The notes under the pieces were generated by a model. It saw only the letters and a program-made list of their open reading frames with translations. It did no database searches and was not told where the DNA came from. From Chitinophaga pinensis (GTDB lineage Bacteria; Bacteroidota; Bacteroidia; UKL13-3): a stretch of 64,000 bases of DNA. Shown here piece after piece: positions 1-64,000 of this stretch (position 1 is the first letter of the stretch; every line of letters begins with the position of its first letter). The stretch spans positions 68,364-132,363 of the forward strand of contig CAMARW010000005.1 of assembly GCA_945860865.1 (NCBI GenBank), read 5' to 3'. The position numbers and the translations under genes were made by a program.

Positions 1-53
1 TTTAACTCGCTTACCAACGCCTCGTAGGCCAATTTTTCTTCAGGCAAATTCAT
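1..53 (-). CDS. N-terminal fragment of an unidentified gene
   Basis: An ATG on the minus strand at 53 opens a frame that runs off the left edge of the window. The visible peptide starts MNLPEEKLAYEALVSEL. Seventeen residues are too few to assign a family. It would read away from selO, and a GAATTAC repeat array lies between the two. The ATG has no clear upstream signal in view, so this could be a chance frame. Confidence 0.35.
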   Translation of the reverse strand, partial: MNLPEEKLAYEALVSEL

Positions 54-59
54 GTTGCA

Positions 60-114
60 ATGTAATTATGAATTGCGAATTTTTAATTACGAATTACGAA
101 TTAAAAATTACGTT
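60..114. repeat. GAATTAC heptad array A
   Basis: About 55 bp made almost entirely of GAATTAC-like words (AATTACG, AATTGCG, AATTATG), with a stretch TTTTTAATTACGAATT followed by AATTAAAAATTACG that can fold back on itself. It fills the gap between the fragment at the left edge and the 3' end of selO. The same words recur in the arrays either side of the four-helix-bundle gene near 10.5-11.3 kb. Confidence 0.8.
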
Positions 115-158
115 TTTTCGATGTCTATTTTGGTTTCGGATTATTGATGATTGCTGGG

Positions 159-1601
159 TTATGTGCCACAAAATGTTTTGAAGTTTTTATCAAATTCGGT
201 TTGTGGTGGAGCTGTATAGCTATGAAATTTTGGATCGTACGTGTAAGGATTTTTGATTACTTGCAATAGGTTTTCAAAGGGTTTTGCGTTGCCCATAATC
301 ATTTCATCTAAAGCTGTTTCTACTTCATGATTCCTTGGAATAAAAGCCGGGTTGTTTGCTTGCATAATGGCTTGGGCTTTGGCCATACCAACTGTGTCTT
401 CTATATACTTTTTCCAATTATTACGCCAAGCAATAAAGCGTTCAGAACATTGATGCGTTTCTGCTGCAAAAGCAGGATTTCCTAATGCTAAAAAGGTATT
501 GGTATAATCCATTTGTTCCTCTTCCATCATAGCCAACAATTCATTTACCCAATCGCACAAGGTTATATTTATTTCTGTAATCCCAAGTTTTAATAACATG
601 GTTTTATAATATTGGTTAACCCATATTTGATCAAAAGTGCCAATTATTTCTTGGGCAATTGCAATGGCTTTTTCTTGTTCTGTATGCAGCAGTGGCAATA
701 ATGCTTCTGCTAAGCGAGTAATATTCCATTTGCATATATTGGCTTGGTTTTTAAAGGCGTATCTGCCGTCTCTATCAATAGAACTAAACACCGTGTTGGG
801 GTGGTAAGTGTTCATAAATGCGCACGGACCATAATCAAATGTTTCGGCACTTAGGGACATGTTATCGGTATTCATTACGCCATGTATAAAACCAACACGC
901 ATCCAATTTGCTACCAATTTAATTTGTGCTTCCATTACGGTATTTAGCAAAGCTAAAGCAGGATTTTCGGCAGCTTTAAGTGCTGGATATAACCTATCAA
1001 TAGTGTAATTAGTAAGGGCTTGCAAATCTTCTGTGGTGCCAAAATTACGGGCAAATTCAAAGGTGCCAATGCGTATGTGACTCTTCATTAACCTTGGTAA
1101 AACGGCGCCTTCAAATACCTTTTCGCGCTGAACCAATTCGCCTGTTTTAATAACGGCTAAACTTCTCGAAGTAGCAATGTTTAAGGCATGCATGGCCTCG
1201 CTTATGAGGTATTCTCTTAACATGGCTTTATAAGTAGCCATGCCATCTCCCCCGCGCGAATACTTGGTTCGCCCGCCACCTTTTAATTGTATGTCGTATC
1301 TTTTTTCTTCTGTTTCAACCCACTCGCCAATCATCACCGCACGTCCATCACCCAACATAGTAAAATGCCCAAATTGATGTCCGGCATAGGCTTGCGCAAA
1401 GGATTGGGCATCTGGGTTTGGTTCAGCCAGTTGAAGAAAAGAGAGTATTTCTTGCGCTTGGCTAGTGGTTATGCCAAGCTCTTCCATGAGTTTTTGGTTT
1501 AAAACGGCTATTTCTGGTTTGCTAAAAGCAGCAGGTTTTACGCGTTCGTAGAATATATTGGGTAGGGTTAAATACGAATATTCGAGTGTAGACTTAATCA
1601 T
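159..1601 (-). CDS. selO: SelO/YdiU-family protein adenylyltransferase (pseudokinase-fold AMPylase)
   Basis: The 480-residue protein matches the usual length of bacterial SelO (E. coli YdiU is about 478). Seen: GDGRA at residues 84-88, the glycine-rich LKGGGRTKYSRGGDG segment at 106-120, and the metal/catalytic region with NTDN (244-247) and DYGP (256-259). The C-terminus ends FCGT, so a cysteine occupies the place where other SelO proteins carry Cys or selenocysteine. The family transfers AMP to Ser, Thr or Tyr of other proteins with a flipped nucleotide and is linked to redox stress. The gene is monocistronic and divergent from the MBL hydrolase gene; about 160 bp of shared upstream DNA separates them. 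Confidence 0.95.
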   Translation of the reverse strand: MIKSTLEYSYLTLPNIFYERVKPAAFSKPEIAVLNQKLMEELGITTSQAQEILSFLQLAEPNPDAQSFAQAYAGHQFGHFTMLGDGRAVMIGEWVETEEKRYDIQLKGGGRTKYSRGGDGMATYKAMLREYLISEAMHALNIATSRSLAVIKTGELVQREKVFEGAVLPRLMKSHIRIGTFEFARNFGTTEDLQALTNYTIDRLYPALKAAENPALALLNTVMEAQIKLVANWMRVGFIHGVMNTDNMSLSAETFDYGPCAFMNTYHPNTVFSSIDRDGRYAFKNQANICKWNITRLAEALLPLLHTEQEKAIAIAQEIIGTFDQIWVNQYYKTMLLKLGITEINITLCDWVNELLAMMEEEQMDYTNTFLALGNPAFAAETHQCSERFIAWRNNWKKYIEDTVGMAKAQAIMQANNPAFIPRNHEVETALDEMIMGNAKPFENLLQVIKNPYTYDPKFHSYTAPPQTEFDKNFKTFCGT

Positions 1602-1764
1602 TGTTTTTTATAGATAAGCAATCTGTTTTGTAGCAACTCAATCAATAATTGAAAAATTGAGTTTACCGAGCAAAATTAAAAATACCTATGAAATAAGCGG
1701 CCTTTTCTCAAAAAAGTATTTTTTTCTTTGTTTAACAGCCTTATCTTAATAATTTGCTACCCCA

Positions 1765-2526
1765 ATGAAAATAGAATTTTTAGGAACAGGAACCTCTCAA
1801 GGTGTGCCCATTATTGCATGTAAATGCGAGGTGTGCAGTTCTGTAAATCCTAAAGATAAAAGATTGCGAACCAGCATACTGGTTTCGCACAACAATCAAC
1901 ATTTGGTAGTAGATTGTGGTCCAGATTTTAGGGCCCAAATGTTGCGCACAGAAATTGAGTCCTTAGAAGCCATTTTGTTTACCCATGCGCACCGCGATCA
2001 CATGGCAGGTTTAGATGATATACGAGGTTTTAATTTTGCCATGAAGAAATCGGTAGATATTTATTGCGAACCTCGGGTAGAAAAAGCCATTCGCAGAGAG
2101 TTTTTTTATGCCTTTGAAGAACCTAAATATCCGGGTGTGCCCGAAATGAATATGCACTCCATAGGCTTAGAACCATTTGAATTAATCGGTATTCCTATTA
2201 TTCCTATTCAAGTGTTTCACCACAAATTACCCGTACTGGGTTTTAGGTTCAATGATTTTGTATACATTACAGATGCCAACCGCATAGAGCCGCAAGAAAT
2301 AGAGAAAATGAAAGGTTGCAAAGTGCTTGTTTTAAACGCCTTGCGCAGAGAACCGCATATTTCTCATTTTACCTTAGCCGAAGCAATAAGCTTAGTAGAT
2401 GTTATTAAACCCGAAGTCGCTTATTTTACGCATATTAGTCACCAATTGGGCACCCACCAAGCAGTAGAAAGTGAACTACCCAGCCATATTCACCTGGCTT
2501 ACGATGGATTAATACTTGACTTTTAA
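1765..2526 (+). CDS. MBL-fold phosphodiesterase, PhnP-like
   Basis: A 253-residue metallo-beta-lactamase-fold hydrolase. The zinc motif THAHRDHMAGLDD (HxHxDH at residues 74-79) is present, followed by further metal-binding histidines including one in YFTHISHQLG near the C-terminus. The N-terminal LGTGTSQGVPxxxCxCxVC pattern is typical of the PhnP / phosphoribosyl cyclic phosphodiesterase-like branch, where the cysteines form a structural zinc site. The substrate in Bacteroidota is not established; no phn genes are nearby. Its stop codon overlaps the ATG of the next gene by one base, so the two are probably co-translated. Confidence 0.88.
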   Translation: MKIEFLGTGTSQGVPIIACKCEVCSSVNPKDKRLRTSILVSHNNQHLVVDCGPDFRAQMLRTEIESLEAILFTHAHRDHMAGLDDIRGFNFAMKKSVDIYCEPRVEKAIRREFFYAFEEPKYPGVPEMNMHSIGLEPFELIGIPIIPIQVFHHKLPVLGFRFNDFVYITDANRIEPQEIEKMKGCKVLVLNALRREPHISHFTLAEAISLVDVIKPEVAYFTHISHQLGTHQAVESELPSHIHLAYDGLILDF

Positions 2527-3956
2527 TGCAATCATTACACCAACACCAGGTTTTATTTCCGCTACTGGCCTCCAACTTACAAGATTTAATTTCTGGTTTT
2601 AGTTTGCAAGATGCCTATAGAAACTACGCACAAAACGAACTTACTTTGGTGTTTGGTAAAGGAGAAGAAAATTTAAGCATTCAAATTAATACCGCTTGTA
2701 AAACCGGATTGTTTTTTTTCTACGAATACCCCTTAACCCGCGATGCGGGTGTGTTCCCTTTATTCAAAGATTTGTTATCGTGTGTTGTTACTTCGGTTCA
2801 AGCCCATGCCCATAACCGCTCTTTCCAAATATCTTTTGGCCTGAACCAACACTTGGTTTTTAAAATGTATGGTCCGCTAAGTAATGTTATTTATTATGTT
2901 GGGTCTGAACCTAAACAACTTTTTAGGGCCCAAATAGAAAACGATAGAAATTTGGTATTGGAAGCCTTTAATCAAGAGGCAAAAGAGGGCGATTTACCAG
3001 TGTTTAAGGAGCACTATTTTGTTTGGGAGCAAACAGAGCCTAAGTCGATTTTTGTGCTAAATTTTGGCGCAGAAGCGGGTAAATCTGTATGGCAAAGCGA
3101 TAATATTTTTGAGGCACTTCAATATTTCTCTAAACGCTACATGCAAGCCTTTTTGTTTGAGCAGGCACACCAAAAACTTTTGGCCCAATTTAAGCAAAAG
3201 TTGAAAAGAGAAACCGCACTTATACATGGAGCACAGCAGTTTTTGAACAATGCCGCCACGGCTGTGCCTTTTGATGAAGTAGGACATATTTTAATGGCTA
3301 ATTTGCACCAAATGGCCAGTAAACAAACGGAGGTTTTATTGTTTGATTTTTACCGGAATCAAGATATTTTAATTCCGCTTAAAAAAGATTTATCGCCCCA
3401 AGATAATGCTGCCTACTATTACCAAAAGTTTAAAAATAGAAAAACCGAAATTGATTTAAAAAGCAAACAATTGCTATTGGCTCAAAAGCGTTTGCTTGAA
3501 ATTAAAGAGGTTTATAAAACCATAGAAATAGCCAAACATTTAAAGGATTTAAAACCTTGGATTAAAGAAGAAAAACAGCGCGAACAAACTCCCCTTAAAG
3601 AAAAATTTAGGCGTTTTGAGTGGCAGGGATTTCAGATTTATGTTGGCAAAAATGCCCGCAATAATGATGAACTCACCTTAAAATTTGCCCACAAAGACGA
3701 TTTATGGTTGCATGCAAAAGGTGTAAGTGGCAGTCATGTAATTATTAAACACAAACAAAACCAAAATTTTTCTGAACCGCTTATCCAATATGCTGCCGCA
3801 GTGGCTGCTTATTATTCTTCTGCCGCTGGTAGCGAGTGGGTACCTGTTTTGTTTACCCCTAAAAAGTTTGTTAGAAAACCTAAGGGTGCACACGCCGGAC
3901 AAGTATCTGTTGAGCGCGAAGAAACCACCCTCGTCCAACCCCGCCTCACCCCTTAG
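2526..3956 (+). CDS. NFACT-family protein (RqcH-like), C-terminus altered by repeat sequence
   Basis: A 476-residue protein with an NFACT N-terminal region, a central coiled-coil segment (about residues 215-350) and a C-terminal NFACT-R (DUF814) domain (about 360-470), including DDLWLHAKGVSGSHVII and FVRKPKGAHAGQV. The RqcH/Tae2/NEMF family binds obstructed 50S-peptidyl-tRNA complexes and, in Bacillus, adds alanine tails. The last residues (after VEREETT) are encoded by a GC-rich repeat that supplies the TAG stop. A 10-codon open stretch ending SKKQVR lies about 160 bp downstream in another frame and may be the former C-terminus. The catalytic core looks intact. Confidence 0.88.
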   Translation: MQSLHQHQVLFPLLASNLQDLISGFSLQDAYRNYAQNELTLVFGKGEENLSIQINTACKTGLFFFYEYPLTRDAGVFPLFKDLLSCVVTSVQAHAHNRSFQISFGLNQHLVFKMYGPLSNVIYYVGSEPKQLFRAQIENDRNLVLEAFNQEAKEGDLPVFKEHYFVWEQTEPKSIFVLNFGAEAGKSVWQSDNIFEALQYFSKRYMQAFLFEQAHQKLLAQFKQKLKRETALIHGAQQFLNNAATAVPFDEVGHILMANLHQMASKQTEVLLFDFYRNQDILIPLKKDLSPQDNAAYYYQKFKNRKTEIDLKSKQLLLAQKRLLEIKEVYKTIEIAKHLKDLKPWIKEEKQREQTPLKEKFRRFEWQGFQIYVGKNARNNDELTLKFAHKDDLWLHAKGVSGSHVIIKHKQNQNFSEPLIQYAAAVAAYYSSAAGSEWVPVLFTPKKFVRKPKGAHAGQVSVEREETTLVQPRLTP

Positions 3957-4089
3957 GGGTGGATTATCACCCACCCAACCACCCACACCACCCACACCAC
4001 CCACACCACCCACACCACACCGCACCATCCGCACCATCCGCACCACCCACACCACACCACCCACACCACAGCGCCCGCCGGCACCCGTA
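3927..4089. repeat. GC-rich low-complexity insert with 9-nt CCACCCACA / CACCATCCG repeats
   Basis: The sequence turns abruptly from AT-rich coding DNA to C/A-rich low complexity. It begins with a short hairpin, CACCCC-TTA-GGGGTG (about 3947-3961), and continues with tandem CCACCCACA units and three CACCATCCG-like units of 9-nt period. The surrounding DNA returns to normal composition at about 4090. It sits on the 3' end of the NFACT gene and creates its present stop codon. Long open frames on both strands here (poly-Thr/Pro, poly-Gly/Val) are products of the repeat, not genes. Confidence 0.8.
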
Positions 4090-4137
4090 ACGTATGTTAT
4101 GTCGAAAAAACAAGTAAGATAATCCTTTGGCCTGACG

Positions 4138-4145
4138 TATATTTG
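4138..4145 (+). promoter_or_regulatory. Candidate -7 element for the ABC exporter
   Basis: TATATTTG matches the Bacteroidota -7 consensus TAnnTTTG and sits 6 bp before the ATG at 4152. No TTG is found at the expected -33 spacing, so this is tentative. The transcript would be almost leaderless. Confidence 0.3.
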
Positions 4146-4151
4146 CAAAGC

Positions 4152-5891
4152 ATGAAAATTTTATTAAAGTATCTCAAGAATTATAAAAATTTGGTAGGTT
4201 TGGCGCTGTTATTGGCGGCTGTTAATCAAACTTTTTCGCTGTTAGATCCTTTTATTTATGGTAAATTAGTAGATAGATTTGCGAGTAGGCCTGCCGATTA
4301 CGACGAGCAAACGTTTTTAAAAGGGGTTGGTTTACTAATTTCTGCAGCCGTGGGTGTGGCTATGGTGAGTAGAATTGCCAAAGCTTTCCAAGATTATACA
4401 CTCAATTTAATTATACAAAAATTTGGCGCTGCGGTTTATACAGATGGTTTAAAACATGCTTTGCAATTGCCTTTTCAAGAATTTGAAGACCAACGTAGTG
4501 GCGAATTACTGAATGTATTGCAAAAAGTGAGGACAGATTCTGAGAAGTTTATTATCAATTTTATCAATATCTTTTTTACCTCCTTTGTGGGTATCGTATT
4601 TGTGGTTGTTTATGCTATCCAGGTGCAACCTTGGTTAATTTTATTGTATTTTGGGGCTAGTTTTTTACTGGCTTTTTTAACAGGTATTTTATCCAAAAAG
4701 GTAAAAATTGTGCAACAAAGAATTGTTGCGCAAACAAAAGCTTTAGCAGGTTCTACCACAGAATCTTTGCGCAATATAGAATTGATTAAAAGTTTGGGTT
4801 TAACACACCAGGAAATGAAACGCCTAAATGTGTCTACCCAGAAAATTTTACAGCTAGAATTACAAAAAGTAAAAGACATTAGAAGCATTAGTTTTTTGCA
4901 AGGAACCATTGTCAACTTTCTACGTCAAACCATTTTGTTTGTATTAATGTATATGATTTTTAAGAACGAAATGACCTTGGGGCAGCTGATGACATTGCAG
5001 TTTTATTCTTTCTTTATTTTTGGCCCTATGCAGGAAATGGGAAATGTAATTTTGAGTTACAGAGAGGCAGAAGCATCTCTGCAAAATTTCCAGCACATTA
5101 TGGATAAGCCATTAGCCCAAAAGCCTGCTTACCCGGTTGCTATTGATAGCATAAACGAGGTGGCTTTTAACCAAGTTGGCTTTACCCACAAAACAGGTAA
5201 ACAAGCTGCTTTACATGCCGTAAGTTTTGAGGTAAAAAGTGGCGAAACCATTGCTTTTGTTGGACCATCAGGGTCGGGTAAAACTACCTTGGTTAAATTA
5301 TTGGTAGGTTTGTATCAGCCCAATGAAGGCGAAATAAGCTTTAATAAAATTGCCAGTAAAGAATTAGATATTGATGCTTTGCGCAATCAAATTGGATTTG
5401 TAACACAAGATACCCAATTGTTTTCTGGCACTATCAAAGAAAATTTACTGTTTGTTAACCCACGAGCAACAGATGAACAAATTATAACCGCGCTAAACCA
5501 AGCTGCTTGTCAAAATTTATTGGCCCGCAGCGAAAACGGAATTAACAGCATAATAGGAGAGGGCGGAATTAAAATTTCTGGCGGCGAAAAACAGCGCTTA
5601 TCCATTGCTAGGGCTTTGTTGCGTAATCCGAGGCTGCTCATTTTTGATGAAGCAACCTCTGCCCTTGATAGTATAACTGAAGAAGAAATTGGCAAAACTA
5701 TTCGAGAAATTAGCTTAGGTAAAAACCACATTACCGTAATGATTGCGCATCGTTTATCTACTATAATGCATGCAAGTAAGATTTATGTGCTAGAAAAAGG
5801 GGAGCTGGTAGAAATGGGTAAACATGAAGACTTGTTGGCTCAAAAAGGATTATATTATGCCATGTGGCGCCAACAAATTGGTGAAAGGTAA
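4152..5891 (+). CDS. ABC exporter, fused permease and ATPase
   Basis: A half-size exporter of 579 residues: an N-terminal six-helix ABC membrane domain (about 1-310) and a C-terminal ATPase. Seen: Walker A GPSGSGKTT near residue 372, signature SGGEKQR, Walker B LLIFDEATSALDS and the switch histidine in IAHRLST. Such proteins act as homo- or heterodimers in the inner membrane; the substrate (lipid, peptide or drug) cannot be told from sequence. I take the ATG at 4152 over an in-frame TTG nine bases upstream, because that TTG lies inside the candidate promoter element. It starts the co-directional run through menG, porT, tgt and lptF/G. Confidence 0.92.
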   Translation: MKILLKYLKNYKNLVGLALLLAAVNQTFSLLDPFIYGKLVDRFASRPADYDEQTFLKGVGLLISAAVGVAMVSRIAKAFQDYTLNLIIQKFGAAVYTDGLKHALQLPFQEFEDQRSGELLNVLQKVRTDSEKFIINFINIFFTSFVGIVFVVVYAIQVQPWLILLYFGASFLLAFLTGILSKKVKIVQQRIVAQTKALAGSTTESLRNIELIKSLGLTHQEMKRLNVSTQKILQLELQKVKDIRSISFLQGTIVNFLRQTILFVLMYMIFKNEMTLGQLMTLQFYSFFIFGPMQEMGNVILSYREAEASLQNFQHIMDKPLAQKPAYPVAIDSINEVAFNQVGFTHKTGKQAALHAVSFEVKSGETIAFVGPSGSGKTTLVKLLVGLYQPNEGEISFNKIASKELDIDALRNQIGFVTQDTQLFSGTIKENLLFVNPRATDEQIITALNQAACQNLLARSENGINSIIGEGGIKISGGEKQRLSIARALLRNPRLLIFDEATSALDSITEEEIGKTIREISLGKNHITVMIAHRLSTIMHASKIYVLEKGELVEMGKHEDLLAQKGLYYAMWRQQIGER

Positions 5892-5908
5892 GTTATTTAT
5901 TACATTTG
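5878..5908 (+). promoter_or_regulatory. Candidate Bacteroidota promoter for menG-porT
   Basis: TTG at 5878-5880, a 20-bp spacer, then TACATTTG at 5901-5908, eight bases before the menG ATG. This is close to the TTTG-N19-TAnnTTTG consensus and would allow menG-porT transcription separately from the ABC gene, whose 3' end it overlaps. Confidence 0.45.
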
Positions 5909-5915
5909 TAAGCCA

Positions 5916-6644
5916 ATGATTAAAGAAGTAAAACCAGATATATCTCTCCATACAAGTAAGAAAGAGCAAGTAGAGGAAATGTTTAATAGCATTGCCCCTA
6001 AATATGATTTTTTAAATCGCTTTTTATCCTTGGGAATCGACAAGATTTGGCGCAAAGAAGCAATCGCTTACCTCAAGCCGCTTCAACCAAAACAAATTCT
6101 AGATGTGGCTACCGGAACCGGCGATTTGGCCCTAGAAGCTATGAAACTAAATCCAGATCAAATCATTGGTTTAGATATAGCCGAACAAATGTTATCCTTT
6201 GGCAGAATTAAAATTGATAAAAAAGGTTTGAGTCAAAAAATTAAAATGATACAAGGCGATAGCGAAAATTTGCCATTTGATAACAATCATTTTGATGCCA
6301 TTACCGTTGCCTTTGGTGTGCGTAACTTCCAAAACTTAAGCAAAGGACTAAAAGAAATGAACCGGGTGTTAAAGCCTGGCGGAAGGCTGGTGGTTTTGGA
6401 GTTTTCTAAACCGGCTTCTTTTCCTTATAAACAAGTTTATAATTTTTACTTTACCTATATTTTACCGGTAATGGGTAACTTATTAAGCAACAGTAAAAAT
6501 GCCTATACCTACCTGCCAGAAAGTGTGAAGCACTTCCCAGAAGGCGATGCCTTTGTTGGCTTTTTAAAAGAAGCTGGCTTCAAAAATATGATTGTTAAAC
6601 CTTTAACTTTTGGCACTTGCTCGCTGTATATAGCCGACAAATAA
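5916..6644 (+). CDS. menG: Demethylmenaquinone methyltransferase (UbiE/MenG)
   Basis: A 242-residue class I SAM methyltransferase with the UbiE signature. Seen: the glycine-rich SAM loop DVATGTGD at 63-70, FGVRNF and RVLKPGGRLVVLEFSKP in the second half. It methylates demethylmenaquinone in the last step of menaquinone synthesis; since Bacteroidota respire with menaquinone, menG is the better name than ubiE. It fits with the quinone-linked SdhCAB and PyrD encoded later in the window. The length is normal. Its 3' end overlaps the start of porT by 28 bases, an arrangement common in this phylum. Confidence 0.95.
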   Translation: MIKEVKPDISLHTSKKEQVEEMFNSIAPKYDFLNRFLSLGIDKIWRKEAIAYLKPLQPKQILDVATGTGDLALEAMKLNPDQIIGLDIAEQMLSFGRIKIDKKGLSQKIKMIQGDSENLPFDNNHFDAITVAFGVRNFQNLSKGLKEMNRVLKPGGRLVVLEFSKPASFPYKQVYNFYFTYILPVMGNLLSNSKNAYTYLPESVKHFPEGDAFVGFLKEAGFKNMIVKPLTFGTCSLYIADK

Positions 6645-7309
6645 TCCTTGCTTTAATTAGCATTTGCGCTGGCCTGCATGTTTGGGCTCAGCCTAATTTA
6701 GAACAATACGATCTGAAGCGATTGCATTTTGGCTTTACCCTAGCAACCAATTCGGGCCGGATGTTGTTGGAAATGAAACCTAATTTTCCTTCGGATACTT
6801 TGATGAATGTTTCTGTTAAAAATTTCCCCGGAATTGGCCTGGGTGCCATTTCTAACTTGCGCGTTGGAGAATACCTCGATATTAGATTAATGGCTCCCGT
6901 AATTTCTTTTGTGCAACGCAATTTGGTTTATGATTTTCCTGCCGGACAAAAAGAGGTGAAAATAGAATCTGCCTATTGCGATGCCAGTTTGTTGCTGAAA
7001 TATAAGTCTATGCGCCGCAAAAATATGCGTGTGTATGTAATTGGAGGCGGCCGAGTTAGTTATGATTTTGCCTCAACCATCTCTAAAAATAGAGGATTAC
7101 AAAATCCAGTGGTTTCACTTAATCCGCTAACCACAGGCTGGGAAGCCGGATTTGGATTTGATTTTTACTTCGAATATTTTAAGTTTTCGCCCGAACTAAA
7201 AGTGTGCAATACCTTTGGAAATGCCATGTTCCGCGATAACTATATTTTTACAGATTATATACACTCCATCTCCCCACAGCTGATTCAGATTTCTTTGCAC
7301 TTTGAATAA
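6617..7309 (+). CDS. porT: Type IX secretion protein PorT (SprT), outer membrane beta-barrel
   Basis: A 230-residue protein with a signal peptide (hydrophobic to about residue 24, cleavage after VWA) and alternating-strand character, with a terminal aromatic-rich strand ending LHFE. The domain type and size fit PorT, a required T9SS component. Position supports this: porT/sprT follows ubiE/menG in many Bacteroidota. The start is inferred: no in-frame ATG or GTG precedes the signal sequence, so I use TTG at 6617, inside the menG coding region, implying translational coupling. T9SS substrates in this window include the M36 protease, the large type B protein and the small type A protein. Confidence 0.85.
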   Translation: MLAVYSRQIILALISICAGLHVWAQPNLEQYDLKRLHFGFTLATNSGRMLLEMKPNFPSDTLMNVSVKNFPGIGLGAISNLRVGEYLDIRLMAPVISFVQRNLVYDFPAGQKEVKIESAYCDASLLLKYKSMRRKNMRVYVIGGGRVSYDFASTISKNRGLQNPVVSLNPLTTGWEAGFGFDFYFEYFKFSPELKVCNTFGNAMFRDNYIFTDYIHSISPQLIQISLHFE

Positions 7310-7327
7310 TTTGGTTTGAACCAACCC

Positions 7328-8446
7328 ATGAAATTTACCTTACACAAAACAGATACAGCTACCAAAGCTAGAGTAGGCACTATAACAACAGGTAGAGGAG
7401 AAATACAAACGCCTATTTTTATGCCCGTTGGCACGCAAGGTTCTGTAAAATCTATTTCGCAAGAAGACCTCGCTCAAAAGGTTCAAGCCCAAATTATTTT
7501 GGCTAATACTTACCATATCTTTTTACGTCCGGGTTTAGAGGTTATAAATAAAGCGGGTGGCATTCACCAATTTATTCATTGGGATAGGCCCATGCTCACT
7601 GATAGCGGCGGTTACCAAGTTTTTAGTTTAAGCGATATGCGCAAGATCAAGGAAGAAGGCGTGTCGTTTAGGTCTCACCTCGATGGCGCTAAAATATTCT
7701 TCTCACCCGAAATTGCCACCGATATTCAACGCACCATTGGCGCTGATATCTTTATGGCCTTTGATGAATGTCCGCCTTACCCCTGCGAATACAAATACGC
7801 CAAAGACTCTATGAACCTAACCCACCGTTGGTTGCAAAGATGCATAACAAGGTTTAATGAAACCGAAGCATTATACGGTGTTGAACAAAGTTTGTTTCCC
7901 ATTGTGCAAGGCTCTGTTTACAAAGATTTGCGCGTAGATTCGGCCAAATTTATTGCCGATCAAAACATGCCAGGAAATGCCATTGGCGGATTAAGTGTAG
8001 GTGAGCCACACGAACAAATGTATGAGATGACCGAGTTGGTTTGCGAACAGTTGCCCATAGAAAAACCAAGGTACTTAATGGGTGTGGGTACGCCAGAAAA
8101 TATTTTAGAATGCATAAGCTTGGGTATAGATATGTTTGATTGTGTGCTGCCAACCCGCAACGCGCGTCACGGTTATTTATTTACCTCGGAGGGGATTATT
8201 AATATTAAAAACGAAAAATGGAAATTGGATTACTCACCAGTTGATAGCCTATTTACACCAAATTACTCTAAAGCCTACCTTAAACATTTAATTAAATGCA
8301 ACGAAATGCTGGGAGCAACCATAGCTAGTTTGCAAAATTTAAGCTTTTATTTGTGGTTGGTTAAAGAAGCGCGTGAACATATTTTAGCCGGAGATTTCTT
8401 GGCATGGAAAAAAGGCATCTTACCCATTATTATGCGTAAACTATAA
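7328..8446 (+). CDS. tgt: tRNA-guanine(34) transglycosylase (queuosine synthesis)
   Basis: A 372-residue TIM-barrel enzyme that swaps guanine 34 of GUN-anticodon tRNAs for preQ1. Seen: LTDSGGYQVFSL with Asp near residue 92, GGLSVGE near 220, and the nucleophile region DCVLPTRNARHG with Asp near 271. The C-terminal part reads SPVDSLFTPNYSKAYLKHL, so the CxCxxC zinc ligands of the E. coli type are absent; I recall the same in other Bacteroidota, so it is probably a lineage trait. I choose ATG 7328 rather than TTG 7316. It lies 18 bp after porT and just before lptF/G, an order frequent in the phylum. Confidence 0.95.
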   Translation: MKFTLHKTDTATKARVGTITTGRGEIQTPIFMPVGTQGSVKSISQEDLAQKVQAQIILANTYHIFLRPGLEVINKAGGIHQFIHWDRPMLTDSGGYQVFSLSDMRKIKEEGVSFRSHLDGAKIFFSPEIATDIQRTIGADIFMAFDECPPYPCEYKYAKDSMNLTHRWLQRCITRFNETEALYGVEQSLFPIVQGSVYKDLRVDSAKFIADQNMPGNAIGGLSVGEPHEQMYEMTELVCEQLPIEKPRYLMGVGTPENILECISLGIDMFDCVLPTRNARHGYLFTSEGIINIKNEKWKLDYSPVDSLFTPNYSKAYLKHLIKCNEMLGATIASLQNLSFYLWLVKEAREHILAGDFLAWKKGILPIIMRKL

Positions 8447-8474
8447 TCATTTTTAATTAGGTTCGAACCAAAAC

Positions 8475-9569
8475 ATGTGGGAAAAAATTGGCATAGGCAT
8501 TATCGATAGGTATATCATTAAGAAATACCTGCAATCGTTTTTTTATTCGGTTTTGCTTTTTACGTTTATAGCCATTTTTATAGATGTAAGCGAAAAAATG
8601 GACGATTTTATTAAGCGTAAACCGCCATTGTCGGTCCTTATTTTTGATTATTACATTTGGTTCATACCGTATTTTATGGGCTTGTTTAGTTCTGTTTTTA
8701 TCTTTTTATCTACCTTATTTTTTAACAGTAAATTAGCTCAAAACACAGAAATTATTGCCATTTTAAACAGCGGTTTATCTTACAAAAGATTTCTAAAACC
8801 TTACCTAATTGGAGCCAGCTTATTGTTTGTTTTATTTATGTTTTTAAACACGCAATTCTTGCCCATTTGCGATAAATACCGACTCGAATTCGAAGAAAAT
8901 TGGATCAAAGAAACCAAGCAAACTCAGAATAACAATATCTATAATATGCTTAACGATTCCAATCTTATACACATGGAATCGTTTAATTACTCGGATAGTA
9001 GTGGTTATAATTTTAATTTAGAAAGCTTTGCCAATGGCAAGCTAAAAAACAGGATTTTTGCCAGCAGAATAACCTGGAACAGAATAAAACAATGCTGGAC
9101 ATTTGAGGGTTACACCCAACGTACGTTTGCCAATAACCGAGAATATATTGAGAAAGGGCAGCGGAAAGATACCGTTTTAAGCCTTAAACCCGATGCGTTT
9201 TTTGAAAAAGCAAAAGTGGTGAGCAGCATGACAAACCCTGAGTTAAACAGTTATATCCGAAAAGAAATAGACAAGGGCAATCCAAAGGTTAATATTTTTA
9301 AGGTAGAGCTCTATAAACGCACCGTAATTCCCATTGCCTTTTTTGTGCTTACGATTTTAGCAGTGGCGGTTTCTAGCAGTAAAAGTAGGGGTGGAGTAGG
9401 CATGCATTTGGGCATAGGTATAGGTTTAACTTTTACCTATTTATTGCTCATTCAAATCTTTAATACAGCCGGAAATACAGGTGTAATTAGACCTTGGATT
9501 GCGGTATGGATAGCGCCTGTTTTATTTTTCTTTATTGCTCTATATCTCCTAAAAAAAGCGCCAAAATAA
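8475..9569 (+). CDS. LptF/LptG-family LPS export permease
   Basis: A 364-residue membrane protein of the YjgP/YjgQ family. The pattern is a cytoplasmic N-terminus with IIDRYIIKKYLQSFF, three membrane helices (about 20-40, 60-80, 100-120), a periplasmic beta-jellyroll-like middle, and three C-terminal helices. LptF and LptG pair with LptB to pull lipopolysaccharide from the inner membrane. I cannot tell F from G here, and no second copy is in view. It follows tgt by 28 bp, a common Bacteroidota order, and its stop directly abuts the next ATG. Confidence 0.9.
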   Translation: MWEKIGIGIIDRYIIKKYLQSFFYSVLLFTFIAIFIDVSEKMDDFIKRKPPLSVLIFDYYIWFIPYFMGLFSSVFIFLSTLFFNSKLAQNTEIIAILNSGLSYKRFLKPYLIGASLLFVLFMFLNTQFLPICDKYRLEFEENWIKETKQTQNNNIYNMLNDSNLIHMESFNYSDSSGYNFNLESFANGKLKNRIFASRITWNRIKQCWTFEGYTQRTFANNREYIEKGQRKDTVLSLKPDAFFEKAKVVSSMTNPELNSYIRKEIDKGNPKVNIFKVELYKRTVIPIAFFVLTILAVAVSSSKSRGGVGMHLGIGIGLTFTYLLLIQIFNTAGNTGVIRPWIAVWIAPVLFFFIALYLLKKAPK

Positions 9570-10445
9570 ATGGGTCAGCCAAAAGATATTAATAAGTATT
9601 TACTGCTTCATTTTATTATTTTATTATGGGGTTTTACGCCTGTTTTGGGCAAACTAATTTCATTGCAAGCTCTTGATTTGGTATTTTGGCGTTTAACTTT
9701 TTCCTTAATTAGTTTGTATGCTTACCTGCGTTACAAGGGCACTTCGCTGCAAATATCACTTAAAGATTTGGGCCATTTATTAGGCTGGGGCGCAATAGTT
9801 GGCTTGCATTGGTACTTTTTTTACCATGCCATTAAAGTGTCTAATGTATCTATTGCCCTAGCGGGTTTTAGTACCATTACCCTTTTTGCAAGCGTGCTAC
9901 AACCCATAATGCTCAAGAAAAAATTCTTCTGGGGCGATGCGCTCTACGGGGTAATTATTGTTATTGGTTTATTGGTAATTTTACAGTTTGAAAAGTTTTA
10001 CGCCGCAGGCATTTTGTTTGGTATTTTAGCCGCCATCACCGCTGCTATGTTTGGTATTTATAATGGTAAGCTCATTCAAAAACATGAGGCAGGAAAAATT
10101 ACTTTTTATGAGTTTTTAGGAGCCCTTATCACCATTTCTATCTTTCAAATGGTGGTGGGTAAACTAACAGATATTCGCTTTCCAATGCAGTCAGATTTAA
10201 TATATTTACTCTTACTCAGTGTGTTTTGTACCACCTTGGCCTTTACCCTAAGTGTAGAAATTTTAAAGAAAATTGATCCTTTAACAGTAATCATTACCAA
10301 TAACCTTGAACCAATTTATGGTGTGGTTTTCTCAATCATCTTGTTTGGCGAAAGCGAAATGATGAGTAGCGGTTTCTACGCCGGCGCCTCCGTTCTCTTA
10401 TTTGCCGTTTTTACTTACCCATTCTTTAAGCGGAAATTTAATTAA
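9570..10445 (+). CDS. EamA/DMT-superfamily transporter
   Basis: A 291-residue inner membrane protein with about ten helices arranged as two EamA repeats (about 10-135 and 150-285). The conserved NLEPIYGVVFSIILFGE motif appears in the second repeat. Drug/metabolite transporters of this type export or exchange small metabolites; the substrate is unknown. Its ATG directly follows the lptF/G stop. The final codons AAT TAA merge into a GAATTAC repeat array, so the stop codon is part of the repeat edge. Confidence 0.9.
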   Translation: MGQPKDINKYLLLHFIILLWGFTPVLGKLISLQALDLVFWRLTFSLISLYAYLRYKGTSLQISLKDLGHLLGWGAIVGLHWYFFYHAIKVSNVSIALAGFSTITLFASVLQPIMLKKKFFWGDALYGVIIVIGLLVILQFEKFYAAGILFGILAAITAAMFGIYNGKLIQKHEAGKITFYEFLGALITISIFQMVVGKLTDIRFPMQSDLIYLLLLSVFCTTLAFTLSVEILKKIDPLTVIITNNLEPIYGVVFSIILFGESEMMSSGFYAGASVLLFAVFTYPFFKRKFN

Positions 10446-10618
10446 AAATTACGAATTACGAATTTTGGAAGGGAAGTAGAATTACGAATTACGGATTACG
10501 AATTACGGAGGGAGGGGAGAATTACGAATTACGAATTACGGATTACGGAGGGAGGAAAAATTACGAATTACGGATTACGAATTACGGAAGAAGAATTACG
10601 AGTTGCGAATTATCAATT
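10443..10618. repeat. GAATTAC heptad array B
   Basis: About 175 bp of GAATTAC and GGATTAC words in direct orientation, broken by purine-rich GGAGGGAGG-type spacers. Runs of up to four exact heptads are visible, and phase shifts occur at the spacers. It begins on the TAA of the EamA gene and ends about 120 bp before the four-helix-bundle gene. That 120 bp is plain AT-rich DNA which should hold the next promoter. Confidence 0.9.
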
Positions 10619-10738
10619 GAAGAATTTTTTGCTTAAATTTTTTCGAAATCCTATTTGCTTGATTTAATTTACATTCAGTAATTTTTGTATTGCTGTGTTT
10701 TGAATAATAGTATCTTTATTTGAGAATATACTAGCTTT

Positions 10739-11095
10739 ATGAAAACAGAAAATTTGATTCAAGTTAAAAGTTTTGCTTTTGCCATAAAAGTTGTGAGTGC
10801 CTATAAATATTTAGTTTTTGAGCAAAAAGAATTTGTAATGTCTAAACAATTATTGCGCAGCGGAACATCCATTGGAGCAAATTTAGAAGAAGCCATAGGC
10901 GGTCAATCAAAAGCTGATTTTATTGCTAAGATTTCTATTTCATATAAAGAAGCAAGAGAAACTGTATACTGGTTGAAATTGCTGAATGCCACCGCATATT
11001 TTACAAATAACGAAGCCAAAACATTACTAGCAGATGCAGAAGAAATTTGCCGAATATTAGGTAAAATTCAAGTTACTACAAAAAGACAGAATTAA
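10739..11095 (+). CDS. Four-helix-bundle protein (S23 / Avd-like family)
   Basis: A 118-residue protein with the family pattern LRSGTSIGANLEEAIGGQSKADFIAKISISYKEA (residues about 41-74) and a helix pair ending the sequence. Family members were first seen in intervening sequences of 23S rRNA genes and, as Avd, as accessory proteins of diversity-generating retroelements. No reverse transcriptase or variable repeat is present here, so the role is unknown. The gene stands alone between two GAATTAC arrays. Its stop codon is formed inside the start of the downstream array, exactly as for the EamA gene. This looks like a cassette placed between the EamA gene and mutS. Confidence 0.9.
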   Translation: MKTENLIQVKSFAFAIKVVSAYKYLVFEQKEFVMSKQLLRSGTSIGANLEEAIGGQSKADFIAKISISYKEARETVYWLKLLNATAYFTNNEAKTLLADAEEICRILGKIQVTTKRQN

Positions 11096-11257
11096 AAATT
11101 ACGAATTACGAATTACGAATTAAAGGAGAATTACGAATTACGAATTAAAAATTACGAATTAACACAGCGTAATTTTTAATTCGTAATTAACAAAGCGTAA
11201 TTCGTAATTTTTAATTCGTAATTTATTATCGTAATTCGTAATCCGTAATTCGTAATT
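11089..11257. repeat. GAATTAC heptad array C with large inverted repeat
   Basis: The left half carries GAATTAC words, the right half the reverse complement GTAATTC. A perfect 21-bp inverted pair lies at 11136-11156 and 11168-11188 with an 11-nt loop, and further complementary words flank it. The array starts on the four-helix-bundle stop codon and ends 12 bp before the mutS ATG. It therefore forms the mutS leader region and could fold in RNA or cruciform DNA. Confidence 0.92.
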
Positions 11258-11268
11258 GAAAAACTAAA

Positions 11269-13872
11269 ATGGCTAAAAAGGCAGAGGGTTCAGAAACGCC
11301 ACTTATGAAACAATACCTAGATATTAAGGGTAAATATCCAGGAGCTATTTTGTTATTTAGGGTGGGTGATTTTTATGAAACTTTTGGTGAAGATGCCGTT
11401 AAAGCCGCGCAAATATTAGGCATTGTGCTAACCAAAAGAGCCAATGGCGCTGCTTCGCATATTGAATTGGCTGGCTTTCCGCATCATTCGCTCGATAATT
11501 ATTTGCCTAAGCTGGTTCGTGCCGGACAAAGAGTAGCCATTTGTGATCAACTAGAAGATCCTAAATTAACTAAGACAATTGTAAAGCGCGGTGTTACAGA
11601 ACTTATAACGCCGGGAGTTAGTTACAATGATAAAATACTAGATAACCGCAGCAACAATTATTTGGCCGCTGTTTGCCTACAAGAAGAGAAAGGTGGGATA
11701 GCTTTCTTAGATATTTCTACAGGCGAATTTATGGTTACCGAAGGTCCGATTGCCTACCTAGATAAGCTGTTGCAAAGTTTTAAGCCCTCCGAAACTTTGG
11801 TTTCTAAGAAGCAATTACCTCAATTTAAACAGTTGTTTGGCGATAAACTCTACACCTACACCCTCGATGAGTGGAACTTTCAACTAAACTTTGCGCAAGA
11901 TAAGTTGCTGGCCCATTTTCAAACCCAAAACCTCAAGGGATTTGGTATACAAGATTTGCAATTGGGCATTATTAGTGCAGGCGTTTGTTTGCATTACCTC
12001 AGCGAAACCCACCACCACCAAGTAGGACATATTCTGAGTATTTCTCGCATTAACGAAGAGAAATACGTTTGGTTGGATAGATTTACCATACGCAACCTAG
12101 AATTGCTCTATTCATCCAACGAGAACGGCGTTCCTTTGATTCAAGTTTTGGATCAAACCGTAACGCCTATGGGCGCCAGGTTGCTTAAACGTTGGTTGGT
12201 AATGCCGCTCAAAGATCTGGTGCTTATACAAGAAAGGCTCAATATTGTAGAGCAGGCCAAACAGCAAAAAGCGTTGCGAAAAAAAATGCGCGAATCTCTG
12301 GCCCAAGTGGGCGATTTGGAGCGCCTCATCTCCAAATTAGCCATGCGCAGAATTGGTCCGCGCGAGTTGCAACAACTCAACCGCTCATTAAAATTAATGC
12401 CGCTTATCCAAGATACGCTGCAACAAGCCAATCATGCCCAATTAGATAGCCTGGCCAAACAAATTCACCTGTGCGCTTGGGTGGTAGAAAAATTAGACAA
12501 AATGCTTGTGCCAGAGCCACCTGTTTTGGCCAATAAGGGCAATGTGATAAAAGAAGGGGTTGATGCATCCTTAGATGAACTGCGTAAAATTGCCTTTGGG
12601 GGCAAAGATTACCTGCTTCAATTGCAGAAAAAGGAACAAGAAAGAACTGGTATACCGAGTTTAAAGATAGCTTATAACAATGTATTTGGGTACTATTTAG
12701 AAGTAACCAATGTGCATAAAGATAAGGTTCCGGTAGAGTGGATGCGTAAGCAAACCCTTACCAATGCAGAACGTTACATTACCGAAGAGCTCAAGAAATA
12801 CGAAGACCAAATACTGGGCGCCGAAGAAAAAATTGCGGTGATAGAAGAAAATCTTTACAACGAATTGGTTACTTCTTTGGCCGATGAGGTTACGCCCATT
12901 CAAAGCAATGCCCAACTCATAGGAAAAATAGATTGCTTGTTTGCCTTTGCCCAATTGGCAGAAGCCAATAATTATTGCAAACCAGAGCTGCAAGAGGGCT
13001 TTGAACTTAAAATTAAAGATGCTAGGCACCCTGTAATCGAAAAGCAATTGCCCCTAGGCGAACCTTATATTGCCAATGATGTTTTTTTAGACAAAGAAAC
13101 GCAGCAAATTATTATCCTTACCGGGCCAAATATGAGTGGTAAATCTGCCATATTAAGGCAAACCGCTTTGTGTGTATTAATGGCACAAATGGGTTGTTTT
13201 GTGCCGGCTAAAGCGGCTCATATTGGTATTGTAGACAAGATTTTTACGCGGGTAGGAGCCAGCGATAACCTTTCGAGTGGCGAGAGTACTTTTATGGTAG
13301 AAATGATAGAAACTGCTAGTATTCTGAACAACCTTTCGCCAAATAGTTTAATTTTATTAGACGAAATCGGAAGGGGAACATCTACTTATGATGGAATCTC
13401 TTTGGCTTGGGCCATTACCGAGTATTTAAACCAGCATCCCTATAAGCCTAAAACGCTTTTTGCCACGCATTACCACGAGTTAAATGAATTAGAGCAGGAG
13501 GGAAATGGCATTAAAAATTTCCATGTAAATGTAAAAGAACAAGATAATAAGGTAATCTTCTTGCGCAAACTTAAACCGGGTGGAAGCGAGCATAGTTTTG
13601 GTATCCATGTGGCACGTATGGCAGGCATTCCTAAAACGGTTTTAAACCGCTCTGATATACTCCTTAAAGAGCTTGAGAAAGGCAGAGAAAATATTTCTGC
13701 CAAAGAAATGGGAAAGGTAAAAGCAAATCCCATACAGTTAAGCATGTTTCAGCTCAACGATCCGGTTTTAATTGCCATTAAAGATCAGCTCCAAAGCCTC
13801 GATTTAAATACCCTCTCGCCCATAGAAGCCTTGCTTAAACTAAACGAGTTAAAGAAACTTTTTGAACAGTAA
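11269..13872 (+). CDS. mutS: DNA mismatch repair protein MutS
   Basis: A full-length 867-residue MutS. The mismatch-reading Phe-x-Glu motif is in GDFYETF (F35, E37). Connector, lever and clamp domains follow, then the ABC-type ATPase with Walker A TGPNMSGKSA near residue 617, the ASDNLSSGESTFMVEM signature, Walker B LILLDEIGRGTSTYDG and the ATHYHEL histidine. MutS dimers recognise mismatches and small loops and recruit MutL, which is not in this window. No MutL-binding or clamp residue is visibly lost. The unusual point is the leader: a large inverted heptad array ends 12 bp upstream. Confidence 0.97.
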   Translation: MAKKAEGSETPLMKQYLDIKGKYPGAILLFRVGDFYETFGEDAVKAAQILGIVLTKRANGAASHIELAGFPHHSLDNYLPKLVRAGQRVAICDQLEDPKLTKTIVKRGVTELITPGVSYNDKILDNRSNNYLAAVCLQEEKGGIAFLDISTGEFMVTEGPIAYLDKLLQSFKPSETLVSKKQLPQFKQLFGDKLYTYTLDEWNFQLNFAQDKLLAHFQTQNLKGFGIQDLQLGIISAGVCLHYLSETHHHQVGHILSISRINEEKYVWLDRFTIRNLELLYSSNENGVPLIQVLDQTVTPMGARLLKRWLVMPLKDLVLIQERLNIVEQAKQQKALRKKMRESLAQVGDLERLISKLAMRRIGPRELQQLNRSLKLMPLIQDTLQQANHAQLDSLAKQIHLCAWVVEKLDKMLVPEPPVLANKGNVIKEGVDASLDELRKIAFGGKDYLLQLQKKEQERTGIPSLKIAYNNVFGYYLEVTNVHKDKVPVEWMRKQTLTNAERYITEELKKYEDQILGAEEKIAVIEENLYNELVTSLADEVTPIQSNAQLIGKIDCLFAFAQLAEANNYCKPELQEGFELKIKDARHPVIEKQLPLGEPYIANDVFLDKETQQIIILTGPNMSGKSAILRQTALCVLMAQMGCFVPAKAAHIGIVDKIFTRVGASDNLSSGESTFMVEMIETASILNNLSPNSLILLDEIGRGTSTYDGISLAWAITEYLNQHPYKPKTLFATHYHELNELEQEGNGIKNFHVNVKEQDNKVIFLRKLKPGGSEHSFGIHVARMAGIPKTVLNRSDILLKELEKGRENISAKEMGKVKANPIQLSMFQLNDPVLIAIKDQLQSLDLNTLSPIEALLKLNELKKLFEQ

Positions 13873-13883
13873 AAAATATTGTT

Positions 13884-14090
13884 TTACTGCAAAATAGTTG
13901 GGTAAGTAATAAAACCAAGTATAGCGTTAAAGAATAGCAATCCATTTTTGTTGTGGGCACTTTTGTTGAGGCTTACCCATTGGTTTTGCGAAATTTTGGT
14001 TTGAAAATCAGATGTTAAGTAAATATTTCCAATAAAAAACGTGCAAATACTTGCAAAGAAAAAGGCGTTGCTTATATTTGCACTCCCCAA
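13884..14090 (-). CDS. Possible small membrane protein or remnant
   Basis: A 68-residue frame antisense to the space between mutS and the tRNAs: a hydrophobic start (FFFASICTFFIG), a polar centre and a second hydrophobic stretch (LLFFNAILGFITYPTI). The composition is protein-like and the length would suit a two-helix membrane peptide. However, its 5' end overlaps the well-formed tRNA promoter, and I do not recognise the family. It could be the decayed tail of a former gene. Confidence 0.2.
   Translation of the reverse strand: MGSANISNAFFFASICTFFIGNIYLTSDFQTKISQNQWVSLNKSAHNKNGLLFFNAILGFITYPTILQ
14051..14080 (+). promoter_or_regulatory. Promoter of the tRNA-Gly/tRNA-Leu unit
   Basis: TTG at 14051-14053, exactly 19 bp, then TATATTTG at 14073-14080: a near-perfect Bacteroidota housekeeping promoter, 44 bp before the tRNA-Gly gene. 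No further promoter is evident before tRNA-Leu, so the two are probably co-transcribed up to the terminator at 14341. Confidence 0.65.
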
Positions 14091-14124
14091 AAGGGAAAAC
14101 GTTCTAGAGATTTATCTCATTTAT

Positions 14125-14200
14125 GCGAAAGTAGCTCAGTTGGTAGAGCGCAACCTTGCCAAGGTTGAGGTCGCGAGTTCGAGCCTCGTCTTTCGCTCCA
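14125..14200 (+). tRNA. tRNA-Gly (GCC)
   Basis: A complete cloverleaf: acceptor GCGAAAG paired with CTTTCGC, D-arm AGCTCAGTTGGTAGAGC, anticodon arm CAACC-TTGCCAA-GGTTG with anticodon GCC, and T-arm with GTTCGAG. The discriminator is T and the CCA end is encoded. Confidence 0.96.
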
Positions 14201-14254
14201 AAAATAGAAAGTTATAGGTTAATGCCTGTAACTTTTTTATTTTATTGTTCTTTT

Positions 14255-14339
14255 GCTCGGGTGGTGGAATTGGTAGACACGCAGGACTTAAAATCCTGTG
14301 TCCTTTAAAGACGTGCGGGTTCAAGTCCCGCCCCGAGTA
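14255..14339 (+). tRNA. tRNA-Leu (TAA)
   Basis: A class II tRNA of 85 nt. The acceptor GCTCGGG pairs with CCCGAGT; anticodon arm CAGGA-CTTAAAA-TCCTG with anticodon TAA; long variable arm (TGTCCTTTAAAGACG); T-arm GCGGG-TTCAAGT-CCCGC. The CCA end is not encoded, unlike the neighbouring tRNA-Gly. Confidence 0.96.
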
Positions 14340-14340
14340 C

Positions 14341-14379
14341 AAAAAGCCTTGCTTATCTTTTGATAAGCAAGGCTTTTTT
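14341..14379 (+). terminator. Rho-independent terminator after tRNA-Leu
   Basis: A perfect 17-bp inverted repeat built on AAAAAGCCTTGCTTATC with a TTTT loop and a six-T tail, starting two bases after the tRNA. It separates the tRNA unit from the accessory region. Confidence 0.9.
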
Positions 14380-14477
14380 GTTTTTGATTCACCAATAGGT
14401 GATGAATTTACACCCAAAATTAGAGGTTCGCTTATTAAGATGTTATTTGCCATGCTATGACAACAGCAAAAAAATAC

Positions 14478-14485
14478 TATATTTG
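14478..14485 (+). promoter_or_regulatory. Candidate -7 element of the PIN toxin-antitoxin unit
   Basis: TATATTTG matches TAnnTTTG, six bases before the antitoxin ATG. No TTG is seen at the -33 position, so this is tentative. Confidence 0.35.
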
Positions 14486-14491
14486 AATTAA

Positions 14492-14713
14492 ATGACACTC
14501 CAAATAGACATAATAAATCCAAAAGCTACTAGACTTCTAAAAGACCTTGCTGACTTAAACCTCATTTCCATTAGAAGTGAACAAGAAAATAATTTTATAA
14601 AAGTTGTAACCAAACTTCGTAAAAAAGCCTCGGCTGAAAATCCAACTTTTGAAATGATAACGAAAGAAGTTGAGCTTGTCAGGACAAAGCGATATGCGAA
14701 GAAAAAAGGATAG
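14492..14713 (+). CDS. Putative antitoxin of a PIN-domain TA pair
   Basis: A 73-residue, charged, mostly helical protein (KATRLLKDLADLNLISI near the N-terminus, basic RTKRYAKKKG at the end). No DNA-binding fold is obvious. The identification rests on context: it precedes a COG1569-type PIN toxin gene and overlaps it by 20 nt, the usual layout of such pairs. Small proteins of this form often combine an N-terminal dimer or DNA-contact part with a C-terminal toxin-binding helix. It is the first gene after the tRNA terminator. Confidence 0.75.
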   Translation: MTLQIDIINPKATRLLKDLADLNLISIRSEQENNFIKVVTKLRKKASAENPTFEMITKEVELVRTKRYAKKKG

Positions 14714-15119
14714 AATCATAATTGACACAAACCTTTGGATTAGTTTTCTTTTATCTAAAAGTACCTCAGGCCTAGACAGATTGTTGCTTGAACAATCAAT
14801 CAATCTAATTTTTAGCCAAGAGTTGCTCGACGAATTTATTGAAGTTGCGCGACGTCCCAAACTAAAAAAGTATTTCAATCTTTCAGACCTTGAAGAACTT
14901 TTAATACAAATTAATTTCCATGCAGAGTTCGTATCAATAACCTCAAGTATAAATCTTTGCCGTGATCAAAAGGATAATTTTCTGCTTTCATTAGCAATTG
15001 ACAGCAATGCCACTTATTTATTGACGGGCGATAAAGACTTATTAGTGCTTAACAAAATTGGTAAAACAAAAATAATTACCGTAACACAATTCCTATCCGA
15101 AAAGAGCACGAATAACTAA
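14694..15119 (+). CDS. PIN-domain toxin ribonuclease (COG1569 type)
   Basis: A 141-residue protein of the 'putative toxin component, PIN family'. Acidic metal-binding residues are visible: IIIDTNLWIS near the start, the Glu of ELLDEFIEVA in the middle, RDQKDNFLLSLAIDSNATYLLTGDKDLL in the C-terminal half. All the expected carboxylates appear present, so it is probably active; family members cleave RNA. I start at ATG 14694, which overlaps the antitoxin gene; an in-frame TTG at 14670 is less likely. Confidence 0.85.
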   Translation: MRRKKDRIIIDTNLWISFLLSKSTSGLDRLLLEQSINLIFSQELLDEFIEVARRPKLKKYFNLSDLEELLIQINFHAEFVSITSSINLCRDQKDNFLLSLAIDSNATYLLTGDKDLLVLNKIGKTKIITVTQFLSEKSTNN

Positions 15120-15212
15120 CAAGAATTTGGATGCAATAAAGGCTTCACTCCTCACGAAAACCCCATCCCAACCAACGAACATGGTCAGTATGTTTGGAAG
15201 ACTACAACGTAA
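15120..15212 (+). pseudogene. Possible C-terminal remnant of a lost gene
   Basis: Directly after the PIN toxin stop, and in the same frame, 30 sense codons read through to TAA. They include NPIPTNEHGQYVWKTTT, which has the look of a real C-terminal tail rather than random sequence. No start codon is present. The family is not recognised. It suggests that a larger gene once ended here and was replaced or deleted upstream. Confidence 0.25.
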
Positions 15213-15331
15213 AAAATTAATTGATTTTTCATTAGGTAAAGCGTATTTTGAACAGGTTAATTTTGAATAAACAATTTATGGGGCTTTGAAATTTTTCAAC
15301 TCCTAATGGTTAAAACAAGCCTGAAAGCATA

Positions 15332-16222
15332 CTAACTATTTTTCTTAAGCACCTTTTGTATAAAGCGAATAAATTCTTTAGAGCCAAGTACCTTTACTTC
15401 TTCTAAAAAGCCCAATACAAATCGCCCAGGCGCTTTAAAACTTTGCACATTGGCTTTAAAATAATACTTGTCTGTGTCGGGTATCGACTTAAAAAATGCA
15501 GTACTCATGGGGTATTCTTCTTTTAAAACCAAGTAAGCCCGCATACTCATTTCTAATTCAATTTCCTTATTTAAACGCTTGCCTTGAAAACCAAAAATAT
15601 CGGGCTTGTAAAATTCATGCTGCATTTCGTGTTCCATTGCTGTTTCAAGCACTTCAACACTTGTCATTCGCTCTATGTTAAAGTATTTGTTGAGCTTTGT
15701 TTTAATCTCAAAGGCAGAAACAGAATCGTAATTTTCTGTAAAACAAGTTGGTTCAACCAAGCGATCGGAAACACTCTGGCTATTGGCCGAGCTGTATCCT
15801 TTTATAAAAAGTTGTTTTCTCTCCATAATCGCAATAGAAATTTGCTCAACAATTTTTGCCAAGTGCGCCTTAAATAAACTGTCGCCTCCCAGCGCTATTT
15901 CGGTAGATTGTTGAATCTTCTGCAAAACACTATCTGCCAATTTGTTTTGCTTTCCAGCAGATACAATCAACTTTTTTAGGTAGTCTGCCTCCTGCGGTGT
16001 AAAGGGGATATGTTCACTTTCTGTAGCCGCCGCAATAAAAAATTTGCTATGCTTATCCTTTTCAATCTGGAAGCCTAGGTCTTTTAATAAATCTAAGTAA
16101 CGATAAGCTGTTCGCTCAGAGGTTTCAAGAAAGACTTCAATACTCCGTATCGATTTCGCTGGTTTAGCTTTCAGGTAATTGATCAGCTGAAATAGGCGGT
16201 ATATTCTATTCTGATTGAACAT
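15332..16222 (-). CDS. HTH-WYL transcriptional regulator
   Basis: A 296-residue protein starting at the ATG at 16222 (MFNQNRIYRLFQLINYL); upstream in-frame codons are not convincing. An N-terminal helix-turn-helix (about residues 5-60, with SIRSIEVFLETSERTAYRYLDLLKDLGF) is followed by a WYL-type ligand-sensing domain. WYL regulators in bacteria often control stress, DNA-repair or defence genes and respond to nucleic acid or nucleotide signals. An 18-bp motif in its promoter region recurs about 8 kb away, before a truncated XRE gene, and may be its operator. The gene is divergent from the beta-barrel gene at 16561. Confidence 0.85.
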   Translation of the reverse strand: MFNQNRIYRLFQLINYLKAKPAKSIRSIEVFLETSERTAYRYLDLLKDLGFQIEKDKHSKFFIAAATESEHIPFTPQEADYLKKLIVSAGKQNKLADSVLQKIQQSTEIALGGDSLFKAHLAKIVEQISIAIMERKQLFIKGYSSANSQSVSDRLVEPTCFTENYDSVSAFEIKTKLNKYFNIERMTSVEVLETAMEHEMQHEFYKPDIFGFQGKRLNKEIELEMSMRAYLVLKEEYPMSTAFFKSIPDTDKYYFKANVQSFKAPGRFVLGFLEEVKVLGSKEFIRFIQKVLKKNS

Positions 16223-16274
16223 GTTGTAAAATAGTTTGCCAAATAAAGTCAATTCGCATAGAACAGCCAAACGG

Positions 16275-16292
16275 TTGACCCTATCTGGCAGA
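16275..16292. promoter_or_regulatory. Shared 18-bp motif upstream of the WYL gene
   Basis: TTGACCCTATCTGGCAGA lies 53-70 bp upstream of the WYL start. A copy differing at two positions (TTGACCTTATATGGCAGA) sits at 24331. The location suits an operator or activator site. It is not palindromic, and binding is inferred only. Confidence 0.35.
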
Positions 16293-16560
16293 GAAGTTCA
16301 GTTGTTTTGTATGGTCGTAATTTTTATAGGTAAATATTAAAGTGGAAAATAATCAATTTATGAGAGTAAAATAAATTTAAGCAGACGCGGTTATCAGCAA
16401 ACAACCCAAACTACATTTTAAGCTTGCTAAGCTGTATGGTTTGTGAAAGCCTCATGACTAATCATTCAAAAAGAAAAATAAAAAAGTGGAGACAAAAAAC
16501 CACTCAAAAACATAGAAAATTCCAATAATTCAAAACAGTAAAAAAATAAAAATTAAAAAA

Positions 16561-17268
16561 ATGAAGAAGTTTGTATCAAGTTTAGTTGTTTTAACAACAA
16601 TTGTATTAAATACCCAAGCACAAGATGCAAAAGGGTATATTGGATTTTCAGTAGGCCCAAGTATCCCAATGGGAGATTTAGCGAGTAAAGATGCAGACAA
16701 TAATGCCGCAGGTTGGGCTAAAACAGGGGCAATCTTCGACATTTCTTTTGCTTACAAATTAGGGGATGGAAATTTTGGCATATCAGCCTTGCTACGCGGA
16801 CAAACAAATCCAACTGATGCACAAAGCTTGGCTGATGAACTCGCAAATCAAGCTGCCGGGGTTAATTGGACCGTAGAAAGCGCTGGGTGGGGCATAGGAG
16901 GCTTAATGTTTGGAGGTTTTGGCTCGTTTCCTATTTCCGAAAAATCTTCATTTGACACAAGAGCAATGATTGGCTTTTTGAGCGCAACTTCACCAGAAAT
17001 AACCATTACAGGTTCTGGACCAGGTGGAACAGTTTGGGTTAAACAAAGCAGTGCATCTACCAATTCTTTTGCCTATCTATTGGGGGCAGGTTTTAAGTTT
17101 GATTTAGGAAAAAAATTATACTTGTTAACTAACCTAGACTATTTGGGTTCAAGTCCTGAATTTAATAATGTGGAAACAATAGCAAGTGATGGCACAATAG
17201 AAAAAAGCACCTGGAGCCAAAGCATGGGTTCAATAAACTTTAGTTTGGGTTTAGCATTGAAGCTATAA
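16561..17268 (+). CDS. Small outer membrane beta-barrel protein
   Basis: A 235-residue protein with a clear signal peptide (MKKFVSSLVVLTTIVLNTQA, then QDAKG) and alternating beta strands rich in Gly and aromatic residues, ending SLGLALKL. It fits the broad 'outer membrane beta-barrel / porin-like' group of Bacteroidota; no specific function can be given. It has its own terminator at 17298. It is the first of three unrelated small envelope genes in the accessory region. Confidence 0.8.
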   Translation: MKKFVSSLVVLTTIVLNTQAQDAKGYIGFSVGPSIPMGDLASKDADNNAAGWAKTGAIFDISFAYKLGDGNFGISALLRGQTNPTDAQSLADELANQAAGVNWTVESAGWGIGGLMFGGFGSFPISEKSSFDTRAMIGFLSATSPEITITGSGPGGTVWVKQSSASTNSFAYLLGAGFKFDLGKKLYLLTNLDYLGSSPEFNNVETIASDGTIEKSTWSQSMGSINFSLGLALKL

Positions 17269-17297
17269 AAATCAACGTGTAATAGTTCATAATAAAT

Positions 17298-17335
17298 AAG
17301 AGGGCAGAATTACTTATGCGTATTTCTGCTCTCTT
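17298..17335 (+). terminator. Terminator after the beta-barrel gene
   Basis: The stem AAGAGGGCAGAA pairs with TTCTGCTCTCTT with one G-T wobble, followed by a short T run. It lies 30 bp after the stop codon. Confidence 0.7.
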
Positions 17336-17406
17336 TTAACTTTGTGGTTACAATGACTATTGATCTTTAAATTATTTATTTTATTCGTTTTAATTGATAA
17401 AAAATT

Positions 17407-18057
17407 ATGAAACATTTTCTTATTTTATTGGCTTGTTTAGTAACACTTTCCTCATGTTCAGTTACCATTCCTTTACAATCAAATTTGAGCGACCAAACAA
17501 TGTTATTAGCTGAAAATAAAAATATAAAAGCTAATTACACTTTGGTCTCTAAAGTTCCTGATGGTTATTTGCCATACGTGGCTGTACAAAAAAATGGTAC
17601 AGAAACTCCCAATAACTCTTTTTATATTTATGCCTCTGAGACTGCTTTTAAAAAAATATGGAGTTCATATTTCTCTGGCAAATTCAACAATTATTCTAAG
17701 GATCAAATGGATATTGCGGTCACCCTAAAAGAGTTGAAATTAAGGGAGCAAGCTGCCACTTCAGTGGGTATGACAATGTTGACTGGCAATTCAACAGTAA
17801 ACGTTGAAGCCGCGGTAACTGTTCATGTTATTGTTGATTATCATAGCAAAAGATATGAAAACCAATTTGAGGTAACAGCTTCAGATTATAATGAATCGCA
17901 ACAGATGGCATATGGTACTTATAATTACACAGTTAATCAAACAAATCCTACGCAACAGAAGTCAAAGTTATTGGAAAGTAGTTTAAATAAATCAATCATT
18001 CAATTTGAAAATTTTCTTCGTTCAATTATGCTCATTGATAAAGAAGGGAAACAATAA
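17407..18057 (+). CDS. Lipoprotein of unknown function
   Basis: A 216-residue protein with a lipobox: hydrophobic start then LSSC, with Cys near residue 17. The rest is mixed alpha/beta. I see no catalytic motif. Its segment FKKIWSSYFSGKFNNYSKDQMDIAVTLKELKLREQ resembles envelope lipoproteins that assemble on the periplasmic face, but I cannot name a family. It is likely monocistronic, 139 bp after the beta-barrel stop. Confidence 0.75.
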   Translation: MKHFLILLACLVTLSSCSVTIPLQSNLSDQTMLLAENKNIKANYTLVSKVPDGYLPYVAVQKNGTETPNNSFYIYASETAFKKIWSSYFSGKFNNYSKDQMDIAVTLKELKLREQAATSVGMTMLTGNSTVNVEAAVTVHVIVDYHSKRYENQFEVTASDYNESQQMAYGTYNYTVNQTNPTQQKSKLLESSLNKSIIQFENFLRSIMLIDKEGKQ

Positions 18058-18191
18058 TTTCATAATTTATACTAGTTAAATGCAACAGTGGATGGAGAAG
18101 ACGGCAATCTCTATGAAATTCAAATTGACAACTAAATACAAACAGGTATGCTGAAAACTGAACAGAGTAGGCAAATTAAAAATTAAAAACG

Positions 18192-18485
18192 ATGAAAAAA
18201 ACATTAATTATTTTTACCATTATGGCTTTATTTACATTAGGTGTTAACGCCCAGACTAAAAAAGACGGAACTCCTGATATGCGTTACAATTCCAATAAGC
18301 AATCTTATGGAAACAGCTACTCAACACCTTCTTATTCTGCACCTAAAACTGAAAGAAATTATAACAATGGCGGGCAATATAAAGTGCAAAGTGGCTATCA
18401 AAAAAGCAATGGCAGCTATATTGCTCCGCATATAAAAACAACACCCGATAACAATCTTTATAATAACAAACCAAAGTATAAATAA
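18192..18485 (+). CDS. Small secreted Tyr/Asn/Ser-rich protein
   Basis: A 97-residue protein with a signal peptide (cleavage after VNA, before QTKKDGTPDMR). The mature part is low in hydrophobics and rich in Tyr, Asn, Ser and Lys. Its KSNGSYIAPHIKTTPDNNLYNN segment resembles a short conserved motif of the form 'G-Y-V-x-P-H-x-K-T-x-P-D-N' seen in small periplasmic proteins. Function unknown. A strong ribosome-binding context (AAAAATTAAAAACG before ATG) is typical for the phylum. Confidence 0.7.
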   Translation: MKKTLIIFTIMALFTLGVNAQTKKDGTPDMRYNSNKQSYGNSYSTPSYSAPKTERNYNNGGQYKVQSGYQKSNGSYIAPHIKTTPDNNLYNNKPKYK

Positions 18486-19096
18486 ATCTGACAAATTGAT
18501 TAAAATCTTTAATAATGCATAGGACAGAAAAATTAGATTACTTAAACTTGGTTAAATACTAAAAAAATCAAAATACTTTTAGCATTTGCTTTAGGAATTT
18601 CTATGACTTTTTTAATGGCATTTACACAATTGCAAGAATAGGATAAATCATTGGCTCGCATTTAAAAGATGTCGGCAAAATATGTTTTTATTAATTGTAA
18701 GGTACTCCAAAAATGTTAAAACGTAAAATTAGACCAGAAGCAAAACGCTATAGATTTTAATAAATGTAAGAGGCATAAATAGTCGTAAAGGAAGCTATTT
18801 AAAATAGGGGATAGGTAGCACAACGTAAACTCCAACGCCGTATAAATTAGTTAAGCAATAATTGTAAAATTTGAATCCAAGGGTAAAAATTTTGGTTTAT
18901 TATCAAATTAATAATTTGTTATTAAAAATACTAAAATTTGTATTAGTTATAATAATTATTAATTTCGTGTGAATCCGTATTAAGAACGAAAAAGTTATGT
19001 AAATACTTGAAGCTCCTAAAAGCTTTAACTTTAAGCCGAGCAGATAAAGCCAACTTAAAATTTAGTGCATAAGACAGATAATTAAAATATAAAAAC
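18486..19096. other. 610-bp gap without a clear gene
   Basis: Very AT-rich. From about 18560 a short frame reads KIKILLAFALGISMTFLMAFTQLQE then stop, which looks like a signal peptide without a start codon and may be gene debris. Otherwise I see no ORF, RNA fold or repeat. The last 100 bp presumably contain the promoter of the PLD gene. Confidence 0.5.
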
Positions 19097-20986
19097 ATGA
19101 ACGACATCATAACCAACGGAACAGAAATAAAGCAACGGATTCTTTCTGAAATTAATAAAGCTACTCAAAGCATTTACCTTGCAATGGCATACTTTACGGA
19201 CAGAGAAATTGCAATGGCAATCGTTGGGGCAAAGAACAGAAATGTGTTAGTTGACATTATCCTTTCTTCAAATATCCAAAACGACACAGTAAAACTAATA
19301 CTTAAAGGTGCAAACATTATTGTTCACGCTTTTGAGACAGGTGACGCAAGAGGAATAATGCACCATAAATTTTGTCTTATTGACAACAAAATCACAATTA
19401 ACGGCTCATACAATTATTCAATTAATGCAAGTAACAACAATGTAGAAAATATTCATGTTTCAGACGATACTTCAACTTATTCCCAGTTCTTTACAGAATT
19501 TGAACGACTAAAATATAACATTGACAACCAAATAGCCGTGAACACAACAGCACAAACACCCGAAGGAAAGATTGAGCCGATTAAAGCAATAAATATTGTT
19601 GACACTTTCTCACAACAGTTACACAATCTGCTATATTCTTCCGCACAAATCAACACAGAAGAATACAAGAATCAAGGATATGAAACATCAAAGAAATGTC
19701 AAGGAAGTATTGATATTTTTAGAACAGAATATAGCAAAATAGAAGAGGAAATTAAAGTATTCACAACCGATGAAAGTTTGAGCAACAAAAAGAGTATTTT
19801 GACTTCTAACATTTCTAACGCTTTTGAAAGCACAAAAACTAATTTAGATTCTGAAAAACAAGAGAAAATTACGTTTGCCAAAAAAGATAACGAATTAGAA
19901 AAACGTCAAACAACAGATAAAATTTCAGGCATTCAACAAGAGAAATTAATTTTAGAGTCGGGTAATCAAAACACAGGCGAAAAAGGATTATTACAAATCA
20001 ATAAAGAAATTGAGAAAAATAAACTTGAAAGAAAAGCACTAGAGCAATCATTTATTGTTAAGCCATTTTGGAATTTAGGGACTTCTTTATCAACCTTATT
20101 CTTAGTTATACTTACTTTTTATCTTTCTTTCTTTTTTGCGTCAGCAGTTTACAAAGTATTATTTGAATATAATATAATCCAGAACTCAATGGAAGCTGGT
20201 GTAAGGCCAGGTTTGCCTGAGCTTTTTGATGCAAATGCCATAGTCAAGATATTTAGACTAAAGGGGGCATTCTTTGGATTTGTTGGTTTGATCTTCTTTG
20301 TCTTTCCTGTTGCATTATCAAATATAAAACTTTTTGGCAGCAAGAATAAATTGGTAAATGGTCTGATGTTTTGGGGAGGCTTATTAATATTTGATGTTGT
20401 TGTTGCAGCTATGATTGCTAAAAACACAGATGAAATAAAATCTTTGTTAATTGGAAAAGAATCACAACTCCAGTTTTGGGAAGTTGTGAAACATGGTGAG
20501 TTTTGGATGATTTTTATGTTCGGAATGATACCACTTATTATTACTCATTATGTGGTTGAGAAAATATTTCACTCCTACAAAAATTCACAAAGAGATTTAG
20601 TTGATGCTGAAAAAAATAGAAAAATTCAATTCTTAGAAGAAGAAATGATTGAACTTAATTTTGATAAAGAATCAATCGGAATTAAAATTAAAGAGAAGGA
20701 AGATGCTATTTCAGAATGTAAAACGAAAATTGCAAGTCTAGAAACAGAAATCAATTCAGTTCAAAATCAAATTGAAACTAGATATGCTGAAATGCAAAAA
20801 CAAATTAAAGCAATAGTTGATGGTTTTAACGCAAGGATATTAAGTGGTAAGATATTTACCGATGTTATTTTGGATAGCGTTATTTCGAACTACAAATCAG
20901 GGTTTATAGAGTATTTACCTGAATTCTATTCCACGGAAGAAGTATCTTTCAGAGTTAGAGAAATTGAACAAGTAGTTAACAAATAA
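19097..20986 (+). CDS. Membrane-anchored PLD-domain protein with coiled coils
   Basis: A 629-residue protein. Residues 1-145 form one phospholipase D-type domain with the HxKxxxxD motif (H89, K91, D96) and the following NGSYNYS (102-108) typical of Nuc-like PLD nucleases. Residues about 200-320 are charged and coiled-coil. Four predicted membrane helices lie near 328-352, 388-410, 419-441 and 469-487, followed by a second coiled coil (495-575) and a C-terminal tail. Single-HKD proteins usually dimerise to build one active site and act on DNA, RNA or phospholipid. Coiled coils joined to TM helices suggest a sensor or scaffold. The next gene, a vWA-like lipoprotein, starts 12 bp later. Function unknown. 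Confidence 0.85.
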   Translation: MNDIITNGTEIKQRILSEINKATQSIYLAMAYFTDREIAMAIVGAKNRNVLVDIILSSNIQNDTVKLILKGANIIVHAFETGDARGIMHHKFCLIDNKITINGSYNYSINASNNNVENIHVSDDTSTYSQFFTEFERLKYNIDNQIAVNTTAQTPEGKIEPIKAINIVDTFSQQLHNLLYSSAQINTEEYKNQGYETSKKCQGSIDIFRTEYSKIEEEIKVFTTDESLSNKKSILTSNISNAFESTKTNLDSEKQEKITFAKKDNELEKRQTTDKISGIQQEKLILESGNQNTGEKGLLQINKEIEKNKLERKALEQSFIVKPFWNLGTSLSTLFLVILTFYLSFFFASAVYKVLFEYNIIQNSMEAGVRPGLPELFDANAIVKIFRLKGAFFGFVGLIFFVFPVALSNIKLFGSKNKLVNGLMFWGGLLIFDVVVAAMIAKNTDEIKSLLIGKESQLQFWEVVKHGEFWMIFMFGMIPLIITHYVVEKIFHSYKNSQRDLVDAEKNRKIQFLEEEMIELNFDKESIGIKIKEKEDAISECKTKIASLETEINSVQNQIETRYAEMQKQIKAIVDGFNARILSGKIFTDVILDSVISNYKSGFIEYLPEFYSTEEVSFRVREIEQVVNK

Positions 20987-20998
20987 TAAAGTAATCGG

Positions 20999-21874
20999 AT
21001 GAAAAATGTTATAGCCATTTGTTTGGTTTTGCTCTTGTTTGCTTCATGTGGTTCAGAGCCTCAAAACAAATATTTAACCTATCAAAATATCGTTATCCTT
21101 TCCGATATGTCAAGTCGACTGGAAAACAGACCGCCAAAAGACATAAATGAAATTCAAAAAATACTTCAATTTTTCAAGACAGAATGTGTGAAACCCGGTG
21201 AAAAAATTGGGGACAAATCTTGTATTTCGTTTTCTGCATTTTCAGAGAAAACGGCTGCTACTATTGACATAAATAAAATTAAGAACTTGGGCGAAAAACA
21301 ACGCTTCATAAACTCTACTGCTGAATATGAACTTTGTGGACTGAGCCATCAAATTACAAACTTTGATAGTACTGTAAGAAATGTATATGCGAAAACAAGG
21401 AATGAAGGATTAGATTTAATAAGCCTTTTAATTGAAAAAATATCAAACGAGCATATTGTTAAAGAAGATACATACTTGACAGATGGGTTAGATACAACTT
21501 ATTTAGCTTACAACAATCATATACACATTTTTACAGATGGTTATTTGGAGTATTTGGATAAAAATAAAAATAGCCAGTTTTATTTCGGGAACTCTGAAAT
21601 TGAGAAAGTGCGAAAATATTGTATAATCAACAAAGTGAACATTTCTGATGCACTTGAGTCAGACAAAACTTTATGCCTACCGCCAAGCAGACACAAACTA
21701 AATAAGTATATAAACCTTCACATACATGAAACACATGAACGTGATAAAAATTTAAATTCACAAACATACTTGCATCCAAGAGGACAAAGGGATAATGAAA
21801 TACTTGAAGCAGTTTGGAAAAAGTGGTCAAAAGACAGCGGTTTTAAAGACGACCTGCAATGGTATAAATATTGA
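20999..21874 (+). CDS. Lipoprotein with vWA-like motifs
   Basis: A 291-residue protein with a lipobox (LLLFASC, Cys17). After a short linker, NIVILSDMSSRLENR holds a DxSS motif at D36 and, around residue 180, HIFTDGYLEYL holds a T-D-G. Together these resemble the MIDAS metal site of von Willebrand A domains, although DMSSR is not the exact DxSxS form. The C-terminal part is rich in His, Arg and Lys. Only 12 bp separate it from the PLD-TM gene, so the two are probably one operon whose products meet at the envelope. I know of no named system with this pair. Confidence 0.75.
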   Translation: MKNVIAICLVLLLFASCGSEPQNKYLTYQNIVILSDMSSRLENRPPKDINEIQKILQFFKTECVKPGEKIGDKSCISFSAFSEKTAATIDINKIKNLGEKQRFINSTAEYELCGLSHQITNFDSTVRNVYAKTRNEGLDLISLLIEKISNEHIVKEDTYLTDGLDTTYLAYNNHIHIFTDGYLEYLDKNKNSQFYFGNSEIEKVRKYCIINKVNISDALESDKTLCLPPSRHKLNKYINLHIHETHERDKNLNSQTYLHPRGQRDNEILEAVWKKWSKDSGFKDDLQWYKY

Positions 21875-22040
21875 CAAAAAAATCGTGTAGATTGTGCCAC
21901 AATAATAGTAAAAGTGGTGGTTCAGTGCTCCGCAGACACATTTGTGGTAAAATCAAAAATTGGTTCTCCGCATCAACATTTGTGGTGAAAATCGCCACCT
22001 TCGCCAAGCCAGAAACCGTTATAAGCAAGCATAAAAAGAC

Positions 22041-22205
22041 ATGATAAAAGATCTAATAACAGATTTGGCATATGACAAAATTGCAATTGTGCTGGCTTAC
22101 AATTTAGTTTTCCAAAATTTACAAATGCGCAAAGAGTGGGAGCAAATGGTCAAGTATGGAACGACAATCAGGTTCGATATAGGCATACAAACTTATTATC
22201 AATAA
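22041..22205 (+). pseudogene. Short ORF resembling the start of an AbiTii domain
   Basis: An ATG-started frame of 54 residues beginning MIKDLITDLAYDKIAIVLAY. The first 14 residues closely recall the N-terminus of AbiTii-domain proteins (abortive infection family, usually 200-300 residues), but the rest diverges and stops early. It is most likely a truncated or decayed copy. No partner gene is seen. The match is from memory of the family pattern and needs a profile search. Confidence 0.3.
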
Positions 22206-22359
22206 TTTATTTTAACAATTCAAAATTGATAGAAAGCACAAACAGGACCAAGCTAAATAAAGAAAGCAAATTGGGTGAAGGACATCGCGCCTTAACCTTA
22301 TATCAATAAATATTGCTTTGCTTTTAGTTAACTATTTTAAATGCTACAGATGAATTTTG

Positions 22360-23487
22360 TTAGAAAGCTTTTATCCCGCGTACTTTATAACTAGCGGTTT
22401 TAAGATTCCCATCAACTTGTCCATTTTGAAAATTGAAAAAAGACGCAGTTGTTTGGCCATACTCCATGCTACTCCAGTATAAATTGTTAGTAGTTGAAAA
22501 TAATAAGGTATGGCTGCCTGCGCGCAATGCTTTTTGAACTGTAAATCTGTTGTTATAGAGTAAAATAAGTTCATCAGGACTAGGTATATACCATCCTAAG
22601 CCCATACTTGACACATAAGTTTTAGCTTGACTTCCAGAAGTTGGAATCAAATTAGTATTAAATATTCCGTCCTCCGTGCGATTAGCGCCTGTAACAGTAG
22701 GCGATAATTGCCAATTAAGGCTAATTGAACTTTCAGTAGTCGCTACAATAAGTCCATGCTCTAAACCGTCGCTTCCTTTGTAAATATAAAAAATAATACC
22801 ACCTTGAAAAGGTTCACCTAGATAATGAGTAAAACCACCCACACCCGCATTTGCACCAGCCGGACCAGTGGCGCCAGTATCACCTTTTATTCCCTGTATT
22901 CCTTGAATTCCTTGAGCACCTTGTGGACCTTGTGGACCAGTAGCACCTGTGTCGCCTTTTATTCCTTGTATACCCTGAGGACCTTGAGGACCGGTTAAAC
23001 CAATTGCTCCGGTGTCGCCTTTTACTCCTTGTATTCCTTGAGGACCAGTTAAACCAATTGCTCCAGGGTCACCTTTGGGGCCAGGAGTTCCGTTTGCAGA
23101 AAACAAAGCATAGGGCACACTCGATAACTCGCTTGTGCTAATTATATTGTAAAGGTTGCTACCTGTTGGGTCTGTTTCTGTTTTTATAAAATAAGGGCCA
23201 TTTGCCCAGTTAATGGATGAAAAATTTCCTGACACAAGTGTTCCCGTGCCAATTTCAATACTCACCAAACCATTAATATTTGTTGTTGGCGTTTGTGTTT
23301 CTACATAAACCGCTGCTCCAAATATAGATCCTTGCAAAATTAGTATCCGCATGCCAATGGGCGAGTTGCTTACCAATGCATTTGAACTATTGCGAATAAC
23401 GGCCTGGTAGCTCATTTTTTGAGGAGCCTGGGCAAATAAATTTACCACTATTAAAAGTCCTAATAGGAATGAATAAATTTTTTTCAT
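22360..23487 (-). CDS. Secreted protein with collagen-like repeats and C-terminal DUF1566-like domain
   Basis: A 375-residue protein. After a signal peptide (cleavage after LFA) comes a conserved N-terminal domain ([21 protein letters not shown]...) frequent in Bacteroidota surface proteins. Residues about 133-218 are Gly-X-Y repeats ([20 protein letters not shown]) that should form a collagen-like triple helix. The C-terminal part ([21 protein letters not shown] to the end) looks like a DUF1566/Lcl-type domain. No T9SS sorting tail is evident. It lies 10 bp downstream of a small T9SS type A protein, in an operon. The DNA encoding the repeats is prone to recombination. Confidence 0.85.
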
Positions 23488-23497
23488 GTATAAATTT

Positions 23498-23977
23498 TTA
23501 TTGTTTAATTATTTTATAGGATTGTATTTGCTTGTTTTCATTGCTTACAACATTTACTAAATAAGTTGCCGAAGGGAAATTACTTAAGTCAATTTGAGTT
23601 AGATGAGTTGTAATATTACCCTTGCTCAATTGTTTACCTTTCAAATCAAAAAGCTGATACGATAATTTCTCATGGTTGTAATTGGAAATTTGCAGGGTTA
23701 AATTATCTGCAGTTGGATTAGGAAAAGCAATGAGAGAAATATTTAATGCTGTTTCATTTGAACCAACAGAGAAAATTTCAAAAGCTTGCTGTACACCTTG
23801 GGATGCGCTTCCAGCAATACCACTAACTGTTGTATAGGCAATTTGTCCAATACTAAATGAAACGGATCCCCCGCTGCTCGATGCATTTCCACCACTAGTG
23901 CTGATTATCTGCTGAGCGCTCGTTATCAACCCTAAATTTAAAAATAAAATAATTAAAAATACTCTCATGTTTTTCAT
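23498..23977 (-). CDS. Small secreted protein with T9SS type A sorting domain
   Basis: A 159-residue protein: signal peptide to about residue 21, then an [21 protein letters not shown]...[21 protein letters not shown] segment seen in many Bacteroidota surface proteins, and a type A C-terminal sorting domain (about 80-159) with [12 protein letters not shown] and a terminal IQSYKIIKQ. The sorting domain routes it through T9SS, matching PorT at 6.6 kb. It is first in an operon with the collagen-like gene. Confidence 0.88.
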
Positions 23978-24419
23978 ATTGTTATTTAGTAAGGTTTTAA
24001 CTTCTGCAATATACTTTAATTACCACGAATAAAGTTTATTGCCATTTTTGTTTTAAAATGTGCATCCGCACAAAAACTCCCTTTCTTATGCAAAAAAAGC
24101 CACACCTTTAGCGCATGAAATTTACCCAATAAATGATTTTAACCTATTATCTTAAATGGGAAAAAGTGGCTTAACCATGCGTATTTATTGCGTTCAATAG
24201 AATTAATTCAATCAAGCATTCTGTCAATTCAGTAAACAATAAAATTCAGATTATGGTGAATGTCCTATTTAGCAGGTAATTGATTTTAAACTTTTACGTT
24301 CGTTACAATTCTTTAGCAATACCCATTTTTTTGACCTTATATGGCAGAATATTTTTATTTTATGTTCTTAATTAACCGCTTTATTTTGCTATTTTTTACT
24401 CGTTGGTCAAAATAATATT
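23978..24419. other. Intergenic region upstream of the decayed XRE gene
   Basis: About 440 bp without a gene. It contains the second copy of the TTGACC-type 18-bp motif (24331) and should hold the promoter of the T9SS operon on the minus strand. I see no RNA gene or repeat array. Confidence 0.5.
24331..24348. promoter_or_regulatory. Second copy of the 18-bp motif found before the WYL gene
   Basis: TTGACCTTATATGGCAGA matches 16 of 18 bases of the site at 16275 and lies 72-89 bp before the truncated XRE gene. Its orientation relative to the nearest gene is opposite to that of the first copy. Confidence 0.35.
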
Positions 24420-24563
24420 ATGTTGATTAAAGAAATGGAACAGCCAGTTGAGTTTGGATCATATATTCACAGTTTACGGAAAGAGAAAAAGTACTCATTA
24501 AAAATCGTTGCAGATAAACCCGCGGAGTTTGAACCTAAAATGAATGGCTTTAAGACCATTTAG
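24420..24563 (+). pseudogene. Truncated XRE-family regulator
   Basis: An ATG-started frame of 47 residues. FGSYIHSLRKEKKYSLKIVADKPAEF matches the first helices of an XRE helix-turn-helix as found in short Bacteroidota regulators (pattern F-G-x-Y-I-x-x-L-R-x-E-K-x-x-S-L). The recognition helix and everything after it are missing, and a stop follows. The next gene is also damaged, so the locus appears to be decaying. Confidence 0.5.
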
Positions 24564-24627
24564 AGACTTTTCACTGACTCAAAATTATTAGAAATCGAAA
24601 TTTAAAAACAATTTAATGGGTTGAAGT

Positions 24628-25487
24628 ATGAGTAAGTTGGAAATCAATACTGGTAACGCTGATTTAATTAGCGACATCAGCTTACTGATTGAGCAAAGCC
24701 AACGCCATATTGCTACACAGGCTAACAGCGCCCTTACACAGTTGTTTTGGCAAATTGGTAAACGAATTAATGATGAAATACTGTTAAACAAACGTGCAGA
24801 TTATGGCAAACAGATTGTCGTGACAGTGTCGCGACAATTAGAAACAAAATATGGAAGGAGTTTTTCTGATAGGAATTTGCGTAGAATGATGCAATTTGCT
24901 ACTGTTTTTAATGATTTTAAGATTGTGACACCACTGGCTACACAATTGAGTTGGTCGCATTTTATTGAGTTATTTCCACTTAAAACGGATGAGGCAAGAA
25001 TGTTTTATGCGCAAAAATCGATTGAAGAATCTTGGGGCAAAAGAGCCTTAAAAGAACAAATTGAACGAAAAGCCTTTGAGCGCAACGAGATTGCCAATAC
25101 GCAATTGAGTAATTTTAAACCCGAATTATTATTGATGGGGATGATTTTTACTTAGACCTCTTATTTTATAACCGAAAACTAAAACGCTTGGTAGCTATTG
25201 AACTTAAATTGGGCAAGTTTGAAGCGGCGCATAAGGGGCAAATGGAGTTGTATTTAAAATGGCTGAGTAAATACGAAAAAGCCGAAGGCGAAAACGAACC
25301 CATTGGTTTAATACTTTGTGCCGAAAGCAATAAAGAACAAGTAGAATTATTAGAAATACACAAAGACGGTATTATGGTAGCCGAGTATTGGACAGAAATG
25401 CCAAGCAAACAAGCCTTGCAACAAAAGCTACATCAATTATTAATAGAAGCCCAAGAACGTATTGCACGCATTACTTTAAATGCATAA
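24628..25487 (+). pseudogene. DUF1016 / YhcG PDDEXK-nuclease gene with internal deletion and frameshift
   Basis: The first part (24628 to about 25133) encodes the DUF1016 N-terminal helical domain, including FWQIGKRINDEIL and YGRSFSDRNLRRMMQFA. At about 25133 the frame changes, and the reading resumes as DGDDFYLDLLFYNRKLKRLVAIELKLGKF, the nuclease core. The segment normally between them (roughly 90 residues) is missing. The product of the first frame stops at 25155, so no complete nuclease can be made. Intact YhcG proteins are putative Holliday-junction-like or defence nucleases. The remaining PDDEXK motif (D, then ELK) is still readable. Confidence 0.85.
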
Positions 25488-25532
25488 AATGAATAGGATG
25501 AAAATAGCATAAAAGGAAACCCAAAACCCATT

Positions 25533-25868
25533 TTATTTCTGCCAGGTTGTTTTAACAAATGTTGCGGTTGAAAATTCTACGCCATTAATTTTTGTATTTC
25601 CTGCAATACCACCCAAGTAACCCAGACTTTTGCAATCGGAGCTGATTACTTCAGTTGCCATGTCGGCACCGCAATTACCCGGGTCTAGTGTATAAACCGT
25701 ATTACCTTGAAAAGTATATTCCTCAACTTTTACATTGTTGCAGGTTGATGATTTATTGATGTCTTTAATTTTATTCTCCACACATTTTGGTGTGCCTTTT
25801 TCAATGTCGAGTTTGGTGCAACTAACCATTACAGTTGCCATTAATAATAGAATCGATAGTTTTTTCAT
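25533..25868 (-). CDS. Small lipoprotein (DUF6970-like)
   Basis: A 111-residue protein with a lipobox (MVSC, Cys17). KCVENKIKDI near the start of the mature part, VYTLDPGNCG in the middle and LGYLGGIAGNT towards the end resemble the small Cys-containing domain DUF6970 of Bacteroidota lipoproteins, although I recognise this only loosely. Three cysteines in the mature part could form disulfides. No function is known. It lies just downstream of the membrane protein gene at 25887. Confidence 0.65.
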   Translation of the reverse strand: MKKLSILLLMATVMVSCTKLDIEKGTPKCVENKIKDINKSSTCNNVKVEEYTFQGNTVYTLDPGNCGADMATEVISSDCKSLGYLGGIAGNTKINGVEFSTATFVKTTWQK

Positions 25869-25886
25869 TTTAATTATTTTTTGGCT

Positions 25887-26687
25887 TCAATCCATTTTAT
25901 GAATTATTTCGTTTGGGGCATTTTTTGATCTGATTAAGGGTTTTCCTTTCAAAGCTTGAATGAGCGTAAGTAAAGCCAATAGTCCATAAACTACAGAAAT
26001 ACAAACTGTTAATTTGGTGTTTTTTAAAACATAATAGGATAGTATAGGCAATACTTGTAAGGCATGCATGCCAATAAAATGTGAAACCCTTAAATCGCCC
26101 ACCGTTTTGCTCCATCCAATGATGAACCAATTTGAATTGTCGTTTAATGCGCCAACACTATGATTTAATCTGGAACCCATGGCAAAGCCTTCAAATGAAA
26201 ATACAACGAAAATGATTATACTTAAGCGTATGGCCCAAACATAGTAATTGGGTAAGGTGGGAAAGGAGTTTTTGAAAAATAATAGTCCAACATAAAAGGT
26301 ATAAAGGTTTACTAAAGATGCTGCTAAAGCCATCATAGAATACAAGGCAGCATAAACAGGGGTGCTTATATTGTAGTGAGAGAGTTGCCCTTTGCCTGCC
26401 TGAAATGCAATATAGAAAATTTCAAAACCCAATAAAATGATAACCGACCAATTGAATAGATTAATATTGAAATTGGGCAGGTAATAGCAATACCAAGCCA
26501 TAGCCCAAGCAAATAAAAAGGTTGAAAATGCAAATTTAAAAGGCTTATACCAAGCATTTACACCATAAACTTGCGTATTTGAAAACTTAGTAAGCAGTAT
26601 AAAAACAACAGATAGCACCAAACACAATAAACCATAGTAAAATAGTGTTTCGTTACGGTATTTAACTTGTTGAATAAATTCTATCAT
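25887..26687 (-). CDS. Multi-pass membrane protein, family unknown
   Basis: A 266-residue integral membrane protein with about seven or eight predicted helices. Conserved-looking polar motifs between helices: AWYKPFKFAFS, QAGKGQLSHYN, GSRLNHSVG and DLRVSHFIGMHALQVLP. The paired histidines in the last are unusual for a membrane segment and could bind a metal or haem. I remember the motif pattern from widespread uncharacterised proteins but cannot give a function. It is 19 bp downstream of pyrC on the same strand and may be co-transcribed with it. Confidence 0.8.
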   Translation of the reverse strand: MIEFIQQVKYRNETLFYYGLLCLVLSVVFILLTKFSNTQVYGVNAWYKPFKFAFSTFLFAWAMAWYCYYLPNFNINLFNWSVIILLGFEIFYIAFQAGKGQLSHYNISTPVYAALYSMMALAASLVNLYTFYVGLLFFKNSFPTLPNYYVWAIRLSIIIFVVFSFEGFAMGSRLNHSVGALNDNSNWFIIGWSKTVGDLRVSHFIGMHALQVLPILSYYVLKNTKLTVCISVVYGLLALLTLIQALKGKPLIRSKNAPNEIIHKMD

Positions 26688-26706
26688 TTTGTAAAACTGG
26701 CCTTAA

Positions 26707-28044
26707 TTAACGATTAAATCGCATCCGCATCCCCAAGCTGCTTTCGTCAAATTCACCTTCGTTGTATACCAAGTTTCCGTTCACAAAAGTTTTTAAAATG
26801 CGGTTATCAAATGTTTGTCCCTCAAACGGACTCCATTGACATTTGTACAAGATGTTTTCTTTATTTACCGTATAAGATTGGTTCAGGTCTACCAAAACTA
26901 AATCTGCGTAAAAGCCTTCTCTAATATAACCCCTGCGGTCTATTTCAAAAAGTATTGCCACATTATGACAGGCTTTTTCTACAATCTTTTCGAGGCTAAT
27001 TTTGCCCGCTTGGTGCAATTGTAACAAGGCATTTAAACTGTGTTGAACCAAAGGTCCGCCCGAAGGTGCTTTAAGGTATTTGTTAGATTTTTCTGCAATG
27101 GTGTGTGGGGCGTGGTCTGTGGCAATTACATCAATGGTATTGTCTATCACCGCCTGCAAAATGGCGTCTCTATCGCTGGCTTTTTTAACGGCTGGGTTCC
27201 ACTTTATCCAATTTCCTTTGGTGGCATAATCTGCATCACTAAACCAAAGGTGGTGCACACAAGCCTCGGCAGTAATTTTTTTCTGAACCAAAGGCAAGGT
27301 ATTATCAAACAACGACAGTTCTTTGGCTGTACTAATATGCAAAATATGTAGGCGCGTGCCATGCTTCCTAGCCAAATCAACCGCAAATGCAGAACTAGCA
27401 TAGCAGGCTTCCGCGTCCCTAATAATAGGGTGGTAGCTAGCATCTATATCCTCACCAAATTGCGCAATGGTATCGGCCTGGTTTTGCTTTACCATTGGGT
27501 CGCTTTCGCAATGGGTGGCAATAAGCGTTTTTACCTGAGCAAATATTTGCTCAAGGGCCTCTGGGTCGTCTACCAACATATCGCCTGTGCTAGAACCCAT
27601 AAATATCTTTACGCCGCATACCTCACTCGGGTTAATTTTTAAAAGCTCCCCCAAATTGTGGTTGGTGGTTCCCATAAAGAAACTATAATTAGCCAAACTG
27701 CATTGACTGGCCCTTTGGTATTTTTCTTCTAAAAGTTCAACCGTGGTAGCAGAAGGAGAAGTATTGGGCATTTCCATATAAGAAGTTATGCCACCAGCTA
27801 CAGCCGCTTTGGCTTCGGTGTAAATTTCTCCCTTGTGGGTTAAGCCGGGTTCTCTAAAATGAACCTGATCATCTATTAAACCAGGTAACAAATATTTTCC
27901 TTGCGCATCAATTACCAAATCGGCTGGCATAGCAATTCCTTGCCTTTCAATTTTTTCAATAAATGCACCTTTAATGTATACATCGGCGTGGTAAATTTCT
28001 CCTTCATTTACCAATTTAGCGTTTTTTATTAATGTTGTTTTCAT
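26707..28044 (-). CDS. pyrC: Dihydroorotase
   Basis: A 445-residue class I dihydroorotase of the amidohydrolase superfamily, third step of de novo pyrimidine synthesis (carbamoyl-aspartate to dihydroorotate). Seen: LLPGLIDDQVHFREPG with the His-x-Arg metal and substrate region (here V-H-F-R), GGITSYMEMPNTSP, a HILHIST histidine in the middle, the ATDHAPH catalytic Asp motif, and APSGGP after it. The length is normal. pyrD, a later step, is also in the window at 51.8 kb but not linked. The 107 bp upstream separates it from the divergent EamA gene. Confidence 0.95.
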   Translation of the reverse strand: MKTTLIKNAKLVNEGEIYHADVYIKGAFIEKIERQGIAMPADLVIDAQGKYLLPGLIDDQVHFREPGLTHKGEIYTEAKAAVAGGITSYMEMPNTSPSATTVELLEEKYQRASQCSLANYSFFMGTTNHNLGELLKINPSEVCGVKIFMGSSTGDMLVDDPEALEQIFAQVKTLIATHCESDPMVKQNQADTIAQFGEDIDASYHPIIRDAEACYASSAFAVDLARKHGTRLHILHISTAKELSLFDNTLPLVQKKITAEACVHHLWFSDADYATKGNWIKWNPAVKKASDRDAILQAVIDNTIDVIATDHAPHTIAEKSNKYLKAPSGGPLVQHSLNALLQLHQAGKISLEKIVEKACHNVAILFEIDRRGYIREGFYADLVLVDLNQSYTVNKENILYKCQWSPFEGQTFDNRILKTFVNGNLVYNEGEFDESSLGMRMRFNR

Positions 28045-28151
28045 GCAAGCGCGAACTTACTCATCTTAGTGCTTATTCTCGTGATTTTAAATGTAAATAT
28101 TTTGCAAAATTTAATCACGCACCCATTACCTTCGCAAACAGATATTATATT

Positions 28152-29033
28152 TTGAAGCAAAACTCACTTTTATTCCCTTGGCTTGCCTTTGCTGCAGTTT
28201 CAATTTTTTGGGGAACCACTTTTTTGGCTATTAGCATTGGTGTTAAAACCTTTCCTCCCTTGTTAATGGCGGCCTTTAGGCATATCATTGCAGGAATTAT
28301 TTTACTCAGTTATTTTTTAATAAGGGGTTATAAAATACCTAGTTTTAGCTCGCTCAAAACTTTTGGCTTTAATGGCATATTGATGTTGGCAGGCGGAAAC
28401 GGTATTATTTCTTGGGGGATGCAATACGTAGGAAGTGGATTAACCGCGCTAATTTGTGCCCTTACGCCAGTATGGATAGTTATTATTAACAGAGTTTCGG
28501 GCAACCAAGAGCGCTTGCACCCTTTAGCTGTTATTGGGTTTATAACTTGTTTAATTGGACAATTCTTTTTGTTTAAAGACAAGGTAGCTTTGTTTGAAGA
28601 TGAAATGTTTGTTTGGGGTGTATTTGCAGTAGTGTTATCTAACTTTTTATGGGCTTTAGGAACCGTTTATTCTAAAAATCACCAAACCCAAATTCACCCA
28701 CTTTTTGCCTCAGGTTGGCAAATGATTCCGGGTGGATTATTACTCTTTATTTTGGCCTATTTTAGGGGCGAAATGCATGCCTTTAAACCTGCACCCGAGG
28801 CTATTAATGCGCTTATTTACCTCATTCTGTTTGGTTCTATTTTGGCCTATGGTTCATACATGTATGTAATTAAAAAATTACCCGCCACCATTGTTTCTAC
28901 CTACGCCTACATTAATACCATGGTAGCTATTATTTTGGGCTGGTTCTGGTTACATGAAGGCCTAGATTTCTCTACCATTATAGCCATAGCGCTAACCATT
29001 TTAGGGGTTTACCTCGTGAGCAAGAACGCTTAA
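28152..29033 (+). CDS. EamA/DMT-superfamily transporter
   Basis: A 293-residue protein with ten predicted helices in two EamA repeats, starting LKQNSLLFPWLAFAAVSIFWGTTFLAISIGV. The annotated frame can extend back to 28032, over the pyrC start, but the upstream residues are charged and not membrane-like. I therefore use the TTG at 28152, directly before the first helix. It is the second transporter of this family in the window and only distantly similar to the one at 9570. The substrate is unknown. Confidence 0.88.
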   Translation: MKQNSLLFPWLAFAAVSIFWGTTFLAISIGVKTFPPLLMAAFRHIIAGIILLSYFLIRGYKIPSFSSLKTFGFNGILMLAGGNGIISWGMQYVGSGLTALICALTPVWIVIINRVSGNQERLHPLAVIGFITCLIGQFFLFKDKVALFEDEMFVWGVFAVVLSNFLWALGTVYSKNHQTQIHPLFASGWQMIPGGLLLFILAYFRGEMHAFKPAPEAINALIYLILFGSILAYGSYMYVIKKLPATIVSTYAYINTMVAIILGWFWLHEGLDFSTIIAIALTILGVYLVSKNA

Positions 29034-29090
29034 GCAAGAGAAATTGAATTTAAAATAGGGGCTTCTACAAAACATGCTTAACTTTGGCTC

Positions 29091-30053
29091 ATGCAAAAGC
29101 CCATTCAAAAGCCCGGCAGAGGTGCCGAAAAAACCAATTTACATACCAGAAACCTCCACCGCAATGCCTATGATTTTGAGCGTTTAACAGCAGCTTTTCC
29201 ATCCTTAAAGCCGCATGTAAGGCCCAATGCTTTTGGAACTATTTCTATAGATTTTGCTGATCCTAATGCGGTAAAATGTTTGAACCAAGCTCTCTTAAAA
29301 GAATATTATAAGGTGCAATTTTGGGATATCCCAACAGGTTATCTTTGTCCGCCTATACCGGGTAGATCAGATTATATGCACTACGTGGCCGATTTGTTGG
29401 CCGGTTCTAACGGAGGTAAAATTCCGCTTGGTTCAGCCATTAAAGGTTTAGATATTGGTGCAGGGGCCAATTTAATTTACCCGCTTTTGGCTAATTCGCT
29501 TTATAAATGGAGTTTTGTAGCTACAGAAACAGACCCCGTGGCCATCACTAATATGCAGCAAATTTTGGCTAAAAATCCTGGTTTGGATCAGGCCATTTCT
29601 GTGCGAACCCAAACACAAAAGCAATTTATTTTTCAGGGAATTTTACAACCCAACGATTTATTCGACTTTAGTGTTTGTAACCCACCCTTTCATGGGAGCG
29701 CCGAAGAAGCTTTTGAACAATCGAGTAGGAAAATGCGTAACCTTAAAACTAAAAATCCGGTACTCAATTTTGGCGGACTTAGTCATGAACTCTGGTGTGA
29801 AGGGGGCGAAAAACTTTTTGTAAAACGCATGATTTTAGAAAGTAAAAATTATGGTTCTAGCTGTTTTTGGTTTACTACCCTAATTTCTAAAGGTAGCTCT
29901 ATTGATGAGTTGGGCGCATTTTTAAAAGAAGCTGGTGTACAAGATTTAAAAATGGTGCAGATGAGTCAGGGACAAAAAGTAAGTAGGTTTATTGCTTGGA
30001 CATTTCTCAATAAGCCTCAACAAAAAGAATGGCGTAAGCAACGTTGGGCATAA
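29091..30053 (+). CDS. rlmF: 23S rRNA (adenine-1618-N6)-methyltransferase
   Basis: A 320-residue N6-adenine RNA methyltransferase. Seen: LDIGAGANLIYPLL as the SAM loop, and the catalytic VCNPPFHGSAEEA motif (NPPF). Family-specific sequences include YDFERL near the N-terminus and the basic N-terminal segment KPGRGAEKTNLHTRN. It methylates A1618 of 23S rRNA (E. coli numbering) before ribosome assembly. The yraN gene starts 40 bp later. Confidence 0.95.
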   Translation: MQKPIQKPGRGAEKTNLHTRNLHRNAYDFERLTAAFPSLKPHVRPNAFGTISIDFADPNAVKCLNQALLKEYYKVQFWDIPTGYLCPPIPGRSDYMHYVADLLAGSNGGKIPLGSAIKGLDIGAGANLIYPLLANSLYKWSFVATETDPVAITNMQQILAKNPGLDQAISVRTQTQKQFIFQGILQPNDLFDFSVCNPPFHGSAEEAFEQSSRKMRNLKTKNPVLNFGGLSHELWCEGGEKLFVKRMILESKNYGSSCFWFTTLISKGSSIDELGAFLKEAGVQDLKMVQMSQGQKVSRFIAWTFLNKPQQKEWRKQRWA

Positions 30054-30093
30054 GCTATTTTTATTGGGATGGATTTGCGTTAACTTCCAGCTT

Positions 30094-30474
30094 ATGGAAG
30101 AAAAAGAGCCATCGCATAACCAACAAACAGGTAGGATAGGAGAAGATATTGCTGCACAGTTTTTGGCCAAAAAAGGTTATCAAGTTATAGCTAAAAATTA
30201 CCGAGCCGGCAAGGTAGAATTAGACCTAATATGCAAGAAAGACAAGCTTTTAGTGTTTGTGGAAGTAAAGAGTAGGTTCAATGCCATGGTGCAGCCAGAG
30301 ATGGCCGTAGATTATGCCAAACAACGCAATATTGCCCGGGCCGCTGGCTCCTATTTACAGCGCTATCAAATTCAAGATCCGGTGCAATTTGATATTGTTG
30401 CTATCAACTTTTATCATGGTAAAGTAGATATTATGCACTTCGAAGATGCATTTTATCCGGTTTTCTATAAATAA
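30094..30474 (+). CDS. YraN-family (UPF0102) endonuclease-like protein
   Basis: A 126-residue protein starting at ATG 30094; the longer frame that overlaps rlmF has no family support. Seen: GRIGEDIAAQFLAKKGY, then VELDLICKKDKLLVFVEVKSR with the metal-binding Asp and the ExK of a PDDEXK-like fold. The biochemical role of the family is uncertain; it resembles Holliday-junction resolvases in fold. It is convergent with rarA, only 2 bp apart at the 3' ends, with no visible terminator. Confidence 0.9.
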   Translation: MEEKEPSHNQQTGRIGEDIAAQFLAKKGYQVIAKNYRAGKVELDLICKKDKLLVFVEVKSRFNAMVQPEMAVDYAKQRNIARAAGSYLQRYQIQDPVQFDIVAINFYHGKVDIMHFEDAFYPVFYK

Positions 30475-30476
30475 TT

Positions 30477-31754
30477 TTAATAGCCATATTTTTCTTTCCA
30501 TTTTTGTTTTAAAAATTGACGCTGTTCGTTCTCACGTGGATTGTTACCCGGTTCAAAAAACTTCTGTCCTTCTATGTTTGCCGGTAAAAACTCTTGTGCT
30601 ATAAAATTGCCTTCATAAGCGTGTGCATACGCATAATTTTTACCATAGTCTAGGTCTTTCATTAGCTTGGTTGGCGCGTTTCTTAAATGAAGTGGAATAG
30701 GCAAGTTGCCAGTTTTTTCAACCGTTTCTAAGGCTTCGTTTATGGCCAAATAAGCTGCATTGCTTTTAACAGAACAAGCCAAATAAATAGCACATTGCGA
30801 GAGAATAATCCTGCTCTCTGGGTGCCCAATTTTATTAACAGCATCAAAACAATTATTGGCTATTAATAGGGCATTTGGATTGGCATTGCCAATGTCTTCG
30901 CTGGCTAAAATCAATAAACGCCGCGCAATAAATGCTGGCTTTTCGCCACCTGCCAACATCCTGGCAAGATAATAAACTGCCGCGTTGGGGTCGCTTCCCC
31001 TAATAGATTTTATAAAGGCAGAAATGATGTTGTAATGGTCTTCGCCATCTTTATCGTACCTGCCCGTTTTTTGCTGCAGTATTTTGCCAACCCACTCGTT
31101 GGTAATGGTAATGACTCCGTCATCTGTCCACTGCGAAACCAATATTTCTAGCAAGTTTAAAAGCTTTCTGCCATCACCTGTGCTGTGTTGTAAAAGCAAT
31201 TGTGTTTCTACTAGCTTGATGGTTTGTTTTTGCAAAATTTCATCTACAGCAATGGCTTGGTTTAATAATTGAACCAGGTTTTCTTCACTCAATTCTTTGA
31301 GGGTGTAAACCTGGCATCGGCTCAATAAAGCGTTGTTTACTTCAAAACTGGGATTCTCTGTAGTGGCGCCAATAAGTATGATGCTGCCATTTTCTACAGC
31401 ACCCAGTAAGGCGTCTTGCTGACTCTTATTAAACCGATGAATCTCATCCAAGAAAAGCAAAACTTTGCCAATTTTCTTGGCTTCTTCAATTACTTTTCTA
31501 ACCTCGGCTACACCCGCTTGGATGGCGCTTAAGAAATAAAAATGTAAACCCAATTCTTGGCACATTATGCGGGCTAGGGTGGTTTTACCCACTCCGGGTG
31601 GTCCCCATAAAATCATGGAGGGTATTTGTTTATTCTGAACCGCTTGATAAAGTGGAGCGCCTGGGGCAATGAGGTGCTCCTGACCAATTATTTGTGACAG
31701 ATGTTGCGGTCTTACACGCTCTGCCAAAGGCTTAATAGGATTGAAATGCTGCAT
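30477..31754 (-). CDS. rarA: Replication-associated recombination protein A (MgsA/RarA)
   Basis: A 425-residue AAA+ ATPase. Walker A GPPGVGKTT at 51-59, Walker B FLDEIHRF near 103, sensor 1 IGATTENPSFEVN, and the family C-terminal half with IRGSDPNAAVYYLARML and EDIGNANP. It acts at stalled replication forks with SSB. It has the normal length. It is related to the clamp loader DnaX, also encoded in this window, in its ATPase part only. Confidence 0.95.
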   Translation of the reverse strand: MQHFNPIKPLAERVRPQHLSQIIGQEHLIAPGAPLYQAVQNKQIPSMILWGPPGVGKTTLARIMCQELGLHFYFLSAIQAGVAEVRKVIEEAKKIGKVLLFLDEIHRFNKSQQDALLGAVENGSIILIGATTENPSFEVNNALLSRCQVYTLKELSEENLVQLLNQAIAVDEILQKQTIKLVETQLLLQHSTGDGRKLLNLLEILVSQWTDDGVITITNEWVGKILQQKTGRYDKDGEDHYNIISAFIKSIRGSDPNAAVYYLARMLAGGEKPAFIARRLLILASEDIGNANPNALLIANNCFDAVNKIGHPESRIILSQCAIYLACSVKSNAAYLAINEALETVEKTGNLPIPLHLRNAPTKLMKDLDYGKNYAYAHAYEGNFIAQEFLPANIEGQKFFEPGNNPRENEQRQFLKQKWKEKYGY

Positions 31755-31779
31755 TAAAATGGCTTAAATTTTTTTTCCT

Positions 31780-31787
31780 TATATTTG
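31780..31787 (+). promoter_or_regulatory. Candidate -7 element of rlpA
   Basis: TATATTTG, eight bases before the ATG; no matching -33 TTG. The transcript would have a very short leader. Confidence 0.35.
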
Positions 31788-31795
31788 CCAAAGTA

Positions 31796-32260
31796 ATGAA
31801 AAATTTTGCGCTAGTTGTATACTTTTTATGGGCATTAGGTTCAGCCATAAAAATACAGGCCCAAGGAGTAGCACCAATGGATACTTCTTCGCAAGCTCCT
31901 GCGCCTTATTACCAGGAAGGAAAAGCAAGTTATTATGCCAATATGTTGCATGGTAAAAGAACTGCAAGTGGGTCTATTTACAATAAAAATAAACTAACAG
32001 CCGCCCACAGAACTTTGCCTTTAGGCACGCGGGTTAAGGTAACCAACAAAAGAAACGGACGGTGGGTAATTGTAACCATAAACGATAGGGGACCATACTC
32101 TAACAAATACGTTTTAGATTTATCGCGCAAGGCTGCTACACATTTGGGCATGACCAATGGTAATGGCTATGCCAGAGTAGTTATAGAAGAACTGCCTAAA
32201 AAAGAACAACATTGGCCACAAAAACATGTGCCAGATAAACCCGGACAAGGTTTGCGTTAA
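31796..32260 (+). CDS. rlpA: RlpA-family septal-ring protein with double-psi beta-barrel
   Basis: A 154-residue secreted protein: signal peptide ending near residue 22 (IKIQA), then a DPBB domain with GKASYYANMLHGKRTASGSIYNKN, AAHRTLPLGTRVKV and NDRGPYSNKYVLDLSRKAA. RlpA proteins bind or cleave peptidoglycan lacking stem peptides; the acidic residue and the NDRGP loop of active members are here. It lacks a SPOR domain, so septal targeting is uncertain. It is a short form, convergent with the S41 protease gene. Confidence 0.88.
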   Translation: MKNFALVVYFLWALGSAIKIQAQGVAPMDTSSQAPAPYYQEGKASYYANMLHGKRTASGSIYNKNKLTAAHRTLPLGTRVKVTNKRNGRWVIVTINDRGPYSNKYVLDLSRKAATHLGMTNGNGYARVVIEELPKKEQHWPQKHVPDKPGQGLR

Positions 32261-32271
32261 AATTGGGAAGC

Positions 32272-34287
32272 TTACTTTTGGTTATCTAAATTTTCTATGA
32301 GAATTTGAACAGCCTCGTCTAAAATTAAATTGCCTTCTTCTTTTTTATCCTCTTTCAATTTTGCTTTTTGTGCCTCTCTTGCTTTCTTTTTTTGCTCGGC
32401 AATGGCTAATTCTGCTTTATACTTTTCTTCCTGTAAAGTAAAGTATTTTTTATTTTTAGACTCTTTAATATTTTGAATATCTTCAAGCAAAAATTGGTAT
32501 TCGGCAGAGGTTTGCATACGTTGGTCATGCCTGCTTTTAATTTGCGCTAAATTGCCTTTGGCATTACCTAATTTGCTATAGGTCTGTGGTTTTATTTCAT
32601 CGTATGGAAGAGCAAATTCACTCGCTCCCTCACCAAACTCTTTGTCTGAGTAAAATCCCGGAAATTCTATATCGGGAACCACACCATTAAACTGCGTACT
32701 TCCGCCAGATATTCTGTAAAATTTGGCAATGGTTAATTTTAATTGCCCTAGCTTTTTATCGTCTATTTGCACAAAATTGTTTAAGTCGGTAAGCTGTTGC
32801 ACCGTACCTTTGCCATAGGTTTGTTCGCCAATAATTAAGGCCCTATCATAATCTTGCAAGGCGGCTGCAAAAATTTCTGAGGCCGATGCGCTAAAGCGGT
32901 TTACGAGCACAGTTAATGGGCCCTCCCATAAAATACTTCCATCTCTATCTTCCTCTGCTTTGGTTAATCCAAAATGGTCTTTTACAGCCACAACCGGACC
33001 TTTGCTAATAAACAAACCTGTGAGTTCTACGGCCTCTTGTAAACTTCCGCCGCCATTGTTTCTTAAGTCTATTATAATGGCCTGAACCGAATCTTTTTTG
33101 AGATTTTGAATGAGTTTTTTTACATCGCGCGTAGTGCTTTTATAATTTACATCGCCGCGTTGTAGGGCAGCAATATCTATGTAAAAGGTAGGCAAAACCA
33201 CTACACCTACTTTTATTTTTTTGCCATTTACCACCCGCTCTTGGATGCTACTTTTGGCACTTTGTTCTTCTAAAACTATTTTATCTCTCGTGATAGCTAC
33301 TATTTTCTTTTGGTTGTTAATGGCATCATGCGGAATAATTTCCAAACGCACAATGGTTCCTTTTTTACCTCTAATTAAGCTTACAACATCATCAATTCGC
33401 CAGTCTAAAACATTTACAATTTCACCTTCCTTGCCCTGTCCTACACCAGAAATTCTATCATTGGCAAATAGTAATTTACTTTTATCTGCTGGTCCGCCTT
33501 TAACCACTTCTCTTATTTTTGTATACTCGTTTTCTGTTTGTAAAGTTGCGCCAATACCCTCCAAGCTTAGGCTCATACTGGTAGCAAAATCTTCTGCCGC
33601 CCTGGGCGAGAAATAATTGGTGTGTGGGTCGGCAATTTCAGAAAGTGAGTTGGCTATAAATGAAAAAACATCTTCGTTTTTGGTTTTGGCTAACTGTTTT
33701 AAAAGATTGTAATAGCGCTTTCTTAAAATATCAGAATAGGTTTTAAAATCTTTGCCATCTGCCTTCAATTGCAATGCCTCACTTTTTGTTTTTCTGCGCC
33801 ATAAGTCGTCATATTCTTTGCTGTTTTTAGACCATTCACTTAAATCTCTATCTACTAAAATAGAATCATCTAAAGTAAAATCCATTTCTTGGTTGAGGAG
33901 TGCAAAAGTAAATTGTATCCTATCATACAAACGGGTTTGGTAAGTATTGTATATTTCGAAAGGTTTAGCCAAATTTCCTTGCAAAATTTCATCATCTAAA
34001 CTGCTTTGATAAGTATTAAATTTATCTATGTCAGATTGTAAAAAATAAACTTTAGCTGGGTCTAAGTTTTCAAGGTAGTTTTTTAATAATGTACTGGCTA
34101 ATTTATCATCTATCATTAGCTTTCTGTAATGATAACTATTGAGTATTTGTCCGATAACCTGGTAAAGGAGCGGGTGCTGACTTTCTGGTGCGTATGTTTT
34201 GAGCTGAATTTGGAGACTATCTTTTTCAGCTTTAGCAAACTGAATACAAAATATAGCCAGTAAACTTAATATTAATTTTCTTGACAT
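32272..34287 (-). CDS. Tail-specific (C-terminal processing) S41 protease, Prc-like
   Basis: A 671-residue periplasmic protease. The ATG at 34287 is preferred over a TTG nine bases upstream. Signal peptide (cleavage after AKA), N-terminal helical domain (about 40-210), PDZ domain (about 225-330), S41 core with NNGGGSLQEAVEL, the catalytic serine in FSASASEI near residue 465, the lysine in YGKGTVQ near 490, and a C-terminal DUF3340-like region ending in a long charged helix. It resembles E. coli Prc (Tsp), which degrades peptidoglycan hydrolases and tagged proteins. It lies next to rlpA, whose product also acts on the cell wall. Confidence 0.93.
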   Translation of the reverse strand: MSRKLILSLLAIFCIQFAKAEKDSLQIQLKTYAPESQHPLLYQVIGQILNSYHYRKLMIDDKLASTLLKNYLENLDPAKVYFLQSDIDKFNTYQSSLDDEILQGNLAKPFEIYNTYQTRLYDRIQFTFALLNQEMDFTLDDSILVDRDLSEWSKNSKEYDDLWRRKTKSEALQLKADGKDFKTYSDILRKRYYNLLKQLAKTKNEDVFSFIANSLSEIADPHTNYFSPRAAEDFATSMSLSLEGIGATLQTENEYTKIREVVKGGPADKSKLLFANDRISGVGQGKEGEIVNVLDWRIDDVVSLIRGKKGTIVRLEIIPHDAINNQKKIVAITRDKIVLEEQSAKSSIQERVVNGKKIKVGVVVLPTFYIDIAALQRGDVNYKSTTRDVKKLIQNLKKDSVQAIIIDLRNNGGGSLQEAVELTGLFISKGPVVAVKDHFGLTKAEEDRDGSILWEGPLTVLVNRFSASASEIFAAALQDYDRALIIGEQTYGKGTVQQLTDLNNFVQIDDKKLGQLKLTIAKFYRISGGSTQFNGVVPDIEFPGFYSDKEFGEGASEFALPYDEIKPQTYSKLGNAKGNLAQIKSRHDQRMQTSAEYQFLLEDIQNIKESKNKKYFTLQEEKYKAELAIAEQKKKAREAQKAKLKEDKKEEGNLILDEAVQILIENLDNQK

Positions 34288-34360
34288 TGTGTGCAAGTTA
34301 TAAAAATTTGATTGTGTCGCAAATTATAAAATAGAATGGTTTATTTCTATGGCTAGGCGC

Positions 34361-34900
34361 TTAATTTTTAGGTTCTAATTGGTAAAGGCCAAGCCATTCT
34401 TTTTCGAAAGGTTGTGTGGTCATTTCAATAATTCTGCCTATTTCTTTGCCTTCACGCATAAAAATAAAAGTGGGTACAGCGCTTATTTTAAAAACAGATT
34501 CATTCAAATAAAATCCTTTTTTGTTTTCATCTAAAAATTGCAATTCTATTTGGTTTGGGTTTAAGCCAAGGGCATCTGCTACTTTGTAAAATTGAGGTAA
34601 TTCTCTCTGGGTATCGCTGCACCAGGTGCCAGCAAAAATTAACACTTGTGTTTGTGGTAGGTGTTTTTTGAGCGCTACTAGGGTGCTGCTATCAGGTTTA
34701 TAGGCAAGGTAATTTGGTTCGAACCAATTTGTATTTTGATGGGTTTGCAGGGTTAATTTATTTGCACTTCCTATTATAATTTGAGAACTCCCGCTTCCTT
34801 TTAAATGAAATGATTGCGGGCTTTTGCAGCCAGTTAGGATTATAAAAACGATAACCACAAGTTTTTTTATACCTGTATTTTTATGTTTTATTGAATTCAT
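34361..34900 (-). CDS. Thioredoxin-fold lipoprotein with a single active-site cysteine
   Basis: A 179-residue protein starting at ATG 34900 (MNSIKHKN). A lipobox (IILTGC) near the N-terminus is followed by a thioredoxin-like domain: LIFAGTWCSDTQRELPQF, then VFKISAVPTFIFMREGKEIGRI with the cis-Pro. The active site reads WCSDT rather than CxxC, so a disulfide reductase function is unlikely; a similar WC-DT pattern is known from thioredoxin-like proteins of unknown activity. The coding sequence contains the perfect palindrome TTGGTTCGAACCAA. It is divergent from the LpoB-like gene. Confidence 0.82.
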   Translation of the reverse strand: MNSIKHKNTGIKKLVVIVFIILTGCKSPQSFHLKGSGSSQIIIGSANKLTLQTHQNTNWFEPNYLAYKPDSSTLVALKKHLPQTQVLIFAGTWCSDTQRELPQFYKVADALGLNPNQIELQFLDENKKGFYLNESVFKISAVPTFIFMREGKEIGRIIEMTTQPFEKEWLGLYQLEPKN

Positions 34901-34962
34901 GGTAAGGAATATTAATTTTGGAACGTAATTTGTAAAAACCACAGCAATTAACCATTATAATT

Positions 34963-35550
34963 ATGAAAAATTTTGTTTTAGCCTCTTTATTTACCGCTTC
35001 AGTGTTCTTTTCAAACTGCGGAGCCCCAAGAAAAGTTGAGCGCATGGATCCTAATCAAGTAACAGACATTAGCGGCAGGTGGAATGATACCGACTCTAAA
35101 TTGGTTGCTGAAGAAATGATTAAAGACGTTTTAGAACGTCCGTGGAGAAGCAATTATGAAACTAAAAACCAAAAGAAACCTACCGTTGTAGTAGGGCAGG
35201 TGCGCAACAAAACATCTGAACACATTGATGCTGCAGTATTTATTAAAAACATAGAGCGTAATTTTATTAACTCTGGTACGGTAAGTGTGGTGCAAAGTGG
35301 CGCAGAGCGCATTGAGTTAAGAGACGAAAGAAACGACCAACAAACTTTTTCGAGCGAAGAAACTAGGAAAAAGTGGGGCAAAGAAAAAGGCGCAGATTTT
35401 ATGTTGAACGGGGTTATCTTGAGTATAACCGATGAGTTTAAAAAACAAAAAACAGTTAAATACCAAATTAACTTGGAGCTAACAGATTTAGAAACCAACG
35501 AAAAAGTTTGGATTGGCGAAAAGGAAATCAAGAAGTATATTAAGAACTAA
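34963..35550 (+). CDS. LpoB-like outer membrane lipoprotein
   Basis: A 195-residue lipoprotein (lipobox FSNC). The domain matches the LpoB family: VTDISGRWNDTDSKLVAEEMI, then KPTVVVGQVRNKTSEHID and KGADFMLNGVILSI. In gammaproteobacteria LpoB activates PBP1B; in Bacteroidota the role is presumed but unproven. The next gene is the TPR lipoprotein that commonly follows it, so the two are likely one operon. Confidence 0.9.
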   Translation: MKNFVLASLFTASVFFSNCGAPRKVERMDPNQVTDISGRWNDTDSKLVAEEMIKDVLERPWRSNYETKNQKKPTVVVGQVRNKTSEHIDAAVFIKNIERNFINSGTVSVVQSGAERIELRDERNDQQTFSSEETRKKWGKEKGADFMLNGVILSITDEFKKQKTVKYQINLELTDLETNEKVWIGEKEIKKYIKN

Positions 35551-35561
35551 TTTACTAGCTC

Positions 35562-36971
35562 TTGAAATTTGATAATAACTTATTTAAATACGTTGCTTTT
35601 GTTCTTTTTGTATTAACGCTAGGTGCTTGCGCCAGCTATTATAAAAAGAATGAAAGCCTCATGAATGCGGTATATGCAAGTGATTTTACCGCGGCGAACA
35701 AGCTTTTAGCAGATGATGATAAGTGGGAGAAACAAAGAAGAAACCTTTTGTTGTTTTACCTGCACAAAGGCACTGTGCTTTTTATGGAAGGGCAGCACGA
35801 AGCCAGCAACATGTATTTTAGAAAAGCAGATTATTGGGTAGAAGATTTTAACAAAAACGCAGGCGATTTTGCAGTTACTATTCTGGTAAATGCCAAGTAT
35901 AGCAACTATGGTGGCGAAAATTTTGAACAAATTTTGATTCATTATTACACTACTTTAAATTATTTGATGCTCAATAAAACCGATGAAGCCTTGGTGGAAG
36001 GTAAGCGCATGTTGGCTAAAATGCAACGCATTACCGACGCCTATAAATCGGAAAACAAATATAAGCGCGATGCCTTTGCCCATAATTTATTGGGCATGAT
36101 TTACGATATACGTGGAGAATACAACGATGCTTTTATTGCCTACAGAAATGCCCTAGAAATTTACAAAGAAGACTACACCAAAAATTATGATATGCGGGTG
36201 CCGCAACAACTCAAAAAAGACTTGATTAGCACCGCAAAAAAAGTGGGGTTTGTAACAGAGCAAATTGCCTATGAAAAAGAATTCAACCTCCAAGCCGAAT
36301 CTAACCAAGACGCTAACGCCGAAATATTATTTTTCTGGAACAATGGCCTCGGACCGGTAAAAGAGCAAAACTCATTCAATATACTAATCGTTCCGGGGGC
36401 TAACGGCACTGTTAATCTTGTAAACCCCGAGTTGGGTATTTCTCTTTCTTGGCCAGCCAAAGATAACAATGAAAGAAGTGATTTGTTAGACATGAATTTT
36501 ATCCGATTAGCCCTGCCTAAATATGTAAGCAGAGTACCTTTTTATAGCCACGCAGTTATTAGAATAAATAATGAAAGTTACCCGCTTCAAATGGCTCAAA
36601 ACGTAAATGGCATTGCATTTAAAAGTTTGAAAGATAGAATGGGTAAAGAATTGGCTATAGGTTTAGGCAGGGTTTTGGCCAAACAATTAGCGGTTCACCA
36701 ATTAAAAAAGAACAAAGACCAACAAGGTTTTGCCGCAGCGGCCATACTATATAGTGCCATTTCGGAACAAGCAGATACCCGCAATTGGCAATTATTGCCG
36801 CACAGTATACATTATGCTAGAATTGCACTAAAAGCGGGTAAACAACAAGTAAAATTTATTGCCAAAGCCAGCGCAGAAAATCAGCAAGAAAAAATTTACG
36901 ATATAGATCTCAAGCCTAATCAAACCAAAATTCTCTTCGCACAAACTTTGGATTTTACGGGGTATGAGTAG
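35562..36971 (+). CDS. COG3014-type TPR lipoprotein
   Basis: A 469-residue lipoprotein (lipobox LGAC at about residue 23) with TPR-like helical repeats in residues 50-220 (HKGTVLFMEGQHEASNMYFRKADYW, AFIAYRNALEIY) and a beta-rich C-terminal half. This is the protein usually encoded next to LpoB-like genes. The start is TTG at 35562, 12 bp after the lpoB-like stop; there is no ATG before the lipobox. The stop codon is immediately followed by a heptad repeat array. Confidence 0.88.
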   Translation: MKFDNNLFKYVAFVLFVLTLGACASYYKKNESLMNAVYASDFTAANKLLADDDKWEKQRRNLLLFYLHKGTVLFMEGQHEASNMYFRKADYWVEDFNKNAGDFAVTILVNAKYSNYGGENFEQILIHYYTTLNYLMLNKTDEALVEGKRMLAKMQRITDAYKSENKYKRDAFAHNLLGMIYDIRGEYNDAFIAYRNALEIYKEDYTKNYDMRVPQQLKKDLISTAKKVGFVTEQIAYEKEFNLQAESNQDANAEILFFWNNGLGPVKEQNSFNILIVPGANGTVNLVNPELGISLSWPAKDNNERSDLLDMNFIRLALPKYVSRVPFYSHAVIRINNESYPLQMAQNVNGIAFKSLKDRMGKELAIGLGRVLAKQLAVHQLKKNKDQQGFAAAAILYSAISEQADTRNWQLLPHSIHYARIALKAGKQQVKFIAKASAENQQEKIYDIDLKPNQTKILFAQTLDFTGYE

Positions 36972-37079
36972 GACTTTGGTCTATAGTCCATGGTCCATAG
37001 ACCATAGTTTTTGTTCCTTCGAAATTCGACATTCAGCATTCGGTGTTCGACATTTTAGCTCCTAGCTTTTGGCCTTTTG
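36972..37079. repeat. Mixed heptad array filling the whole intergenic gap
   Basis: The entire 108 bp between the TPR lipoprotein stop and the ParE toxin stop can be cut into 7-mers in one register: GACTTTG, GTCTATA, GTCCATG, GTCCATA, GACCATA, GTTTTTG, TTCCTTC, GAAATTC, GACATTC, AGCATTC, GGTGTTC, GACATTT, TAGCTCC, TAGCTTT, TGGCCTT and a partial unit. Three word families (GTCCATA, GACATTC, TAGCTTT) succeed each other without loss of phase. Confidence 0.85.
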
Positions 37080-37081
37080 TT

Positions 37082-37381
37082 CTACCTATTAGAATAATCC
37101 TTAGGATTTTTATAGGCATGAATGATTGCAATAATAACTATTACCTCTTTGGTTTCGTCAACAAGGTAATGAATATGGTAGGGGAATTTTTTCAAAAGTA
37201 GTGTTCTGACTTGTTTGTATTTTATTTGAAAACCAAAGGGAGAATGGGCGATATATGCTTTGGCTTCACGGATACGAAACAAAAACTGTTTAGGATATTC
37301 AGGATTAATTTTTTTATAATAGTCGACGGCCTCAATAATATCAGTCCTTACAGCAGGACTGTTTACGAAGGAATAACTCAT
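37082..37381 (-). CDS. ParE/RelE-family toxin
   Basis: A 99-residue RelE/ParE-fold protein with the pattern AVDYYKKINPEYPKQFLFRIREAKAYIAHSPFGFQ, then VRTLLLKKFPYHIHYLVDETKEVIVIIAIIHAYKNP. This type is nearer to ParE (gyrase) than to mRNA-cutting RelE, but the target cannot be decided from sequence. The antitoxin gene precedes it with an ATGA overlap. The module lies between heptad arrays at 36972-37079 and 37730-37757. Confidence 0.9.
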   Translation of the reverse strand: MSYSFVNSPAVRTDIIEAVDYYKKINPEYPKQFLFRIREAKAYIAHSPFGFQIKYKQVRTLLLKKFPYHIHYLVDETKEVIVIIAIIHAYKNPKDYSNR

Positions 37382-37620
37382 AAGCTTTTTTCAATATCAT
37401 CAATAGTTTTATCAAAATCAGCCACATTGCTGGTGTTTTTATAATAATCGCTTAATCGTTCATTAATTATATTTTTTTGCCAAGGTGCAAGGTCCACCAA
37501 GTTTTCTGCTTCTTCCTGAAGTAAATCAGAATACTTTGTTTTTAGCCTTTGCCACTCCTCAATAGGTATAAATACACCTGTTGTATTGCCTCTGTTATCG
37601 TGAATAAATTGTAGTGCCAT
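37378..37620 (-). CDS. Antitoxin of the ParE pair
   Basis: An 80-residue protein starting at ATG 37620 (MALQFIHDNRGNTTGVFIPIEEWQRLK), which is the family-like start; an upstream extension is possible but poorly supported. The N-terminal half looks like a Phd/DNA-binding-type beta fold (GNTTGVFIPIEEW), and the acidic C-terminal helix (NVADFDKTIDDIEKSL) would wrap the toxin. It overlaps the toxin start by 4 nt. The pair probably autoregulates its promoter in the 110 bp upstream. Confidence 0.85.
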   Translation of the reverse strand: MALQFIHDNRGNTTGVFIPIEEWQRLKTKYSDLLQEEAENLVDLAPWQKNIINERLSDYYKNTSNVADFDKTIDDIEKSL

Positions 37621-37729
37621 GATAAAATTATTTAATTGCAAATGCTTGTCTTGTTTTATCTTTATTACAAGCATTTCACGAAGATAAGTGAACTATAGTG
37701 GATAAAAAAGAGCATGTAATGGGGTAGAG

Positions 37730-37757
37730 CTTTAAGTTTTAAGCTTTAAGTGTTAAG
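37730..37757. repeat. CTTTAAG heptad array F
   Basis: Four tandem 7-mers, CTTTAAG, TTTTAAG, CTTTAAG and TGTTAAG, between the antitoxin gene and the end of the PagL-like gene. Short but exact in period. Confidence 0.8.
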
Positions 37758-37795
37758 TTGAACCAAACGCACAAATTCCTTTCGGATTTAGAATT

Positions 37796-38935
37796 TTATA
37801 TCCGAACTCCAATCGTCCACTCCATGAAGTCTGATTGCAGTTTTAGTTTGTTGTTGATGGTGCCTTTAAAGAATAGTCCGGTATAAATGTTCTTATGAAA
37901 TTGATAGCCTAATCCAAAGCGAATGTAAACGGGTTCTTGTATATTTTTTAAGGGTAAAACATAATGGTATATGCCCACAGGTAAAAACAATTTCCCTACA
38001 TCAAAACGCTGGTAAATGCCCAAAGCAAGGTGGTATTTCTCATTTTCTTTAATATCCCTAACCCTTAACTTATCATTTACCAAAAGTCCCTGCGTGGCGT
38101 CATAAAAACCATCTAATCCTAGTCCAATAGAGTATAATTTATTAACACTATATAAATAATTTAAACTGGCACTGGCCACCCAAAATTGCGTAACATTATT
38201 GAAATAGCCAAGTTCTCGGTAGCCAGCGGCTAATTGGGCTTGCAGGTGCCATTTATGGGTGCTATCTGCATAGTTTGTATGGGGTTTCAAGCTTTTGTTT
38301 GAACCCAATGGAAAGTAACAAATACCGGCCGAACCGTATACAATATTTAAACCACCATTCGGCATTTTTAAACTACCATTGCTTACATGGTACAAACCCG
38401 CATTGAGTTCCATTTCTAGGTATTTATTGAACGTATAAGTAAGATTGCCTCCCAAATCAAAACCAAAATTAACGGCAGAACTAATGGCCCTGTTATCAAA
38501 ATTATTTTGATTGTGGTATTGCACATTGTTTAGGTTCAAACCGTAACCAAAACGGGCGCTTAAGAGTAGTTTTTTATAACTAATTACGGGTAAATCAAAG
38601 GTGGGTATAATGCCTAAACTTTGTCCAAATGTATCTGGCTTATTCATTTGAAAAAACTTAAGGTTAACAGCTAATTTGGGCTTTCCGTAGATTTGGTTAA
38701 AGGCTTCTTTTTTTAAGCCGTATTTTAAAATACTTAATTCAATACCAGAAACATATCCATTTAAACTCATGTTGGTTTTATTAACCACATTGGGTGCATA
38801 ATGGTATCCATACAATGCATTTACTCTGCAGCCATAATGGGGGTTGGTTTGGTTTTGAGCCAAACTAAATTTACAAAAAGTAAAAAGCAAACAAGTGAAT
38901 ACAAATTTAATTAAGTGATGAGACAATGTTTGCAT
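37796..38935 (-). CDS. PagL-like lipid A deacylase (acyloxyacyl hydrolase family), outer membrane
   Basis: A 379-residue protein starting at ATG 38935 (MQTLSHHLIKFVF...), which gives a proper signal peptide. The middle carries YHVSNGSLKMPNGGLN, the His-x-Ser-Asn-Gly active-site pattern of PagL-type lipid A 3-O-deacylases, inside a beta-barrel-like sequence. Typical PagL is about 190 residues; this is the larger Bacteroidota form with extra strands on both sides. It would trim a lipid A acyl chain at the outer membrane. It follows the UbiA-family gene by 14 bp. Confidence 0.82.
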   Translation of the reverse strand: MQTLSHHLIKFVFTCLLFTFCKFSLAQNQTNPHYGCRVNALYGYHYAPNVVNKTNMSLNGYVSGIELSILKYGLKKEAFNQIYGKPKLAVNLKFFQMNKPDTFGQSLGIIPTFDLPVISYKKLLLSARFGYGLNLNNVQYHNQNNFDNRAISSAVNFGFDLGGNLTYTFNKYLEMELNAGLYHVSNGSLKMPNGGLNIVYGSAGICYFPLGSNKSLKPHTNYADSTHKWHLQAQLAAGYRELGYFNNVTQFWVASASLNYLYSVNKLYSIGLGLDGFYDATQGLLVNDKLRVRDIKENEKYHLALGIYQRFDVGKLFLPVGIYHYVLPLKNIQEPVYIRFGLGYQFHKNIYTGLFFKGTINNKLKLQSDFMEWTIGVRI

Positions 38936-38949
38936 GGAAAGAAAAAGGG

Positions 38950-39834
38950 TTAAAATCGCCAAAAAACCATAGAAATAATGCCAGCCATCATAATCCATTT
39001 GGATAGCGAACTTAATCGGCTAAAATCTCTTTTAACATCTGCTGTTCTTATAAACCAAACCATTGCAAACATGGGTATAATAACTAAAATTAGCATATAC
39101 ATTAAAAACATAACGTAGATTTTATAACTACTATAACTTAATGCAACAAATGAGGTGCAAAAGGCAATGGTTAATCCAATTACAGTTAGGTGTAAAACCA
39201 ATAAAATCTCTTTGGTTTTGCGCACCCCCAAAACAATAGGTAGGGTTCTACATTTAAAATTTTGGTCGCCACGCAAATCTTCTGTATCTTTAATAATTTC
39301 TCTGATAAGTGTGGTGGCAAAGGCAAAAATACCATACACCCAAATGCCAGCCACCATCATATCTTCCTGAAAAATATGCATAATCCAAAGGGTAAATGCC
39401 GTTAATAGGGCTACCAATATATTTCCAACTAAGTATGTTTTTTTGAGAAACTGAGAATACAACCACAATGAAAAGGCGCAAATAAACACCAATAGGGCAA
39501 TTTTTTTGTTGATTAACAAGGCCAAAAGGATGGCCATAATATTTAAAACGATGTGTAAAAACATGGCCCAACGCCTAGAAATAGAATTGCCTACAATAAC
39601 CTTACTGGGTTTATTAATTAAATCTAAGCGCACATCCATATAATCGTTAATGATATATCCGGCGGCCGCCACCAAAAAGGTGCTTATAAGTAAAAGCAGA
39701 AAGTTTTCTTGGAATAACTGTGTGTAACTTAAATTAGGGGTTAAAAAATAATAAGCAAATATTTGAGTGGCACTAATAATGATTAAATTATTAACGCGAA
39801 TTAGTCTCAAAAAATCTACTAGGGGTAATCTCAT
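38950..39834 (-). CDS. UbiA-family prenyltransferase
   Basis: A 294-residue membrane protein with about eight or nine helices. The first Asp-rich motif is INDYMDVRLDLINKPSK (NDxxDxxxD), the second is KDTEDLRGDQNFKCRTLPI. This motif set fits the geranylgeranylglycerol-phosphate geranylgeranyltransferase-like group, common but poorly understood in Bacteroidota; a menaquinone-type role (MenA) is less likely because of the second motif. It overlaps the DUF502 gene by 4 nt and belongs to the dnaX-DUF502-UbiA-PagL run. Confidence 0.88.
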   Translation of the reverse strand: MRLPLVDFLRLIRVNNLIIISATQIFAYYFLTPNLSYTQLFQENFLLLLISTFLVAAAGYIINDYMDVRLDLINKPSKVIVGNSISRRWAMFLHIVLNIMAILLALLINKKIALLVFICAFSLWLYSQFLKKTYLVGNILVALLTAFTLWIMHIFQEDMMVAGIWVYGIFAFATTLIREIIKDTEDLRGDQNFKCRTLPIVLGVRKTKEILLVLHLTVIGLTIAFCTSFVALSYSSYKIYVMFLMYMLILVIIPMFAMVWFIRTADVKRDFSRLSSLSKWIMMAGIISMVFWRF

Positions 39835-40436
39835 AAAGTAGTTTCGTTTATTTCATCTAGTTTTATAACACCGCCAGAAATAATAAATTTCATGAGATTG
39901 CTACTTTCCCCTTTATATTTTTGCAATTTCTGCTTATCAACAAAGAACAAATTTCCAGAAAATGCGTAGGAGTGAGGCATATATACAGCCACCATGCCCG
40001 GCAAGCTTAACAGACTTAAATCGTCCTGGGTAATAAATCCAGGTTTGTAAATGCCGGGCGCTAGTTCAACAATTACAGGCTTATCAAATTTCTTTTTCTC
40101 TCCAACGAAGGCCTCCATTAAGTCTTTTACAGAGGTGTAAATAGTCTTTACAAAAGGTATATTTGAAATAATATCATCTATTAAATCTACTATAGGTCGG
40201 GTTATAAAAGATGAACCAATAAAACCAATCATAAATATACTGCCAATTACAATAACAAACCCCAAACCTGGGGTTTCTAATAGCAATACCTCGTCTATGG
40301 TTTCCATTAATCCGCGCAAAATGCGGTAGGTGGCATAGGTTGGCAGCGAAATGAGCAAGCCCTTAATAAAATAACTAAGCAGTTTTCTTATTCTAGCACC
40401 AAATGATCTCTTTATTCTTTCTTTTCCGTAATTCAT
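39831..40436 (-). CDS. DUF502 membrane protein
   Basis: A 201-residue protein with an N-terminal basic stretch, two membrane helices (about 22-42 and 60-80) and a C-terminal soluble beta domain. Characteristic DUF502 sequences: KGLLISLPTYATYRIL, IPFVKTIYTSVKDLMEAFVGEKK, VAVYMPHSYAFSGNLFFVDKQK. Function unknown; plant relatives are chloroplast-envelope proteins. It lies 2 bp after dnaX. Confidence 0.9.
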   Translation of the reverse strand: MNYGKERIKRSFGARIRKLLSYFIKGLLISLPTYATYRILRGLMETIDEVLLLETPGLGFVIVIGSIFMIGFIGSSFITRPIVDLIDDIISNIPFVKTIYTSVKDLMEAFVGEKKKFDKPVIVELAPGIYKPGFITQDDLSLLSLPGMVAVYMPHSYAFSGNLFFVDKQKLQKYKGESSNLMKFIISGGVIKLDEINETTL

Positions 40437-40438
40437 TT

Positions 40439-42184
40439 TTAATAATCTATTTCTAATCCTAAACCTTGCACAAATTCGCCTAAAATTGGGTTCTTGCCTA
40501 CCATTTTCTTGAGTTGATCAGGTTTGGTTAATTTGGCCATGTGCTGTATACGCTCTTTATTAATGGTGAAAATAATATCGAGCAAGGTATTTTGCAATTG
40601 TTTCCTAAAAAAAGGAATCAATTCTAGGCGTTCTTCCTCCATCATTTCACTTTCTAGCTGACTTTTTAACTCAACCTCTATTTTCTCTTCCCCTTGCAGT
40701 TTTAGGGGCGAGTCTTTTAAGAATGCAGCCAACCTAGATTTTCCAGAATTTTCTAATTTATTAATATAGCTTAGCCATATAATTGAGAAACTTTCGAGGG
40801 TAAAAGCTTTATTTTCTATGTAAACTTCTTCTTCGTTTTCTTCTAAATTTTGTTGCAGCGCATCTATTTCTTTTTGCTTGTTTACTTGTTCTTTCAAGCG
40901 TTCTAAAGTAGATTTTTCGCTAACTGGTTCGCTCATTGCTATTTTGGGCTGAACCAAAACTAGAGGCAATATGGGCATTGATTCTGCTGGCTTTAGACCA
41001 GTATCTATTTTGGGTTCAGCCGCGGGCGCCGTGCTTAAATCAATTTTTTTTTTCTCATCAACCATCGGTTGCTGAGTGCTTAATTGAATGGCTCTGCCCA
41101 AATTACAAAGTTTCATCAGAGCCAATTCTACATGAAGTCGTTGGTTTTTGCTGAGTTTGTAATTAAAATCGGTTTGGTTCAGCATGTTTAGTGCATTTAA
41201 TAACCAAGAGCTACTGCAGGCCTGAGATTGTTGAGCAAACTTATTGGCTACATTGGGCGCTACTTCCAATAATTTTAATGTATCTGGGTGTTTGCAAACC
41301 ATCAAATTTCTGATATGCTCACTAAATCCATGCAGAAAATGTTGCGCCTCAAAACCATTGTTCAATATCTCATCAAACAAAAGTAAACTGGCGGGTAAAT
41401 TGCCCGATAATAAAAAATTGGTTGCTCTAAAATAGTAGTCGTAATCAAGAATATTTAGGTTAGCAATAACATCTGCGTAGGTAACTTTATTGCCGCTAAA
41501 GCTAACAATTCTGTCAAAAATAGACAGGGCATCGCGCATAGCTCCGTCAGATTTCTTGCCAATTATGTGTAAGGCTTCTTCTTCTGCTTGAATATTTTCG
41601 CTGAGGCATATTTTTTTGAGTTGCTTTACCGCATCATCAATTTTTATGCGGTGAAAATCAAAAACCTGGCAACGACTTAATATAGTGGGTAAAATTTTGT
41701 GTTTTTCTGTGGTAGCTAAAATAAACTTAGCGTAAGGAGGTGGCTCTTCTAGGGTTTTAAGGAAGGCATTAAAAGCTTGCGCACTAAGCATGTGCACCTC
41801 ATCTATAATATAAATTTTGTATTGAGCTCCTTGTGGCGCGTATCTTACCTGATCTACTAAACCACGTATATCATCTACTGAATTATTGGAAGCTGCATCT
41901 AGTTCATAAATGTTAAAAGAGGCATTGGCATTAAATGCGGTGCAGCTATTGCATTGGTTGCAGGCTTCAAAATCTGCGCTTAGTTGGGTGCAGTTTATTG
42001 TTTTAGCTAACAAGCGTGCGCTTGTAGTTTTGCCCACACCCCTTGGGCCGCAGAATAAAAAGGCATGGGCTAAATGCCTATTCTTTATTGCATTTTTTAA
42101 GGTTTGAACCACATGCTCCTGACCCACAACAGTATCAAATCTATCAGGCCTGTATTTGCGTGCACTTACCACAAAATTTTCCAT
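40439..42184 (-). CDS. dnaX: DNA polymerase III subunit gamma/tau
   Basis: A 581-residue clamp-loader ATPase: Walker A GPRGVGKTT (46-54), zinc cysteines C65, C75, C78 and C81, Walker B YIIDEVHMLS, and sensor 1 LATTEKHKILPTILSRCQVFDF. Domains III follow, then a Pro/Lys-rich linker (about 385-460) and a C-terminal tau-like domain. No slippery A-run with downstream stem was seen that would clearly make a separate gamma form. It is the first gene of the dnaX-DUF502-UbiA-PagL run. Confidence 0.95.
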   Translation of the reverse strand: MENFVVSARKYRPDRFDTVVGQEHVVQTLKNAIKNRHLAHAFLFCGPRGVGKTTSARLLAKTINCTQLSADFEACNQCNSCTAFNANASFNIYELDAASNNSVDDIRGLVDQVRYAPQGAQYKIYIIDEVHMLSAQAFNAFLKTLEEPPPYAKFILATTEKHKILPTILSRCQVFDFHRIKIDDAVKQLKKICLSENIQAEEEALHIIGKKSDGAMRDALSIFDRIVSFSGNKVTYADVIANLNILDYDYYFRATNFLLSGNLPASLLLFDEILNNGFEAQHFLHGFSEHIRNLMVCKHPDTLKLLEVAPNVANKFAQQSQACSSSWLLNALNMLNQTDFNYKLSKNQRLHVELALMKLCNLGRAIQLSTQQPMVDEKKKIDLSTAPAAEPKIDTGLKPAESMPILPLVLVQPKIAMSEPVSEKSTLERLKEQVNKQKEIDALQQNLEENEEEVYIENKAFTLESFSIIWLSYINKLENSGKSRLAAFLKDSPLKLQGEEKIEVELKSQLESEMMEEERLELIPFFRKQLQNTLLDIIFTINKERIQHMAKLTKPDQLKKMVGKNPILGEFVQGLGLEIDY

Positions 42185-42368
42185 GCCGCAAAATAAAAAG
42201 AAAAAATGAATTAAATAATTAATTGATGCTATCTTATCATGTAAACAAGAACTTATGTGTAAGGTATTGAATCTGAGTTTGGTTTACTTTTTACTAATAT
42301 AGATTTGGCAAACCTATTCAACTAATTAAGTTTTAAAGTATAAAAGTGAAAAAGTTTGGCGATTAAAC

Positions 42369-42398
42369 TTGCATATCCAAAATAAAAGCCTACTTTCG
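42369..42398 (+). promoter_or_regulatory. Promoter of the rpsF-rpsR-rplI operon
   Basis: TTG at 42369-42371, a 19-bp spacer, then TACTTTCG at 42391-42398 (TAnnTTTG with one change), 30 bp before the rpsF ATG. The TACTTTCGCGG form is typical for strong Bacteroidota promoters. Confidence 0.6.
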
Positions 42399-42428
42399 CG
42401 GTCCTTTTTAAATAAATTCCTCAGTAAA

Positions 42429-42839
42429 ATGACAACTAAAACCAAATCTAAAACAACAGAATCGGTTGTCTTAAAAGACTATGAGTCAGTGATTATTTTC
42501 ACTCCCGTGCTCAACGACGAGCAGTTAAAAGATGCAGTAGCAAAATACCGCAAGCTTGTAACTGACGAAGGCGGAGAGTTGGTTCATGAAGAAAACTGGG
42601 GTTTGACCAAACTAGCGTACCCAATGCAAAAGAAGTCTACGGGCTTTTACATTTTGTTTGAGTATAGGTCAAAACCAGATTTTATTTCAAAATTTGAACT
42701 AGCTTTCAGACGCGACGAAAGAATCATGCGCTACTTAACAGTCTCTTTAGACAAGCACGCAGTTATCTACAACCAACGCAAACGCAATGGTGAATTCAAT
42801 CAAGGCAAAAAAGATCAAAAACAGGAAGGAGCGAAGTAA
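42429..42839 (+). CDS. rpsF: 30S ribosomal protein S6
   Basis: A 136-residue S6 protein, starting at ATG 42429 ([10 protein letters not shown]). The core has [48 protein letters not shown] and [14 protein letters not shown] 20-residue N-terminal and a basic Gln/Lys-rich C-terminal extension flank the S6 fold. First gene of an S6-S18-L9 operon; the start-codon choice is supported by the promoter position. Confidence 0.96.
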
Positions 42840-42841
42840 GT

Positions 42842-43117
42842 ATGAAAAAGAAAACAAACGCAACTCCGGCAATGGTTTTTAATACCATGCCTGAAGCACC
42901 TCAGAAGAAAAAATTCTGCCGTTTCAAGAAAAATGGAATCAAGTATCTTGATTATAAAGATGCTAACTTCCTTTTAAAATTTGTAAACGATCAAGGAAAA
43001 GTTCTTCCTCGTAGGCTAACAGGTACTTCTTTGAAGTATCAACGTAAAGTGGCTCAGGCAATTAAACGTGCCCGCCATATTGCAGTTCTTCCATTCACAG
43101 GCGATTCTTTAAAATAA
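42842..43117 (+). CDS. rpsR: 30S ribosomal protein S18
   Basis: A 91-residue S18 protein with [29 protein letters not shown]-like [31 protein letters not shown], and a basic N-terminal tail. It starts 2 bp after rpsF and ends 12 bp before rplI. S18 binds S6 in the 30S platform. Confidence 0.97.
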
Positions 43118-43129
43118 GGAGATTATCAC

Positions 43130-43570
43130 ATGAAAATTATTTTAAAAGAAAACATGAAAAATCTAGGTCACCAAGGTGATGTAGTTGAAGTAAAAAACGG
43201 ATATGCTAACAACTTCTTATTCCCACGTGGAATGGCTGTTATGGCAACTGCTAGCAACTTAAAAATTCATGAAGAAAACAACCGTCAAGGTGCGTTGAAG
43301 CGTGAAAAAATGAAAACTGACGCCTTATCTTTAGCTGAACAATTAAAAGAAATGTCTATCACTATTGGTACCAAAGCTGGTGCAAATGGTAAAATATTTG
43401 GTTCTATTACACCGCTTCAAGTTACGCAAGCGTTGAAGGCCAAAGGTTTTGAAATTGATAGACGTAAGATTGAAATTAACGACGTTAAAACTTTAGGTAG
43501 TTATGAAGCAACGTTAAACTTACACCGTGATGTTACTGTTAATATCGCAGTTGAGGTTATCGCAGAATAA
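43130..43570 (+). CDS. rplI: 50S ribosomal protein L9
   Basis: A 146-residue L9 protein. The N-terminal globular part has MKIILKENMKNLGHQGDVVEVKNGYANNFLFPRG-like sequence (the classic L9 start), followed by the connecting helix with KREKMKTDALSLAEQLKE and the C-terminal domain with GSITPLQVTQAL. It is preceded by a fair Shine-Dalgarno (AGGAG) and closes the operon before a strong terminator. Confidence 0.97.
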   Translation: MKIILKENMKNLGHQGDVVEVKNGYANNFLFPRGMAVMATASNLKIHEENNRQGALKREKMKTDALSLAEQLKEMSITIGTKAGANGKIFGSITPLQVTQALKAKGFEIDRRKIEINDVKTLGSYEATLNLHRDVTVNIAVEVIAE

Positions 43571-43587
43571 TTCGTAGCAACCCCCAT

Positions 43588-43624
43588 AAAAAAGGCTTAT
43601 TCAGAAATGAATAAGCCTTTTTTT
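43588..43624 (+). terminator. Terminator of the S6-S18-L9 operon
   Basis: The stem AAAAGGCTTATTCA pairs with TGAATAAGCCTTTT over a GAAA loop, with a long T run. It lies 18 bp after rplI and also precedes the end of the minus-strand hydrolase gene, so it may work in both directions. Confidence 0.9.
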
Positions 43625-43640
43625 ATGCTTGTTGTTTTAG

Positions 43641-44483
43641 TTAATGGCTATCAATAAAATTATTGAATTCAATCTTTGCTGTTGCGCTTTCAAAAAGTGA
43701 GGCATGTCCACCTCCCGCAATCTCTATAAACTGACTGTTTTTGCAAGTGGTACATTTTAATATATCCTCCTTAAAAGTGGGCCAAGAATATAATTGAATA
43801 GGGGAGTCGCTTAGTCCCTGCACAAATAAAATATCCGACTTAAATCCTTTCGTGAAATTGAGTAAAGAGCGATTAGAATAAGCAGTTGGGTTGCTAGCTG
43901 TTGAACCATATACACCCCTTAATTTATTGCAAACTGCACTGGCTTGTATTTGTTTATTTTCTTCTAATTGGCACCTGTATACAAGATTTAATGGGCCAGG
44001 GGCATTGGCAATTACACCATTAGTTGGGTGCATGGTATTGAGTCGTGTTACCATATACCCGCCTTGTGAATGTCCTCCCAAGAATATTTTTTTTACAGTA
44101 ATGCCTAACTCTTCGGATGCCTTGTTTTTTACCCATAATAAGGCTGCTTCTCCTTGTATAATATTATCTCCCAATAATACATTCTCTTGAGGATAGGCTA
44201 CACTGATTATCATCATGTCTTTTCGGTCTAAAATACCCTTAAATTTATCAAGGGTATTGTTAGCCGCAGATAGAATGCTGCTATCAAGCATCACTGTTCC
44301 ATGAAAAACCAATAACACATCCGCTTCTTTTAAGGCAGGTTTATCTATTACAACATCAACCTGAATAGACTGATAATTTATCGATTTTACAACTCTATAG
44401 GCACCATAAGTACCAGGCTGTTCTTTATTGATTTCTTTGCTGCACGAAAAGAAAATAATTATCAATGCTAGTAAAACTCTCAT
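43641..44483 (-). CDS. Alpha/beta-hydrolase lipoprotein
   Basis: A 280-residue protein with a short lipoprotein signal (IIIFFSCSKE). Hydrolase motifs: VFHGTV (oxyanion region), GHSQGG nucleophile elbow (Ser in KIFLGGHSQGGYMV), Asp in FVQGLSDSPIQ, and a late His in GGGHASLFES. It resembles dienelactone-hydrolase or feruloyl-esterase-like enzymes; the substrate is unknown. It ends very near the rplI terminator and stands alone. Confidence 0.85.
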   Translation of the reverse strand: MRVLLALIIIFFSCSKEINKEQPGTYGAYRVVKSINYQSIQVDVVIDKPALKEADVLLVFHGTVMLDSSILSAANNTLDKFKGILDRKDMMIISVAYPQENVLLGDNIIQGEAALLWVKNKASEELGITVKKIFLGGHSQGGYMVTRLNTMHPTNGVIANAPGPLNLVYRCQLEENKQIQASAVCNKLRGVYGSTASNPTAYSNRSLLNFTKGFKSDILFVQGLSDSPIQLYSWPTFKEDILKCTTCKNSQFIEIAGGGHASLFESATAKIEFNNFIDSH

Positions 44484-44589
44484 AAAATAAAATGTTTAAT
44501 AGTTGTTCGACTGTTTTTATCAAAATTGGTTTAATTTTAATGGAATCTTAGGTCACTTAGCTCATTCGATTTAAATTAGGCAATGGCAT

Positions 44590-45186
44590 TTAAGTTCTCA
44601 AGCTTTTCAATTGTTTTTGAATGTATTTGCCTAATATATCAAACTCTAAATTTACCTTATCGCCTGCTTTTAAATCTTTAAAACTGGTATGTTCATAGGT
44701 ATAAGGTATAATGGTTACATAAAAGCCATCCGCCGTGCAGGCAACTACTGTTAAACTTACACCATTAATGCAAATACTGCCCTTATCAACAATTAATTGC
44801 TGCTGCTGTGCTTGGTTCAAACCGAAATAAAATAACCAACTACCAGCTACTTCTTTTACATCTGTACAAATGGCGGTATCATCTACATGGCCTTGCACGA
44901 TGTGTCCATCAAACCTGCCATTGGCCTGCATGCAACGTTCTAAGTTAACTTCTGTACCCACTAACCAGCTATCTATATTTGTTTTGGAACGTGTTTCTGC
45001 CACCGCGGTAACCAAATGTGCCTGCTCTTTTAAGGCTACAACGGTTAAACAAATGCCATTGTGCGACACACTTTGGTCAACCTTTAATTGATTACTAATA
45101 GGAGATTGAACCCAAATGTGTAAATTCTCTTGTACTTTTTCTACCCCAGAAATCTTTCCGGTACTTTCTATAATTCCTGTAAACAT
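44590..45186 (-). CDS. ribE: Riboflavin synthase, alpha subunit
   Basis: A 198-residue enzyme with the two homologous lumazine-binding halves: MFTGIIESTGKI...SVSHNGICLTVV and the second VDKGSICINGVSLTVV, plus GRFDGHIVQGHVDDTA. It disproportionates two 6,7-dimethyl-8-ribityllumazine molecules to give riboflavin. It is 5 bp downstream of the very large T9SS gene on the same strand. Both the start and the length agree with the family. Confidence 0.95.
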   Translation of the reverse strand: MFTGIIESTGKISGVEKVQENLHIWVQSPISNQLKVDQSVSHNGICLTVVALKEQAHLVTAVAETRSKTNIDSWLVGTEVNLERCMQANGRFDGHIVQGHVDDTAICTDVKEVAGSWLFYFGLNQAQQQQLIVDKGSICINGVSLTVVACTADGFYVTIIPYTYEHTSFKDLKAGDKVNLEFDILGKYIQKQLKSLRT

Positions 45187-45191
45187 GTGCT

Positions 45192-47888
45192 TTATCTAAT
45201 TAGGGTTATACTTCCTCTAATGCTCCGTTTTTGGGTGCCCTCTAAGTAACTTTCATTGATGTCTAATATAAAGAAGTAAACGCCACCTGACAATGGTTTG
45301 CCACTTTTTTGGTCTTTTCCATCCCAATTAATATCTAAGTCTTGGGTTTTAAACACCAATTGCCCCCAGCGATTGTATATATTCAAATCTATATTGTCAA
45401 TAAATCTATAGGGAAAAGGTCTTAAAAAGTCGTTTTTGCCATCTGTACCTGGGGTAAATACATTGGGAATATTGTAAAACGGACAATTATCAACGCATTT
45501 TTCATTGTCGAAAAAGCTTTCATTAGCAAAAGAATCTATGGCCGTAACCGCATAACAACCTGCAATAGAAAATTTCAATTTCTCTCTTTTATCAATGTAT
45601 TCGTTAACTCCCCACAAAACAGAATCGAGCAATTCCCATTTTTCTCTTTTGTTTTTCTTCCAATAAATACGGTATTTTACAACGTCTTGATCACAATTTG
45701 CTGGGTATTTCCAACTTAGTTTTACCTCTAAAAGGTTAAAGTTTTGACAAGGGGTATCTATACTTAAAACAGGCACGCAGGGCCTTATGGTATCTACCGG
45801 TGAGGCACAAACAATTTGCGAATTATTGAATATAGGTGGAGGATAAAAATTGGTATCGTAGCTGCCTTTGGTCTCAACAAAATAACAATAGGTTTGCCCA
45901 TTAATTAAGCCTGTATCCAAATATTGTTGGTTTTGGCTTGACCCAACGGCTTCAAATTGGTTTAGCATGTTTTGCCTAAAGATAGTTGCATCTTTGTTTA
46001 TCCAGGGTGTTTCTGGATTCCATTTTAATAAAATAGAACGGTTTGTGGGATTAGGGTTGAGGTAAACAGAACCTGCCACACTACTTTGTTCTATTACCCG
46101 CAAAATGCCATTTACAGTAGCCGAAAACAGTACTTTGTAATGGTAGATTGATTGTTCCGTATTTAATAAAGAATCTACGTAACTTGTATCATTTAAGCTC
46201 TTAAAATTAGGAAATAAGTAGGCTGAACCAATATTGCTAAATGCACCAATTCCGTTAACAGACCGTTGCAATTGCATGGTGTACGGACCAGGATATTGGA
46301 TGGTGTCTAGCGTTATTGGTTTTATCCAATCTATTTGCATAGAACCATTAACTGAGTGCGTATTTCTTACACTTACTTTGGTTATAATGGGTTTAGTGCG
46401 CAAAATCATATTACAAACTTCTTCACTCGCATAACTTTCTGTGTTTTCGCCTACTAAAATACGCGTGCCACTTTCGTTTCTTGGGTAATAACTGCTGGTT
46501 ATAATATAGCAATACCTAATGAAAGGTGAAATGCCTCTGCCATTATTATTGTCGAAGAATTGGGTTCGGTTCAGGCCTTGAATTGTATCAAATAATTCAA
46601 AACCGGTGCTAGCAGGAACGCCCGTTTCGCAAGGACCATGTTTCCAATAACTAGAATCTATCTTTCTGTAGATATTGTAGCCAAAAGCTAACCTGCAGGT
46701 GTCTCTATCCCAGCTTAATTTAAATCCATTGCTATCTAAAACTATTTTAACATTTTTGGGAGCGGGTCCAACTACTTTAATGTTCCAATAATTAATAGCA
46801 GATAGGGGCTTGGTAAAATCGTTGTCTAATACCCTAAACACAGCCATGTGTGGGCGGTAACGAATGGCATTGCAACTTGGTTGCCAAGAGAAAGTGCCAG
46901 ATATGCCACCAGCCGGACCAGTAGGTTCAACGGGGTTAATGGTGGCCGGACTATTCATTTGTACAAACGGACTTCCGTAATACAGCATTCTAATGGTTTG
47001 GCCGGGGTTTGGATCGCTTGCCCTAATGATTTTACGAATCAGTTGATTGGCTTCCACGCAAGTATCTTTATGAATGCTGATAATAGGAGGTGAATTATTG
47101 CAATTTCCGTTGATATAAACTTGCATGTCTCTCACAACATAGCCAATTAATTTGCCTCCTCTAAATTCTCTAATTAAAATAGCCCAATTGTAATGCCCCT
47201 CTTGCATTGGTTTTTCCCAAGTTAATTGTCCACTGTTAATGTCTATCGCAAATGAATCAGTGAAAATTGGAATAGTGAAATTTTGCACATCTAAACCAAT
47301 AGACCTTTTGGGTGCTATAATGGTAAAAGCTAAGCTGTCGCCATCTGGGTCGTAGGCGGCTGGGTTGTGTGTAAACGTTTGAAAAATACAGCCCACATCA
47401 ATAGGTGGCATCAATAAAACAGGAGATTGGTTGTTACCAATTCCTTCTCTAATAGTTAAAAAAGATTCAACATAAAATGGGATTTGAACGCTGTTTCCCC
47501 CATTAATATTTCTAATGGCATCCACCCTGTTTGGGTCAGAAAACCAAATGGTATAAGTAGAAGGACCCGGGTAAGTATGAATGCTAGTATAAATATTCTT
47601 TTTGATCCTATTGTTTAAATCGGAGTTTATAATTTGGCCTGACCCATTAGAACGAGGGACCAATTTAGATTTATTATCTCCAAAATTTACCTCTAATTCT
47701 GCTCTATCTGCTCCTACATTGGTTGGGTCTGTGTAGGTAATTACTGTTATTTCAAAAGTATTGGCAACTATCTGCTTGTAGGTAATTTCTCCGGCTCTAT
47801 AATGCGTGGCATGTAGGTTTAAGGTACTGCTCAAAAAGGCGAATACTAAACTTAAAAAATACAATCTTCGGGTCAAAATTTTATGCAT
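45192..47888 (-). CDS. Large secreted protein with gliding-motility (T9SS type B) C-terminal domain
   Basis: An 898-residue exported protein: signal peptide (ending near residue 27), an N-terminal region of beta-sandwich type with PGPSTYTIWFSDPNRVDAI, several fibronectin III-like segments (for example SFDSNGFKLSWDRDTC-type, LLKWNPETPW, VKLSWKYPANCDQDVVKYRIYWKK), and a C-terminal domain (about 806-898) NVFTPGTDGKNDFLRP...YNRWGQLVFKT...GGVYFFILDI...GSITLIR. This is the type B sorting domain linked to gliding motility-type T9SS cargo. It probably acts as a cell-surface adhesin. Confidence 0.93.
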   Translation of the reverse strand: MHKILTRRLYFLSLVFAFLSSTLNLHATHYRAGEITYKQIVANTFEITVITYTDPTNVGADRAELEVNFGDNKSKLVPRSNGSGQIINSDLNNRIKKNIYTSIHTYPGPSTYTIWFSDPNRVDAIRNINGGNSVQIPFYVESFLTIREGIGNNQSPVLLMPPIDVGCIFQTFTHNPAAYDPDGDSLAFTIIAPKRSIGLDVQNFTIPIFTDSFAIDINSGQLTWEKPMQEGHYNWAILIREFRGGKLIGYVVRDMQVYINGNCNNSPPIISIHKDTCVEANQLIRKIIRASDPNPGQTIRMLYYGSPFVQMNSPATINPVEPTGPAGGISGTFSWQPSCNAIRYRPHMAVFRVLDNDFTKPLSAINYWNIKVVGPAPKNVKIVLDSNGFKLSWDRDTCRLAFGYNIYRKIDSSYWKHGPCETGVPASTGFELFDTIQGLNRTQFFDNNNGRGISPFIRYCYIITSSYYPRNESGTRILVGENTESYASEEVCNMILRTKPIITKVSVRNTHSVNGSMQIDWIKPITLDTIQYPGPYTMQLQRSVNGIGAFSNIGSAYLFPNFKSLNDTSYVDSLLNTEQSIYHYKVLFSATVNGILRVIEQSSVAGSVYLNPNPTNRSILLKWNPETPWINKDATIFRQNMLNQFEAVGSSQNQQYLDTGLINGQTYCYFVETKGSYDTNFYPPPIFNNSQIVCASPVDTIRPCVPVLSIDTPCQNFNLLEVKLSWKYPANCDQDVVKYRIYWKKNKREKWELLDSVLWGVNEYIDKREKLKFSIAGCYAVTAIDSFANESFFDNEKCVDNCPFYNIPNVFTPGTDGKNDFLRPFPYRFIDNIDLNIYNRWGQLVFKTQDLDINWDGKDQKSGKPLSGGVYFFILDINESYLEGTQKRSIRGSITLIR

Positions 47889-47937
47889 TAAATAGAAGAC
47901 GCTAAATTAGGTTAATTTGTTGCATTTTCTAAACAAA

Positions 47938-47971
47938 AAACCGCAATAATCTAATTAGACTATTGCGGTTT
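47938..47971 (-). terminator. Terminator of the sdh operon
   Basis: An 11-bp perfect stem, AAACCGCAATA against TATTGCGGTTT, over a 12-nt self-complementary loop (TCTAATTAGA). Read on the minus strand it is followed by a T run and lies 25 bp after the sdhB stop. Confidence 0.85.
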
Positions 47972-47995
47972 GTAGAAAATATTGAATAAAATAAA

Positions 47996-48760
47996 TTACT
48001 TTTCGTTTGCAGCAAAACTTGCAGCAATATAATCTCTGTTCATTCGGGCAATATGAGTTAACGATATTCCTTTAGGGCATTCTGCGCTGCAGGCACCCGT
48101 ATTGGTACACGCTCCGAAACCTTCTAAATCCATTTGGGCTACCATTTCAGAAACACGTTGGTGTCTTTCTGGCTGACCTTGCGGGAGGAGGGCAAATTGA
48201 GAAACTTTTGCCGAAACGAATAACATAGCCGAAGCATTTTTACATGCAGCTACACAAGCACCACAACCAATACAAGCAGCAGCAGCAAATGCTTCATCTG
48301 CATCATCTTTAGGAATAGGAATAGCATTTGCATCCTGTGCATTGCCGGTATTTATAGAGATAAACCCGCCAGCAGAAATGATTCTATCAAAAGCAGAACG
48401 GTTTACCACTAAATCCTTAATTACAGGAAACGGCGCAGCTCTCCAAGGTTCAACCACAATGGTATCTCCATCATTAAAACTACGCATGTGTAATTGGCAG
48501 GTTGTAACAGCATGTTTAGGACCATGTGGTCTGCCATTAATGTGCATGCTACAAGAACCGCAGATACCCTCTCTACAATCATGATCAAAGGCAATTGGAT
48601 CTTTATCCTCCGTAATTAACTGACTATTTAATACATCAAACATCTCTAAAAAAGACATGTCGGTAGAAATATCATTTACTTTATATTCTTCAAATTTACC
48701 TTTATCATCGGCATTTTTCTGACGCCAAACTTTTAAATTTAGATTTAAATTCTTTTCCAT
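47996..48760 (-). CDS. sdhB: Succinate dehydrogenase / fumarate reductase iron-sulfur subunit
   Basis: A 254-residue protein with three Fe-S sites: [2Fe-2S] in [17 protein letters not shown] plus a later Cys, and two clusters at [11 protein letters not shown] and [15 protein letters not shown]. It carries electrons from SdhA to the menaquinone site. The gene is last in an sdhC-sdhA-sdhB order typical of Bacteroidota. The 54-bp gap to sdhA contains a TTTTAGC heptad array that ends close to this start codon. Confidence 0.97.
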
Positions 48761-48765
48761 ATTAA

Positions 48766-48807
48766 TTTTAGCTTTTAGCCTTTAGCTTTTGACCTAGGGC
48801 TTTTGAT
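48766..48807. repeat. TTTTAGC heptad array G inside the sdh operon
   Basis: Six contiguous 7-mers: TTTTAGC, TTTTAGC, CTTTAGC, TTTTGAC, CTAGGGC, TTTTGAT. It occupies nearly the entire gap between sdhA and sdhB. On the transcribed minus strand the words read GCTAAAA, so the repeat is in the mRNA just upstream of the sdhB start. Confidence 0.85.
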
Positions 48808-48814
48808 TTAATAA

Positions 48815-50818
48815 TTATTTATAACTTCTTTGAGCGATTTTGATATTATCATAAATCAATTCTTCTTTGTGAAGCTCCCAATTGGTTCCAGCAAAATATT
48901 CCCAAGCGGCAACATACTTATAGTCTTCGTCGTTGCGCAGGGCTTCACCTTCTTCGGTTTGGTGCTCTTCTCTAAAGTGTCCACCGCAGCTTTCTTCTCT
49001 ATCTAATGCATCTTTACACATTAATTCACCTAGTTCAAGAAAATCTGCTACTCTGCCTGCTTTTTCTAATTCAGGGTTTAAGCTATTGGCATCGCCCGGC
49101 ACTTTCACATTGCTCCAGAATTCTTCTCTCAATGCTTGCACGTTTGCTATGGCCTCTTTTAATCCTGCCTCGCTGCGCGCCATTCCACATTGGTTCCAAA
49201 TAATTAAACCAAGCTTTTTATGGTAGTAATCAACTGTTTTGGTACCTTTAATACTCAATAATCTATCAATAGTACCTTGCACATTCTTTTCAGCTTCCAC
49301 AAAGGCTTCGTGGTCTGTAGAAATGGCTTTGGTCATAATTTCGTTGCTTAGGTAAGCACCAATGGTGTATGGAATAACGAAATAACCATCGGCTAAACCT
49401 TGCATTAAGGCAGATGCACCTAAACGGTTTGCACCATGATCCGAGAAATTGGCTTCACCCAAAGCATACAAACCTGGAATATTAGTCATTAAGTTGTAAT
49501 CTACCCACAAACCACCCATTGTATAATGCACAGCAGGATAAATCATCATAGGTTGATCGTAAGGATTAACCCCAGTAATTTGCTCGTACATATCAAACAA
49601 ATTACCATATTTCTCTTTTACAACTGCCTTACCCATGGCAACAATTTGCTCATCTGTAGGGTTGTTTATACCTTTTTTATTGGCTTCAATTTTTCCGTAA
49701 CGGATGGTATTAAAAGCAAAATCTAAATAAACAGCTTCACCTGTTTTGTTTACACCATAACCAGCGTCGCATCTTTCTTTGGCGGCTCTCGAAGCCACAT
49801 CGCGTGGCACCAAGTTACCAAAGGCAGGGTAACGTCTTTCTAAGTAGTAATCTCTGTCTTCTTCTCTAATATCATTCGGCTTGATCCTACCTTCACGCAA
49901 GGCCAAAGCATCTTCTTTTTTTGCTGGAACCCAAATTCTACCATCATTTCTTAAAGACTCACTCATTAAAGTAAGCTTAGATTGGTGATCTCCAGAAACA
50001 GGTATACAAGTTGGGTGAATTTGCGTAAAGCAAGGATTAGCAAACATGGCGCCTTTCTTATGCGCTTTCCAAGCAGCGGTTACGTTAGAACCCATGGCAT
50101 TGGTAGATAAAAAGAAAACGTTTCCATAACCGCCTGTGCACAATAATACGGCGTGGCCAAAATGTCTTTCTAATTTTCCGTTGGTTAAATCGCGGGCAAT
50201 AATTCCTCTACATTTGCCATCTATAGTAACCACATCCAACATTTCGTGGCGCGCATACATTTTTACATTACCTGTTCCAACTTGGCGCTGCAAACCGCTG
50301 TAGGCTCCCAATAACAATTGCTGACCAGTTTGACCCGCAGCGTAGAATGTTCTTTGTACCTGCGTACCACCAAAAGAGCGGTTACTCAATAAACCGCCAT
50401 ATTCGCGCGCAAATGGAACACCAGAGGCTACACTTTGATCAATAATATTGGTACTTACTTCTGCTAATCTGTATACGTTTGCCTCGCGTGAGCGATAATC
50501 ACCACCTTTAATGGTATCATAAAATAAACGGTAGGTTGAATCACCATCATTTTGGTAATTTTTGGCTGCGTTTATACCCCCTTGTGCGGCTATACTGTGT
50601 GCACGACGAGCAGAATCTTGAAAACAAAATACTTTTACCTTATAACCTAGCTCAGCTAAAGAAGCAGCGGCAGATGCACCCGCTAGGCCTGAACCTACAA
50701 TAATAATTTCTAAACTACGCTTGTTGGCCGGATTTACCAATGGAACAGTTGAACGATACTTGGTCCACTTTTGCTCCAAGTTACCTTCTGGTATTTTTGA
50801 GTTTAATTTCGATGTCAT
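48815..50818 (-). CDS. sdhA: Succinate dehydrogenase / fumarate reductase flavoprotein subunit
   Basis: A 667-residue flavoprotein: FAD-binding [18 protein letters not shown] (about 42-59), covalent-FAD histidine in [15 protein letters not shown], catalytic region [21 protein letters not shown], and the [22 protein letters not shown] motif in the C-terminal half. It oxidises succinate in the TCA cycle (or reduces fumarate). The length is at the upper end for the family. It sits between sdhC and sdhB in one operon. Confidence 0.97.
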
Positions 50819-50835
50819 ATCTATTGGTTCAATAA

Positions 50836-51627
50836 TTATTTAAAGAAGAAAAATAAAGGCATGGCGGCAAAACCTGCTGGTAGTAAAATGGAATATATCC
50901 AAATACCTAAAAACTTAATTAAACCATTGTATTTGGAATGATTTAACCCTAATGTTTGAAAAGCACTTTGGAATCCATGGTATAAATGAAATGCCACAGC
51001 AAACATACACAACACATACAATGCTACTAAATACCATTCTTTAAATTGAAGCGCTACTGCTTTATACAAGTCTTTAACAATTACTAGTCGGTATTGACCT
51101 TTTTCATCTGCTGTCATGCCTTCCTCTATTTTGTTAAATTGCGTATAATCAGCACTCATTTCTTTACTGCCAGTTTCTCCGGTAGCTAAATTTGTATAAT
51201 AGGAAGTGTATCCTATTTCATGTCCGAATTTATACTCAAACCAAAAGTTCTTCATGTGTACTATAATGAAAACCAAAATAATAGTTCCTAAAATACCCAT
51301 GCTTCTGCTTGTCCAATGACTGTTTGCTGAACCATTTTGAACCGCATATTTTACAGGTCTTGCTTTGTTATTTTTAACTACAAGTAAAATTCCTTTTACC
51401 GCATGAAACAAAATACTGAAATATAGCAAATAGGAAGTGAGTTTAATAAGCGGATTTGTTGTCATGAAAACAGCATATGTGTTAAATGCTAATCCATCAT
51501 CTGCTTTAAAAAGCTGTAAATTTCCAATCATGTGCACAATTAAAAATGAGCACAAAAACAATCCCGTTAATGCCATGATAAACTTTTGGCCGAGGGAGGA
51601 TGAAAACATTTTAATAACCCAGTTCAT
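50836..51627 (-). CDS. sdhC: Succinate dehydrogenase cytochrome b subunit
   Basis: A 263-residue single-polypeptide anchor of the Bacteroidota/epsilon type: five membrane helices with [27 protein letters not shown] at the start, haem-ligand histidines in helices 1, 2, 3 (IVHMKNFWF) and 5 ([15 protein letters not shown]). It binds two b haems and passes electrons to menaquinone. First gene of the sdhCAB operon. A TAAATTTG element lies about 40 bp upstream on the minus strand. Confidence 0.95.
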
Positions 51628-51839
51628 TCTTTTATATTTATTTTAATTTGGTTGCAAATTTAAAGCTATGTTTACTTTCTTGATGGTAAACTATCAACAT
51701 TTGTGCATATTTATAGTATTTATATTTAGTCTAAATAGGACGCATTTCTTCAGATACAAATTTTAACACGCGATATTCTGAAATTGTTTAGAAAAATGCC
51801 AATACAAATATAAATTTGACAAATTAAATTTATACTAAA

Positions 51840-52874
51840 TTGTACGCATTAATACGAAGATTTTTATTCTCTATGCCGGCTGAAAAAGCCCATTATTTTA
51901 CATTCAATGCCCTTCATCTTGTGATGAAAATTCCATTTGTACGCGGCATATTTAATTGTATCTATTCTTTATCAGACCCCTATGAGTTTGTTGGACTAAC
52001 CTTCAAAAACAGGGTAGGCCTAGCAGCTGGATTGGATAAAAATGCCACGCATTTGCATGAATTGAGTGCATTGGGATTTGGTTTTATTGAAATTGGCACG
52101 GTTACACCTAAACCACAAGCAGGAAATGATAAGCCTCGTTTGTTTAGACTTAAGCAAGATGAGTGCTTAATTAATAGAATGGGGTTTAATAATGATGGGG
52201 TAGATTTAATTGTTGAACGTTTAAAAACAAGGCCTAAAAACCTCATTGTGGGCGGTAACATTGGAAAAAATAAAATTACACCCAACGAATTGGCCAAGGA
52301 TGATTATAACATTTGCTTTCAAAAACTATATCTTTATGTTGATTATTTTGTGGTAAACGTAAGTTCGCCTAACACGCCTAACCTGCGCGAACTTCAGGAT
52401 AAAGCACCTTTATTAGCCATTTTAAATGATTTGATGCTACAAAGAAAAAGTTTTATGGCCGAGGGGCTTATTTCTAAACCCATTTTATTAAAAATTGCAC
52501 CCGATTTAAGCTTCTCTCAAATAGATGATGTAATTGCCATCGTAAAAGAAAGTGGTATAGATGGATTGGTTGCCACCAATACCACAATTTCTAGAGAGGG
52601 ATTACTTACTCCAAATAGTGAAATTGAGGCGATAGGAGCAGGTGGTTTGAGTGGAAAAATACTGCAAAATAGAAGCACTGAAATTATTCAATATATTCAC
52701 GATAAAACGCAAGGACAAATGCCCATTATTGGCGTTGGTGGTATTCATGATGCTCAATCTGCTGTTGAAAAAATTAAAGCAGGGGCGGGGTTGGTTCAGG
52801 TTTACACAGGATTTGTTTATGCGGGTCCGAACCTAGTTAAACAAGCTGCAGAGGCTATTAAAGCAATTGCTTAA
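51840..52874 (+). CDS. pyrD: Dihydroorotate dehydrogenase, quinone-dependent (class 2)
   Basis: A 344-residue class 2 enzyme (fourth step of pyrimidine synthesis). The N-terminal membrane-associated helices (MYALIRRFLFSMPAEKAHYF) precede the FMN barrel. Seen: NRVGLAAGLDKNA, FIEIGTVTPKPQAGN, NRMGFNNDG, VVNVSSPNTPNL with catalytic Ser, and GVGGIHDAQSA. The start is TTG 51840: no ATG precedes the conserved N-terminus. The electron acceptor is presumably menaquinone. Its last 4 bases overlap the convergent folC gene. Confidence 0.95.
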   Translation: MYALIRRFLFSMPAEKAHYFTFNALHLVMKIPFVRGIFNCIYSLSDPYEFVGLTFKNRVGLAAGLDKNATHLHELSALGFGFIEIGTVTPKPQAGNDKPRLFRLKQDECLINRMGFNNDGVDLIVERLKTRPKNLIVGGNIGKNKITPNELAKDDYNICFQKLYLYVDYFVVNVSSPNTPNLRELQDKAPLLAILNDLMLQRKSFMAEGLISKPILLKIAPDLSFSQIDDVIAIVKESGIDGLVATNTTISREGLLTPNSEIEAIGAGGLSGKILQNRSTEIIQYIHDKTQGQMPIIGVGGIHDAQSAVEKIKAGAGLVQVYTGFVYAGPNLVKQAAEAIKAIA

Positions 52875-54157
52875 ATAGCCTCTGCCACCACAAAGGTGCT
52901 TCCGCCAATAAATATTAAATCGTTTATAGAGGCAGCATTATTTGCGGCGGCAATGGCCTCCTTTACACTTGGGTATGTTTTGCCTTTTAATTGAAAATTA
53001 GATGCTTGTGACTGTAAATCAAGCTCTGAAAGCGCTCTTGGAATGTTTGCTTTGGTGAAATAATAAGTAGCATTTACAGGTAATAAAGCTAAAATTTTAA
53101 CAATATCTTTGTCTTTTACCATTCCAATAACAAAGTGTAAGTGTTCAAAATTTTGTTGGCCAATTTGCTCTAAAACGTATGCAATTCCATTAATATTATG
53201 CCCAGTATCGCAGATAGTTAAAGGTTCTTTATTTAAAATTTGCCACCTGCCCAATAAACCTGTATTCTTTTTAACAAAGCTTAGTCCATCACGTAAATTT
53301 TGCTCGTTAATCAGAAAGCCTGCTTTGCGCATAGGTTCAAGACAAGCTAAAACAGTTCGAATGTTCTTTTCTTGGTATATTCCTGTTAAATCTGAACATA
53401 CATTTTTCCAGTACAAGCCAAATTGAAATTGAACATCGAAGGCTGATTGGTTAATAGAGCTATTAAAATAGAGTAAATTTACTTTTTGCATGGCTAAAAT
53501 CAATTCACTTTCACCTATTTTTGATTTCTCCTTAAATACTGGAAATGTTTCTTCTTGGTATTCTCCAATTACAACAGGTGTTTTTCCTTTGATTATACCT
53601 GCTTTTTCAAAGGCAATTTTGGGTAAGGTATCACCTAGTAAATCTGTATGATCCCAGCCAATGTTTGTGATTACACTTAATACAGGTTCTATAATATTAG
53701 TAGAATCTAATCTGCCTCCCAAGCCGGTTTCAATGATGGCTATATCAACTTTTTCAGTTGCAAAATGCTGGAAACACAACGCAACTGTCCATTCAAAAAA
53801 AGAGGGTTTTACAGATTCAAATAATTCTTGGTGCTGAGCAACAAAATCAATTACTTTCTGTTCAGAAATCATGTTACCATTGATTCTAATACGCTCTCTA
53901 AAATCTGTTAAATGGGGCGACGTATACAAACCTGTTTTATAGCCCGCTTCTTGTAAAATTGAGGCAAGCATATGGCTAGTAGAGCCTTTGCCATTGGTGC
54001 CGGCAACATGTATGGTTTTAAACTTTGTTTGTGGATTACCCAAAGCCTTGCACAAAGCCAAAGTGTTGGTAAGGTCTTTTTTTATAGCTGCGCTGCCTAT
54101 GCGAGTAAACATAGGTAGTTGGTCGTATAAATAGCTCAGTGTTTCCTGGTAATTCAA
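52871..54157 (-). CDS. folC: Folylpolyglutamate synthase / dihydrofolate synthase
   Basis: A 428-residue Mur-ligase-fold enzyme: ATP loop HVAGTNGKGSTSHMLASIL, DFRERIRINGN, HFATEKVDIAIIETGLGGRLDSTN, TNIGWDHTDLLGDTLPKIAFEKAGIIK, and the C-terminal domain with DTGHNINGI. It adds dihydropteroate to glutamate and extends the tail. The start is TTG 54157: an in-frame stop lies just upstream and no ATG fits before MNYQETLSYLYDQLP. TonB precedes it, an order common in Bacteroidota. Confidence 0.95.
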   Translation of the reverse strand: MNYQETLSYLYDQLPMFTRIGSAAIKKDLTNTLALCKALGNPQTKFKTIHVAGTNGKGSTSHMLASILQEAGYKTGLYTSPHLTDFRERIRINGNMISEQKVIDFVAQHQELFESVKPSFFEWTVALCFQHFATEKVDIAIIETGLGGRLDSTNIIEPVLSVITNIGWDHTDLLGDTLPKIAFEKAGIIKGKTPVVIGEYQEETFPVFKEKSKIGESELILAMQKVNLLYFNSSINQSAFDVQFQFGLYWKNVCSDLTGIYQEKNIRTVLACLEPMRKAGFLINEQNLRDGLSFVKKNTGLLGRWQILNKEPLTICDTGHNINGIAYVLEQIGQQNFEHLHFVIGMVKDKDIVKILALLPVNATYYFTKANIPRALSELDLQSQASNFQLKGKTYPSVKEAIAAANNAASINDLIFIGGSTFVVAEAI

Positions 54158-54239
54158 AACTTTTAGCTTGTCGAAAAACGTTTAAAATGATGCCTTAATT
54201 TTACTTTCAAAAGTATTGTTTTTAAAGCAAAATCTAGTG

Positions 54240-55079
54240 TTAAGGTTTAAATTTAAATACAAATGTCATGGTTCCATATTGCTCTTCTTGCCCATCAGAG
54301 CGGGCAGAGAACTTGGTTCTTAGCGCACCTTCTTTGGCTTTTTGCAATAAGGCGGCTTCGGTGGTGGTACTTCCAACCTGCCCTGGCATAGCCTTAATAA
54401 CGTCACCATTTCTATTTACAATAATTCTTACTACTACTTTTCCAACAGATTTACTATTATCTTCTATAACAGGTAATTGTTTAATTTTTCTATCCGCTAG
54501 TTCAAAACTTACCCCATCTTGCCCCTTATCAGCAGTTCCAAATCCGCTATCTCCGCCGCCTTTTCCATCTTTACTGCCGTTTTCGCTACCATCCTCTCTG
54601 CCTTCGTTTCCTAGTTCTGAACCATCACCATATCCACCTTGGTTACTGTTTGATTTTTTTCTAAACAGCGCTTGTTGGTTCACTTTTTTAGGTAATTCTA
54701 ACACTGGCTTTTTTTCTTGCACAATAGGTTTTTCTAATGGCTTTATTTTGATGTCTGTTTTTGGTTTGGTTTTTTCCTTGATGTTTACGCTCTCTGCATC
54801 ATCTGCTGTGAGGGGTGTTGGTTCGTCTGTTTGCTCGCTAATAGGAATGTACTGTTCTTGCGTGCTGGGATCTGGCACAGGATTATCGGCAGGGCCTCCC
54901 ATGTTTTCTTCACCTAAACTCATCATCATGCCTTTAAATTCAAGGGGTGGATCTGGCGGGTAAAGCACATAAAAAAACAATATACTTACAATTATTCCAT
55001 GCACAAGGGTGGTGCCAATAATGCCATAAACATTGTGTTTACGACTTTTCCTTTCAACTATAAATTCTCCAGCTTCCAT
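54240..55079 (-). CDS. tonB: TonB-type energy transducer
   Basis: A 279-residue protein with one N-terminal membrane helix (about 20-40), a Pro/Lys/Glu-rich linker (EKTKPKTDIKIKPLEKPIVQEKKPV), a Gly/Ser/Asp-rich low-complexity stretch (about 145-190) and a C-terminal TonB-like domain with VGKVVVRIIVNRNGDVIKAMPGQVGSTT. It should couple the proton motive force to outer membrane receptors; exbB and exbD are not in view. A 231-residue open frame on the opposite strand is a product of the repetitive codons, not a gene. Confidence 0.85.
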   Translation of the reverse strand: MEAGEFIVERKSRKHNVYGIIGTTLVHGIIVSILFFYVLYPPDPPLEFKGMMMSLGEENMGGPADNPVPDPSTQEQYIPISEQTDEPTPLTADDAESVNIKEKTKPKTDIKIKPLEKPIVQEKKPVLELPKKVNQQALFRKKSNSNQGGYGDGSELGNEGREDGSENGSKDGKGGGDSGFGTADKGQDGVSFELADRKIKQLPVIEDNSKSVGKVVVRIIVNRNGDVIKAMPGQVGSTTTEAALLQKAKEGALRTKFSARSDGQEEQYGTMTFVFKFKP

Positions 55080-55181
55080 AAGATTGTAAAATTATGAGTT
55101 TAGTTATGCTGTGCGATTTTTAAAATTTAACCTTTTCACAATTTAAGAACGCTAAATGACTTATTTATAATACACTTCTAA

Positions 55182-55829
55182 TTATTTTCTTTTTAAATCT
55201 CCTTTTTCAAGTGCTTTTAAAAACTTGCCCCAGGCAAAAATATCTAAAACCGGAATGGGTTGTGGTTGCCCGTTATAATAGGCTTTGTTGGCATATTCTG
55301 TGAAATTCCATTTGGCATTGGTATAACCGTCGTTGTCTAAACTAGCCGCTTGGTCGGCCAATGGTTTTCTACGGAGATTATTCTGTGCAATCATGTAATC
55401 ATCGTAAGGTAATTTTACCCGGGTAAACATATAATCGAGTTGCTCTGCTGTTGGTTGTGAAATAATTATTGCTTCTTCCATTACAAAAGAATCTAATTTT
55501 AAGGTTACTACACTTTTAAATTTTGTGGCATTGCTTTGATTAGGCATATTAAAATACCTGGGTTCATAACCAATACAGGTAAATAAAATTACATCTGAGC
55601 GTTTAGCAACAAAAGAAAAATAACCTTGCATATCAGAATAGGTTCCTCGGCTTGAACCCATAATTCTAATGGTAGTAAATGGTATGGTTTTGCTGCTATC
55701 GGCAGTAAGCACAAATCCAGTAAACTGAACCAAATCAGAATCGTCTTTAGTTTGTGCTTGCAAGTTTTGGTTCAGGCCAAGTAATTGGCAAACCAAATAA
55801 ATGAAAATAATTTTTTTTATACTTTTCAT
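55182..55829 (-). CDS. Secreted carboxypeptidase-like regulatory (CarboxypepD_reg) protein
   Basis: A 215-residue protein starting at ATG 55829 (MKSIKKIIFIYLV). A signal peptide ends after LQA; the beta-sandwich domain shows FTGFVLTADSSKTIPFTTIRIMGSSRGTYSDMQGYFSF and VILFTCIGYEPRYF, typical of the N-terminal domain of TonB-dependent receptors, here free-standing. The C-terminal half is not recognised. It overlaps the end of chrA by 4 nt (ATGA), so the two are co-translated; a functional link to chromate transport is not obvious. Confidence 0.85.
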   Translation of the reverse strand: MKSIKKIIFIYLVCQLLGLNQNLQAQTKDDSDLVQFTGFVLTADSSKTIPFTTIRIMGSSRGTYSDMQGYFSFVAKRSDVILFTCIGYEPRYFNMPNQSNATKFKSVVTLKLDSFVMEEAIIISQPTAEQLDYMFTRVKLPYDDYMIAQNNLRRKPLADQAASLDNDGYTNAKWNFTEYANKAYYNGQPQPIPVLDIFAWGKFLKALEKGDLKRK

Positions 55830-57019
55830 GAAAAGAAATATCCTCCTAATAAACACCCCAATACAATAAGGGGCGTTGGCACTTTGGTTGACAATAATAA
55901 GAATAATGTGCCTAACAAAACGAGCATATTTTCTTCGTTTACTTGCACAGGCAAAAATAGCAAATAAGCTGATACTACCACTAAGCCCGCAGAAGTTGCA
56001 TTAATTCCTTCGATGGCATTGTAAATGGGAGCAAATTTTTTAATTTGATTCCAAATGGGTAAGGCAAAAAATAAAAGTAATATGCCCGGCAAAAAAATAC
56101 CAATAGTGCTAGATAACATTCCTAAAATTTGCCCTAATAAACCTGCTTCTTTCATAGACATGGCGCCGTTGTATGCGGCAATCGAAAAAACTGGTCCAGG
56201 ACTGGCTTGAAGTAATCCTATGCCAGCTAAAAACTCAGAACCAGTCATATAATGTTTGTAGTTTACAAACTGATTAAACATTAAAGGAATAAGTGCATTT
56301 CCTCCTCCGAAAACAATGCTGCCGTACCTAAAGTTGTTCTCAAACAATAAGATTAATTTGTTTTGTGTGCCTACTCCAATAATGGCCGCCATCGCAAATA
56401 TGCCTAAAAACCAAGCCAGTTTATCCCAATGTATGTTTTTAATGGGTTGCGGTTTTTCTATCACTCCCCTTGTATTGATATAACTGGTTGTTAAGCCGCC
56501 AATAAGTAGCATAATAGGTATTAAAAAAGGTGATGATTCTAGTATCCCAACACTTGCTGTTAAAATTAAAAGCGCCCAATGGTAGTGCTTTGTTACAAAC
56601 ATTTGGATAAAACTATAGGCGGCATAAATCATAAAGCCACTTGCCATGGGCTGTAAATAGTTGAAAAAAGCAATTTTCGGACTATCTAATGGCATTTGTA
56701 TGAGAACTATGGCCAAAGTTCCCATAAAGAGGGTAGCAGGAAATATCCAAACTAACAGGGTTAAAAACGCAAATAATGGTCCACCTAATTTGTAACCCAC
56801 AGCAGTAATTGTTTGGGTAGAAGTTGGGCCTGGTAACATGCTGCAAAATGAGTTCATTTCTGCCAAATCTTGCTCGCTGATATATGCCTTTTTTACAACC
56901 AGGTTTTTCTTGAACATTGTAAAATGAACCTGTGGTCCACCAAACGCGGTGAGAGCCAGCTTGAAGACATCCAATAAAAATAGGGTTTTTTTATATTGTT
57001 TAAATGGGGCTGCCTGCAT
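55826..57019 (-). CDS. chrA: Chromate transporter ChrA
   Basis: A 397-residue inner membrane protein with the two CHR halves: TAFGGPQVHFTMF (FGGPxxH, first half) and GSIVFGGGNALIPLMFNQF (second half), each followed by helices. The long two-domain form is a proton-coupled chromate or sulfate-type antiporter. ATG 57019 is used; the alternative TTG at 57028 adds three residues. It lies immediately behind the terminator of the M36 gene, so it needs its own promoter in or after that hairpin. Confidence 0.9.
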   Translation of the reverse strand: MQAAPFKQYKKTLFLLDVFKLALTAFGGPQVHFTMFKKNLVVKKAYISEQDLAEMNSFCSMLPGPTSTQTITAVGYKLGGPLFAFLTLLVWIFPATLFMGTLAIVLIQMPLDSPKIAFFNYLQPMASGFMIYAAYSFIQMFVTKHYHWALLILTASVGILESSPFLIPIMLLIGGLTTSYINTRGVIEKPQPIKNIHWDKLAWFLGIFAMAAIIGVGTQNKLILLFENNFRYGSIVFGGGNALIPLMFNQFVNYKHYMTGSEFLAGIGLLQASPGPVFSIAAYNGAMSMKEAGLLGQILGMLSSTIGIFLPGILLLFFALPIWNQIKKFAPIYNAIEGINATSAGLVVVSAYLLFLPVQVNEENMLVLLGTLFLLLSTKVPTPLIVLGCLLGGYFFS

Positions 57020-57038
57020 TGGCCTCAAATTTAAGGAT

Positions 57039-57081
57039 AATAAACAAAAAAAGGCGACCTAGTCGCCTTTTTTTGTTTATT
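57039..57081 (-). terminator. Strong terminator after the M36 protease gene
   Basis: A perfect 20-bp inverted repeat (57039-57058 against 57062-57081) with a 3-nt loop; the stem includes GGCGAC/GTCGCC and a seven-T tract. It begins 8 bp after the protease stop and ends 20 bp before the chrA ATG. Being symmetrical it can act in both directions. Confidence 0.92.
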
Positions 57082-57088
57082 ATATTGT

Positions 57089-59713
57089 TTAGTTTATCAA
57101 TAACTTCTTGTAGCCAACACCATCTGTTGTATTAATTCTTACCAAATAATAACCTGCCTCGTAAGCGTCTAACTTAACGGTAGCACTTGGTAAATGATTA
57201 TTATGATTTTTGTAGGTTTGGATTAATTTACCATTTAAATCTAAAATATCTACGCTGTTAATTTTTGAACCGCCAAATACATCTACGATAAAATAAGATT
57301 GAGTTGGGTTAGGGTATAAACTTAACTGACTGTTTAAATTTAATTGATTTAATCCTGTTACATCTGGTGGTAAATCAAATTCTTGTGTACCATCTAATCT
57401 GCTATTTGTTGAGCCTTGAATAGCACTGTAACCTAAGCCTCTTCTGGCAAATGCTTTCCATAATAGGTCTCTATTTGCTCCATTATTGTTTAATGAATCT
57501 GCTAAAATAATTGCGTCTCTAGCATCGGCAAAGCCTGGTGAACATTTTTGCAATTTTAAACCATCTATTACTAACTGCATGGTTTTGTTATTGCCACCTG
57601 TACCATTATACCAATCTGGATCATAACCATACTTGTCTATCATATTCCAATAAATATCATATAACATACTGCACCAAACAGAACCTACACCATGCGGAAC
57701 TGATAATGTTTTAACGCTGTTGTAGGTAACAGGATTGATGGTCATGCTTCTAGAATATCTGTAATTTCTGATACCTACACCGTTAGTATCTTGGCTAATT
57801 AGCCAAGTTCCAATTCCGCGCGACGCATTATTACCATTTTCCCATGTCCTGGTAGTTAGGGCAAGTGCAAAAAAGTCGCTCCAACCTTCGCCAGCTTGCT
57901 CTTGGTTACCTAAACAACTCGAATTGTTTGGACCACCCGTTAAACGAGTAGAAATACCATGGCCGTATTCGTGTGCAATTACTCCATTGTCTAAATCGCT
58001 ATCATAAATGATTGCTGTGTTAAAATCTGAAGAATCAAATAATATTACGTATACCGAATCAGAACTTAAAGCTGTTTTTAACATTACACCAGTTCCAAAA
58101 CCTACAAAAATAGAAGGTATAGTGATGCTATTATCTATGCCCGTAACGGCAGTAGGGGTTATGCCATTTGTATTGTGCGCTAAAATAACACCGATTGCTC
58201 CAGCCTCTTGCGCTCTTTTGATTTTAGCTCTATTGGTAGAGCTCATTGTACCGCAACTTCCGCCTCTATCAATTAAAGCAATATTACCTACTAACTCATT
58301 GCCATTAGCAATTAGGCCACAGCCAAAGTTTGTAGTAGCATTGCTGTCTCTTAATAAAACAACTTTACCCGGTAAGCCGGTAGGACTTAATCTTGCACCT
58401 ACTGCTGATTGTGGTCCAAAATATTTGCCTTTGATGCTGCTTGGATAGGTAACACCCAAAGTGTTATTTGAGGCCGAAGCACCGCTAGTTGGCCATAAAA
58501 ACATTTGCATTCTACCACTATTACCGTCTGTTGGGGTAGAAAAATTAGCGTTGCTTGTTCCAGATCCATCTTGGGCATCTGCTAAAACAAAATCTCTACC
58601 TAAACCTTCGTTGGTAAAGTTCTTTTGCTGGAAATTTCCGCTCTTTTCATCAAATCCATAATTAAAGAAGATATCGTGGATGATGTTGTTCCAATAAAAT
58701 AAATTTACAATGGCAGCATTTCTGTTATCACGTGGTCTGTTACCTACTGCATAAGGGTAATCAAAAATGAGTGAATCGCCCCCATTAGGTGAAAAGCCTG
58801 ATATATTATTTGTGCCCGAAGTATCTTCTTTAGCCCAAACATTGTTTCCTCTAGTAATCAAAAATTCTGGTCCAGCAACACCATTGGTATCATGCCATCC
58901 AAAAGGTGAAGAGGCAGGATCTGCCATATTGCTCATGATGGAGCGGTTTCCTTTAGCCGGACTTTCAATAGGCAATGGGAATACGTTATAAGAACCTGTA
59001 CTAGCTTTTTTGCCTAGGTTTATGGCTGGCTCGTCTTCAAAATTAAAGCCATGTTTTGCATGTGCCTCTGCAGTTTCGTTTGCAGGGAAATTACAATGCG
59101 TTGTATAGCTTAATGATCCTAAAATTTCACCCGTTTTGGCATCCACTTTTTTGTTCCACCAATCATTGGTTTCGTTATTTAGAAACTCTACTTGGTATAC
59201 TTTCTTTAATTCATCTGAAACTGCCAAGTATCCTTCTTGAACACTTAATTTTTCTGAAGAAATACTTGGTTCCATCCAAATATATTTTCCGTTTTCAAGC
59301 GTTAAAGTTTTGTTTGAAATACTTTGTACTACAATACCTTCAGATGCCAAACCTTTTAATAAGGCTTCGTTTGCATTTAAACTTACTTGATTATTGGTAA
59401 CTCGGTTTACTGCATTGGGTATAAAATTGTGGTGCATTACAATTAATTTACCCTCTTTGGTGAAATGCAAATCTGCTTGCGCATTTAGTATTTCTAAACC
59501 ATTTAACTGTTGGTTAACGTAAACGTGGGTTACGCCATTGTGCTTAGTTTGGTACTGACTATTAACCCTAATATTTACTTGGCTTGAACCAATAAATTTT
59601 AGATTCTCTAGTTCATTTCTTAAATTTTGCTGAATTTGATTCTGCGATAGTTGTGCTTGAGCAGAGCTTGCTAAAACAAAAATTCCCAATAAGTTTAGTA
59701 GTTTTTTTTTCAT
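57089..59713 (-). CDS. Secreted M36 (fungalysin) metalloprotease with T9SS type A domain
   Basis: An 874-residue protein: signal peptide (cleavage after AQA), FTP propeptide region (about 40-200), M36 catalytic domain with a PA domain insert (VGNIALIDRGGSCGTMSSTNRAKIKRAQEAGAIGVILAHN-type region, about 465-530), zinc motif HEYGH near 580 and the downstream GEGWSDFF Glu near 609, and a type A sorting domain at the end (LYPNPTQSYFIVDV ... GYKKLLIN). It should be secreted by T9SS and act as an extracellular protease. It has its own terminator at 57039. Confidence 0.95.
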   Translation of the reverse strand: MKKKLLNLLGIFVLASSAQAQLSQNQIQQNLRNELENLKFIGSSQVNIRVNSQYQTKHNGVTHVYVNQQLNGLEILNAQADLHFTKEGKLIVMHHNFIPNAVNRVTNNQVSLNANEALLKGLASEGIVVQSISNKTLTLENGKYIWMEPSISSEKLSVQEGYLAVSDELKKVYQVEFLNNETNDWWNKKVDAKTGEILGSLSYTTHCNFPANETAEAHAKHGFNFEDEPAINLGKKASTGSYNVFPLPIESPAKGNRSIMSNMADPASSPFGWHDTNGVAGPEFLITRGNNVWAKEDTSGTNNISGFSPNGGDSLIFDYPYAVGNRPRDNRNAAIVNLFYWNNIIHDIFFNYGFDEKSGNFQQKNFTNEGLGRDFVLADAQDGSGTSNANFSTPTDGNSGRMQMFLWPTSGASASNNTLGVTYPSSIKGKYFGPQSAVGARLSPTGLPGKVVLLRDSNATTNFGCGLIANGNELVGNIALIDRGGSCGTMSSTNRAKIKRAQEAGAIGVILAHNTNGITPTAVTGIDNSITIPSIFVGFGTGVMLKTALSSDSVYVILFDSSDFNTAIIYDSDLDNGVIAHEYGHGISTRLTGGPNNSSCLGNQEQAGEGWSDFFALALTTRTWENGNNASRGIGTWLISQDTNGVGIRNYRYSRSMTINPVTYNSVKTLSVPHGVGSVWCSMLYDIYWNMIDKYGYDPDWYNGTGGNNKTMQLVIDGLKLQKCSPGFADARDAIILADSLNNNGANRDLLWKAFARRGLGYSAIQGSTNSRLDGTQEFDLPPDVTGLNQLNLNSQLSLYPNPTQSYFIVDVFGGSKINSVDILDLNGKLIQTYKNHNNHLPSATVKLDAYEAGYYLVRINTTDGVGYKKLLIN

Positions 59714-59862
59714 ATTATTTTACTTGTGTAAAATGTTAAGTTAATTTTTAAGACTTAACAAAATCAAATATCTAATTTTTGAACTATTACACCAAAATAA
59801 AGTTAATTTTTCACTAAAAAAAGCTAAAAAATTACAAATTAAATGTAGATTAATGCTGTAGT

Positions 59863-61101
59863 TTATTCACTACTAGTTGGTTCAGACAAATGTTGATGTA
59901 TGGCTAAAAGATAAAAGCTCAATACATAGGCTACTCCAATTTGGGTTACGAGGGGAGATTCTACTAGAAAATATAAAAATGAAAGTAATAAATGAGTGGA
60001 AAGTATGGTGTTTTTATAAGCTTTTTGTATTAACAAAGGGCCAAAAAATCCGATAATAAAAAGTACTAATCCAATTACTCCAATGGCAGCTAAATAATAT
60101 AAAAATTGATTGTGCGGGATGATTGGTTTACTTACATCGGGGTGTTTTTCTGCAAAAATTTGCAGGTTTAAATCTTCTATATCCCCAAGACCGCATCCTA
60201 ACCAAATATTAGTGCTTTGATTAATTTGAAGGGCATTTTGATAGCTTATTATTCTACTGGATAAGCTTTGGTTATTCGCGCTTCCTTCACTATTCATTGA
60301 TTGTATATCTTTAGTGGTATTAGTAATTTTATTGCTTACCGTTGGAGATAAGTAAAGGGTGGCCAAACCTATTGATAACAATGAAATTCCAATATAAATG
60401 GCAAGCTTAATTTGCTTCTTTTGAAAAATCAAATTTAATATCTCTAAACCAATTAAAATATATAAGCTAAGCAATCCACTGCGTACTGAAAATACATGTA
60501 CAAAAATGAATAGAAATGCGCCAACAAATAATAAAACAGGTTTTTCTTTTTTGAAAATGATTGTTTCTTTTTCTTGCAGTAAGTAATAGCATAAATAAAT
60601 GGCGAAAACATTCATTAAGCTATAAGTTGGATGATGAGAAACCAAGGTTGGCATAACTTTACTCTCAAGGTACATTTGATTAATAACGGATTGATTTGCT
60701 AAGTAGTTGAGAAAGGCATAGCCACTAATTAAAAAGGTGCCACCAACAAAGAAAGCAAGTACCTGCAAATATCTTATTCTAGATAATGCTGGAATTTTAA
60801 TAAAGGCTAAAGGAAGCAGTAAAAATGGAATGGCAATCTGAATTTTTTGCATCCAATAATTGGTATTACTGGAATAAAAATAGGAGGGTAACAAAATCCA
60901 AAAACAGAGGGTTAATAAATAATAGGGAATCTTACTTTTGTCTTGGTTCAGCCCTTGTTTTTGTAACCAATAAAATATTCCTAAAACCACCAAACCAGCC
61001 ATGCTTAAACTGGGAAGTATTCTTATTACGTCTATTAAAAACAATCCTGCAATAAGCAGTAAACAGAGTATAAAAAACAAATTACTTCTAAGTTTTTCCA
61101 T
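59863..61101 (-). CDS. O-antigen ligase-family (Wzy/WaaL-like) membrane protein
   Basis: A 412-residue polytopic membrane protein with about 11-12 helices. The Wzy_C-type periplasmic loop with SRIISYQNALQINQSTNIWLGCGLGDIEDLNL and PHNQFLYYLAAIG (conserved H-N-x-F) lies in the second half. The family ligates or polymerises surface polysaccharide. It is 2 bp downstream of the GT2 gene in an operon, which supports a role in cell-surface glycan synthesis; which glycan is unknown. Confidence 0.88.
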   Translation of the reverse strand: MEKLRSNLFFILCLLLIAGLFLIDVIRILPSLSMAGLVVLGIFYWLQKQGLNQDKSKIPYYLLTLCFWILLPSYFYSSNTNYWMQKIQIAIPFLLLPLAFIKIPALSRIRYLQVLAFFVGGTFLISGYAFLNYLANQSVINQMYLESKVMPTLVSHHPTYSLMNVFAIYLCYYLLQEKETIIFKKEKPVLLFVGAFLFIFVHVFSVRSGLLSLYILIGLEILNLIFQKKQIKLAIYIGISLLSIGLATLYLSPTVSNKITNTTKDIQSMNSEGSANNQSLSSRIISYQNALQINQSTNIWLGCGLGDIEDLNLQIFAEKHPDVSKPIIPHNQFLYYLAAIGVIGLVLFIIGFFGPLLIQKAYKNTILSTHLLLSFLYFLVESPLVTQIGVAYVLSFYLLAIHQHLSEPTSSE

Positions 61102-61103
61102 TC

Positions 61104-61973
61104 TTAAATAAGTTTATAATTTTTATACTCACCTATTCTATAACCTGTTTTCTGTTCAATCCAAAATAAACACTTGTGTTTTAAATTCACTTTTTTTTGT
61201 TTGAACCTAGGTTGATAATCCCAGTTTTTATTGAGAATACGCTGTTCCATACAAGTTGGTTGTTTCTCTTTAAAAACCTCCAACGAACTTATTTCACTGT
61301 AGTCAAAGTCGTTTATAGCTTCTTCTTGGGCAGCAATCCATTGATCAGAATGCCAAAGCTGGTGGAAGTCTTTAATTTTTTTCTTCATAATTTCGGGTGT
61401 ACGCACCCAACCATAGTGAAAAATTTCGGCTTTAATTTTTTTCACATTGAGTTTTTTACCTGCCATTCTAAAACCTTGTGCATCTCTGTAAGAGTGAATA
61501 GCGGGCAGGTTTCTAATTACCCTAATTTCGTGCCTGTAAAAGCCTCTAGATTTGGCTACATAATTAAAGTTTCCGAAAAAGTGTTGGTAAGAAAATAGCA
61601 ATCCTTCAACTTTTTGATTGTTTTTGAAGGTTTGCATGGCTTCCAATATATTAGGATAAAACACCTCATTAACCACTTCATCTGCTTGAATATAAAAACA
61701 CCAATCGGCCTCGGGGCTGATAAGGTTTTTAGCTTTATCTGTTTCTACAGCAAGCACCGTTCCGCCTTCTCTCAATGTATCATCCCAAATAGAATGGTAT
61801 ATTTTAATTTTGTTTGAACCAATAGATTGGATCAAGCCAAGTGTATTATCTTCTGATTGTCCAACTAAAACAATTATTTCATCACAAATAGGCAATATAG
61901 ATTGGATAGACTCCACCACTGGATAATCATATTTCTCTGCATTTCTTACAATGGTAAATCCGCTTACAAACAT
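61104..61973 (-). CDS. Family 2 glycosyltransferase
   Basis: A 289-residue cytoplasmic GT-A enzyme. Seen: SGFTIVRNAEKYDYPVVESIQSIL at the start, DEIIVLVGQSEDNT, and the metal-binding region WCFYIQADEVV; the second half has GFYRHEIRVIRN and IFHYGWVRTPEIM. It resembles the WaaE/KdtX-like group that works on lipopolysaccharide core. The stop of the ABC permease gene directly abuts the start of this gene; the O-antigen ligase follows. It is likely part of one operon. Confidence 0.88.
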   Translation of the reverse strand: MFVSGFTIVRNAEKYDYPVVESIQSILPICDEIIVLVGQSEDNTLGLIQSIGSNKIKIYHSIWDDTLREGGTVLAVETDKAKNLISPEADWCFYIQADEVVNEVFYPNILEAMQTFKNNQKVEGLLFSYQHFFGNFNYVAKSRGFYRHEIRVIRNLPAIHSYRDAQGFRMAGKKLNVKKIKAEIFHYGWVRTPEIMKKKIKDFHQLWHSDQWIAAQEEAINDFDYSEISSLEVFKEKQPTCMEQRILNKNWDYQPRFKQKKVNLKHKCLFWIEQKTGYRIGEYKNYKLI

Positions 61974-63242
61974 TTATTTTGCTCTTATGGCCTCCACTGG
62001 ATCTAATTGAGATGCGCTGTATGCTGGAATAAACCCTGAAACAATGCCTATGCTCACTGATACAATTAAGCCTGTTATTATATTTTCACTGCTTAAAAAT
62101 AGATTTAAATCGAGGTAGTTTTTTACGCCTAATGTAATTAAAAATACGGTTATTAAGCCAATGGTTCCTCCCACTAAACAGAGGATAATTGCTTCTACTA
62201 AAAACTCAATCAAGATAAAGTAGTTTTTGGCTCCCAATGATTTCTGAATACCTATTTGTTGAGTTCTTTCTTTTACACTAACAAACATAATATTTGCAAT
62301 ACCAAAGCCACCCACTAATATGGCAAAGAGACCAATAATCCAGCCACCTAGTGAAACAACACTAAACAAACTTTTGAGCGGTTTAGAAAGTAAGGTTGTT
62401 TTATTGATAGCAAAATCTGCTTCTTCATTGGGTCTCAGTTTTCGTATGGATCGCATTACGCCTTTTAACTCGTTTTCTAATAAATTAACGTTTACGCCCT
62501 CTTTGGCTTTAACCTGAATGCGGCTATTTACCATATTACTATTGAGCCTTAAAAAGTTAGATGCTGTTTTTATCGGTATCAAAAACACATTATCCATGCT
62601 GTTGCTTAACATGCTTTCTCCTTCTTTTTTAAATAAGCCAATAACCCTATACTTTTTTCCTTTTATGCTTATAAATCTATCAATAGCTTTAATTGTAGGA
62701 AATAAATTTTCTGCAATGGCTGATCCAATCATAACAACTTGCTCCCCATTCTTCGATTCATTTTCACTAAAGAATCGGCCTTCTTCCAATTCAAATTCTC
62801 TAACACCAGGGTAACCAAGTGAAACAGCCATACCTGTTACATTTTCTGCGCTTAAATTGCTGTATTTTACGGTTGCTTGAGGAAGGTTAATGCTTAAAGC
62901 AAGTGCTTTTGCTAAGGTTACCTGCTTTTCTAATTTTTTTAATTCATCTAGGGTAGGGTTGGGTCTATTTATATATTTCCACCATTTATAGGATGATCCA
63001 AATTCCCACGGCCATTTTTCTATTATAGCAACATCTTTGCCCAAACTGTCTACACTATCTTGTAGGTTTTTCTCCAATGAATCAACAATGCTTAGAACCA
63101 TGATGATGCAAAATATACCGATAGTGATGCCCAAGGTAGAAAGAAAGGTTCTTATAGGATTACCTCTTAATGCAGAAATAGCCGCAACTGCGCTTTCTTT
63201 AAGTTGCCCACTAATTACCTTCCATTCATTCAGCTTGTACAT
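61974..63242 (-). CDS. MacB/FtsX-type ABC transporter permease
   Basis: A 422-residue permease with one N-terminal helix (about 28-55), a periplasmic MacB_PCD domain (about 60-290), and three C-terminal helices of the FtsX fold (GGFGIANIMFVSVKERTQQIGIQKSLGAKN is diagnostic). It needs a separate ATPase, which is not in view. The type moves lipoproteins, peptides or antibiotics, or signals mechanically. It is transcribed before the GT2 and O-antigen ligase genes and follows phoH by 30 bp. Confidence 0.9.
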   Translation of the reverse strand: MYKLNEWKVISGQLKESAVAAISALRGNPIRTFLSTLGITIGIFCIIMVLSIVDSLEKNLQDSVDSLGKDVAIIEKWPWEFGSSYKWWKYINRPNPTLDELKKLEKQVTLAKALALSINLPQATVKYSNLSAENVTGMAVSLGYPGVREFELEEGRFFSENESKNGEQVVMIGSAIAENLFPTIKAIDRFISIKGKKYRVIGLFKKEGESMLSNSMDNVFLIPIKTASNFLRLNSNMVNSRIQVKAKEGVNVNLLENELKGVMRSIRKLRPNEEADFAINKTTLLSKPLKSLFSVVSLGGWIIGLFAILVGGFGIANIMFVSVKERTQQIGIQKSLGAKNYFILIEFLVEAIILCLVGGTIGLITVFLITLGVKNYLDLNLFLSSENIITGLIVSVSIGIVSGFIPAYSASQLDPVEAIRAK

Positions 63243-63271
63243 GTTTTACTTTTTAATTTTTTAACTTATTC

Positions 63272-64000
63272 TTAGCTGCTTTTGTCGTATGCCATAATAA
63301 TATTCTTCACTAATTTATGCCTAACCACATCTTCAAATGTAAGGTAGGCAAATTCAATTCCTTTAATGCCTTCCAAAATAGAAACTGCTTTTACCAAGCC
63401 CGACATGTTCTTTCGGGGTAAATCAATTTGGGTAAGATCGCCGGTAATAATAAATTTAGCATTAGGACCCATGCGTGTTAAAAACATTTTGAGTTGCAAA
63501 TCTGTAGCGTTTTGGGCTTCATCTAAAATTACATAAGCATTGTCTAATGTTCTACCTCGCATAAAAGCCATTGGTGCAATTTCTATTACCCTTGTTTCTA
63601 TATATGATTTTAATTTATCTGCCGGAATCATGTCGTCTAAAGCATCATATAATGGCCTTAAATACGGGTCGATTTTTTCTTTTAAATCACCCGGCAAAAA
63701 CCCTAAGTTTTCGCCAGCTTCAACTGCTGGCCTGGCTAAAATAATACGTTTAATTTCTTTGTTTTTGAGGGCTCTAACAGCAAGGGCCACCGCGGTATAA
63801 GTTTTTCCTGTTCCAGCCGGACCAATTGCAAAAAGGATATCATTTTGGTTCATGAGTGCAACCATTTTCTTTTGATTGGGCGTTTTGGCTTTAATTACTT
63901 TAGCATGGTTTCCATATAAAATAACCTCACCACCCTCTGCAATATCATTTTTTAATGCAGGAGGGTTATCTTTAATTAAGGTGCCTAAAAATAATGCTTC
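63272..64000 (-). CDS. PhoH-family ATPase (partial at the right edge)
   Basis: About 242 visible residues; the N-terminus lies beyond the window. The frame is open from 64000 on, beginning [19 protein letters not shown], with [13 protein letters not shown] leading into the Walker [14 protein letters not shown] and Walker [23 protein letters not shown] after them. These are the PhoH/YbeZ motifs. Bacterial PhoH proteins are RNA-linked ATPases often found beside YbeY. An ATG at 63865 is internal and should not be used as the start. Confidence 0.93.

Follow-up and report, generated by a model that had tools for sequence, protein, structure and literature searches.

The gene pair and the insertion that carries it

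The window, which is the whole stretch of 64,000 nucleotides that was analyzed, contains two adjacent open reading frames separated by 12 bp. The first (19097-20986) encodes 629 amino acids and the second (20999-21874) encodes 291. The features of the pair and its surroundings are as follows.

14255..14340, + strand: tRNA-Leu(taa), found by ARAGORN, the edge of the insertion
14341..26706, no strand: accessory insertion of 12.4 kb that separates tRNA-Leu from pyrC and holds the pair; congeners L136 and L139 are without it
19097..20986, + strand: inner-membrane protein of 629 aa (ORF) with the order PLD domain, coiled coil, four transmembrane helices (4TM), coiled coil; 19 full-length homologues
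19139..19510, + strand: PLD domain of the Nuc/NucT/MitoPLD type, residues 15-138
19361..19384, + strand: HKD catalytic motif H89-x-K91-x4-D96
19526..20071, + strand: cytosolic helical/coiled-coil linker, residues 144-325, helical in the AF2 model; carries G194 (34/34 homologues) and G203 (32/34) of a family-wide GYxxS...G motif
20072..20566, + strand: membrane region with four helices by hydropathy, residues 326-490; F346, S349, D433, F469 and G476 each 34/34
20393..20395, + strand: codon of D433, the invariant intramembrane Asp of TM3 (34/34, PLD-bearing and PLD-free)
20567..20983, + strand: C-terminal cytosolic coiled coil (AF2 helices 499-583) and conserved G602 motif (G602 34/34)
20999..21874, + strand: vWA-like periplasmic lipoprotein of 291 aa (ORF)
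21047..21049, + strand: lipobox cysteine C17 (C in 31/34 homologues)
21104..21118, + strand: MIDAS-like DxSxR (D36, S38 and R40, each 34/34)
21533..21544, + strand: TDGY (T179-Y182), second MIDAS element (D180, G181 and Y182 34/34; T179 33/34)

A first-pass annotation had proposed a two-gene unit here, and both reading frames were found exactly at the positions it gave. Compared with the closest homologue, dN/dS is 0.12-0.13 for both genes, and purifying selection acts on both. Because the adjacency is kept in every testable homologue and dN/dS is this low, a chance pair of ORFs is ruled out.

In congeners L136 and L139 the tRNA-Leu and pyrC genes lie only 44-48 nt apart (empty site), whereas in the window they are separated by 12.4 kb. 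The site is variable and tRNA-linked, with other genes in its vicinity in congeners L137 and L138. Besides the pair, the insertion carries a PIN gene, an HTH-type regulator and a split YhcG nuclease. The earlier description of an accessory stretch with TA and decayed nuclease genes was borne out by Pfam, which recognized the PIN/TA gene and the split DUF1016/YhcG. The latter is a PDDEXK nuclease divided over two ORFs (24628-25487), and it matches PADLOC candidate PDC-S02. Beside the pair (22360-23977) are a protein with collagen-like repeats and one whose C-terminus is of the sorting type, both likely surface proteins. The GC content of the pair is 31.5%, against 37.3% in the flanks. There was no integrase among the ORFs read and no convincing direct (att) repeat at the edges of the insertion. 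A scan for the Bacteroidota promoter motif gave 7 sites, which is the chance level, and none was upstream of the pair.

Domain structure of the two proteins

The 629-aa protein matched PLDc_2 over residues 15-138 with E 1.9e-23 (83.2 bits, Pfam cut-off 27). The motif H89-K91-D96 (GIMHHKFCLID) is invariant across the 19 full-length homologues. In a profile search of structures, the PLD domain matched NucT and MitoPLD, the best being NucT 6ehi (2.2e-19), and Foldseek matched the PLD part of the AF2 model to Zucchini, NucT and Nuc. Membership in DISARM DrmC (NCBIfam NF038319, 21.3 bits against a cut-off of 133) or in the NucT NCBIfam equivalog (49.4 bits against 225) was rejected, both scores being far under the cut-offs. 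Hydropathy placed four hydrophobic segments near residues 333, 390, 423 and 469, and in the AF2 model long helices flank the membrane region on both sides. A Nuc-type PLD domain joined to coiled coils and four membrane helices, as first reported from reading the sequence, is thus confirmed.

The AF2 model of this protein has a mean pLDDT of 80 and a pTM of 0.42, therefore single domains can be used but their relative placement cannot. A structure-profile search for solved relatives of the 4TM core returned coiled-coil noise only. Foldseek with the full model gave essentially matches to the PLD part, so that the 4TM part was barely probed. Pfam found no CARF/SAVED cyclic nucleotide-binding domain in the window protein or in its PLD-free relatives, although Pfam could miss an unrecognized binding domain. 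DUF4041 and GIY-YIG were also absent from the Pfam scan of the window protein.

The second protein begins with the lipobox LLFASC. Its AF2 model has pLDDT 84 and pTM 0.83, and vWA domains fill the Foldseek list, the top vWA chains having prob 0.97-1.0. The best vWA structural match is VIA, with Z 11.6, rmsd 2.9 and 158 aligned residues. The protein was not recognized by Pfam, NCBIfam or PADLOC. Over 34 pairs, the motifs DxSxR (D36, S38, R40), G137xD139 and T179-D180-G181-Y182 mark a putative metal-site region. The lipoprotein, the vWA-like assignment and the TDG of the earlier reading all stand; the DxSS that it had called MIDAS-like is corrected to DxSxR as the conserved motif, which differs from the canonical DxSxS. 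A canonical MIDAS (DxSxS ... T ... D) was rejected, DxSxR, GxD and TDG being invariant over the 34 instead. The lipobox Cys is missing in L070 and L096. Both have an N-terminal hydrophobic segment in its place, and this exchange suggests that the vWA domain acts on the periplasmic face of the inner membrane.

A family of pairs with and without PLD

We scanned 84,980 species genomes for the PLD-membrane protein. Twenty-one homologues extend past the PLD domain, with identities from 83% down to 26-31%. A lipoprotein homologue is located directly downstream in 18/18 loci with a contig long enough, at identities as low as 26%. Among the hosts are Pedobacter, Flavobacterium, Parabacteroides, Flammeovirga and uncultured Bacteroidetes; the pair is not confined to close relatives, and it is present in distant Bacteroidota families. 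The HKD motif is conserved among PLD-type members with one exception, L095 (1848-3842). In this divergent member the catalytic His is replaced (GIMNQKFC), and TerD, SNase and HsdR_N-type genes lie alongside. In L019 (10001-11888) the PLD-membrane gene is split in two frames next to an intact lipoprotein gene, possibly a decaying copy or a sequencing error. No full-length match to the pair was found in phage/viral contigs or plasmids, where one plasmid match covered part of the PLD only, and carriage by phage or plasmid was rejected.

The spread of the pair is thin and patchy. A plain protein search found a high-identity lipoprotein in 4/395 Bacteroidota genomes, and a profile search found the lipoprotein in 20/395, about 5% of the sample. 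Just upstream of every inspected full-length match that was not PLD-type was a coiled-coil/4TM (CC-4TM) protein of 400-490 aa without PLD. In L101 the two genes are separated by an ORF of 147 aa. Profile-profile comparison with hhalign showed that PLD-type and PLD-free membrane proteins are homologous (probability 99.8, E 2.8e-28), as are their lipoproteins (probability 98.9, E 3.3e-17). On these alignments, the window pair belongs to a family that we define here as CC-4TM + vWA pairs, with a homologous core and partner encoded next to each other. Pfam, NCBIfam and PADLOC do not contain this family. In the trees, a branch separates the PLD rows from the others with support of 95 (membrane core) and 81 (vWA), and the TerB-linked rows are likewise set apart by a branch (support 99).

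Seven residues of the membrane protein (G194, F346, S349, D433, F469, G476 and G602) and twelve of the vWA protein (N30, D36, S38, R40, D48, G137, D139, N173, D180, G181, Y182 and W273) are invariant in the 34 pairs. D433 is within hydrophobic TM3 in every family member. Because the invariant residues sit in these parts and PLD-free relatives exist, the constant part of the family, judged by conservation, consists of the membrane core and the vWA partner, to which the PLD domain is an addition. The idea that PLD forms the core was rejected, since deeper relatives keep the membrane protein and the lipoprotein without it. The first-pass annotation had envisaged a device built on a membrane-bound nuclease or lipase with an extracytoplasmic partner. 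The unit, the topology and the accessory setting hold; the central place given to PLD does not.

Five PLD-free pairs are found in type III CRISPR settings. In genome G515 (L101) the pair shares a type III locus with a RAMP gene, and the lipoprotein gene overlaps cas1 by 4 bp, followed by cas2. Adjoining this pair in the locus is a sigma-54 activator (4954-6405) whose N-terminus looks CARF-like. In G137 (L098) the pair is beside Card1, a Csx14-type (NE0113) CARF gene, cas6 and a Cmr cluster. Csx20, a shown cA4 ring nuclease (PMC12409355), is two genes from the pair in G011 (L070; E 3.3e-25, above the cut-off), and a Csx20-like gene (2.4e-9) is directly upstream of it in G009 (L037). In L037 (123-5265), HAD, phosphoribosyltransferase, DprA-like and Csx20-like genes are in line with the pair, an arrangement reminiscent of Ter or nucleotide-signal biosynthesis clusters. 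The short contig of G216 (L061) carries, along with the pair, a weak Csx3-like gene. All five genomes have Cas10, whose background is 86/395 Bacteroidota genomes. Among carriers without PLD and TerB, 5/7 have Cas10, with a binomial chance of ~0.007 that is not corrected for kinship. In contrast, Cas10 is present in 0/14 PLD-type genomes reached through loci and is absent from the window genome. Placement in a type III locus was thus observed for the PLD-free pairs of L098 and L101 and not for the window pair.

In Flavobacteriia and Sphingobacteriia, a TerB-like gene precedes the PLD-free pair to form a trio; the TerB match is weak, with a Pfam value of 1.4e-4 that is just below the cut-off. 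The trio locus holds a TPR histidine kinase, a response regulator and an HsdR_N-type protein. In the same locus type, the PLD-type pairs of L003, L006, L011, L012, L019 and L039 replace the TerB trio. The recurring locus (these six, with L062-L069 and L071) comprises the kinase, the regulator, the HsdR_N-type protein, a small lipoprotein and an endo/exonuclease, and its exchangeable cargo may mark a regulated defence or stress hotspot.

Other PLD-type pairs have type I RM, GmrSD, nSTAND or methylase genes nearby, and the pairs of L005, L007, L009 and L018 are among ordinary chromosomal genes. We compared 101 genes beside 13 PLD-type pairs with 96 control genes from the same genomes, using PADLOC at 1e-10. 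Near the pairs 267 models were matched, against 28 in the controls, counts that refer to models and not to distinct genes. Since the listed matches were mostly type I RM genes at two loci, this support for a defence neighbourhood is modest and does not settle the matter. Enrichment near defence genes, which had been put forward as support for a system, appears as CRISPR links in the PLD-free sister branches and only modestly in the PLD branch itself.

Proposed function and comparison with known systems

We propose that the pair is a two-gene immune effector that has spread horizontally and spans the envelope. It would be membrane-tethered, with a periplasmic vWA partner and, in the PLD branch, a nuclease at the cytosolic face; we give this about an even chance. 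The two-gene unit, its folds and topology signature, the family with its contexts and the insertion are established by the analysis, whereas the complex, its trigger, the nuclease substrate, any ion flux and activity against phages are inferred. The first protein would sit in the inner membrane through four helices with an invariant buried Asp and cytosolic coiled coils, holding its N-terminal Nuc-type PLD nuclease on the cytosolic face. The vWA lipoprotein would touch the short periplasmic loops of this protein and signal that the envelope has been disturbed, for example when a phage or mobile element brings in DNA. The membrane core would then change state and the tethered PLD would cut nucleic acid near the membrane. 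In PLD-free branches, the membrane core and vWA could be an effector coupled to other sensors, either type III CRISPR nucleotide signalling or TerB in a histidine-kinase/response-regulator locus.

The pair is probably a virus-defence device, because its relatives recur beside CRISPR and other immune genes. For the immune-effector reading we count the strict adjacency of the two genes, the PLD domain with its conserved motif, the vWA fold, the homology of both proteins with PLD-free pairs and the branch that sets the PLD rows apart. We also count the PLD-free pairs in type III CRISPR settings, with Cas10 in all five such genomes, the locus type shared by PLD-type pairs and TerB trios, the RM, GmrSD, nSTAND and methylase neighbours, and the patchy spread with a tRNA-linked insertion and empty congener sites. 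Against it we count a PLD branch without a CRISPR partner, several loci in ordinary chromosome, a defence-gene enrichment that comes from a few proteins, the absence from viral contigs and the loss of HKD in L095.

The same parts could instead serve envelope stress or homeostasis. The vWA protein would sense damage, the 4TM core would signal, the adjoining kinase and regulator would control the response, and PLD would act in repair or turnover. This agrees with the TPR histidine kinase and response regulator that adjoin both the TerB trios and a number of PLD-type pairs, with the weakly matched TerB and with TerD near L095 (families tied to stress response), and with the many loci in ordinary chromosomal surroundings. 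However, a patchy distribution, an insertion linked to a tRNA and exchange between loci resemble cargo and not housekeeping, and sister pairs within CRISPR operons are hard to square with homeostasis. We consider this explanation unlikely, though by no means negligible. Another question is the substrate. A PLD domain located at the membrane, with MitoPLD (annotated as cardiolipin hydrolase) among its closest folds, might be a phospholipase or cardiolipin hydrolase whose activation damages or remodels the inner membrane. But the top profile match is the nuclease NucT (2.2e-19), Nuc is close too, and a cytosolic site with coiled coils suits nucleic acid equally well. To our knowledge, single-HKD bacterial PLD members are nucleases, which also counts against lipid, and we hold this substrate to be improbable.

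NucT of Helicobacter is a DNA-uptake/processing nuclease of the transformation type. On this model, the window protein would process DNA in natural transformation or conjugation and not be a defence effector, consistent with NucT being the nearest solved structure and with nuclease neighbours at several loci (SNase, HsdR_N, endo/exonuclease). No competence genes were found beside the pair, however, and the CRISPR-linked relatives and the vWA partner would be left unexplained; we give this model little weight. Two adjoining genes on a mobile insertion could also be a toxin-immunity pair, with the lipoprotein neutralizing the PLD protein from the periplasm. Direct neutralization is unlikely because PLD is predicted to be cytosolic and the lipoprotein periplasmic, and the lipoprotein is retained in pairs without PLD. 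We attach hardly any credence to it.

Returning to the immune-effector reading, we tentatively extend it, at clearly less than an even chance, to a general Bacteroidota immune output module. CC-4TM + periplasmic vWA would serve three or more front ends, namely type III CRISPR signalling, TerB/two-component control and a PLD nuclease fused to it. Its core, with a buried Asp, would possibly be ion-conducting or envelope-disrupting. If true, the vWA pair would be a shared output stage of several immune systems in a major gut and environmental phylum, and an undescribed class of trans-envelope immune effector. Most known bacterial immune effectors are cytosolic or simple inner-membrane pores. The proposal predicts that residues H89, D433 and D36/R40 matter and that versions with and without PLD can be exchanged for one another. 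Some type III loci carry ring nucleases without a known effector (PMC12409355), and the PLD-free pairs are candidate effectors for these loci.

The first-pass annotation knew of no described system with a PLD-4TM + vWA architecture, and our literature searches likewise found none, nor any published description of the pair; for Altae-Tran et al. this applies to the main text. There is a real chance that the pair, as an undescribed type of membrane immune effector, represents a new class.

The window PLD domain shares its fold and motif class with the single-HKD Nuc/NucT/MitoPLD family. The members known to us stand alone or have a short N-terminal anchor, whereas here PLD is fused to coiled coils and four membrane helices. 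The family resembles Ter systems in that its membrane gene comes straight after a TerB-like gene in Flavobacteriia and TerD is near L095. However, the PLD branch has no TerB, and the TerY-type vWA of Ter systems is cytosolic whereas the vWA here is predicted to be periplasmic.

Altae-Tran et al. described vWA-related gene sets with transmembrane proteins near CRISPR loci (PMC10910872). Their main text contains neither the CC-4TM + vWA architecture nor the PLD branch (PMC10910872), and as far as that text goes their sets may include PLD-free members of our family. Cam1, Csx23 and CorA are membrane effectors of type III CRISPR (PMC11229360). They are membrane proteins coupled to type III loci, and PLD-free relatives of our pair also occur in loci of this kind, close to ring nucleases or CARF proteins. 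In contrast to them, our core has no detected CARF/SAVED, the system has two genes with a periplasmic vWA, and the PLD branch is not CRISPR-linked.

SNIPE (DUF4041/GIY-YIG), a membrane-anchored nuclease, has been shown to cleave phage DNA as it is injected, and the anchoring prevents self-damage (PMC13190303). The pair has no DUF4041, GIY-YIG or detected homology to SNIPE, and it has four membrane helices instead of one and a dedicated periplasmic vWA partner. SNIPE is still the nearest working analogue: like the nuclease predicted here, it is held on the cytosolic side of the inner membrane by helical parts.
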